From Emcibacteraceae bacterium (lineage in GTDB: Bacteria; Pseudomonadota; Alphaproteobacteria; Sphingomonadales; Emcibacteraceae), in NCBI GenBank assembly GCA_028281625.1, contig JANQJN010000159.1:1-35204 (forward strand): DNA of 35,204 bases, written 5' to 3'. Position numbers and translations under genes: made by a program. The notes under the pieces were generated by a model. That model had not been told where the DNA came from. It worked only from the letters and a program-made list of their open reading frames with translations, and searched no databases. Within the stretch, counting starts at the first letter, position 1. Every line of letters begins with the position of its first letter. This document shows positions 1 to 35,204 of this stretch, piece after piece.

Positions 1-667
1 GTTCAGTATTGCCATCATTTTCGTCTGCTGATGAAATGCCGTCTGTGCTCACACCGCTTGCGGAAAGGCTGTAGCCAAATTGCTCGTCGCCACCGTAAAT
101 GCTTGCACCGCCCCGTTGGGTGTTGAAGGATCCTCCCTCAAGGAACATTTTACCACCAAACCCATCGCCGCCAGTTCTGGTTATGATATTAATGACACCA
201 CCGATTGCATCAGACCCATAAAGCGTGGATTGAGGTCCGCGAAGAATCTCAATGCGTTCTATGTTATAGGTATCAAGTGTGCCAAAATTATACCCACCAC
301 CTGTTGCGCTGGTGTCGTTCAGCTGAACACCGTCTATTAGCATCACCGTTCGGTCTCCACCAGCCCCGCGAATGGAGACAGACGCCGAACCGCCAAATGA
401 GCCATTTTGTGATATGGCGACACCTGGTACAGTTTCAAGCGCATCCAGTACAAATTTTTGCTGGCTTTTTTCAAGCGTAGCCTCAGAGATAACCGAAACA
501 CTACTTCCCACTTGAGAGAGTGGTTGTGGACGCCTGTTTACAGTAACCACAATAACATCTTCATCATTTGATGCTGTTTGCTGCTGAGCTTGGGCATTGA
601 TTGGGCTGACAAAAGTGCTAGCCAATAAGAGTAAGGGACCACTTAGCCCCAAGGTTTTTTTATTCAT
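1..667 (-). CDS. TonB-dependent receptor, BtuB-like (N-terminal part, cut by window edge)
   Basis: The first 222 codons of an outer-membrane receptor that imports a scarce ligand using TonB energy. A signal peptide of about 25 residues ends in an A-Q-A region. A TonB box follows at about residues 37-45 (DVIVVTVNR, close to that of BtuB). Then comes the plug domain, with VPGVAISQNG, SVSIRGAGG, VMLIDGVQLND and RIEILRGPQSTLYGSDAIGG. The barrel lies outside the window. The start is the ATG whose complement is at 665-667, preceded by a GGA in a small hairpin loop. The cobalamin riboswitch just upstream makes vitamin B12 or another corrinoid the probable substrate. The family assignment is read from sequence; the ligand is inferred from the riboswitch. 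Confidence 0.9.
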   Translation of the reverse strand, partial: MNKKTLGLSGPLLLLASTFVSPINAQAQQQTASNDEDVIVVTVNRRPQPLSQVGSSVSVISEATLEKSQQKFVLDALETVPGVAISQNGSFGGSASVSIRGAGGDRTVMLIDGVQLNDTSATGGGYNFGTLDTYNIERIEILRGPQSTLYGSDAIGGVINIITRTGGDGFGGKMFLEGGSFNTQRGGASIYGGDEQFGYSLSASGVSTDGISSADENDGNTE

Positions 668-685
668 AACAAATTCCAGTTTGTT
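668..685 (-). promoter_or_regulatory. Hairpin presenting the ribosome-binding site of the receptor gene
   Basis: In the transcript, AACAAA and TTTGTT form a 6-bp stem around the loop CTGGAA and abut the ATG directly. The only Shine-Dalgarno-like bases (GGA) are in the loop. A second short stem (CCGTG/CACGG) lies just upstream. The structure could contribute to translational control by the riboswitch, but that is inference. Confidence 0.4.
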
Positions 686-803
686 ACCGTGTGATCACGG
701 TTTGTTAAACATTACATGGAGTTTGTCTGTAAAATTGGGACGCCCTCCGTGCATTACGATAGTATCGCCTACACGGAAGTTCCGTTCTGAGTGGTTAACC
801 CGA

Positions 804-826
804 CCATCAGAGGGGCGACTTGATGG
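804..826 (-). promoter_or_regulatory. Expression-platform hairpin of the cobalamin riboswitch
   Basis: In the RNA, CCATCA (complement of 821-826) can pair with TGATGG (complement of 804-809) around the loop AGTCGCCCCTC. The same CCATCAA segment can instead pair with TTGATGG at the far 5' side (complement of 984-990) to close aptamer helix P1. The two pairings exclude each other, as expected of a switching element. It could alternatively be the hairpin whose loop docks on the aptamer in this riboswitch class. Confidence 0.55.
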
Positions 827-990
827 CAGGTCTCCTGGCTTACGAATCTGACGCTTAACTCAACCTTCCCGGTTTCCCAGTGGTATCAAGAGGCAAGCTT
901 TTCGCTTACAGTTACGGGTATAGCAACGGATTAGAATATTATTCGCACCGTTTTCCCTTTAACCTTTAAAAAATTTAAAGGAACCATCAA
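820..990 (-). ncRNA. Cobalamin (B12) riboswitch aptamer
   Basis: Read on the minus strand, the leader contains the conserved segments of this class in order: AAAGGGAA, CGGTGCGAAT, AATCC, GCT, CCCGTAACTGTAAGCG, CCACTGGGAAACCGGGAAGG and the B12 box AAGCCAGGAGACCTGC (complement of 826-841). The ends TTGATGG and CCATCAA close a 7-bp P1 helix. It lies 153 nt upstream of the receptor start. In this family adenosyl- or methylcobalamin binding normally lowers expression of the downstream uptake gene. Confidence 0.93.
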
Positions 991-1043
991 AGATATTGAT
1001 AAACGAACATTATGGAAAAATAAATACAATTATCGATAGTGAA

Positions 1044-1086
1044 GTTTAAAAAGAAACGGGCCCGCTTCCCCCCAGAAGCCGGCCCG
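1044..1086 (-). terminator. Rho-independent terminator-like hairpin reading leftward
   Basis: A GC-rich stem pairs 1058-1062 with 1081-1085 and 1064-1068 with 1075-1079, with one C-C mismatch and a six-base loop. On the minus strand the hairpin is followed by TTTCTTTTT. No minus-strand gene precedes it within 3.6 kb, so it either ends a small RNA or blocks antisense transcription from entering the riboswitch. The plus strand has only a weak T-rich tail. Confidence 0.6.
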
Positions 1087-1232
1087 CTTATTCTTTGCTT
1101 AACTGTACTAATTTCTAAACATATATTTTCAAGTAAAAATATCCCGCCAAGATGTCTATTAAATATAGCTGTTTAACGCTTTCTCCACGGTTCTAAATAG
1201 ATCTCCACTTTTGATCTTAAACGATCAACGAA
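1048..1232 (-). ncRNA. Candidate small RNA upstream of the B12 riboswitch
   Basis: A perfect TATAAT on the minus strand (complement of 1239-1244) lies about 185 nt before the leftward terminator, with no protein gene between them. The putative transcript starts near a TCAAC-TTC-GTTGA hairpin. No good -35 hexamer is visible and homology cannot be checked, so this is only a candidate. Confidence 0.25.
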
Positions 1233-1274
1233 GTTGACATTATAACCAAATTGTTTCTAAAAAATTTCTGAATA

Positions 1275-1323
1275 TGTAATTTATTGTAATCAATTGTAAA
1301 TAAATGTAACTGATTTGTATAAT
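1275..1323 (+). promoter_or_regulatory. Promoter of the hybrid kinase gene with four phased TGTAA boxes
   Basis: TGTAA begins at 1275, 1285, 1295 and 1305, an exact 10-bp period that puts all copies on one face of the helix. A perfect -10 TATAAT follows at 1318-1323. TTGTAA at 1294-1299 could act as a poor -35 with an 18-bp spacer. Direct repeats with helical spacing overlapping a weak -35 are typical of OmpR/PhoB-family activator sites. The OmpR-type regulator at 5048-5782 is the obvious candidate, but that link is inference. Confidence 0.55.
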
Positions 1324-1422
1324 GGAGTATTACCCTGCCGATTTGACCTTTAACGTTGTAATTTTTAACATATTTTAGAAAATTGTACGTTTCATCAGAA
1401 ATCTTTGATAAATTAGCTGATT

Positions 1423-4400
1423 ATGTTTCAGAAGTATGGGGAAGCCGTGACCGTTAATCTCGTTAAAATATGTACAATGCTGATGTTGCTTGGTGCGAGC
1501 TTTGGAGTTGCCTTGGGGCAACAGCAAGCAGACAGTGAAAAGCAACTGGAAGCTGTACCGGTCAACTTGACGAATGAAGAACTTCAGTGGATTTCAGAAA
1601 ATCCTGTTATCAAAGTAACCAGTAAACTCAATACGGCGCCAAATGAATTTATTCGTGCGGGCAGTCCTGTGGGGTTTTCCATCGATTACATGAACTTGGT
1701 TGCAGAAAATGTTGGCCTCGAAATTGAATATATTTACGGCTATCAATGGTCCGAACTTCTTGCCATGCTTGAAAATAGGGAAATCGATGTATCCCACAAT
1801 ATTTTTCAAAATGATGAACGTGAGCAGTATTTAACTTTCACAGAACCCTACATGAATTTGGAACCAGCTTTCTTTGGATTGGCTGGCAGCACACCAGTGC
1901 ACGGAATAGAAGATTTACGCGGTAAAAGAATTGGCGTCGTAGCGGGCTGGGCGTTGGATGGGGCGTACCGACAAAAGTTTCCATCATTAGAATTTGTAAA
2001 TATCGCAAACTCACTGGATGCGGCTCTGAAAACGATTGACGGTGAAATTGATTTGTTTATTGCAACAAAATTTATCGCTGAATCCATTATCGAAACAAAC
2101 TTTATCACAAATGTGGAAATGGTTGGCACTTCCGAATTCCTGGAGGTTTCGAATAACGAAGGAGCGCGTATTGCTGTTAGAAACGACTGGCCGATCCTTC
2201 ATTCAATTCTTTCAAAAGGTATGGCGGCTATAACGGAAGAGCAGTATATCGGGCTCAATGAAAAATGGCTGATGCCCGCAAGTCAGGTTAGTGACATTGA
2301 TTTGTCCGAAGAAGAAGTGGCGTGGCTTGATCAGAACAAGGTCGTGAAGGTTGTTGTAGATCAGGCGTTGCTTCCGCTTGAATCAATTGATGAAAATGGC
2401 GAGATCAGTGGTATTTCAGGTGATTATCTGAAATTGATATCGGAAAAACTAAATATCCGATTTGAATGGGTTGGAAACGAAACCTTCGCGGAGGGTGTTG
2501 AACTAATACATTCAGACGAGGCCGATATGATTTCCATATACTCTGAGACTGGGGATCGGACAGATTATATGATCTTTACCGAAGGGTATATGACTCTTGA
2601 CCTCGTGATTTTTGGAAGACTTGGTGAAGACGTTTATGGGGATATGAACGGTCTTTATGGCCGCACAGTAGCGATGCCAAAGGGATGGGATACTACCGAT
2701 TGGATTAGAAGGGATTACCCTGGGATCAATGTTGTTGAGACCTCAAATAAAACCGAAGCCCTGAGGCTGGTTTCGGGAGGGGTGGTTGATGCGCATATCG
2801 GAAGCGTATCAACAACATCCTATAATCTAGTATCGCAGAATATTAATAATATGGTTGTCGCTGGTGTTACGCCATATAGTACCAGTATTTCTATGGGCAT
2901 TCGTGCGGACCTACCTCATTTAGCAAGTTCAATGATAAAAGCCCTGAATTCGATAACGGTTACTGAAAGAAATGAAATCAGCCAGAAGTGGATCGTGCTT
3001 CGAAATGAAGAAACAACAGATTATACGTTGGTTTGGCAAATTCTGTTGGCGGCAGCAGCGCTGTTTGCACTGATTATGGTTTGGAACTATAGCCTGCGGC
3101 AGGAAGTAGAGAGAAGAAAAAGCAGTGAAGAGAGATTCCGCCAAATTGCGGAAACAGTAGACGGCGTGTTTTTTATTTGCGAGGCCGATCTTAGTAAAGT
3201 CAAATATATGAGTCCCAGTTTCAGCGAATGGACCAACCTTTCCTGCGATGTTATTTACGAACATGCAGGAAAGTGGCTCAAGTTTGTTCATCCAAATGAT
3301 CAGAAAATTTTCAAGCAGTCCGTTGATCGGGCCATCGAGAGTGGGTTTACCAGCCGGCTTCCTGATTATAGAATTATCGACTGCAACGGTAAAACCAGAT
3401 GGATTGCGACCCAGGCGCATCCTATCTATGACGAGAATAGAGAATTGGCAAGTGTTGTCGGATTTATGACCGATATAACCACCAGAATCAGATCCCGGGC
3501 AAAGCTGAGCGAAATCAATAACCAGTTTCAAAATGCCTTTAACCATGCATCACACGGCATGGCTCTCGTAGGTACGGACGGTAAATTTCAAAGGGTGAAT
3601 AGTGCGCTTTGCGAAATCCTAGGTTATGAAGACTATGAGCTTCTTGAGTTGGATGTTAAATCGATTACACATCCAGACGACATAAACTTAAGCATGACGC
3701 TTATGCGCGAAGTAATCGACGGTGAGCGACTTTCGTTTCAACTGGAAAAGCAGCACATTCGAAAAAATGGCGCCGTTGTTCCAACTCAGTTAAATGTTTC
3801 AATGGTTCGAGATAATAAAGGTAGACCTATTCATTTTGTGGCCCAAGTACAGGATCTTTCGACACTTAAAGAGCGAGAAGAGCAGCTGCGACAGTCTCAG
3901 AAGATGGATGCTGTGGGTAAACTGACGGGTGGTATCGCACATGATTTTAACAATATTTTGGGAATTATCCTTGGTAATCTGGAAATCCTACAGGCGACAA
4001 TGCCAGAAGAGCCCACTGCCCAACAAAGGCTAGAGAAAGCCTTGAAAGGTGTAGATAGAGGATCCAGCCTCATCAAAAAACTGCTCAGTTTTTCAAGAAA
4101 CACACAGCCGAATACAGGTCCGATCAATGCAAATGAAAGCGTACTCAATCTGATTGACCTTATAAAAAGAACTTTTAAGGCGTCAATAACAGTAAAAGAC
4201 CAGCTTGATGAAAACTTGTGGCCCATTGATGTGGACAGTGGTGAACTTGATGATGCGATTTTGAATTTGGCGCTCAATGCCAGGGATGCAATGGAAGGCG
4301 ACGGAGAGCTCACAATTAAAACGGAGAATGTTGTGCTCGATGAGCAGCATCAAAACCGTAACCCAGGCAGCCAACTAGGCGATCATGTGGTTATTTCGGT

Positions 4401-5040
4401 CACGGACACCGGGGTCGGTATTGACGACGAGCATATGGATAAAATTCTTGAACCGTTTTTTACCACCAAACCCGTACACAAGGGTACTGGGCTGGGGCTA
4501 AGTATGGTGCATGGATTTGTTCAAAGATCAAACGGCCATATGAAGGTGTTCTCTGAAAAAGGCAAAGGCGCTACTTTCAAGATATATATTCCCAGATCGA
4601 AAGCAGTATCGTCTCTTGAAAATCAACTGATGACAGGCCAAGAAAAATTACCGAAAGGAAGTGAAACAATTTTAATCGTGGATGATGAAAAACATCTTTG
4701 TGATATTGCGCGCACTCAGTTAACGGATCTGGGGTATTCCGTTTACACAGCAAGCAGTGCTTCAAACGCACTTGAATTGCTGAGCAAAAATAAGAATGTG
4801 GATCTACTGTTCAGTGACATTGTTATGCCTGATAATCAGGATGGTTACAAAATGGCGAGCTCTGCACTTAAAATAAACCCCTATCTCAAAATACTACTGA
4901 CCAGTGGGTACTCGAAAGACCTTGATGACAATGTGTATGAAGATAGTGAACTATTTACAAATTTATCTTCAAATTTACTTCACAAACCCTATAACCGAAA
5001 AGATCTAGCGATCGCGATTAGACGGTCACTGGATCAGTAA
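1423..5040 (+). CDS. Hybrid sensor histidine kinase with two periplasmic solute-binding sensor domains (BvgS/EvgS-like)
   Basis: A 1205-residue inner-membrane kinase. Order: signal peptide (1-32); two type-3 solute-binding domains (about 56-285 and 300-526); one membrane helix (536-555); two PAS domains (about 569-690 and 700-815); HisKA with phospho-acceptor H840 in [11 protein letters not shown]; HATPase with NARDAM, DTGVGI and GTGLGLS; and a C-terminal receiver with acidic VDDE (1086-1089), D1132 in SDIVMP, and KPY. No Hpt domain follows, so onward phosphotransfer needs a separate partner. The ATG at 1423 has no Shine-Dalgarno; in-frame GTG at 1447, preceded by GGGGAAG, may be the real start. 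Its stop is 7 bp from that of the convergent response regulator. The ligand is probably an amino acid or other small organic molecule, judging from the domain family. Confidence 0.93.
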
Positions 5041-5047
5041 CATCTAA

Positions 5048-5782
5048 TTATTTGTTTTTATCTCGTTTAATTTCACCAATGAACATGTAGCCGGATTGGC
5101 GAATAGTTTTTATAAATTGTGGTTTTTTCGGATTATCGCCAAGTTTCTTCCGTATTTTGGCAATCATAACATCCAGACTTCTATCATAAGGGGCGTATTC
5201 GCCGCGGCCAGTTGCAACGCTATCCAGCAGCTGCTCGCGACTTAATGCGCGGCCAGCGGCCTTGATCAATGCATGTAGGATCGAAAACTCATGACTTGTC
5301 AGTTGGACTTCTTCGTTATCTGGGTTAAACAATCTCTGAGCCCCAGTATTTATAGACCAGTCGTTAAATGAAATAGTCGCATTTTCTGCGGACGGTTCAA
5401 CGGGTTGATTATTGCTCAAATGAGATCTGCGGAGAACGGATTTGATGCGGGCAATGAGCTCGTGGGAGTGGAAAGGTTTGGTTATATAATCATCGGCACC
5501 CAGTTCAAGTCCTATAACCTTATCGATCACATCGCCTTTGCCGGTGAGCAGCACAATGGGTATATCGTATTGAAGGCGAAGTTTTTTCATAGCCGTTAAG
5601 CCATCACTTTCTGGAAGCCCTATATCAAGTATAATGAGTGAAAAATCTTGTTCAGCGATTTTTGCGTTTAACTCTTCGACATTTTGAGCTTCAACCACTC
5701 CGAAGCCATTCATTTCCAGCAGGGTGCGGACGATATCCCTGATTTCCTCTTCATCATCAACAATAAGTATTTGATCTGACAT
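5048..5782 (-). CDS. OmpR/PhoB-family response regulator
   Basis: A 244-residue two-domain DNA-binding regulator. The N-terminal receiver has the acidic pair D9-D10, phospho-acceptor D53 in LIILDIGLPESDG, the switch region VLLTGKGD and the conserved K in YITKPF. The C-terminal winged helix (about 135-238) includes the DNA-recognition stretch YDRSLDVMIAKIRKKLGD and the wing FIKTIRQSGYMF. It is convergent with the hybrid kinase and lies between two paralogous kinases, so it may serve either or both. The phased TGTAA array in front of the hybrid kinase looks like a site for this class of protein. The partner and target assignments are inferred. Confidence 0.93.
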   Translation of the reverse strand: MSDQILIVDDEEEIRDIVRTLLEMNGFGVVEAQNVEELNAKIAEQDFSLIILDIGLPESDGLTAMKKLRLQYDIPIVLLTGKGDVIDKVIGLELGADDYITKPFHSHELIARIKSVLRRSHLSNNQPVEPSAENATISFNDWSINTGAQRLFNPDNEEVQLTSHEFSILHALIKAAGRALSREQLLDSVATGRGEYAPYDRSLDVMIAKIRKKLGDNPKKPQFIKTIRQSGYMFIGEIKRDKNK

Positions 5783-5932
5783 GCTTTAATTTAGTCCCCG
5801 CTAGAATGGTTGCTTTTACTTGTATAACCCATGAGCGAAAAGAACAATAGAAAAACGCGACAAAATAGCAATATTTTGCACATTCAGTTCATTAGAGAAT
5901 TAAATTTCTTGCGGCTGATAAAAAGTATTCTG

Positions 5933-7153
5933 CTACAGATTTTTCATAACCGAAGAAGCGCTGATCTGCGCGATTGAAGTGGTTCCCATCTGGCGCATGA
6001 CCCCCTTGAATTCTGCGCTCAGAATATCAATTACTTTCTCCACGCCGGGTCGGCCGAAGGAGCCCAGTCCCCAAAGGTATGGTCGACCAATGGCAACAGC
6101 GTCCGCGCCCAGTGCCAGAGCTTTGTAAATATCGGAACCGCGGCGGATACCGCCATCAATCAGCACTGGAATGCGTTTGTTTACTCGGGTTGTTATATCC
6201 GGGAGCACATCAATAGTGCCTCTGGCGCTTACCTGACCGCGGCCCCCATGATTGGAAACCACAATGCCATCAACACCATGCTCAATACATTTTTCCGCGT
6301 CATCCGGATGAGTGATGCCTTTCACCACCAGTTTCATATCTGTGACATCCTTAATCTGGTTCAGTAGATCTGCGTCATATAGTCTTGGGCTTTCGATATA
6401 GGCGTCAACATCAATCTCATCAAGCATAGGGCGGCCACGATAAGGGCTTCTCTCTTCACCGTGGCATGGAACACAGTCGCGAGTATCCCGTTTGATAAAC
6501 CGGGACAGGGTTTCGCGGCGCCCACCACCCATCAAATCAACGGTAAGAACTACGACCTCGCAACCGGCGCGCTCCGCGCGTTTTAGCATTTGTAGGGACG
6601 ATTCTAAATGTGCGCGGGCATAAAGCTGAAACCAAACCGGTTCACCGCGAATTTCGTTGATTTCTTCAATAGACGTGGATGAAAAATTCGAAAGCATCAT
6701 AAGTAGATCATATTTATTTGCCGCCCATGCAACGGCGGATTCCCCTTCCGGGTGAAACGCTTTTTGACTGCTTGTGGGTGCAATAGCAAGTGGGCTTGGC
6801 CATGTGCGGCCAAAAATTTCCACAGATGTATCGACCTCACGAACATCATTTATGCGCCGCGCAGTGAGTTTTAAATTTCGGTATCCTTCGCGGTTGGCCA
6901 ACTGAGATTGTTCATCAGTCACACCAGTTGCCATATAGCCGTAATGAGCAGGAGGAAGCTTGTCGCGTGCAACAGCTTCAAGATCAAAAATATTGATCGC
7001 TTCTTCTGGGTCGGAAATCAGCAATTTTTTAAGTTCGAGAATATATTTAAGATCTGGATCAAGATCTTCTGTTTCCTGGGCGTTGCCGATAGCCGCCAGC
7101 AACGGGCTGGTCAAGAGGAACTTTAAAAAATCTCGCTTATATTTATCTGCCAT
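5933..7153 (-). CDS. FMN-dependent alpha-hydroxy-acid dehydrogenase with export signal
   Basis: A 406-residue LldD/glycolate-oxidase-type TIM-barrel flavoprotein that would oxidise an L-2-hydroxy acid to a 2-keto acid. Visible motifs are the catalytic His/Arg segment VVSNHGGRGQ, the FMN-phosphate region LIDGGIRRGSDIYKALALGADAVAIGR (split here: DGGIRRGSD, then ALGADAVAIGRPYLWG), VWFQLYA and VVLTVD. The N-terminus KYKRDFLKFLL followed by a hydrophobic run and IGNA-Q resembles a Tat signal with Lys-Arg in place of Arg-Arg; cytoplasmic family members lack such an extension. GGGGAG precedes the ATG. The gene is divergent from the second kinase and may respond to it. The substrate cannot be read. 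Confidence 0.88.
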   Translation of the reverse strand: MADKYKRDFLKFLLTSPLLAAIGNAQETEDLDPDLKYILELKKLLISDPEEAINIFDLEAVARDKLPPAHYGYMATGVTDEQSQLANREGYRNLKLTARRINDVREVDTSVEIFGRTWPSPLAIAPTSSQKAFHPEGESAVAWAANKYDLLMMLSNFSSTSIEEINEIRGEPVWFQLYARAHLESSLQMLKRAERAGCEVVVLTVDLMGGGRRETLSRFIKRDTRDCVPCHGEERSPYRGRPMLDEIDVDAYIESPRLYDADLLNQIKDVTDMKLVVKGITHPDDAEKCIEHGVDGIVVSNHGGRGQVSARGTIDVLPDITTRVNKRIPVLIDGGIRRGSDIYKALALGADAVAIGRPYLWGLGSFGRPGVEKVIDILSAEFKGVMRQMGTTSIAQISASSVMKNL

Positions 7154-7186
7154 GAAGGCTCCCCTTTATTGTTGTTATATAGTTTG

Positions 7187-7215
7187 ATGCTAGCTTTCGA
7201 TCCAAATAGTGTCAA
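7187..7215 (-). promoter_or_regulatory. Sigma-70 promoter for the alpha-hydroxy-acid dehydrogenase gene
   Basis: On the minus strand TTGACA (complement of 7210-7215) is followed after exactly 17 bp by TAGCAT (complement of 7187-7192). The ATG is 34 bp beyond. The -35 is a full consensus match and the -10 matches at four of six positions. Confidence 0.65.
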
Positions 7216-7220
7216 ATTCT

Positions 7221-7245
7221 GTGATCACTAGTTAAATATTAACTA
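7221..7245. promoter_or_regulatory. Adjacent palindromes in a divergent promoter region
   Basis: The 8-bp palindrome GTGATCAC (7221-7228) directly abuts the perfect inverted repeat TAGTTAA-ATA-TTAACTA (7229-7245). They lie just upstream of the dehydrogenase -35 and about 90 bp before the second kinase, so a dimeric regulator bound here could affect both genes. The cognate protein is unknown. Confidence 0.45.
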
Positions 7246-7335
7246 TTTTTCCTTAATCTGAAACGGGTGTCGGTTCTGCTTTCTTAAAAGTATGTTTGGA
7301 AAGTTGATCCGGGGATAATTTATCAAGTTAAGCAT

Positions 7336-9774
7336 ATGAAAAAGTTACAGTTTTTAGCAAGTATCGCTTTTTTGGTGGTTGCGCTGCTCAGCGTAGCATT
7401 TTCACATGCGCAAAGTGTTGATGTCGATAATCTTCTGACAGAAGAAGAAAAAATCTGGATTGCGGAAAATCCGATCATCAAATCCACGAACGAACCGGCC
7501 TGGGCGCCGCTCGATTTTATTCGAAATGGTGAAGCGGTCGGTTTTTCAATCGATTATCTTAATTTGGTTGCGCAGAAAGTAGGATTGCAGGTCGAGTATA
7601 TCAATGGCTATTCGTGGGAAGAAATGCTCGCAATGCTCCGAAGGGGTGAGATCGATATTTCGCAAAGCATCATCCTAACCCCGGAACGAGAAGAATATTT
7701 GAATTTCACTGAACCCTACCTGGATATGCCGATGGTATATTTTGGCAGAAAAGGCGGAGAAAGGATAAACAGCATAGACGACCTGGCCGACAAGCGTATC
7801 GGCATTATCAAAGGTTCAGTACCTTACGGGATATACAAGGCCAACTATTCACATTTTAACCTGATCGAATTTGAATCTACGATTGACGCGCTAAAGGCTT
7901 TGTCAGCGGGTGCTATTGATGTAAACGCGGGAATTCTTCCGGTTTCACAGTTTATGATCAATACAAATCTTCTTCCGGGGATCGAAGTCATTGGTGATAC
8001 ATTTTTTCCCGAAACCAATAATAGTGAACAAATTCGACTGGCGGCGCGCAAGGATTTACCCATGTTGCATTCAATCCTCGAAAAGGGAATGGCCGCTGTC
8101 AGTGACGAGGAATTTACGGAAATCGCGATAAAGTGGCAAACGATCCAAACGAGCGCACAGGGCCTGGATATTGGCCTGACTGTCGAAGAACGGGAATGGT
8201 TGATGGCCAACCCGGTGATTAATGTTGGTGTTGATCCTGCGCTTGCCCCGCTGGAATTTATTAATCAGAACGGGGATATAGAAGGGATCGCTGGTTCTTA
8301 TCTTGATAAAATCTCGCAGCGCCTGAATGTGGAATTCAGATGGGCTGGAAATGAAACATGGTTGGAAGCGCTTGAAGCGATTAATAACAAAACGGCGGAC
8401 TTGCTAACGGTGGCAACGCCCACCGATGAAAGGCGTGAGTTTTTAATTTTCACCGATGGTTACATCAATATCAGCTACGTAATTTTCGCCCGTGAAGGCG
8501 GCGATGTTTTCGCTAATCTTGATACGTTAAACGACAGACGGATATCACAGGTCGAAGGTTTTGCCATCAGTGATTTTATTGCCCGTGATTATCCTGGTAT
8601 CGAAATCGTTTATACAGAAACAGCCGAAGAAGCCATCAGATTAGCATCCATCGGTGAAGTTGATGCTTATGTCGGCAGTATGCCGCTTGCTACCTACGCC
8701 ATCACCAATGAAGGTTATATCAATATGAGTGCAGTGGGTGATACCCCATACCGGGCGTCAAACGCGATGGGGATTCGTTCAGATTTACCTCTTCTCGCAA
8801 GTGCTATGAACAAAGCGCTTCGCGCTATTACGGAAGCAGAAAAAGCAGAAATTTCAAGAACCTGGCTGGATTTTAGAAGACCCGAAGTCGTTGATTACAC
8901 ACTTGTATGGCAGATCATTGGAATTGCGGGGATTGTCGTAATTATGATCATGGTTCGAAACTATAGTTTGCGCAAAGAAGTGGCCCGACGTCAAGTTGTT
9001 GAAAAACAGCTTATTAGACTTCAGGAAAAAGCGGAAAGTGCCCAAGCAGATGCGGAAGCAGCCAATATTGCCAAGTCAAATTTCCTGGCTAATATGAGCC
9101 ACGAAATCAGAACACCGTTAAATGCAATTATAGGCTTTTCCGATGCCATGCTTGCGGGTGTTGGTGGTGTAGTAACTGAGAAAAAACACACAGAATATTT
9201 GTCCGATATACGCGACAGTGGCGAGCATCTGGCAACAGTAATCAAGGATATTCTTGATCTATCCAAAATTGAAGCGGGAAAATGGAAACTCCAGGAAACT
9301 GAATTCTCACTTGATGACAATATTAGCGAAGCCATTAAAATGCTGAGTACCCAGGCCGAGGCCAAGGGCCTTTCAATAGATTATAGCCCCAGTGTTGAAG
9401 CTCAAGCGATCATGATTAATGGCGATGCTGTCGCGGTAAAGCGTATGTTTATCAACCTGATTTCAAATGCGATTAAATTCACTTCCCCGGATGGGCGTAT
9501 TACCTGCTCCATAGACAGGCTTAGAAATGGTCAGGTTGCGGTAAAGATCATAGATACTGGAGTAGGCATCCCTGCGGATAGGCTTTCACATGTGTTAAAC
9601 CCCTTTGAACAAAGCCACGAGGAGCACGATCTAAACGAAGAAGGAACCGGTCTTGGGCTTCCGATCGTTAAAAATCTCGTGGAACTTCACGGGGGAAAAT
9701 TTACTTTAAAAAGCGAAGTAGGTTTAGGCACCACAGCAACAATCAATTTTCCATCAAGCCGGATCGTAAGTTAA
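7336..9774 (+). CDS. Sensor histidine kinase with two periplasmic solute-binding sensor domains
   Basis: An 812-residue membrane kinase, clearly paralogous to the hybrid kinase at 1423-5040 in its sensor half; both share VGFSIDY, LNLVA or similar, INGYSWEEMLAML versus [13 protein letters not shown], and DYTLVWQI before the membrane. Order: signal peptide (1-25), two type-3 solute-binding domains (about 37-270 and 288-513), a membrane helix (523-540), a charged coiled-coil linker (about 550-580), HisKA with H589 in NMSHEIRTPLNAIIGFSD, and HATPase with SNAIKF, DTGVGI and EEGTGLGLPIV. It lacks PAS and receiver domains. The stop codon overlaps that of the convergent GMC gene by three bases. No response regulator is adjacent, so the OmpR-type protein at 5048-5782 is the likeliest partner. 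Confidence 0.92.
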   Translation: MKKLQFLASIAFLVVALLSVAFSHAQSVDVDNLLTEEEKIWIAENPIIKSTNEPAWAPLDFIRNGEAVGFSIDYLNLVAQKVGLQVEYINGYSWEEMLAMLRRGEIDISQSIILTPEREEYLNFTEPYLDMPMVYFGRKGGERINSIDDLADKRIGIIKGSVPYGIYKANYSHFNLIEFESTIDALKALSAGAIDVNAGILPVSQFMINTNLLPGIEVIGDTFFPETNNSEQIRLAARKDLPMLHSILEKGMAAVSDEEFTEIAIKWQTIQTSAQGLDIGLTVEEREWLMANPVINVGVDPALAPLEFINQNGDIEGIAGSYLDKISQRLNVEFRWAGNETWLEALEAINNKTADLLTVATPTDERREFLIFTDGYINISYVIFAREGGDVFANLDTLNDRRISQVEGFAISDFIARDYPGIEIVYTETAEEAIRLASIGEVDAYVGSMPLATYAITNEGYINMSAVGDTPYRASNAMGIRSDLPLLASAMNKALRAITEAEKAEISRTWLDFRRPEVVDYTLVWQIIGIAGIVVIMIMVRNYSLRKEVARRQVVEKQLIRLQEKAESAQADAEAANIAKSNFLANMSHEIRTPLNAIIGFSDAMLAGVGGVVTEKKHTEYLSDIRDSGEHLATVIKDILDLSKIEAGKWKLQETEFSLDDNISEAIKMLSTQAEAKGLSIDYSPSVEAQAIMINGDAVAVKRMFINLISNAIKFTSPDGRITCSIDRLRNGQVAVKIIDTGVGIPADRLSHVLNPFEQSHEEHDLNEEGTGLGLPIVKNLVELHGGKFTLKSEVGLGTTATINFPSSRIVS

Positions 9775-11462
9775 AGCAATCCATCTTTCAATTTAGTGAC
9801 CGCGTAATCGGCTGCACGCGCGGTAAGCGCCATATACGTCAGCGACGGATTTTGGCAGGCGCTTGACGTCATGGCGGCACCATCGGTCACAAACAAATTG
9901 CTTACCTCATGGGCCTGATTAAAAGCGTTTAGCACACTTGTTGAAGGATCCCGTCCCATGCGGGCAGTGCCCATTTCATGGATGCAAAGCCCCGGTGGTC
10001 GCTCACGCACATAGCCTTCAATTTCTTTAAGGCCCGCAGCGTCCAACATCTCAACGGCGGAGCTCCTTATATCCTCAAGCATTGCGCGTTCATTGTCGCC
10101 GTGTTCGCAGGATGTATTCAGAAGCGGTATTCCCCACTGGTCGGTTTTTGACCTGTCAAGGCTCACATGATTATCGAAGCTGGGCAGCATTTCACCAAAA
10201 CCCATAATTTCAAATTCCCAGTCGCCATAGCCACGCATGCTTTCTTTAAAGTCGGCGCCATAGTCTGTGCTTTCAGCGCGACCGTTTCGTGTTGGAAGGC
10301 GCGATGACCAGCCTTCGTAGCCGTAGCCACGCAGAAAGCCGGACCGGTCATCACCAACATTTCGAAAGCGTGGCATATAGATCGCATTTGGTCTTCGCCC
10401 TATTTCAATTTTATCCTGAAATCCGCTGTAGCGCCCCCGCGCACCGGCGTGGAACAGATGATCCATCAAATAATGACCAAGTACACCGCTACCATTGGCA
10501 ATACCATCTGGAAAATTTTCTGATATGGAATTTAGCATAATATGGGTGGATCCCAACGCGGATGCACAAAGGAAAATGATGTCGCCTGTATATTCAGTTG
10601 TCTCTTTTGTTTTGGCATCAATTACCCTTACGCCGCTGGCTTTGCCGCTTGTCGCATCATAAATCACGCTATGAACAATTGTGTCTGTAACGGTGGCGAG
10701 GTTTCCGCTACGCTCTGCTGCAGGCAGGGTCGCGGACTGTGATGAGAAATAGGCCCCAAACGAGCATCCCCGCATACATTGGTTTCGAAACTGGCAGGCA
10801 CTGCGGCCGAGTTCAAGTTGCTCTTCTGTGGGTTCTGTGAGGTTTGCCGTGCGGCTTGGTATAATGCGCCGATCGGGATAGGCGGCATCAAGTTTTTCTT
10901 TTACGTAGCTTTCGATACAGTTCAGTTCCATGGGCGGCTGAAAGATCCCGTCAGGTAAGTGAGGGATATTCTCGCGCGACCCGCTAATCCCTGCAAAACG
11001 TTCCACATAATCATACCAGGGTGCAATGTCTGCGTATCTAATCGGCCAGTCCACACCGTGTCCATCTGCAAGGTTCGCTTCAAAATCAAGATCGCTCAGG
11101 CGAAGGGACACACGCCCCCAGGTCAGCGATTTTCCGCCCAGTTGATGACCGCGTATCCAGGTAAAAGGGCGCTCCGGGTCACGCCCGTATGGTTTTTCAC
11201 TGTCCTTAACAAAGAAATGTTTATGATACTCATTGATGCCGGTCTGACGCTGTACATAATAATCCTTGGCCAGTTCTTCACGACTTGTACGGCCATGATT
11301 GGGAAGCTCCCAGGGCCCTTTACCCTCTGTGGGATAATCACCCGCTTCCACGGTGCGGCCGCGTTCAAGCAGGAGGGTTTTCAAACCTTTTTCACAGAGC
11401 TCCTTTGCCGCCCATCCTCCGGAAATGCCGGACCCCACAACAATCGCTTCAAAATCAGCCAT
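9771..11462 (-). CDS. GMC-family FAD-dependent oxidoreductase
   Basis: A 563-residue flavoprotein. The N-terminus carries the FAD dinucleotide-binding motif VVGSGISGGWAAKELC with LLLERG; the C-terminal GMC domain has CIHEMGTARMG (catalytic His region), LFVTDGAAM and NPSLTYMALTARAADY (second catalytic residue and FAD contact). There is no signal peptide. GMC enzymes in clusters with TIM-barrel isomerase-like proteins, ThuA proteins and sugar symporters are associated with oxidation of sugars or glycosides, often at C3; that substrate is inference here. The small Tat-bearing partner subunit common in such dehydrogenases is not nearby. The start lies 3 bp past the upstream isomerase-like gene, whose last codons supply GAGGGA as ribosome-binding site, implying translational coupling. 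Confidence 0.88.
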   Translation of the reverse strand: MADFEAIVVGSGISGGWAAKELCEKGLKTLLLERGRTVEAGDYPTEGKGPWELPNHGRTSREELAKDYYVQRQTGINEYHKHFFVKDSEKPYGRDPERPFTWIRGHQLGGKSLTWGRVSLRLSDLDFEANLADGHGVDWPIRYADIAPWYDYVERFAGISGSRENIPHLPDGIFQPPMELNCIESYVKEKLDAAYPDRRIIPSRTANLTEPTEEQLELGRSACQFRNQCMRGCSFGAYFSSQSATLPAAERSGNLATVTDTIVHSVIYDATSGKASGVRVIDAKTKETTEYTGDIIFLCASALGSTHIMLNSISENFPDGIANGSGVLGHYLMDHLFHAGARGRYSGFQDKIEIGRRPNAIYMPRFRNVGDDRSGFLRGYGYEGWSSRLPTRNGRAESTDYGADFKESMRGYGDWEFEIMGFGEMLPSFDNHVSLDRSKTDQWGIPLLNTSCEHGDNERAMLEDIRSSAVEMLDAAGLKEIEGYVRERPPGLCIHEMGTARMGRDPSTSVLNAFNQAHEVSNLFVTDGAAMTSSACQNPSLTYMALTARAADYAVTKLKDGLL

Positions 11463-11465
11463 TCA

Positions 11466-12383
11466 CTATCCCTCAACAAACGGTCTTAAGTGGTTGCCGC
11501 TATCGATCAGCGACTGTTTTCGCGTTTCAAGGCTTTCTTCATAGTCTGCATCCTCAACCTCAATACAGAGCGCACCATCAAACCCGGCATCCTTCATTTT
11601 TTGTATATATTTGCCCCAGTCGATATCACCGCGTCCCGGAATGCGTGGTGTATGATATTCAAGCGGGTTCGCCATGGTTCCCACATCATCAAGTTTATTG
11701 CGGTGCACGGTCACATCCTTGGCGTGAGCATGATACATTCGGTCGGCAAATCCATCCCAAGGTTTTTCCCAATCCATCTGCATCCATACCAGATGTGATG
11801 GATCATAATTTAAGCCCAGTTCATATCCTTCAAATTCGGCAAACAAGCGCCGCCAGATTTTCGGGCTATAGGCTATGTTTTTGCCTGCCGGCCACTCGTC
11901 ATCGGTAAAAAACATGGCGCAGTTTTCTATGCCGATTTTAATATTTTTTGATTTGGCATGATCCAGAATCGGTGTCCAGACCTCGACCATCCGTGGCCAG
12001 TTATCATCGACATTTTTGTGCCAGTCATTGCCAATGAAAGTACACATGGTATCAAGCCTCAGCATGGCCGCTGCATCAATCACTTTCATAATATGATCGA
12101 TATAAACCTGCGCTTCTTCGTGGTCGGGGCACAGGGCATTGGGGTAATAACCCAGAGCGCTGATTTCCACGCCTTTGTCCGCGCAGTAAGCGTTGATCTC
12201 GGCAGCTTTCTCGGCGTTAAAGCCCACAACGTCAATATGGGTGACGCCAGCATATTTACGCTCGGCTTCGCCAAGCGGCCAGCACATCATTTCCACGCAG
12301 GAAAAATCATTTTCCGCCGCAAAATCAACCACTTCCTGCCATGTCATGCCGTCCAGTATCGCGCTTTGAATTCCAAGTTTCAT
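11466..12383 (-). CDS. Sugar phosphate isomerase/epimerase-like TIM-barrel protein
   Basis: A 305-residue protein of the xylose-isomerase-like/AP-endonuclease-2 fold. Metal-binding-type residues are at the expected strand ends: Glu in IKIGIENCAMFF, Asp and His in NYDPSHLVW, His in YHAHAKD and Glu in CIEVEDADYEE. It starts MKLGIQSAIL with no signal peptide, so it is cytoplasmic. It is the first gene of a two-gene operon with the GMC oxidoreductase. Family members isomerise or epimerise sugars or process 3-keto sugars; the exact reaction cannot be read. The short divergent region to the MFS gene contains a LacI-type operator. Confidence 0.87.
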   Translation of the reverse strand: MKLGIQSAILDGMTWQEVVDFAAENDFSCVEMMCWPLGEAERKYAGVTHIDVVGFNAEKAAEINAYCADKGVEISALGYYPNALCPDHEEAQVYIDHIMKVIDAAAMLRLDTMCTFIGNDWHKNVDDNWPRMVEVWTPILDHAKSKNIKIGIENCAMFFTDDEWPAGKNIAYSPKIWRRLFAEFEGYELGLNYDPSHLVWMQMDWEKPWDGFADRMYHAHAKDVTVHRNKLDDVGTMANPLEYHTPRIPGRGDIDWGKYIQKMKDAGFDGALCIEVEDADYEESLETRKQSLIDSGNHLRPFVEG

Positions 12384-12403
12384 ATAACTTTTTTCCCGTA
12401 TTT

Positions 12404-12440
12404 TGTAACCGTTTACATTTTTTCAGCGATCCGCTATCTT
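12404..12440 (+). promoter_or_regulatory. LacI-type operator overlapping the MFS promoter
   Basis: TGTAACCGTTTACA (12404-12417) fits the CG-centred palindrome bound by LacI-family repressors. The right arm is also a -35 hexamer TTTACA (12412-12417), followed after 17 bp by TATCTT (12435-12440) as -10. A repressor here would block the symporter promoter and could also affect the divergent isomerase/GMC operon. No LacI-family gene lies within the window. Confidence 0.65.
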
Positions 12441-12474
12441 TTATGCATTCAAGTATACACAGAGGGAGGAAACT

Positions 12475-13683
12475 GTGAACAGTAAAATCTATAGCCAGCT
12501 TAGTATTATGATGTTTCTGCAGATCGGGATCTGGGGCGCTTGGTTCGTGACTCTGGGGAATTATCTCGCCAACATCGGCTTTAGTGGCACGGATATCGGC
12601 ACGGCGTATCTTACCAATAATATCGGTGCGATCATTGCGCCACTGTTCATCGGCCTTGTGGCGGACCGCTATTTTTCTGCGGAAAAAGTGATGGCCGTAC
12701 TCCATGTATTGGGTGCTGGAGTGCTTTATTATGTATCGGACCTTACGACAACATCCTCCATCATTGTGGGTCTTCTCATTTACAATGCATGCTATATGCC
12801 GACCATCGCGCTTTCCAATGCAGTATCGTTTAATCAAATGGATAAGCCCGATGAGCAATTCCCGCTTATTCGCGTGTGGGGCACCATTGGATGGATTGTC
12901 GCGGGGCTGACGATTACGTTTATATTGGGAACCCAAGTTGAAAATGTTGAAGCCACAGCGGTGCCTATGAAAATGGCCGCTGGTGGATCGCTCCTGCTCG
13001 GGCTTTATTGTCTCACTCTTCCCAACACCCCACCAAAAAGTAAAGGTAAAAAACCAACCATTGGCGAACTGCTTGGTTTTGAAAGCTTCGTGCTGCTGAA
13101 GGATCGCTCTTTCGCGATTTTTGCTCTTTGTTCGCTGCTTATTTCAATCCCGCTCGCGTTTTATTATGCATTTGCCAATCTGTACCTCAATGAAATTGGC
13201 ATGGAAGGGGTGGCGGCTAAAATGTCCCTGGGACAGGTTTCTGAGGTAGGCTTTATGGTGCTGATGCCATTTTTCTTCCGCCGCCTTGGCGTTAAATGGA
13301 TGCTGCTTGTTGGCATGCTGGCCTGGGTGGTGCGCTATGTGCTCTTTGGCTACGGTGATATGGATAGCCTGGCGTCACTGATATATCTTGGTATTCTCCT
13401 TCACGGCGTATGCTATGATTTCTTCTTTGTCACCGGACAGGTTTATGTGGATAAAAAAGCGGACGAAAAAATCCGCTCCAGCGCCCAAAGCTTTATCACA
13501 TTGCTTACTTATGGTGTGGGCCTTGCCATTGGTACCGCTGCATCTGGCCGCATCGTTGATGCCTTCACTACCGATGGCGTACGCGACTGGACCGGCATCT
13601 GGATGACCCCGGCAATCATTGCTGCTGTGGTGTCACTACTGTTCTTCGTGACCTTTAAGGATGAGAATAAGCTGGAGGGGTAG
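12475..13683 (+). CDS. MFS sugar/nucleoside:H+ symporter (NupG-like)
   Basis: A 402-residue transporter with twelve predicted membrane segments of the nucleoside:H+ symporter type, starting with LSIMMFLQIGIWGAWFVTLG and containing the inter-helix signature GLVADRYFSAEKVMAVLH. The start is GTG at 12475, preceded by a strong GGGAGGA four bases upstream. Members near GMC and isomerase-like genes are thought to import sugars or oxidised glycosides. It is divergent from the isomerase/GMC operon across a LacI-type operator. A decayed homologue of its last ~300 bp lies at 16690-16998, beyond the ECF operon. Confidence 0.88.
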   Translation: MNSKIYSQLSIMMFLQIGIWGAWFVTLGNYLANIGFSGTDIGTAYLTNNIGAIIAPLFIGLVADRYFSAEKVMAVLHVLGAGVLYYVSDLTTTSSIIVGLLIYNACYMPTIALSNAVSFNQMDKPDEQFPLIRVWGTIGWIVAGLTITFILGTQVENVEATAVPMKMAAGGSLLLGLYCLTLPNTPPKSKGKKPTIGELLGFESFVLLKDRSFAIFALCSLLISIPLAFYYAFANLYLNEIGMEGVAAKMSLGQVSEVGFMVLMPFFFRRLGVKWMLLVGMLAWVVRYVLFGYGDMDSLASLIYLGILLHGVCYDFFFVTGQVYVDKKADEKIRSSAQSFITLLTYGVGLAIGTAASGRIVDAFTTDGVRDWTGIWMTPAIIAAVVSLLFFVTFKDENKLEG

Positions 13684-13723
13684 ATTTTACACCGATCTAT
13701 CAAGCAATATAATTCGAAAAGTT

Positions 13724-13747
13724 TTGCATATGGGATTGCATATGGGA
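13724..13747. repeat. Tandem 12-bp repeat
   Basis: TTGCATATGGGA occurs twice in perfect tandem (13724-13735 and 13736-13747), ending one base before the REP-like element downstream of the MFS gene. No function is evident. Confidence 0.8.
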
Positions 13748-13748
13748 A

Positions 13749-13780
13749 TGTCCGCTAACGACCCAACGCGGACAATGAGG
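13749..13780 (+). repeat. REP-like extragenic element, copy A
   Basis: This copy has a perfect 7-bp inverted repeat, TGTCCGC and GCGGACA, around TAACGACCCAAC. It aligns without gaps to elements at 26224, 28156, 30648 and 31445. It lies 65 bp after the MFS stop, between that gene and the ECF operon. Confidence 0.65.
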
Positions 13781-13790
13781 TATCAAACCC

Positions 13791-14177
13791 TTACCTGTTG
13801 TTCAAACGCTGTCTAATTGTATTACGTCTATCAATAATAGCCTTTAGTTGCTCGTCTGATAGATGTTCCTGTAGGTCTTTTTCCAGTCTATCGTTGATCA
13901 CCGCAAATTCTTCTCTGGTTGCTTTTATAAGAGTTTCAACCTCTGTTCCCGAATTTTTAAGCAAGTGCAAAACAGCTTGTTGCTGATCCGGCGACATCTT
14001 ACCAATTATGTTAGAATACTGGCTTACAAAGCCCTCCTCTGTTGTGAACTCTTGGAAGCGATCCAGACGTTCATTTACAATCCGACCAACCAATGCTCCG
14101 CCAAGCAGTATCCCTAAAATTAAGGTAACTAATAGTATTGAAATGGCTTTCATCTTTTTCTTCTTTATTGATTCCAT
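13791..14177 (-). CDS. Membrane-anchored periplasmic sensor-like protein (Spy/CnrX-type)
   Basis: A 128-residue protein with a lysine-rich start, one N-terminal membrane helix (about 10-30) and a helical periplasmic part containing MSPDQQQAVLHLLKN and HLSDEQLKAIIDRRN. This layout fits the metal-resistance/periplasmic-sensor superfamily that includes CnrX, ZraP and Spy. It is the last gene of the operon, 8 bp after the anti-sigma gene, in an ECF/anti-sigma/sensor arrangement similar to CnrYXH. Few His or Met residues are present, so a metal ligand is not evident; it could sense envelope protein or lipid stress. The assignment rests on architecture and context. Confidence 0.6.
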   Translation of the reverse strand: MESIKKKKMKAISILLVTLILGILLGGALVGRIVNERLDRFQEFTTEEGFVSQYSNIIGKMSPDQQQAVLHLLKNSGTEVETLIKATREEFAVINDRLEKDLQEHLSDEQLKAIIDRRNTIRQRLNNR

Positions 14178-14185
14178 TGTATTTC

Positions 14186-14584
14186 CTAAAACAAAATTAA
14201 TGAAAAACTACTTTCATCTGGGAGAGCAAATAATGCGTCAACCAGATCTGCTTGAGGACTAGCCATCAACATATTACTGACCATTACCAGACAAACAGCG
14301 GCAAACGCCGGTGCAACTATTTTTGGGAAAAATTGGGCCAGCAATTCATCAAAACTAACACTTTTCTGATTTTGTATCCTCCGCATTACTCGGTTCGAAA
14401 AGCCAGCACGAAATTTTGGTGTCTCCTCATCATTAATTTTTAAACTGACTTCTTTTGCTTCAGCCAATCTTTTTTTAACCTGACTATCCTGCGCGCAAAG
14501 ATGCTCCAATTCCAATTTCTCTGTTTGAGTTAAGGTTTTATCGAGAGACTTCTCAATTAGATCATTTATATAATCTTCATTCAT
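14186..14584 (-). CDS. Putative anti-sigma factor (single-pass membrane protein)
   Basis: A 132-residue protein beginning MNEDYINDLIEKSLDKTLT, with a helical cytoplasmic part of about 85 residues, a membrane segment at about residues 88-108 (VAPAFAAVCLVMVSNMLM) and a short periplasmic tail. It starts 1 bp after the ECF sigma stop, the standard arrangement for a cognate anti-sigma factor. No zinc-binding HxxxCxxC motif is present. The assignment is by position, size and topology. Confidence 0.65.
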   Translation of the reverse strand: MNEDYINDLIEKSLDKTLTQTEKLELEHLCAQDSQVKKRLAEAKEVSLKINDEETPKFRAGFSNRVMRRIQNQKSVSFDELLAQFFPKIVAPAFAAVCLVMVSNMLMASPQADLVDALFALPDESSFSLILF

Positions 14585-14585
14585 C

Positions 14586-15134
14586 TCATTGCTCCTTTAT
14601 ATAACTGCTAAGTATTTTTCTGGCTCTTGAAAGTCGTGATAATACTGTTCCATTGGCAACTCCCAATATTTCAGATACTTCATTGGTGCTATATCCCTGA
14701 ACCAATCTCAGAACTGCCACCGAACGAAACTCGGGCTTCAGTTTTGAAAGTGCGATCTGAACAATCTGGGATTTTTCCAAAGCTTCCCCTTGGTTTGACA
14801 GTGATGCGCTTTCTTCAATTATTTCATCGTCCAAGCTTCTGAAGCGATCCAAAAATCTTTTCTTGCTCCTAATGTGATCTAGTGCGGCATTGATAGCAAT
14901 TCTCGTGATATAGGTTTTTAAACTTGCTTCTCCTTTATAATTACCCAAAGCATTGTAAAATTTTATCATCGCAATTTGCCCGACCTCTTCCGCATCATTC
15001 TGCCCCACCATACTAAACACTGTTGCAGCAACCACGCCTTCATAGCGATCTACTATTTCGGCGAAAGCGCGGTCGTTTCCGCTCTTGGCACGTTCAACGA
15101 GTTCCAGGTCAGTAAAGGTTTCGTAGCCCTGCAT
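14586..15134 (-). CDS. ECF-type RNA polymerase sigma factor
   Basis: A 182-residue sigma factor. Region 2 spans about residues 20-90 (RYEGVVAATVFSMVGQNDAE, then IAMIKFYNALGNYKGEASLK and TYITRIAINAALDHIRSKKR). Region 4 spans about 125-178 (LKPEFRSVAVLRLVQGYSTN, then VSEILGVANGTVLSRLSRAR). It would direct RNA polymerase to envelope- or metal-stress promoters and is probably held by the anti-sigma protein encoded next. It is the third gene of a five-gene minus-strand operon, and a GGAAT/CGTC promoter in front of that operon suggests autoregulation. Confidence 0.9.
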   Translation of the reverse strand: MQGYETFTDLELVERAKSGNDRAFAEIVDRYEGVVAATVFSMVGQNDAEEVGQIAMIKFYNALGNYKGEASLKTYITRIAINAALDHIRSKKRFLDRFRSLDDEIIEESASLSNQGEALEKSQIVQIALSKLKPEFRSVAVLRLVQGYSTNEVSEILGVANGTVLSRLSRARKILSSYIKEQ

Positions 15135-15177
15135 TTAACAGATGATCCTATCTTACACGACAATCCCGTTGATCACT

Positions 15178-16056
15178 TTACCGGGAAAACTTTCTGTCTG
15201 AAAGTTCTTCATTTTCAGCAGATCGTGGCTTCCAACCTGGTGCAGCGAACAAATACTTGGCCTTGTTCAGATACCCTTCAGCACACCAGGCATCACCAAT
15301 CATTTTACGCCATTCAAATGTGGTGATAATTAGCGGATTTCTAGATAGCACTGGTTCAACCGTTCCATAGTTGATCTCAATATCTGTGCGCTCCTCCTGA
15401 TATGTTCCGAACAAGACATCAAATATCATCAACACTCCTCCATAGTTTTTATCAAGATACTCCGGGTTAGAGGCATGATGTACTCTATGATTGGACGGTG
15501 TGTTTATTATTTTTTCAAGAAACCCAAGTCGTCCAACAAGCTCAGTATGGATCCAAATTTGATAAAACAGACCTACGGCAAGCATCACGAAAATAGAGAT
15601 CGGATGAAACCCGATTACCGCTAGTGGCGCAAAGAAGAATGCGCTTCCTGAGATTAGGCCAGTCCAGCCGAGGCGCCCAGCAACCGATAAATTCATATAA
15701 GGTGCTGTATGATGAACACCATGTGTTGCCCACAACCATCTGATCTCATGCGCCCATCTATGATGCCAGTAATACGCAAATTCAACAGCCAGGAAGCAAA
15801 TAATCAACATCTCTGGGCTATCGATTTCGAGCGTCATAATCCTGTACTCATATGCCCAGAAGAGTATCGTCGCTGCAATGCCTGCTGTCGCAAGATCAAC
15901 CGTTCTTTTTAGAAGGCCAACGGCCATAGATGCGATGCTATCCAGCCAAGGAAAAGCTGATCGTTTCATTGCTGTGTATATCAATGCTTCTAGCAAAACG
16001 AAGAATAGCAAAAAGATCAGAAATCCAAACTTACCCTCAATAGTACCCAATTCCAT
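15178..16056 (-). CDS. Sterol desaturase / fatty acid hydroxylase superfamily protein
   Basis: A 292-residue multi-pass membrane di-iron enzyme. The histidine clusters of the family are present: HHRWAHE, HGVHH and NHRVHHAS, among several hydrophobic segments. The start MELGTIEGK (ATG complement at 16054-16056) is chosen because AAGGAGAA stands just upstream; an upstream in-frame extension overlaps the preceding gene and looks non-coding. Such enzymes hydroxylate or desaturate membrane lipids, sterols or hopanoids. Its place between a Spy-like gene and an ECF sigma gene suggests lipid modification as part of an envelope response, which is inference. Confidence 0.85.
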   Translation of the reverse strand: MELGTIEGKFGFLIFLLFFVLLEALIYTAMKRSAFPWLDSIASMAVGLLKRTVDLATAGIAATILFWAYEYRIMTLEIDSPEMLIICFLAVEFAYYWHHRWAHEIRWLWATHGVHHTAPYMNLSVAGRLGWTGLISGSAFFFAPLAVIGFHPISIFVMLAVGLFYQIWIHTELVGRLGFLEKIINTPSNHRVHHASNPEYLDKNYGGVLMIFDVLFGTYQEERTDIEINYGTVEPVLSRNPLIITTFEWRKMIGDAWCAEGYLNKAKYLFAAPGWKPRSAENEELSDRKFSR

Positions 16057-16084
16057 AAGTTTTCTCCTTGAATCGAGGCCCCAG

Positions 16085-16492
16085 TTAAAGGCCCAAACGA
16101 TTTCGCAATTCCTTGCGGCGTTCGTCCCGGATGATTGCATATTCTTGCATTTGAGCGTCTGTTAATATGGTTTTCAGTTTGTTGTCCGTATTGTCACGAA
16201 CTTCATTCATGTCTCGACGCAACGCCAACTTCTTTCTAAAATTCAGCTTTGGCTTTTGACCTCGTTCAAACCCATATGATTTTAGTATCTCCAGGCTGGA
16301 CTGGACGTTTTCTTCAAATATGGGGCGTACTTCTTCCGCCTGCTCATCGCTTAAATTCAGTCGGGCCTTGGTTTCTTCGATGCGCTCGATAATCTGTTCA
16401 ATCTGCTCATCTGACACCTGTTGAGATTGGGCGTAGGATGATCCTGATGTAATTAATATTGCTATAAGTGCTTTAAGCATTATTTTTTTCAT
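16085..16492 (-). CDS. Spy/LTXXQ-like periplasmic protein
   Basis: A 135-residue secreted protein with a signal peptide ending SSYA-Q at about residue 22, followed by a highly charged all-helical region. LNLSDEQAEEVRPIFEEN and LTDAQMQEYAIIRDER resemble the paired repeats of Spy/CpxP-type chaperones or sensors. It is the first gene of the operon, 28 bp before the hydroxylase start, and directly follows a candidate ECF promoter. It probably works in the periplasm as a stress chaperone or sensor; no metal-binding cluster is visible. Confidence 0.7.
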   Translation of the reverse strand: MKKIMLKALIAILITSGSSYAQSQQVSDEQIEQIIERIEETKARLNLSDEQAEEVRPIFEENVQSSLEILKSYGFERGQKPKLNFRKKLALRRDMNEVRDNTDNKLKTILTDAQMQEYAIIRDERRKELRNRLGL

Positions 16493-16537
16493 GTCTCTAA
16501 CTCTGATAATCTGTTTTTAATTGGTTTTCGTTCCTTT

Positions 16538-16564
16538 GACGATCGAAGGAGGTAAAACATTCCC
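16538..16564 (-). promoter_or_regulatory. Candidate ECF-sigma promoter of the stress operon
   Basis: On the minus strand GGGAAT (complement of 16559-16564) is followed after 17 bp by CGTC (complement of 16538-16541). This matches the general ECF pattern of a GGAA(C/T) -35 and a CGTC/CGTT -10. The Spy-like start is about 45 bp further, giving a normal leader. An alternative GGAAC just downstream has no good -10. Confidence 0.45.
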
Positions 16565-16689
16565 CAAAAGGTATTTTTAGTTGCGGAGCATTTTTTTATG
16601 TAGTGGAAAACGAGCGCATATAATAATCGATGGTAAAAATTCAATGGATAGTGTTGAAGGTTTGATGACGATACGGATCGTTCAGGCTT

Positions 16690-16998
16690 GCAGATATATA
16701 GCGGGATTCCGCTTCACGGTGTCTGTTGCGATTTTTTCTTGGTTGTCGGGCAGGTTTATGTGGAAAAAAAAGCGGACGAAAAAAACCGCTCCAGAGCCCA
16801 AAGCTTGATCACATTGCTTACTTGTGGTGTGGGCCTTGCCATTGGTACCGCTGCATCAGGCCGCATTGTTGATGCCTTCACCACAGATGGTGTGCGTGAC
16901 TGGACCTGCATATGGTTGACCCCGGCAATCATCGCTGCCGTCGTACCCTGCTGTTCTTTGTGACCTTTAAGGATGAGAAAACGGATATTGCAGAGTGA
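16690..16998 (+). pseudogene. 3' remnant of a second MFS symporter gene
   Basis: This segment matches the last ~300 bp of the MFS gene at 12475-13683 on the same strand, with many substitutions but shared runs such as GTGGGCCTTGCCATTGGTAC. The translated match includes LITLLTCGVGLAIGTAASGR and VDAFTTDGVRDWT. A 1-bp deletion near 16945 (CGTACCCTGC versus GTGTCACTAC) shifts the frame just before the end; after it the remnant ends KDEKTDIAE-stop where the intact gene ends KDENKLEG-stop. The different tail indicates a remnant of a paralogue rather than a fresh copy. The 5' two-thirds are absent, cut near the ECF operon promoter. Confidence 0.88.
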
Positions 16999-17049
16999 TT
17001 TTTTAAGGGCGTAATTAGATCGAACTGACGCTAATGACAGTCGCCCAGG

Positions 17050-17382
17050 TTATTTTAACCAGACTCGATCAATATCTTCACCATTTGCGTGTCTCGTGCA
17101 TGCATTAGTACCGCTAATTGTAACTGTTTTTCCAGATGTGTAGGCTGTTAATAGCATTGCAAATTGGTGCTGTCCTGTCTTGGAGTTTTCATCTTTTATT
17201 GCCCAAAAATTGGAAGTGGCGCAGGCAGGTTTATTTGTTGCTGTCCCTGTCGTATAAACATAATGAAAACCATCACTCCGAGCTAGAATTTGGGTTACCG
17301 TTCCGGTTACTTCCCCAGCTTTAATAGGCGAAGCAACAAGTGAAAATAAAACTGCATAAATAATAGATAGTCGAATAATCAT
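17050..17382 (-). CDS. Small secreted protein of unknown function
   Basis: A 110-residue protein with a clear Sec signal peptide (MIIRLSIIYAVLFSLVASPI, then KA-GE). The mature domain of about 88 residues has two cysteines (PACATS and TNACTR) that could form a disulfide, and alternating beta-type stretches such as FHYVYTTGTA and KTVTISGTNA. I do not recognise the family beyond small secreted beta-proteins. It stands alone between the MFS remnant and the methyltransferase, in sequence that looks more AT-rich than the sugar locus. Confidence 0.65.
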   Translation of the reverse strand: MIIRLSIIYAVLFSLVASPIKAGEVTGTVTQILARSDGFHYVYTTGTATNKPACATSNFWAIKDENSKTGQHQFAMLLTAYTSGKTVTISGTNACTRHANGEDIDRVWLK

Positions 17383-17531
17383 TTTACCCCCAAGTAGAAT
17401 TTTTAAACAAAATTATCGTTTCGTAAAGATTGTATTTAACTCTAGCTTAGCTCTCCGGCATTTGCAAAAAGATTATCAGTAATGACTAAATTAATCCTAT
17501 ACCCATTCAACCGCCTATTCAACGCCGCTGA

Positions 17532-18269
17532 TCAGGCTTTTTCAAGGATAAACATGTGGTAGCCAAATTCGTGAGCGAACCTTGTACTAACGTCTACTTC
17601 ATGTTTGATATCTTTTAGGGCCACTGAGGAAGGCATTTCAGGCTCCAGCTCGGTTATCTTTTCTTTTAGTGGGCCATAATAATTCAGCCATGCTTCCTCA
17701 CTCATGGGAAAATGATCCAACAAAAGATAGCCGGCCTGTATCATTTGCTCAGCCCGATCCTGCATCAACTGCATATCTGGATACTCATTATTCCATAGTT
17801 CGACCGCTTCTTTACTTCGGACATTGGTCCACCAAACCATGTCACTGAGAACCAGAAAACCATTTTTTTGCAGTAAAGGTCTCCACTGAGCAAGTGCCTT
17901 TTCAACTCCCATTATGTAAGCACTGCCTTCCGCCCAGATGAGGTCGAAACTTTCATTGGAAAAAGGTAATGCTGTCATGCTCGCATTCACGGTTTTAAGT
18001 CTTTCCGACATGCCATGCTGCTCAAAGCGATGTGTCAGTCGATCAAGTGCGAGCTGCTCATTGTCGACCGCCGTAATCGTCGCTTCGCTATGTTCAGCAA
18101 GTACCTTGGTTGCCAGTCCCTTTCCGCAACCAATTTCCAGAATTTTTGTTGGTGCTTTGGGGATGCAAGACAAGGCTTTTTGTGTGTCAGTCCCACTTCC
18201 CGGCCCCCAATATTCCAGCGTTTCATATACTTTCATAAAGTCGTTCATGTATAAATCATGTTCGTTCAT
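17532..18269 (-). CDS. Class I SAM-dependent methyltransferase
   Basis: A 245-residue Rossmann-fold methyltransferase. Motif I is ILEIGCGKGLATKVLAE, followed by the acidic residue in ITAVDNEQLAL that would bind the SAM ribose, ALPFSNESFDLIWAEGSAY (motif II region) and LQKNGFLVLSDMVWW (motif III region). There is no signal peptide or membrane segment. The substrate cannot be read; it resembles UbiE/methyltransferase-11 small-molecule enzymes. It lies 60 bp upstream (on its own strand, downstream) of the PQQ dehydrogenase stop and shows no obvious link to the sugar genes. Confidence 0.85.
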   Translation of the reverse strand: MNEHDLYMNDFMKVYETLEYWGPGSGTDTQKALSCIPKAPTKILEIGCGKGLATKVLAEHSEATITAVDNEQLALDRLTHRFEQHGMSERLKTVNASMTALPFSNESFDLIWAEGSAYIMGVEKALAQWRPLLQKNGFLVLSDMVWWTNVRSKEAVELWNNEYPDMQLMQDRAEQMIQAGYLLLDHFPMSEEAWLNYYGPLKEKITELEPEMPSSVALKDIKHEVDVSTRFAHEFGYHMFILEKA

Positions 18270-18329
18270 ATCTTTTGATATCTTTCGTTCTGTTTGGGCA
18301 ATACATAATTATGAGCTCGGGCGCGCTAT

Positions 18330-19853
18330 TTAACGCGGCACTAACCGCCACAGGGAGCCGTTATCATTATGCTCGATAGCGATATAGACCAGTCCGTCAG
18401 TGCCCATTTCAACATCGCGGATGCGGCCAAACTGGGTGAGGAGCTTTTCCTGTTCGGTCATCACGCCATTTTCAATGCGAAAACGATAAAGCGCTGCTTC
18501 CTTCAAGGTTCCTACCAGCAGATCATTTTCCCAGTTGGAGAAGGCATCGCCGTTATGAAATGTGAAATTGGATATGGCCGGTGCCGGTGTCAGATCAATG
18601 GTAGGGAGTATTGTATCTTCAATCGCATAGTCAAGCCCCAGGTCCTTGCCGATTGAAATTTCTTCACCGTTATAATCAAGGCCATTGGTATAAAGCGGCC
18701 AGCCGTAATTTTCACCTGGAAGGATTTTGTTAACCTCATCCCCGCCGCGTGGGCCCATTTCCGTGTTCCAGATCTCCCCATTGGTCGGGTGACCATCAAG
18801 CCCCTGACCGGTGCGGTGGCCATAGCTCCATAGCGTATGAATGGTCGAAGATTCCGGGCGCTCGTTTTCCGCTATGTAGAAGGGATTATCTTCAGGAATG
18901 CTACCATCGTCGTGCACCCGGTGAATTTTGCCAAAGGGGGTATCCAGCTGATGAAGCTTGTCATATGTGTTTTTGCCGCCAATAGCGATATAAAGATAGC
19001 CGCGACCATCAAACGCAAGTCTGCCAGATGCGACGCCGTCCGGCACAGGCGTATAATGATCTTCATGGACTGACCAGATCAGTTCCTGATCCACCCATTT
19101 GCCGTCGGTGATGCGCCCGCGCACCACGCGGACCATGGTCGCAGGAATGGGCCAGCCGCAGCTCCACATGCAACGATCGGTATAAGAAAGGTATATCCAG
19201 CCATTATTTTCGTAGTCCGGGTGAAGCTCCACGTCAAGCATGGACCCCAGATTGACCCAGGTGCCAGCGGCGCTAAACAAGGTTTCGTGCACCTCCGGTG
19301 TGCCTTCAATTGGTGGACTTTGCGTGCCACCTCCATCAACAATCGAAAGCCCCCGTGTTTTTTCAGCAACAAGAATGCTGCCGCCCGGCAGCGTGTCGAT
19401 TGAATATGGGCGGCTTACCAGTGTGGTGACCTTCTCAAGGCGGAAATCATGATGTATGGATGAAATATCGCGACCACCCTCTGGGACCATTTGATAACTG
19501 TCGCCGATGGCAGGGAAATTCTGCCGTCTTTCGCTAATGTAAAGCGCGAGTCCTTTGGTAAGTTCAGGACTAAGTTTCACATCCCAGTCCTCCATGCCCG
19601 GGCCGTGATTACCCTTGGCAATGACCGCCATCATCTGATCGACACTGTCGCCGTGGGTTAAATCGCTGCCTATCAGCGCAGGACCGGTTTCTGTGCCCGC
19701 TAGGTTATCGCCATGACAACTGGCGCAATTTTCATTAAAGGCTACAAAGGAAGGCTCCCGACTGTCCCTGGTTGAGAAATACCAAAACCCGCCCGCCGCA
19801 GCGAGCACGATCAGGACAACAAAACCAATGACAATTTTTAGCCAGAGTTTCAC
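18330..19853 (-). CDS. Membrane-anchored cytochrome c / PQQ-dependent sugar dehydrogenase fusion
   Basis: A 507-residue protein anchored by an N-terminal membrane helix (about 5-26). A small cytochrome c domain follows (CASCH at 43-47, probable axial M87 in HGPGMEDW). The rest, about residues 130-507, is a soluble glucose/aldose dehydrogenase-type beta-propeller with VSRPYSIDTLPGGSILVAEK, LHPDYENNGWIYLSYTD, SGRLAFDGRGYLYIAIG, HRTGQGLDGHPTNGEIW and MGPRGGDEVNKILPGENYGW. It would oxidise a sugar or glycoside in the periplasm and pass electrons through its own heme. The start is GTG, 3 bp after the ThuA gene stop, so the two form an operon. Confidence 0.9.
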   Translation of the reverse strand: MKLWLKIVIGFVVLIVLAAAGGFWYFSTRDSREPSFVAFNENCASCHGDNLAGTETGPALIGSDLTHGDSVDQMMAVIAKGNHGPGMEDWDVKLSPELTKGLALYISERRQNFPAIGDSYQMVPEGGRDISSIHHDFRLEKVTTLVSRPYSIDTLPGGSILVAEKTRGLSIVDGGGTQSPPIEGTPEVHETLFSAAGTWVNLGSMLDVELHPDYENNGWIYLSYTDRCMWSCGWPIPATMVRVVRGRITDGKWVDQELIWSVHEDHYTPVPDGVASGRLAFDGRGYLYIAIGGKNTYDKLHQLDTPFGKIHRVHDDGSIPEDNPFYIAENERPESSTIHTLWSYGHRTGQGLDGHPTNGEIWNTEMGPRGGDEVNKILPGENYGWPLYTNGLDYNGEEISIGKDLGLDYAIEDTILPTIDLTPAPAISNFTFHNGDAFSNWENDLLVGTLKEAALYRFRIENGVMTEQEKLLTQFGRIRDVEMGTDGLVYIAIEHNDNGSLWRLVPR

Positions 19854-19856
19854 ACG

Positions 19857-20588
19857 TTATCTGCCCGCCGCCCATTCAACGCCACCGACGAGCAACTGCG
19901 ATAAGAAAGGGTGATCTTTTTGAAAGAAATGACCGAAACCGGTATAAAAGGCCCGGCCACCATCATATTCATGAGCCCAGGTGATCGGATGATCATCGCC
20001 GGTCACACCGCCTTCGTAGGTGCTCTCATCAACGGTCATCAGTACTGTAACCCCCGGTATGCCGCGCACATTGACTGTATAATCATACCATTCTTCAAGC
20101 ACAGGCACAGTTTCCTGCAAGTGCTTAAGCGCCGGGTGATCCTTATTTTCCAGGTGCGTTGCTCCCACCTGATCTACACTCGGGTGGCTTTTGAAATAGC
20201 CACCGATCATTTTGCCGTACCATTCCCAGCCATGTTCAGTATCTGCTGCAGAGTGGGTTCCCACATAGCCGCCACCATATCGGATAAACCGTTCGAATGC
20301 TGCCTGCTCGGCTTCATTCAGAATGTTGCCAGTGCTGTTTATGAAAGCAACCACATCATACTGGGCAAGCCGCGTGTCATTAAAGGAGCCACTGTGGTGG
20401 GTTACATCGACTTCCCAGCCGCGCTCAAGTCCCAGTTTTTCGATCAGGGCAATTCCATCAAGGTTTGAAAGATGATGATAAATGCCTGGTTCTACTTGTG
20501 AAAAAGCGAGTATACGGATCGGTTCCTGTGCTTTTGAGGCGGATACGAATAAAAGAGTAAGCGAAAGAAGAGCGATGATTTTGTTCAT
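19857..20588 (-). CDS. ThuA domain protein (secreted)
   Basis: A 243-residue protein with a signal peptide ending SASKA-QE at about residue 20, then a glutamine-amidotransferase-like ThuA domain: RILAFSQVEPGIYHHLSNLD, YDVVAFINSTGNILNE, FIRYGGGYVGTHSAADTEHG, HPALKHLQE and FYTGFGHFFQ. ThuA proteins accompany sugar oxidation genes, including the trehalose-utilisation locus after which they are named; their reaction is not settled. It is the first gene of a two-gene operon with the PQQ dehydrogenase, and both products act in the periplasm. Confidence 0.87.
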   Translation of the reverse strand: MNKIIALLSLTLLFVSASKAQEPIRILAFSQVEPGIYHHLSNLDGIALIEKLGLERGWEVDVTHHSGSFNDTRLAQYDVVAFINSTGNILNEAEQAAFERFIRYGGGYVGTHSAADTEHGWEWYGKMIGGYFKSHPSVDQVGATHLENKDHPALKHLQETVPVLEEWYDYTVNVRGIPGVTVLMTVDESTYEGGVTGDDHPITWAHEYDGGRAFYTGFGHFFQKDHPFLSQLLVGGVEWAAGR

Positions 20589-20831
20589 TTTGTTATCCCT
20601 ATTTATTTACGTGTTTACTATTTCACAGCCTTTATGGGAGCACAAGGGCGCTAATTGTGCTATGATTGTTTTTTTAAGAAACGGAGTAGCTTCATGCCCG
20701 TAACAACAGCTGCAAAGTGGGAACGGTAACTTGCAATGCTGACGGCTGTCAGTGCGAAGCGAAATAATAAGTAAAACAAGCATTAGAATTCTTTGCTTTT
20801 AAATTCAGGGTATTCGCACTAAACAATAGAA

Positions 20832-22142
20832 ATGCGTAAATCAGGACTAAATTGGGGAATTTTCACCGCGCATATTCCCTTTCTGCACATGCGGATCGAA
20901 TGGACACTGCTGCTGCAGGGACTGGTGGTGTCGCTTTCCACCGGGCTGGCGCTTGTACCACTTCTTACCGAAATATTTGGACTAACTTTCGAAGAAGCAG
21001 TGACCATGGCGATGATCCATATGATGCTCGCCACATCACATATTGTCATTTTCGGCCAACCCTTTGCCACTGGATGGATTACACCAGCACTGCCGCTGGT
21101 GCTCGTTTTTTTTGTTGATAATACGGATACGTCTGCGCAGAAATTTCAGTTGATGTGTGCTTTCGCACTGGATTTTGCGCTTATTACGATGTTACTTGGC
21201 ATTTTTAAAATGGGAAAGGTAATCAATGATCTGGTGCCTGATGCTTTAAAAGCCGGGATCATTTTGGGCGCAGCGCTTTCGGCCTTTAAACGGATTTTTT
21301 ATGACGACGTGCAGCAGTTTGAAGCCATGCCCGTCACATTTGTCGTCTCAATTCTTGTTTGTCTTGTGGTGTTTTACTTGCCGACGTTTCAAAGGCTTAA
21401 AGCGCAGCATAAGCTTTTTGCACTGATTGCATCCTATGGTCTGTTGCCCGCATTTTTGCTGGCGGGGCTTTTTGGCTGGCTGGGCGGCGAACTTACTTTC
21501 AATGTGGAAATGGGTATTTTGATGCCGCCAGTAGGAGATCTTGTCGCCAAGGCATCGCCATTTTCCATCGGTTTTCCGCCCCTTGAATATTTCATCATGG
21601 GCTTACCGGTGGCGGCGATGGCCTATTTGATATTGTTTGGGGATCTGGTAACTGGAAGCACACTGATCAGCGAAAATCAGCATCACCGTCCTGATGACCC
21701 TATTGAGCTGGATCTGAATAAATCTCATTATATTGTGTCCATCCGCAATTTTCTTGACGCAATCATTGTTCCCTTCTTTCCCACCCAGGGGATACTTTGG
21801 GCGGGGGCGCAGGTGCTCCTGGTGGAGCGGTGGAAAGAAGGTCGCGAAAAGATGCAAAGCCTGATCAGTGGTATTTCCGCCTTTTACTATTATGGTATTC
21901 CGGTGATGTTCTTCATACTTCCAGTGATGACGTTCCTAAGGCCCTTTATGCCGATTGCACTGATGCTTACATTGCTTCTGACGGGGATCGCCTGCACAAA
22001 ACTGTCATTTTCTTTGGTAAGCAGGGCATCAGAGATTGGAACCATGGTCATCACAGGTGTGCTGTTGGCGCTCTTCGGTCCCTGGTTCGGCCTTGCGGTA
22101 GGCGCGGCATTATGCACACTAATATACGCGTCCAGGCGCTAA
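20832..22142 (+). CDS. Multi-pass permease, possibly NCS2/SulP-like; substrate unknown
   Basis: A 436-residue very hydrophobic protein with about 12-14 membrane segments. The pattern is a long N-terminal helical block, a charged loop near residues 280-300 (ISENQHHRPDDPIELDLNK) and a second helical block ending LLALFGPWFGLAVGAALCTL. The segment MAYLILFGDLVTGSTLISEN is reminiscent of the substrate site of uracil/xanthine or sulfate permease folds. I cannot assign a substrate. No clear Shine-Dalgarno precedes the ATG. Its stop overlaps that of the convergent DUF2834 gene. Confidence 0.7.
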   Translation: MRKSGLNWGIFTAHIPFLHMRIEWTLLLQGLVVSLSTGLALVPLLTEIFGLTFEEAVTMAMIHMMLATSHIVIFGQPFATGWITPALPLVLVFFVDNTDTSAQKFQLMCAFALDFALITMLLGIFKMGKVINDLVPDALKAGIILGAALSAFKRIFYDDVQQFEAMPVTFVVSILVCLVVFYLPTFQRLKAQHKLFALIASYGLLPAFLLAGLFGWLGGELTFNVEMGILMPPVGDLVAKASPFSIGFPPLEYFIMGLPVAAMAYLILFGDLVTGSTLISENQHHRPDDPIELDLNKSHYIVSIRNFLDAIIVPFFPTQGILWAGAQVLLVERWKEGREKMQSLISGISAFYYYGIPVMFFILPVMTFLRPFMPIALMLTLLLTGIACTKLSFSLVSRASEIGTMVITGVLLALFGPWFGLAVGAALCTLIYASRR

Positions 22143-22447
22143 GCTTCCCCGTTGGCGGAATTTCGCTCGTTAAGATATAGATAGGCCGGTAGTGCGCATG
22201 ATAACCCAATACAAAGGTTTACAAGTATAAATGGCCAAATTGCTGGGCCAGTTTTCCTGCGTGTCCACATAAATGCCCAGAACACAAAGGACGAGATTAA
22301 AAGATCAGCCGTAAAGCCACCTGCGGCACCATTTACAAACAATGCTGGAATAAATCCTGTCGCCGGTGCGCTTTGAAAAAACTCGAAAAAGAATATGAAG
22401 GGAACCGCTGCACCCAGAATCGCGGCGACCAAATAAAAATTTTTCAT
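22139..22447 (-). CDS. DUF2834 small membrane protein
   Basis: A 102-residue protein with three predicted membrane helices; GFTADLLISSFVFWAFMWTR matches the central signature of DUF2834 proteins, whose function is unknown. GGAGAA stands just before the ATG. The gene is divergent from an HxlR regulator, and a palindrome in the shared promoter region implies control by that protein. The two genes look like a self-contained regulator/target pair. Confidence 0.78.
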   Translation of the reverse strand: MKNFYLVAAILGAAVPFIFFFEFFQSAPATGFIPALFVNGAAGGFTADLLISSFVFWAFMWTRRKTGPAIWPFILVNLCIGLSCALPAYLYLNERNSANGEA

Positions 22448-22475
22448 TGAACTTCTCCAATTTTGATTTTGAATA

Positions 22476-22498
22476 TTACTATATATTTTGTATAGTAA
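22476..22498. promoter_or_regulatory. Probable HxlR operator
   Basis: TTACTATA (22476-22483) and TATAGTAA (22491-22498) form a perfect 8-bp inverted repeat with a 7-bp spacer, in the 96-bp gap between the divergent DUF2834 and HxlR genes. Its TATAGT-type core also resembles -10 elements, so binding would block transcription, probably on both sides. Confidence 0.6.
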
Positions 22499-22543
22499 AT
22501 ATATTATTTAGAAATAAATGTCAATGTGGCATAAACTCATGTT

Positions 22544-23188
22544 ATGGCAACACGTAGTTATAATCAGGCTTGTTCGGTCGGCAACTTTCTCGATCATCTG
22601 GGCTCCCGCTGGGTGCTGTTGATTGTGCGGGATCTGCTGATTGGTCCTCGGCGATTTAATCAACTGCTCGAAGGACTTCCTGGTATCGGTCCTAATCGAT
22701 TGTCTGACCGTTTGTCAGATTTACAGGATATGGGAATTGTCGAAAAATCTTCTGCGACCAGTTATAAGGATGCAACTTATAATCTGACCGAGAAGGGGTG
22801 GGCGTTAGAGCCTGTCATACTTGGAATGGCGCGGTGGGGACTTGAATATTTGCCGAATGATTTTAAGGATAAACCCGGAAGGCCGGACCTTTTGGTGGTT
22901 GCGTTTCGCGCGGTTTTTAATCCTTCTGCGGCAAAAGACATATTTGATACCTATGAGTTTCATGTGGGCGAGACCATTTTTCACGTTGAAATCAATGATG
23001 GTCAAATAGAAGCGGGGCTCGGACAAGCTAAAGAACCAGCCTTTCTATTTAAAACTGATGGCGAAACGTTCGATCAAATTGTAAGTGGCGACCTCACCAC
23101 TGCAGCGGCTGAAAAAAAAGGTGCACTTGAAATTGAGGGCGACCGCAAGGCCTTTGAGCGGTTTCTTAGTATTTTCGGCGGGATTTAA
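22544..23188 (+). CDS. HxlR-family transcriptional regulator with C-terminal SCP2-like domain
   Basis: A 214-residue regulator. The N-terminal winged helix (about 1-100) has the HxlR features SRWVLLIVRDLLIGPRRFNQ, LPGIGPNRLSDRLSDLQDMG and YNLTEKGWALEPVI; C10 could be a redox-sensitive cysteine as in some family members. The C-terminal ~100 residues (FHVEINDGQIEAGLG to ALEIEGDRKAFERFL) resemble an SCP2/sterol-carrier domain, suggesting a hydrophobic effector. It is divergent from DUF2834 with a palindromic operator between. No Shine-Dalgarno is evident before the ATG. Confidence 0.85.
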   Translation: MATRSYNQACSVGNFLDHLGSRWVLLIVRDLLIGPRRFNQLLEGLPGIGPNRLSDRLSDLQDMGIVEKSSATSYKDATYNLTEKGWALEPVILGMARWGLEYLPNDFKDKPGRPDLLVVAFRAVFNPSAAKDIFDTYEFHVGETIFHVEINDGQIEAGLGQAKEPAFLFKTDGETFDQIVSGDLTTAAAEKKGALEIEGDRKAFERFLSIFGGI

Positions 23189-23199
23189 ACTCTGCAGTA

Positions 23200-24189
23200 T
23201 TAGCCAGCACCACCATATAGCCTTGGATCAAGGGCGCTCATGTTACCGTCAATGATGGAAAGCGCGTGCTCACGGTCACTGGCGAGCATGGTTGGTGCAT
23301 CAAGATCCACGTAACTCGCTTCACTTGCGATAAACATGCCCGCTGCCATGGAAAGCGATGTTCCGACCATACAGCCAACCATGATATCGAAGCCCATGTC
23401 CTTTGCCTGATCAAGAAGCTTCTTGGCTTCGGTAAGCCCGCCGGTTTTATCAAGCTTGATATTGACCACATCATAAATCCCGTGAAGGCGTTCAAGATCC
23501 GCCGCCACATGGCAACTTTCATCACCACCAAGTGGAAGGGGTGCATTGATGCCGCGAAGGGTTTCGTCTTCGGCTGGAGGTACAGGCTGTTCAAGCATTA
23601 CAACGCCATTGTCCTTAAGGGTCTGACCCACCCGTCGAACGATATCTGCGTTCCAGCTTTCGTTGGCATCAACGATGATCGCCGCGTTTGGTGCATTTTC
23701 GTGTACAGCGCGAATGCGGTTTTCAATGTCGTCAGAGTTCATTTTGACCTTGATGGTCGGGAAATTGGCTAGGGTTTTTGCCTTTGCGCCCATTTTTTCG
23801 GCGTCGCCAATGCTGATGGTTTCCACCGATTTTAAATCATCCGGCCAACGGTGACCCATCAGTTCTGCGATGGTTTGACCGCTTTGCTTGGCTTCCAGAT
23901 CCCACAGGGCGCAGTCGATGGCATTTCGTGCGGCGCCCGCAGGTATGGCGTCCTGAAGATCGGCTCGGGTAAGTCCTGCCTCCATTTGCGGCGCGATTTC
24001 TTCGATCTGCGCCATCACGCTTTCAACACTTTCACCATAGTGGGGGGTGGGGCAGCTCTCGCCCCATCCTTTATGGTCACCTTCTTCGATTTCCACCACG
24101 ATCACGGTGGTATCGACGCGTGAACCGCGGGAAATTACAAACGGTGTGTGAAGGTCGAATTTTTCGGCTCTAAAGGTGAAGTTTCTCAT
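23200..24189 (-). CDS. dgcA: N-acetyl-D-glutamate racemase DgcA (dipeptide-epimerase-like enolase family)
   Basis: A 329-residue enolase-superfamily enzyme. The active-site elements are visible in order: lysine pair in TIKVKMN, metal ligands in IIVDANESW (Asp), MLEQPV (Glu) and LGGDESC (Asp), and the second catalytic lysine in VNIKLDKTGG. In the D-glutamate pathway DgcA converts N-acetyl-D-glutamate to N-acetyl-L-glutamate. On sequence alone it could be called an L-Ala-D/L-Glu epimerase; the adjacent dgcN, 9 bp upstream in the same operon, favours DgcA. Confidence 0.85.
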   Translation of the reverse strand: MRNFTFRAEKFDLHTPFVISRGSRVDTTVIVVEIEEGDHKGWGESCPTPHYGESVESVMAQIEEIAPQMEAGLTRADLQDAIPAGAARNAIDCALWDLEAKQSGQTIAELMGHRWPDDLKSVETISIGDAEKMGAKAKTLANFPTIKVKMNSDDIENRIRAVHENAPNAAIIVDANESWNADIVRRVGQTLKDNGVVMLEQPVPPAEDETLRGINAPLPLGGDESCHVAADLERLHGIYDVVNIKLDKTGGLTEAKKLLDQAKDMGFDIMVGCMVGTSLSMAAGMFIASEASYVDLDAPTMLASDREHALSIIDGNMSALDPRLYGGAG

Positions 24190-24198
24190 TGCTTTTCC

Positions 24199-25233
24199 TT
24201 ATTTTAGGGCATCCACGAATGATTTAACACCGGTGATCATGGGATCAAAGCAGGGCACACCAAATTCTTCTTCCAAAGCGGCCATTTGCTTGCGGCCTTC
24301 TTCCTCGCCAACGGTGCGGCAGTTAAGGGCAATGCCGCCAAGCTTCGCTTTTGGGTTGGTCAGCCGCGCATGCTTAAGGTTTAATTCGATGCAATCCGCC
24401 ATATCGGGCATGGGCATATGAGGAAGGCCTTTGATATGCTCGCGATTGGCTTCGTGACACATCACTAGCACATCTGCCTGTGCACCATGCAGAAGGCCAA
24501 GGCTTACACCCGCGAACGCCGGGTTATAAAGCGACCCCTGGCCTTCGATCACATCCCAATGGTTTTCGTCCGCAGCGGGGGATAGCTCTTCAATCCCGCC
24601 GGCGATAAAGTCCGCGATTACCGCATCAATACAAATGCCGCTTCCTTCAACGAGCACACCGGTTTGGCCAGTCGCTTTAAAGGATACATCAAAGCCCTGC
24701 GCCTTCATTTCATTGGTGATGGCGATGGTTGAGTACATTTTACCCACTGAGCAATCAGTCCCGACGGCCAGGATCCGCTTGCCGCTGCGTTTTTCACCGG
24801 TACCGGTCTTAAGGTCAGTGTAGCCGTGGCGTACGTTATGCAATGTTACACCATGTTTTTCAGCTGCTTCACGGATGGCCGGGAATTCTTCAAGCTTGCG
24901 GTGAAGGCCGCTTGCGACGTCCATTCCTGCTTCAATCGCTTCCACGATATAAGGTTCCCACTCCGGCTCCACGTAGCCACCAGCATTGGCAAGACCGATG
25001 ACAAATGTCTTGGCACCCTTTGCGGCGGCTTCCTGGATCGATAGCTTTTCAAGCCCTACAGTCAGCGGACTGTTGCCACCGGCAATTTCACCGATACAAA
25101 TATCCGGATTAAACTGCGCAATCCCGCGGGAAGTTTTGATGGAAAGTTCCTGATCACCGCATCCCAAAAACAGATGATAGGGGGTTTTAAGATGCTGTGT
25201 TTCGTTTGCTCTTTTTACGGTCATTTTTGACAC
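24199..25233 (-). CDS. dgcN: D-glutamate N-acetyltransferase DgcN (DUF1611)
   Basis: A 344-residue DUF1611 protein with a P-loop-like segment AVGTDCSVGKMYSTIAITNE near the middle, plus IAQFNPDICIGEIAGGNSPL, HWDVIEGQGSLYNPAFAG and VLMCHEANREHIKG. DgcN acetylates D-glutamate using acetyl-CoA as the first step of D-glutamate catabolism known from marine Proteobacteria. The gene precedes dgcA in a two-gene operon and is divergent from a LysR regulator, the dgcR-dgcN-dgcA arrangement described for that pathway. Confidence 0.88.
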   Translation of the reverse strand: MSKMTVKRANETQHLKTPYHLFLGCGDQELSIKTSRGIAQFNPDICIGEIAGGNSPLTVGLEKLSIQEAAAKGAKTFVIGLANAGGYVEPEWEPYIVEAIEAGMDVASGLHRKLEEFPAIREAAEKHGVTLHNVRHGYTDLKTGTGEKRSGKRILAVGTDCSVGKMYSTIAITNEMKAQGFDVSFKATGQTGVLVEGSGICIDAVIADFIAGGIEELSPAADENHWDVIEGQGSLYNPAFAGVSLGLLHGAQADVLVMCHEANREHIKGLPHMPMPDMADCIELNLKHARLTNPKAKLGGIALNCRTVGEEEGRKQMAALEEEFGVPCFDPMITGVKSFVDALK

Positions 25234-25291
25234 TCCTGAATCATTTGATTTCTTATACCGTAAGCCACAAAAAAAAGCGTATGAAATAACG

Positions 25292-25316
25292 GCTATAACA
25301 TATAGCTATAAGCTAT
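25292..25316. promoter_or_regulatory. Overlapping palindromes in the dgcN/dgcR promoter region
   Basis: GCTATA-ACA-TATAGC (25292-25306) overlaps ATAGCT-ATA-AGCTAT (25302-25316). The centres are exactly 10 bp apart, so both sites face the same side of the helix. Each contains the T-N11-A spacing typical of LysR sites. They lie about 20 bp before dgcR and 60 bp from dgcN, as expected for DgcR binding. Confidence 0.6.
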
Positions 25317-25337
25317 GGATTGTGATATATAAATGCT

Positions 25338-26219
25338 ATGAGACTCAGACAAATTGAAATCTTTAATGAAGTTTATGCAAACGGCTCCATATCAGGGGCA
25401 GCGCGGGCGCTGAATGTGGCGCAACCAACGGTGAGTAAAATACTGAAACACACTGAAGATCAGCTTGGTTTTCTGCTATTTCAAAGAAGCAAAGGACGCC
25501 TGATCGCCACATCAGAAGCAAATGTGCTTTATAAGGAAACCAAAGGCATTTACCGGCAAATCGCGCGGCTGAACAACACGGTTGATACTCTAAAGAACCC
25601 GGACGCGGGAAAATTCAGGATTGTTTCGGTAGCAGCGCTGGGGCTTGAAGCTCTCCCAAAACTTATTCAAAAGTACCGGGAAAAATATCAAGACACTCAA
25701 TTTATCTATCAAACCCACCATTATCATGACCTGATTGATCGACTGCTTGCTTTTGATAAGGACCTGGGCTTTGCGCTAAATCCGCCCACACGGGAAGGGA
25801 TCAAGCAAATCCCCATCGGCGAAGGTGAACTTGTGTGCATTTACCAGGGCGGTGAATTTGATGATTATCCGAACCGCCTGAAGCTATCTGATCTGGAAGG
25901 ATTTGATTTTGTCAGCATTGAAGCCAGCGGGCCCTTAGGTGATATCCTAAGCGCACGGATGGAGAAGGAAGATCATCATTTTAACGCCAAAATCATCGCC
26001 CAAACCTACTTTGTCGCAAGAAACATGGTAGGCCTTGGCAGCGGTATCGCCATCGTCGACAGCCTGACCGCCAAATCACAGGGGCCGGGCGACATCAAAT
26101 ATAAAGGTTTCAACCCACCGATGAAATTCGCTGTCAAAGCGCTTTATGCGGAAGAACGCCCGCTTTCGAAGAGCTATCTCGATTTTCTTGACTTCCTAAA
26201 AAAGAATATTGAGCTTTGA
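25338..26219 (+). CDS. dgcR: LysR-family regulator DgcR
   Basis: A 293-residue LysR regulator. The N-terminal helix-turn-helix is in MRLRQIEIFNEVYANGSISG, then AARALNVAQPTVSKILKHTE; the effector domain covers about 90-290 with YQTHHYHDLIDRLLAF and MVGLGSGIAIVDSL. It is divergent from dgcN-dgcA and probably activates them in response to D-glutamate, as DgcR does in the described pathway. The final 39 bp, including the stop, are repeated exactly at 28106-28144 beyond the SDR/TetR genes. Confidence 0.85.
   Translation: MRLRQIEIFNEVYANGSISGAARALNVAQPTVSKILKHTEDQLGFLLFQRSKGRLIATSEANVLYKETKGIYRQIARLNNTVDTLKNPDAGKFRIVSVAALGLEALPKLIQKYREKYQDTQFIYQTHHYHDLIDRLLAFDKDLGFALNPPTREGIKQIPIGEGELVCIYQGGEFDDYPNRLKLSDLEGFDFVSIEASGPLGDILSARMEKEDHHFNAKIIAQTYFVARNMVGLGSGIAIVDSLTAKSQGPGDIKYKGFNPPMKFAVKALYAEERPLSKSYLDFLDFLKKNIEL
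26181..26219 (+). repeat. 39-bp direct repeat, copy 1 (3' end of dgcR)
   Basis: This is the end of intact dgcR, from GATTTTCTTGAC to the TGA stop. It is identical over 39 bp to 28106-28144. Together the copies bracket the SDR/TetR module. Confidence 0.92.
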
Positions 26220-26223
26220 GGGA

Positions 26224-26255
26224 TGGTCGCATACGACCCAAAGCGTACTGTCGAG
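26224..26255 (+). repeat. REP-like extragenic element, copy C
   Basis: TGGTCGCATACGACCCAAAG begins this copy, 4 bp after the dgcR stop. It aligns without gaps to copies A, B, D and E around the core GC-A/T-TA-CGACC-AA. The inverted repeat is poorly kept in this copy. Confidence 0.55.
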
Positions 26256-26278
26256 AGTTGTGTATTTAACCTCATTAT

Positions 26279-27166
26279 TTATTTCATGCGAAATTGTGTG
26301 TCTGTTAACTTTTCCGATAATTTCCAAAGCTGTTCAGCAACACGTGCGTCTTGCGAGTATTTACTTCGCTTCGCTATGCCGGGGGGACCCTTCATTTCCA
26401 ATAGACCTGTAGGACCGTAATATTCTCCCCCGTTGACAGATTGACTCAGGGCAGCCTTTAATGCTGGTTTCGCAGCATTAAAAGTTGAGTGGAGAAATAA
26501 AGGGACAAAGGTGAATCGTAAAAATGTCATTAATAGGGGCGACATGTTCTCGAATAAGCCAGTATCAGTTCCCCCCGGATGTGCTGCAACAGAGATTATT
26601 TTTTTTCCTGAAGTCTCAAGTATTCTATTTAACTCATCGGAGAACATCAAACAGGCCAGTTTTGATTGTGCGTATGCAGCATCCCATTTGGACTGATTTT
26701 CACAATTAAGATCATCGAAATTAATTTTTGCATTTTTGTGGGCGATGCTGCTTAAAGATATCACTCGTGATGCTCGTGAATCAGGCATTAAATCAATTAG
26801 CAAAGATACAAGTAGAAAATGTCCAAGGTGGTTGGTAGCAAATTGAAGCTCCATGCCGTCTGGCGTTGTCTTCGGCTTATTTAGCAATATACCAGCATTG
26901 TTTATTAGTATATCGATATGGTCAATTCGAGCTTTGAGGCGTTTCGCGAACTCTCTAATTGAAGCAAAATCCGATATGTCGACTTGGTATACTGAAATTT
27001 CTGCGTTTCGAAATTCCGATAGCAATTGTTTCTTCGCTAGCTCCGCTTTCTCCGGGTTTCTACACGCCATTACCACGTGAAAACCTTCTTTCAGCATTCC
27101 TTTTGATATTTCAAATCCGACACCACTATTTGCACCTGTAATAACAGCAATTTTATTCTGGTTCAT
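26279..27166 (-). CDS. Short-chain dehydrogenase/reductase (retinol-dehydrogenase-like)
   Basis: A 295-residue classical SDR. Cofactor-binding TGANSGVGFEI is at about residues 10-20, followed by ACRNPEKAE (a basic residue after strand 2, favouring NADP), NNAGILL, the catalytic serine region VISLSSIAHKN and YAQSKLACL with catalytic Tyr and Lys. The substrate is unknown; relatives act on lipophilic alcohols or aldehydes. It is divergent from a TetR regulator with two operator-like palindromes between, so the pair is probably a regulated detoxification module. The module is AT-rich and lies between two copies of the dgcR 3' end. Confidence 0.88.
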   Translation of the reverse strand: MNQNKIAVITGANSGVGFEISKGMLKEGFHVVMACRNPEKAELAKKQLLSEFRNAEISVYQVDISDFASIREFAKRLKARIDHIDILINNAGILLNKPKTTPDGMELQFATNHLGHFLLVSLLIDLMPDSRASRVISLSSIAHKNAKINFDDLNCENQSKWDAAYAQSKLACLMFSDELNRILETSGKKIISVAAHPGGTDTGLFENMSPLLMTFLRFTFVPLFLHSTFNAAKPALKAALSQSVNGGEYYGPTGLLEMKGPPGIAKRSKYSQDARVAEQLWKLSEKLTDTQFRMK

Positions 27167-27206
27167 TTTAGTATCCTTCTTAACGCTTGAGCTTTATTGA
27201 ATATTA

Positions 27207-27228
27207 ATTTACACTCAATAGTATACTT
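27207..27228. promoter_or_regulatory. Second, weaker TetR operator
   Basis: ATTTACACT-CAAT-AGTATACTT (27207-27228) is an imperfect copy of the stronger palindrome 45 bp to the right. It is nearer the SDR start, so it would control that gene. Confidence 0.5.
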
Positions 27229-27251
27229 TATATGAAAATATTTGCAACATA

Positions 27252-27273
27252 TTTTACACTTTATAGTGTAAAA
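27252..27273. promoter_or_regulatory. TetR operator between SDR and TetR genes
   Basis: TTTTACACT and AGTGTAAAA form a perfect 9-bp inverted repeat with a 4-bp spacer, 22 bp before the TetR start. The size and location are typical of an autoregulatory TetR-family operator. Confidence 0.7.
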
Positions 27274-27295
27274 TAATATTTAAGGTTTTGTAATA

Positions 27296-27901
27296 ATGAG
27301 AAAAAAAAGAGATACCAGTAAGAAAAGAGAAGCCATTTTAAATGGTGCAATTGATGCATTTATCGAACTTGGCTTTGACAAAACCAATATGGATTACATT
27401 GCTCAGAAGGCAAATTCATCTAAAAAGACTCTTTACAATCATTTTGCAAGCAAGGAGGCATTGATTGAAGCAGCATTCAATTGCTTTCTTAAAGAAGCAT
27501 TTGAAAGTAAAAATATCGAATATAAATCTGATGTGTCCTTGGAAACTCAGTTAAGTGAATTTGCCGACACAACCATTATGTTAACCGAGAATCCGAGAAA
27601 ACTTGGCTTAATGCGAGTAACTCTAAGCGCATTTATCAGCCATCCTGAATTGGCGGAAAGGGCTGTTATTTTCTCAGACGCACAGGAAGATGGACTAATA
27701 GATTGGCTCATAAAAGCATCTAAAGATGCGCGTTTAAAAGTTGACGATCCAAAACTAGCTGCTGAAAGTTTTTGGTCTTTATTTGCAGGAACTTTTTTCT
27801 GGGCTCCAATTGTACGTGGGCCTGTGGGAAAAACACAAGGTAAAATACTAAAAGAAGAGTTTATTCAGCTCTTCCTATCTAGGTATCGCGTAAACCAATA
27901 A
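27296..27901 (+). CDS. TetR/AcrR-family transcriptional regulator
   Basis: A 201-residue repressor. The N-terminal helix-turn-helix has REAILNGAIDAFIELGFDKT, NMDYIAQKANSSKKTLYNHF and ASKEALIEAAF; the rest is the helical ligand-binding and dimer domain (about 75-200), with FWSLFAGTFFWAPIVRGPVG near the end. It is divergent from the SDR gene and probably represses both genes through the two TTTACACT-type palindromes. The inducer is unknown. The region after its stop (27902-28084) holds nothing recognisable. Confidence 0.9.
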   Translation: MRKKRDTSKKREAILNGAIDAFIELGFDKTNMDYIAQKANSSKKTLYNHFASKEALIEAAFNCFLKEAFESKNIEYKSDVSLETQLSEFADTTIMLTENPRKLGLMRVTLSAFISHPELAERAVIFSDAQEDGLIDWLIKASKDARLKVDDPKLAAESFWSLFAGTFFWAPIVRGPVGKTQGKILKEEFIQLFLSRYRVNQ

Positions 27902-28084
27902 AATGCAATTCATTCTTCTCATTTAGTTCGCTGAAAACAAGGCATTTTTGTCAATGTTTCTTCGATTTTAAGATTCCGATTTTGGAAAAAAGTCAGGGTT
28001 GCCATTCTAATAGATAATATAGTCTAGCCTTTTGTTTTAAGTAATCACTTATCTTAAGAACAGACTGACCCGAAGGGAGATTAG

Positions 28085-28144
28085 CCGCTTTCAAAAGCGT
28101 ACCTTGATTTTCTTGACTTCCTAAAAAAGAATATTGAGCTTTGA
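28085..28144 (+). pseudogene. Duplicated 3' tail of dgcR
   Basis: The last 39 bp (28106-28144) equal the end of dgcR exactly, stop codon included. About 20 bp further upstream are related but diverged (CCGCTTTC is shared, then mixed mismatches). No more of the gene is present. It lies 183 bp after the TetR stop and is followed, like intact dgcR, by a REP-like element. Confidence 0.88.
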
Positions 28145-28155
28145 TTACCACTGAC

Positions 28156-28187
28156 TGTCTGCTAACGGCCAGAAGTGGTCATTAACG
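28156..28187 (+). repeat. REP-like extragenic element, copy B
   Basis: The copy begins TGTCTGCTAACGGCCAGAAG and continues GTGGTCATTAACG. It lies 12 bp after the duplicated dgcR tail and before the convergent aminotransferase gene. It is the closest relative of copy A. Confidence 0.6.
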
Positions 28188-28202
28188 CCTACCTTAGATG
28201 CT

Positions 28203-29537
28203 TCAAATTCTTGCTACAGCGCTTTTAATGCGATCCAGCGCTTCCTCAAGGATACTTCGTGGGCAAGCGATATTTAACCTTACAAAGCCCTCGCCTTCGG
28301 CTCCATATGTACTTCCCTGTTCAGGAAATACTTTTGCATCATCAACGAACAATGATCTGAGAGCGACATTATCTAAACCAAGACCACGGCAATCAATCCA
28401 AACGAGATAAAGTCCTTCTGCCTCTTGCAATCTCATTCCCGGAATTGAGTTGTGTATATAATCTCTTAAATAAAGATAATTGCCCTCCAGATATTTTTTG
28501 AGATCAATAAGCCATGGCTCGCCTTTTTCATAAGCTGTCTGTAGCGCTAACGTCCCGAGAACATTCGTACTGAATAGCTCATTAAGTCTAAGCGGAATTT
28601 CGTTGAACTGTTCTCTTAATTTAGGGCTGGAAATTACAGTTGTGGCAGTTTTTAGTGCCGGGAGGTTAAAAGACTTGCTTGGACTATTACAAACAACCAG
28701 TATGTCGTTAATGCGCTCATCAATATCAGCAAAGGTGGTAAACTTAGACCAGGAATAGATCAGATCGCAGTGGATTTCATCACTTACGATCAGCACATCA
28801 TGCTTTAGGCAAATCTCACCAAGCCTCGTTAACTCGGCGCGTGTCCATACCCGACCAACAGGATTGTGCGGGCTACAAAATATGATCATCTTTGTTTTAG
28901 GATCAGACGCCTTGTTCTCAAGGTCGTCAAAATCCATTACATATTTTTCATTCTCAAGTAACAACGAATTGCGCAACACAATACGGTCATTGTTTTCAAT
29001 CGACTGGCCAAATGGATGGAAAACTGGCGTTTGAATAATGATCTGATCTCCCGGCTCTGTAAAAGCCTGTATTGCCATGTTCACCGCAGGCATCACTCCT
29101 GCAGTTATGAACACCCAGTCCTTCTCTATGTGCCAGTTGTAATGTCGTGACATCCAATTGGAGATTGATTGATAATATGAACTTGTAGGCTTGGTGTAAC
29201 CAAAAATGCCGTGCTTAACTCTTTCTTCCATAGCCTCAATGATCGCCGGTGCTGTTTGAAACTCCATATCAGATAGTGACAAGGGAAGAGGTTTGTTTTC
29301 TATACCTCCTTCAGTGTCATGAGCAACTTCAGAATTGTGGTCAACTTCATGTGGGATACCATCCTGATAATTAAAATCCCATTTGATGGAGTTTGTTCCC
29401 CTTCGGTCATGAATGACATCGAACGGACTTCCCATTTCCTGAGCATTTACGATACCACTGTCTGCACCTGCAAGTATAAGTCCGGTTGATGCTGCACTAG
29501 CCAATTTCATAAAATCCCGTCTATTTGTTGAAGTCAT
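28203..29537 (-). CDS. PatB/MalY-like PLP-dependent aminotransferase / C-S lyase with Tat signal
   Basis: A 444-residue fold-type I PLP enzyme, longer than the usual ~390 because of an N-terminal extension. TSTNRRDFMKLASAASTGLI is a textbook twin-arginine signal, cleaved probably near VNAQ (about residue 32). PLP-site motifs are ITAGVMPAVNMAIQ, SPHNPVGRVWTRAE, VSDEIHCDLIYS and SPSKSFNLPALKTA with Schiff-base K288. PatB/MalY relatives are cystathionine beta-lyase-like and normally cytoplasmic; this one should fold with PLP and then cross the inner membrane. It is divergent from a LysR gene that probably regulates it. The substrate cannot be read. Confidence 0.87.
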   Translation of the reverse strand: MTSTNRRDFMKLASAASTGLILAGADSGIVNAQEMGSPFDVIHDRRGTNSIKWDFNYQDGIPHEVDHNSEVAHDTEGGIENKPLPLSLSDMEFQTAPAIIEAMEERVKHGIFGYTKPTSSYYQSISNWMSRHYNWHIEKDWVFITAGVMPAVNMAIQAFTEPGDQIIIQTPVFHPFGQSIENNDRIVLRNSLLLENEKYVMDFDDLENKASDPKTKMIIFCSPHNPVGRVWTRAELTRLGEICLKHDVLIVSDEIHCDLIYSWSKFTTFADIDERINDILVVCNSPSKSFNLPALKTATTVISSPKLREQFNEIPLRLNELFSTNVLGTLALQTAYEKGEPWLIDLKKYLEGNYLYLRDYIHNSIPGMRLQEAEGLYLVWIDCRGLGLDNVALRSLFVDDAKVFPEQGSTYGAEGEGFVRLNIACPRSILEEALDRIKSAVARI

Positions 29538-29620
29538 GATCTATTCCAATTCGTTCGCATTCGCTGTGGCTGATATTTCATATAACTAAATCATATTGCT
29601 ATTCTGAATATTAGTAAAAT

Positions 29621-29632
29621 TGATAGTTATCA
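29621..29632. promoter_or_regulatory. Candidate LysR operator between aminotransferase and LysR genes
   Basis: TGATA-GT-TATCA is a perfect short inverted repeat, 37 bp before the LysR start and 84 bp from the divergent aminotransferase start. A related half, ATAACTA, lies at 29582-29588. It is plausible as a LysR site but short. Confidence 0.35.
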
Positions 29633-29668
29633 TATTGATTATGAATTAAACGCATATTATGCTGACCC

Positions 29669-30625
29669 ATGAATTTACGAAATCTGGATTTGAATTTACT
29701 TCTTGTCTTTGATGCAATCATGCAAGAACGACAGGTATCTCTGGCGGCGCAGCGAATTGGTCGCACGCAGTCAGCTGTCAGCCACTCGTTGCGGAAACTT
29801 AGAGAAGTATTCAATGACGATCTTTTCATCAGAACAGCAGGAGGTATGGGGCCAACACCTCTCGCGCTGGAGTTATCAGCACCGATCGCATCGGCTCTGG
29901 CTGATATACAAGGCGTTTTGGATAGTCATATTGATTTTAAACCTGATCAAACTGGGCGGACCTTTAATATTGGCGTGTATGATGCAACATCATATTTGTT
30001 TCTCCCATCAATAATTGAAAAGTTTAGAAGAGTAGCGCCAAATGCGACTTTGAATGGACATCACGTAAGTGAAGAAAATGTGTTTGATCTATTGCGTACA
30101 GGTCAAATTGACTGCGCCATTATCGGAAATGCATGCAATGTTCCAGAGGGTATAATTTCCGAAGAAATATTTACGGAAAAATTCATCTGCGCCGTTGATA
30201 AAAACCACTCAATACTCAAGAAGCCAATCGATATTGAAAAGTATCTGTCTTATCCACACCTTCATGTAGCTCGTGATAGCACCACGCCAGGACAAGTAGA
30301 CATTGAGTTGGAGAAAATCGGCTCAAAAAGAAATGTACTTTCAGTAGTGCCTCATTATCTGGTAGTGCCACAAATTATAAGCGGCACAGATTTAATCGTT
30401 ACCATAGGCGAAGGCGCGCTTTACGATTTTGCGAAAGCTTATGACCTCAAATTGTTTAATCCTCCCATCAAAATCCCAGAGGTTAAGTTTTCGCTGTTAA
30501 GTGATCAGCGTGCGAGAATGGATGGTGGTAACAAATGGTTACGCTCACTCTGTGCAAAACGAGGAGAAGAGATAAGGCATGAGAAAAAGGGTCTCTATAT
30601 GAGCAACCCTGAACTCTTTGCATAG
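29669..30625 (+). CDS. LysR-family transcriptional regulator (NodD-type)
   Basis: A 318-residue regulator starting MNLRNLDLNLLLVFDAIMQE. The helix-turn-helix follows in QVSLAAQRIGRTQSAVSHSL, then RKLREVFNDDLFIRTAGGM; this LNLL-VFDA start with the DDLFIR pattern is typical of the NodD/LeuO-like branch. The effector domain covers about 95-305. It is divergent from the exported aminotransferase and is its likely regulator. The ATG lacks a good Shine-Dalgarno. Confidence 0.9.
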   Translation: MNLRNLDLNLLLVFDAIMQERQVSLAAQRIGRTQSAVSHSLRKLREVFNDDLFIRTAGGMGPTPLALELSAPIASALADIQGVLDSHIDFKPDQTGRTFNIGVYDATSYLFLPSIIEKFRRVAPNATLNGHHVSEENVFDLLRTGQIDCAIIGNACNVPEGIISEEIFTEKFICAVDKNHSILKKPIDIEKYLSYPHLHVARDSTTPGQVDIELEKIGSKRNVLSVVPHYLVVPQIISGTDLIVTIGEGALYDFAKAYDLKLFNPPIKIPEVKFSLLSDQRARMDGGNKWLRSLCAKRGEEIRHEKKGLYMSNPELFA

Positions 30626-30647
30626 TAAATTCGACTACAAAGACCAA

Positions 30648-30679
30648 TGTCTGCTATATGTCGGAAGGGGACGATCAAC
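30648..30679 (+). repeat. REP-like extragenic element, copy E
   Basis: TGTCTGCTATATGTCGGAAG begins this copy, 22 bp after the LysR stop. It is the most diverged copy, recognised by register and by the shared TGTCTGCTA and AAG-GGAC pattern. It supports treating the stretch before 30819 as non-coding. Confidence 0.45.
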
Positions 30680-30818
30680 AATACCGAGAACCAGGCCTAA
30701 TTTGCTCTTAAGCCGCCGCTTATCACAAGCCGGCATCATTTTTTTGCAAATGGTTGTTGTCTCGCTCATTTCCTGCCATAGTCAGCGAAATTTTGATTAT
30801 TTGCCAAAGGAAATATAT

Positions 30819-31181
30819 TTGAAAATATCGCACAATCAAAGAAAAGTCATTTGGGGATCAATGGTAATCGTCGTCGTGTTTTTATCGCTTTTGCCTCAAG
30901 GTCAAGTTTCTGTTGAAGTTCCAATTACTGATAAAGTGGCTCATTTTTTAGCTTATTTTGCCCTCGCCTTTGTCGCGCTGTTATCGTCTAGACAAAAACA
31001 TTCATTTCTATCGATTTTAGCAGTACAGATTTCAATCGGCATTTTTGTAGAAGTTGCGCAATCGTTTGTTCCAGGCCGCACACCAGAATTTCTTGATTTT
31101 GTAGCGAACAGTTTAGGGGTTTTGTTTGGGGCTTTGGTATATTTGCTTTTTCGGAAAATAAAACCAATTACTGAAAAATAA
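30819..31181 (+). CDS. VanZ-like small membrane protein
   Basis: A 120-residue protein with about four membrane helices, first near VIWGSMVIVVVFLSLLPQG. The VanZ-family signature is present: DKVAHFLAYFALAFVALLSS, then FVEVAQSFVPGRTPEFLDFV and ANSLGVLFGALVY. The start is TTG at 30819, preceded by AAAGGA seven bases upstream; the same frame is open further upstream but runs through a REP-like element and has no homology-like character. Its function is unknown beyond the VanZ link to envelope or glycopeptide phenotypes. Confidence 0.78.
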   Translation: MKISHNQRKVIWGSMVIVVVFLSLLPQGQVSVEVPITDKVAHFLAYFALAFVALLSSRQKHSFLSILAVQISIGIFVEVAQSFVPGRTPEFLDFVANSLGVLFGALVYLLFRKIKPITEK

Positions 31182-31235
31182 ATTTAGAGTATCACGTTAT
31201 GATGATCGGGCTATTTCGATCGGCAGGAGAGACTT

Positions 31236-31436
31236 TTGCGTATAGAGATCTGGCTATTATATGTGGGGACTGTTTTATTCCTTATGAGCACCCCGGGGAC
31301 AAGCCAGCTTCAGATTCTGTCGATAAGTGCGGAAAATGGTTTTATACGCGCCACGGCAGCGGCTGCAGGGGATCTTTCCGCCAATGCATTGCAAATTATC
31401 GCCGCCGAACTGCTCAGTTTAAAAAGTGCAGTTTGA
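31236..31436 (+). pseudogene. Truncated LysE/RhtB-family exporter (N-terminal fragment)
   Basis: A 66-codon frame with a TTG start and AGGAGA just upstream. It encodes only the first part of an amino-acid exporter of about 200 residues: IEIWLLYVGTVLFLMSTPGT, then SQLQILSISAENGF, RATAAAAGDLSANALQIIAA. These match the family start (the STPGTSQL region corresponds to the conserved SPGP motif, followed by GDLSANALQ). After helix 2 the sequence ends LSLKSAV-stop, so the remaining helices are missing. A REP-like element follows within 10 bp. It is probably non-functional. Confidence 0.75.
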
Positions 31437-31444
31437 TTTTTGTG

Positions 31445-31476
31445 TGACTGCATACAACCAAAACGCTTATAGTCAG
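31445..31476 (+). repeat. REP-like extragenic element, copy D
   Basis: TGACTGCATACAACCAAAAC begins this copy, closest to copy C (GCATAC-ACC-AA core). It lies directly after the truncated LysE frame and 20 bp before the end of the convergent carbonic anhydrase gene. Confidence 0.5.
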
Positions 31477-31495
31477 CATGTGATCTTAATAACGA

Positions 31496-32359
31496 CTATT
31501 CACCGATGTTGGACAGAAGTGCAGGATTTATAACCAGGTTCCTCACGCCATGGGCATATTTTTCATCAAAAACATTGCCATCCAGCCACCTGCCAACACT
31601 AAGAATATCCACCTTGGCTACATTTGGTCTAACGCTCCAGGATACCTGCAGGGGGGAACCCATCATATTATATGTTGGGCCAGTGGTTGAACCCGGATAC
31701 TCAATTGGATCACCCATATTATTGGGCATGTTGATCGCCTGGTGATAGCCATCCATCATTTCCACCATGGTTATTTCTTCAAAATCAAGCGCATCTGTGT
31801 CATTTACAAGGACAAAGACATGCCCCTCAACACGGAGCTGCGGGTTTGCGGTTGAATCGCTTAAGCACGCACCAAGCGTAGGGCCAGGACTAATTTGTGC
31901 TGACGTATGAACATAATGAAGTTCAATTGTATCACCGGGCTTTAAGCCGCCATATGCGCCTTTTCCGATTTCAACATCGACCGGCATCATCTCAGATTCC
32001 GATAGCTCACCGGAATAAAGATACCCGGTTCCGTAGCCTTTACCGTCGCCATTTCCCGCATAAACGGTAAATTCACCACCTTTATGTTCGGCGCCTTTAT
32101 GAAAATGAATATTGCAAAGGTTCATTTGACTATAGTGCGGCGCGGGCTCAAACATACGCATGTTTTCACCGCTCAGCGTATCCAGATCCCGCGGGGACTG
32201 GGGGCCATAACCAGCATTTTCAGTAGCGGTCGCTAGGGCCTGCCGCTGCTCCGCGATCACTGAATCGTCCACTTGTTCCTGGGCCATTGCATTCGCAATG
32301 CCTAATGTCGATATGGCTGTTGTCATGATTAAAAATGATCTTGGAGATTTAATATTCAT
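31496..32359 (-). CDS. Delta-class carbonic anhydrase (secreted)
   Basis: A 287-residue protein with a signal peptide ending ANAMA-QE at about residue 27. The core has MNLCNIHFHKGAEHKGGEFT, which fits the histidine-rich zinc-site signature of delta-class carbonic anhydrases, and HYVHTSAQISPGPTLGACLS with further His and a Cys able to pair with the first Cys. It would interconvert CO2 and bicarbonate in the periplasm. The class was first known from marine algae and also occurs in marine bacteria. The gene is divergent from the TPR gene. Confidence 0.8.
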   Translation of the reverse strand: MNIKSPRSFLIMTTAISTLGIANAMAQEQVDDSVIAEQRQALATATENAGYGPQSPRDLDTLSGENMRMFEPAPHYSQMNLCNIHFHKGAEHKGGEFTVYAGNGDGKGYGTGYLYSGELSESEMMPVDVEIGKGAYGGLKPGDTIELHYVHTSAQISPGPTLGACLSDSTANPQLRVEGHVFVLVNDTDALDFEEITMVEMMDGYHQAINMPNNMGDPIEYPGSTTGPTYNMMGSPLQVSWSVRPNVAKVDILSVGRWLDGNVFDEKYAHGVRNLVINPALLSNIGE

Positions 32360-32519
32360 CTGACTTCCCTTTGGTTTTGCTCGGTTTTTACACAGACTTT
32401 TGAAATAAGCCGTGATTATATCATTTCTAGGGATAAAAACCTATTTGGATCAGTTGACAGGGGCGGTTTTGACCGATCTTTGCTTCTGATGTAAGCTTTC
32501 CACATTTAGGGAGGTAACC

Positions 32520-34160
32520 ATGACCAAATATGATTTAGGAGCGTACTCACGGAAGGTAACCACCAGTTCCGACACCGCTCAGGAATGGTTCGACCAGGGC
32601 CTCAACTGGATATTTGGCTATAATCATGAAGAAGCCATATATAGTTTTGAGCAGGCGCTAAGCCATGATCCATCCATCGCGATGGCCCATTGGGGCATCG
32701 CTTATTCGATCGGGCCAAACTATAACCGCCCGTGGGAAAGCTACGATTATGATGATAGAGCGGAGGTGCTCGCCAAGGCGGCTTCTTCGCTGCGTGCTGC
32801 AGAAGGCCTGATTGATCGGGTAACGCCCGTTGAGGCGGCGCTTATCACCGCACTTGCCGAACGCTACCCCAGTGACCCCGCGCAAGAGGATTTTTCGGAT
32901 TGGCATGACGCATTCGCAAGCGCCATGCGTGCCGTTTACAACGAGCATCCAAATGATCTTGACGTTTGCACCGTCTTTGCGGAATCCATGATGAACCGGA
33001 CGCCGTGGCAGCTTTGGGATTTAAAAACAGGAAATATCGCTGATGGTGCTGATACTGCTGAAACCATTAGCGTAATTGAAACCGCCCTTAAGGAAATCGA
33101 TGGCGCCTGGGACCATCCGGGTCTTCTACATCTTTATATCCATGTGATGGAAATGTCACCCCATCCGGAAAGAGCCTTGCGCCACGGTGACAGGCTTCGT
33201 GAATTGGTGCCGGATGCGGGACATCTTAAGCATATGCCAACTCATATTGATGTTTTGTGCGGTGATTTTCAAAATGTGATCGACCGAAATGGCGAAGCCA
33301 TTGTTGCCAACCGCAAATATTATGAGCACCGGGGTGCGGATAATTTTTATTCCTTTTATCGCTCCCACGATTATCACTTTAGGGTTTATGGCGCCATGTT
33401 TCAGGGTAAGCCTTCGGTCGCGCACGAATCCGCTGATGAAGTAGCAGCGACTTTGCCGGACTCAGCCATCAGGCTGCTAGGGGACTTTCTGGAATGCTTT
33501 GTGTCCATCAAGCAACATGTTCACATCCGCTTTGGTGAGTGGCAGGATATACTGGATACTCCTTTCCCGGAAGATCAGGAGCTTTACTGCTACACAACAG
33601 CTGTTATGCATTATGCAAGGACGGTCGCTCTATCTAATCTTGGAAAGTTGGACGAAGCCGAAACGTCCGCTGAAGCCTTCAATAAAGCCCGCGCCCAAAT
33701 CCCCAAAAGCCGCTATGTGGTGAACAACACGGCGGAGGATGTGCTCGCGGTCGCGGAACAAATGATGCTTGGGGAACTTGAGTATCACAAGGGCAATCAC
33801 GATAAAGCATTTGATCACCTGCGGAGGTCGGTAGAGCTTGATGATAATCTGGAATATGATGAACCATGGGGCTGGATGCAGCCAACCCGTCATGCGCTTG
33901 GCGCGTTGCTTCTGGAGCAGGGGCATTACGAAGAAGCCGAAGCGGTGTACCGGGCGGACCTTGGCCTTGATGAAACTTTAAGTCGCGCCTGTCAAAACCC
34001 TGGGAACGTATGGAGTTTACACGGCCTTCACGAGTGCCTTGTCAAGCGTGGTGAAAAGATAGAAGCCGCACACATAAAATTACAATTAGATAAAGCAGTT
34101 GCTCGCGCTGAGGTGCCAATCAAGGCATCGTGTTATTGCCGCAGGAGCGCTGTCGCATAA
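32520..34160 (+). CDS. Tetratricopeptide-repeat protein
   Basis: A 546-residue soluble protein without signal peptide. TPR units are seen at the N-terminus (WFDQGLNWIFGYNHEEAIYS, then FEQALSHDPSIAMAHWGIAY) and again near residues 355-390, 415-440 and 455-490 (LEQGHYEEAEAVYRADLGLD). The long middle part (LLHLYIHVMEMSPHPERALR and HMPTHIDVLCGDF) is a conserved feature of this family. The C-terminus ends ASCYCRRSAVA, with a small Cys pair. The function is unknown. The start has GGGAGG upstream, and a serine hydrolase gene follows 11 bp after the stop in a probable operon. Confidence 0.85.
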   Translation: MTKYDLGAYSRKVTTSSDTAQEWFDQGLNWIFGYNHEEAIYSFEQALSHDPSIAMAHWGIAYSIGPNYNRPWESYDYDDRAEVLAKAASSLRAAEGLIDRVTPVEAALITALAERYPSDPAQEDFSDWHDAFASAMRAVYNEHPNDLDVCTVFAESMMNRTPWQLWDLKTGNIADGADTAETISVIETALKEIDGAWDHPGLLHLYIHVMEMSPHPERALRHGDRLRELVPDAGHLKHMPTHIDVLCGDFQNVIDRNGEAIVANRKYYEHRGADNFYSFYRSHDYHFRVYGAMFQGKPSVAHESADEVAATLPDSAIRLLGDFLECFVSIKQHVHIRFGEWQDILDTPFPEDQELYCYTTAVMHYARTVALSNLGKLDEAETSAEAFNKARAQIPKSRYVVNNTAEDVLAVAEQMMLGELEYHKGNHDKAFDHLRRSVELDDNLEYDEPWGWMQPTRHALGALLLEQGHYEEAEAVYRADLGLDETLSRACQNPGNVWSLHGLHECLVKRGEKIEAAHIKLQLDKAVARAEVPIKASCYCRRSAVA

Positions 34161-34171
34161 GGAAGTTATTG

Positions 34172-35204
34172 ATGAGAAACTATGCTCTTGGAATAATAAT
34201 CGTTTTGCTAACATTGGGACCAACAATGGCTCAGGAAATCAAAAAACCGGAAGGTCTATCTAAATATGAGATGCAGCAGCCACCTCATAACCGTTGGACC
34301 TTGAGCAATATCGATCAGGTTTTCCCAACGGTGTCCATTGACCCTGATCCTGAAAATATAAGTACCCTTGCAGGCGACCCTCTTGATCCAAAGGACGTGA
34401 ACTTCACGTTTCGCGGGACGGAAACCAATCTGGATGGGTTTTTACGCACGCAATATACCGATGGCATCATCGTGATGAAGGATGGAGAGATACTGGTTGA
34501 AGGCTATTTCGGTGCCTTAAGCAAAGACCAGCCGCATCTCATGATGTCCATGACCAAATCGGTGACTGGCATACTTGCGGGGATTTATGAGGAAAAGGGA
34601 CTTCTGGATCTTAATAAAACCACAGCGGACTATTTGCCGGAAATGACGGAAAGCGGCTGGGCAGATAACACGGTTCGTGACCTTCTGGATATGAAGGATA
34701 GCTCTGCATATATTGAAGAATTTTTGGATAAGTCCATTAATGGCTGGGAGCATATGTGCGCATCCGACTGGTATGATGGTGATGACTGCGATCCGGGAAT
34801 GGCAAAAAACAACTATGAATTTCTCGCCAGTGTGCCGGAAAACCCTGAAAACACAGGAAAATTCGTCTATAAATCCGCGACCACCGATGTGGTGGGGTGG
34901 ATTTTGGAACGGGTCAGTGGTAAATCACAAGCCGAGCTGATCCGCGATCATATCTGGAAACCCATGGGTGCTGAGCACCCAGCCTATATCACAGTTGACA
35001 GCGCCGGATTTGCTATGGCGGGCGGAGGAATGAATGCGAGCCTTCGTGATATGGCGCGCCTGGGGCAGGTGGTCCTGAATAGCGGTAAGGTGGGAGATGC
35101 TCAGATTATCCCCGCCGCTTTCATTGAAGACGCCATGAACCAGCCCAAGGAACCAACATGGCCATATCCTGTCGGTCAGGGATGGTACAGTGATGATCCT
35201 TATT
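34172..35204 (+). CDS. Serine hydrolase of the beta-lactamase/class C family (3' end outside window)
   Basis: At least 344 residues, cut by the window edge. A signal peptide (MRNYALGIIIVLLTLGPTMA-QE) is followed by the serine-hydrolase domain. The nucleophile motif SxxK is in MMSMTKSVTGILAGIYEEKG, after DGIIVMKDGEILVEGYFG. FVYKSATTDVVGWILERVSG is the second-motif region, with K-S in place of the usual Y-x-N. GGGMNASLRDMARLGQVVLN is typical of esterase/D-aminopeptidase-like members. It is periplasmic; the substrate is unknown. The start has AAGGAAG overlapping the TPR stop, so the two genes are probably cotranscribed. Confidence 0.86.
   Translation, partial: MRNYALGIIIVLLTLGPTMAQEIKKPEGLSKYEMQQPPHNRWTLSNIDQVFPTVSIDPDPENISTLAGDPLDPKDVNFTFRGTETNLDGFLRTQYTDGIIVMKDGEILVEGYFGALSKDQPHLMMSMTKSVTGILAGIYEEKGLLDLNKTTADYLPEMTESGWADNTVRDLLDMKDSSAYIEEFLDKSINGWEHMCASDWYDGDDCDPGMAKNNYEFLASVPENPENTGKFVYKSATTDVVGWILERVSGKSQAELIRDHIWKPMGAEHPAYITVDSAGFAMAGGGMNASLRDMARLGQVVLNSGKVGDAQIIPAAFIEDAMNQPKEPTWPYPVGQGWYSDDPY

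Follow-up and report, generated by a model that had tools for sequence, protein, structure and literature searches.

A five-gene operon that may couple Spy-like envelope sensing to a membrane di-iron hydroxylase

Five closely packed genes on the minus strand (13791-16492) of the 35,204-nucleotide stretch of Emcibacteraceae DNA analysed here (the window) probably constitute a self-contained, autoregulated envelope-stress operon, to which we assign a probability of roughly 0.6. A membrane-tethered Spy-like protein (Spy2) would act as the sensor, and a soluble Spy-like protein (Spy1) and a putative lipid hydroxylase would form the output. The genes encode, in order of transcription, Spy1, the hydroxylase, an ECF sigma factor, a short anti-sigma factor and Spy2. 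A preliminary description of the window had placed a five-gene set at 13791-16564, and the ORF list has all five reading frames there. Its term "tight operon" is apt: sigma and anti-sigma genes are separated by 1 nt, and the remaining intergenic gaps are each below 50 nt. Generic terminator and sigma-70 promoter scans gave counts close to shuffled expectation. Spy1, Spy2 and the anti-sigma factor were identified via their homologues, because none of the three alone reaches a curated family cut-off.

Spy1 (16085-16492, minus strand; 135 aa) is a predicted secreted, soluble periplasmic protein of the Spy/CpxP (LTXXQ-like) type, as indicated by its homologues, profile and composition. The window's copy scores 13.1 bits against LTXXQ (PF07813; cut-off 24.3), and 7 of its 11 homologues match the family weakly, the best at 24.2 bits. 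A Spy1 profile retrieves Escherichia coli Spy (E 0.0029), and the earlier label "Spy-like" holds for the first gene in the sense of a remote LTXXQ relative. Structure searches with Spy1 gave middling matches, with Spy and ZraP among many unrelated chains; the fold scores against these two (Z 5.0-5.5) lie inside the background for helical bundles. Spy2 (13791-14177, minus strand; 128 aa) earns the same label through its homology to Spy1 (hhalign probability 95.7%, E 8.7e-9), and the sequences suggest that the two are probably paralogues. It is predicted to be all-helical (pLDDT 82), with a transmembrane helix at residues 12-30 anchoring a periplasmic domain. A structure search of the PDB returned only unrelated helical bundles and no clear placement with Spy or CnrX. 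The sole strongly conserved stretch of Spy2 includes T18, G22, G26 and G31 of the transmembrane helix. We propose that Spy2 is a sensor or co-anti-sigma factor.

The second gene (15178-16056, minus strand; 292 aa) encodes a membrane di-iron hydroxylase of the FA_hydroxylase family (PF04116; 100.9 bits, cut-off 31). Its start was corrected to 16056, where the homologues also begin, from a mechanical ORF start at 16140. The His boxes (H99, H103, H112, H115, H116, H170, H190, H193 and H194) are invariant in 11 homologues; the hydroxylase profile found no match among PDB sequences. OlsE is the only NCBIfam model that the hydroxylases match, in 11 of 11 members. Identity as the OlsE ornithine-lipid hydroxylase was rejected, as the score is about 70.5 bits against an equivalog cut-off of 475. 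An OlsB-type acyltransferase is missing from two carriers. Hopanoids, carotenoids and ornithine lipids were each considered as substrates and set aside, because for none of them do all ten carriers possess the pathway markers. The hopanoid and carotenoid routes are absent from many carriers, which makes either class improbable as the common substrate; for a hopanoid, raised in the preliminary description, a full-length squalene-hopene cyclase match occurs in only 1 of 10 carriers. The broader suggestion, that the enzyme hydroxylates a membrane lipid and that the operon senses lipid state, we retain as an inference.

The third gene (14586-15134, minus strand; 182 aa) encodes an RpoE/SigW-like ECF sigma factor: its product matches Sigma70_r2 and Sigma70_r4_2, an anti-sigma gene adjoins it, and its nearest solved relatives are RpoE, SigH and SigW. 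A sigma match in genome G146, at 36% identity, proved to be another ECF factor, encoded beside a ferritin-like protein and cytochrome c. The adjoining anti-sigma factor (14186-14584, minus strand) is assigned from position, hydropathy, residues and a conserved tail. Hydropathy indicates a cytoplasmic N-terminal part, one transmembrane helix at about 89-107 and, in the periplasm, a hydrophobic tail about 25 aa long. The tail is conserved in 8 homologues, and the helix carries an invariant Pro and an invariant Asn. With H28, C30 and C98 only, the protein lacks the HX3CX2C motif and is "zinc-less", as had been claimed, falling outside the ZAS group. It has a weak match to an NCBIfam anti-sigma model (22.8 bits, cut-off 100), and family scans at E values up to 1 assigned neither it nor Spy2 to an RseA- or RseB-type family.

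An ECF-type promoter, GGGAATG-N16-CGTCAAA (16535-16564, minus strand), is predicted upstream of the operon. The motif that was tested, GGAAT-N17-CGTC, is that of the preliminary description and was derived from the window, so the other operons serve as an independent test. The element is present 63-101 nt before the first gene in all nine sigma-type operons. The exact motif is found 62-100 nt before that gene in six of the eight operons other than the window's, against a chance expectation of about 0.0005-0.0009 per 250-nt upstream stretch, and the remaining two have GGGACT-N16/17-CGTC. The candidate stands as a sequence element, with its −35 here amended to GGGAAT. The strict pattern occurs once in the window's genome, at the five-gene operon; hence the set, judged by this motif, looks autoregulated and seems mainly to control itself. 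Kordiimonas has an additional promoter copy directly upstream of the hydroxylase gene, and two MAGs have one ahead of a sixth gene.

The identical five-gene order recurs in seven further loci, from Kordiimonas to Endozoicomonas (eight with the window); in one more locus a contig end cuts the operon, giving nine sigma-type operons in all. Order and promoter are kept at 40-60% protein identity across Alpha- and Gammaproteobacteria, in carriers such as Kordiimonas gwangyangensis DSM 19435 and Endozoicomonas arenosclerae ab112. Within the order (147 genomes), the three foreign hydroxylases that match best lie beside exactly the three best-matching sigma factors. These pairings, with the gene order shared by two classes, support the expected co-occurrence of hydroxylase and sigma genes. 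The module hydroxylases form one clade (support 99/97), and Spy1 adjoins 11 of 12 hydroxylases of this clade versus 0 of 69 others. The threshold selecting the clade was passed only by the window's genome in a sample of 385 Alphaproteobacteria and, of 369 gammaproteobacterial genomes, only by the query genome. Because the survey started from the hydroxylase, sigma/Spy2 units lacking one may have escaped it outside the order searched. A search for a close plasmid-borne copy found none.

Two members of the module clade retain the Spy1-hydroxylase pair under other regulators. In one genome (locus L038) the pair lies opposite divergent CpxRA-like genes that replace the sigma unit, with a Cpx-box-like site, GTAAA-N5-GTAA, and no sigma-type promoter; the CpxR and CpxA matches fall below their equivalog cut-offs. 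Location opposite CpxR/CpxA genes is the usual cpxP position (PMC12802237). In one MAG (L042) the pair accompanies a different ECF factor and a PF13801 sensor. The regulators of the pair are thus interchangeable. We read Spy1 and the hydroxylase, from this gene arrangement, as a likely pair of envelope-stress effectors that can be placed under different sensors. The CpxRA-like swap and the Spy/CpxP-type proteins likewise favor the envelope circuit first suggested for the operon.

The window's copy was probably acquired. It is missing from congeners, is AT-rich and is bracketed by an MFS nucleoside-permease gene (12475-13683) and a decayed copy of that gene's 3′ end (16670-16979, plus strand; 83% and 94% identical pieces). 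The decayed piece resembles the gene in the window more closely than it does those of the congeners. It is a probable trace of the operon's arrival and not part of its function.

These observations are consistent with the following mechanism. At rest, the RpoE-type sigma factor would be retained at the membrane by the one-TM anti-sigma factor of the inner membrane, whose hydrophobic periplasmic tail would be engaged by Spy2, the tethered relative of Spy1. Spy2 would then become occupied by damaged material of the envelope, most likely misfolded proteins or acyl chains that have become exposed, leading to inactivation of the anti-sigma factor. The freed sigma factor would transcribe its own operon from GGGAAT-17-CGTC. 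Soluble Spy1 would then bind the offending material and help reset the switch, and the hydroxylase would modify an acyl chain of a widespread membrane lipid. Alternatively, the conserved tail could be a protease signal rather than a Spy2 ligand. A more elaborate form of this mechanism, which we offer tentatively, is homeostatic lipid editing. Here the sensor would be a tethered Spy fold, its soluble paralogue would be both effector and feedback signal, and acyl-chain hydroxylation would be the main output of a one-operon regulon. The pair would be a portable repair cassette wired to this ECF unit, to an ECF factor with a PF13801 sensor or to CpxRA.

Other readings have been considered for the same genes. 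Spy2 may instead be ligand-free, with its glycine-rich helix packing against the anti-sigma helix to report membrane order or thickness, as in cold or solvents, which the hydroxylase would correct. The conserved residues of the Spy2 helix, the invariant Pro and Asn of its putative partner and an effector from a membrane-lipid enzyme family all suit this model. However, the periplasmic domain of Spy2, a homologue of Spy1, is retained in full, and Spy/CpxP proteins work by binding periplasmic material (PMC12802237), which leaves membrane-physical sensing unlikely. It is rather improbable that the regulator mainly governs Spy1 and itself, with the hydroxylase as a passenger, or a gene for general membrane maintenance, retained through genomic history and not for its function. 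The signs of acquisition in the window and a locus (L040) in which the enzyme stands apart from Spy1 fit such a history. Conservation of order and promoter across two classes does not, nor do the extra Kordiimonas promoter immediately before the hydroxylase and the persistence of the pair where the sigma unit is replaced.

A metal circuit of the CnrYXH type, with Spy2 as a CnrX-like metal sensor and Spy1 and the hydroxylase as metal-stress output, appears the least probable alternative. The roles do correspond to those of Cupriavidus metallidurans CnrYXH (sigma factor, short one-TM anti-sigma factor and membrane-anchored, helical periplasmic protein), the L042 variant includes a PF13801 Metal_resist protein, and the similarly arranged SigAb system of Acinetobacter baumannii is copper-responsive (PMC12153292). 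However, Spy1 contains no His or Cys, and the Spy2 homologue alignment has no invariant His, Cys or Met. As neither has a conserved metal site, "CnrYXH-like" is apt by layout only. Kinship with CnrYXH was not borne out. Comparison by hhalign with the pMOL28 proteins revealed no homology to CnrX or CnrY; the CnrX probabilities were 0.8% (Spy2) and 0.2% (Spy1), and power was low because the target was a single sequence. The gene order also differs (Y-X-H there, sigma/anti-sigma/sensor here), as do the target genes: metal-efflux genes are absent from the operon and its neighbors, and metal transporters from behind the extra promoter copies examined.

Comparison with other known systems likewise reveals partial resemblance. 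By layout, SigAb-AabA-AabB is similar in its order of sigma factor, small one-TM anti-sigma factor (107 aa there) and periplasmic helical protein, and in autoregulation with a small direct regulon, shown there and motif-based here (PMC12153292). Anti-sigma activity was demonstrated for both of its partners (PMC12153292). Its promoter, however, is GTCAAC/CGTT rather than GGGAAT/CGTC, and its operon has no reported hydroxylase or Spy1 gene (PMC12153292). In the CpxRA-CpxP/Spy systems of E. coli and relatives, a Spy/CpxP-type periplasmic protein is a stress-induced output, and L038 has the cpxP-like arrangement. In the window, by contrast, a sigma unit appears to take the place of the two-component system, accompanied by a second, tethered Spy-like protein and a putatively co-expressed hydroxylase. 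RpoE-RseA-RseB shares an RpoE-type sigma factor and promoter and an anti-sigma factor with a periplasmic partner, whereas here the anti-sigma factor is short and not recognized as RseA, and its partner is Spy-like rather than RseB. OlsE and other PF04116 enzymes share the domain and His boxes, but OlsE differs in score and in the acyltransferase missing from two carriers.

The components are individually of known kinds. The statement that no standard system has this composition agrees with the literature searched, in which no description of the five-gene set was found, with thin coverage of subscription journals. Anchoring CpxP in the inner membrane prevents Cpx induction, to judge from a title (Raivio 2000, title cited in PMC8831704); if the proposed mechanism is correct, an operon with tethered and soluble Spy-type homologues may be a natural counterpart of that experiment. 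GGGAAT-17-CGTC would answer to its own sigma factor alone, and hydroxylated lipid would be expected only then. Bacteria that are only distantly related share a compact, seemingly self-regulated set in which a tethered Spy-like protein may sense and a soluble Spy-like protein and a predicted lipid hydroxylase may answer; if so, envelope-stress sensing would be tied directly to regulated membrane-lipid oxidation by a di-iron enzyme.

The operon comprises five genes, all on the minus strand and with no real gap between them (13791-16492). Open reading frames, order, and spacing confirm the five-gene unit proposed in the preliminary description. Gene 1 (16085-16492) encodes Spy1 (135 aa), whose N-terminus resembles a signal peptide; gene 2 (15178-16056), a 292-aa membrane enzyme matching Pfam FA_hydroxylase; and gene 3 (14586-15134), a 182-aa ECF sigma factor in which Pfam recognizes both sigma regions. 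The 132-aa anti-sigma of gene 4 (14186-14584) has a single transmembrane (TM) helix close to its C-terminus, and Spy2, the 128-aa product of gene 5 (13791-14177), combines an N-terminal TM helix with a periplasmic part that is helical. Spy1, the anti-sigma, and Spy2 each fall below every curated family cut-off in the family scan, and their identities are derived from homologues.

The association of hydroxylase and sigma genes recurs elsewhere. A hydroxylase relative of some kind is present in 126 of 147 genomes of the window's order; across these genomes, the top three foreign matches (60, 51, and 51% identity, the remainder reaching at most 48%) adjoin the three closest foreign sigma factors. 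In a wider survey, the hydroxylase profile was run against one genome per species (84,980 species) and the loci were read with all five protein profiles. The complete gene order was found in two Sphingomonadaceae MAGs (L034 and L036), Kordiimonas gwangyangensis (L043), another alphaproteobacterial MAG (L044), Endozoicomonas arenosclerae (L037), Parendozoicomonas haliclonae (L039), and Oceanospirillales XeTr1 (L041); locus L035 carries genes 1-3 and then reaches the contig end. The 12 hydroxylases of the module kind form a single clade in a 110-sequence tree (support 99/97), with one change; none of 500 shuffles gave as low a value. A Spy1 gene adjoins 11 of these 12 versus 0 of 69 other loci (Fisher p = 1e-12, under an assumption of independent loci that does not strictly hold). 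The sole exception, L040 (2087-4476), has a tRNA-like stretch before the enzyme and a contig end shortly after it; a small higBA-like gene pair, judged by eye, lies upstream.

The promoter candidate GGAAT-17-CGTC was derived from the window alone, so finding it elsewhere tests it independently. Six of the eight other sigma-type operons carry it 62-100 nt upstream of gene 1, against a chance expectation of 0.0005-0.0009 per upstream region, and the remaining two have the related GGGACT-N16/17-CGTCTA. In the first four genomes searched, a strict form, GGGAATG-N16-CGTCWAA, occurs once per genome, each time at the operon; it was fitted to those four sites, and the informative part is the lack of further matches. 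A looser form gives two matches in the Kordiimonas genome, both within the operon and one immediately upstream of the hydroxylase. Two Sphingomonadaceae MAGs likewise have two operon matches each, with the second preceding a sixth gene. That gene (L034 8371-9110, L036 8370-9110), whose secreted 225-aa product belongs to no known family, would be an extra sigma target there. In Kordiimonas, GGAAT-17-CGTC also stands ahead of a glycine-zipper (YMGG-like) envelope protein immediately after the operon (L043 8245-8854), with the CGTC lacking the following AA. A promoter-like GGAAT-17-CGTC between the hydroxylase and sigma genes of L035 (6843) could be a separate start for the sigma gene in that genome. 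The simplest reading of these patterns is that the sigma factor is autoregulated, with a regulon of little beyond its own operon.

The operon was initially likened to CnrYXH. The layout supports this label; the rest does not. No similarity to CnrX or CnrY was detectable, and among solved structures the sigma profile is nearest to RpoE, SigH, and SigW and matches CnrH far more weakly. The RpoE -35 element, GGAACTT (PMC8103513), resembles that of the operon promoter. A CnrX-type metal site is unlikely, because the window's Spy1 has no His or Cys and no His, Cys, or Met position is invariant in eight Spy2 homologues. Evidence for a Spy relationship includes weak matches to Pfam LTXXQ in seven of 11 Spy1 homologues (best 24.2 bits, cut-off 24.3) and a match of the Spy1 profile to E. 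coli Spy (E 0.0029). Fold comparison of Spy1 returned Spy and ZraP at Z 5.0-5.5, within background for helical bundles, and that of Spy2 gave no useful match. The Spy1 and Spy2 profiles align to each other with 95.7% probability (E 8.7e-9), so the two proteins, the first soluble and the second tethered, are probably paralogues.

The conserved residues of Spy2 (T18, G22, G26, and G31) lie in its TM helix and could make helix-helix contacts, for instance with the anti-sigma. The anti-sigma tail is conserved and hydrophobic; by analogy, Spy2 would be expected to bind it, altering its hold under stress. According to PMC12802237, CpxP binds misfolded proteins and serves largely as a negative autoregulator; the title of Raivio 2000, as cited in PMC8831704, reports that induction is blocked when CpxP is tethered to the inner membrane. 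Given these precedents, it is plausible that the tethered Spy homologue acts as sensor and the soluble one as reset signal.

The window's copy may be read as acquired. Neither this sigma factor nor a close hydroxylase was found in any of the 12 congeners in the order survey. Ten congeners match window genes up to ∼13660 but lack the operon. Operon GC is 0.38-0.45 versus 0.46-0.54 in most flanks, and the stretch to 18000 is likewise low. Direct repeats flank the operon: a nucleoside-permease gene (12475-13683) and, at 16670-16979, a decayed duplicate of the gene's 3' end, 83% identical, that has lost its frame near the end. This copy, not seen in congeners, is nearer to the window's own permease gene than to that of any compared congener. 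Upstream in the window, two large proteins (1423-5040 and 7336-9774) appear, by eye, to combine tandem periplasmic solute-binding domains with sensor-kinase parts.

If all carriers modify one lipid, all must contain it. A hopanoid role is unlikely, as a full-length squalene-hopene cyclase match was found in one of ten carriers. SQS_PSY enzymes are absent from all four gammaproteobacterial carriers and OlsB-type acyltransferases from two Sphingomonadaceae carriers. Because these markers are missing from some carriers, a substrate shared by all of them is unlikely to be a hopanoid, a carotenoid, or an ornithine lipid. The predicted substrate is more plausibly an acyl chain of a general phospholipid or of lipid A, or it could differ from host to host.

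Two clade members lack this sigma unit yet retain Spy1 and the hydroxylase. In Alteromonadaceae M269 (L038), whose hydroxylase is nested among gammaproteobacterial sigma-type members (95/95), the spy1-hydroxylase pair lies opposite a divergent gene pair. The best named matches of that divergent pair, all of them short of the equivalog cut-offs, are to CpxR (207 bits) and CpxA (287 and 243 bits). The intergenic stretch holds the sole GTAAA-N5-GTAA in 12.85 kb, a motif among the Cpx-box forms used in PMC12802237, which also gives the usual layout as cpxP divergent from the cpxRA operon. In a Hyphomicrobiales MAG (L042), the order of Spy1 and hydroxylase is swapped, and the genes that follow encode an ECF factor of another kind, a small protein where the anti-sigma would be, and a Metal_resist protein (PF13801). 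The CpxRA-like swap strengthens the idea, raised from the window, of a response to envelope stress. In these two genomes the Spy1-hydroxylase pair appears to stay constant and what varies is in both cases an envelope sensor, which is the strongest hint to function.
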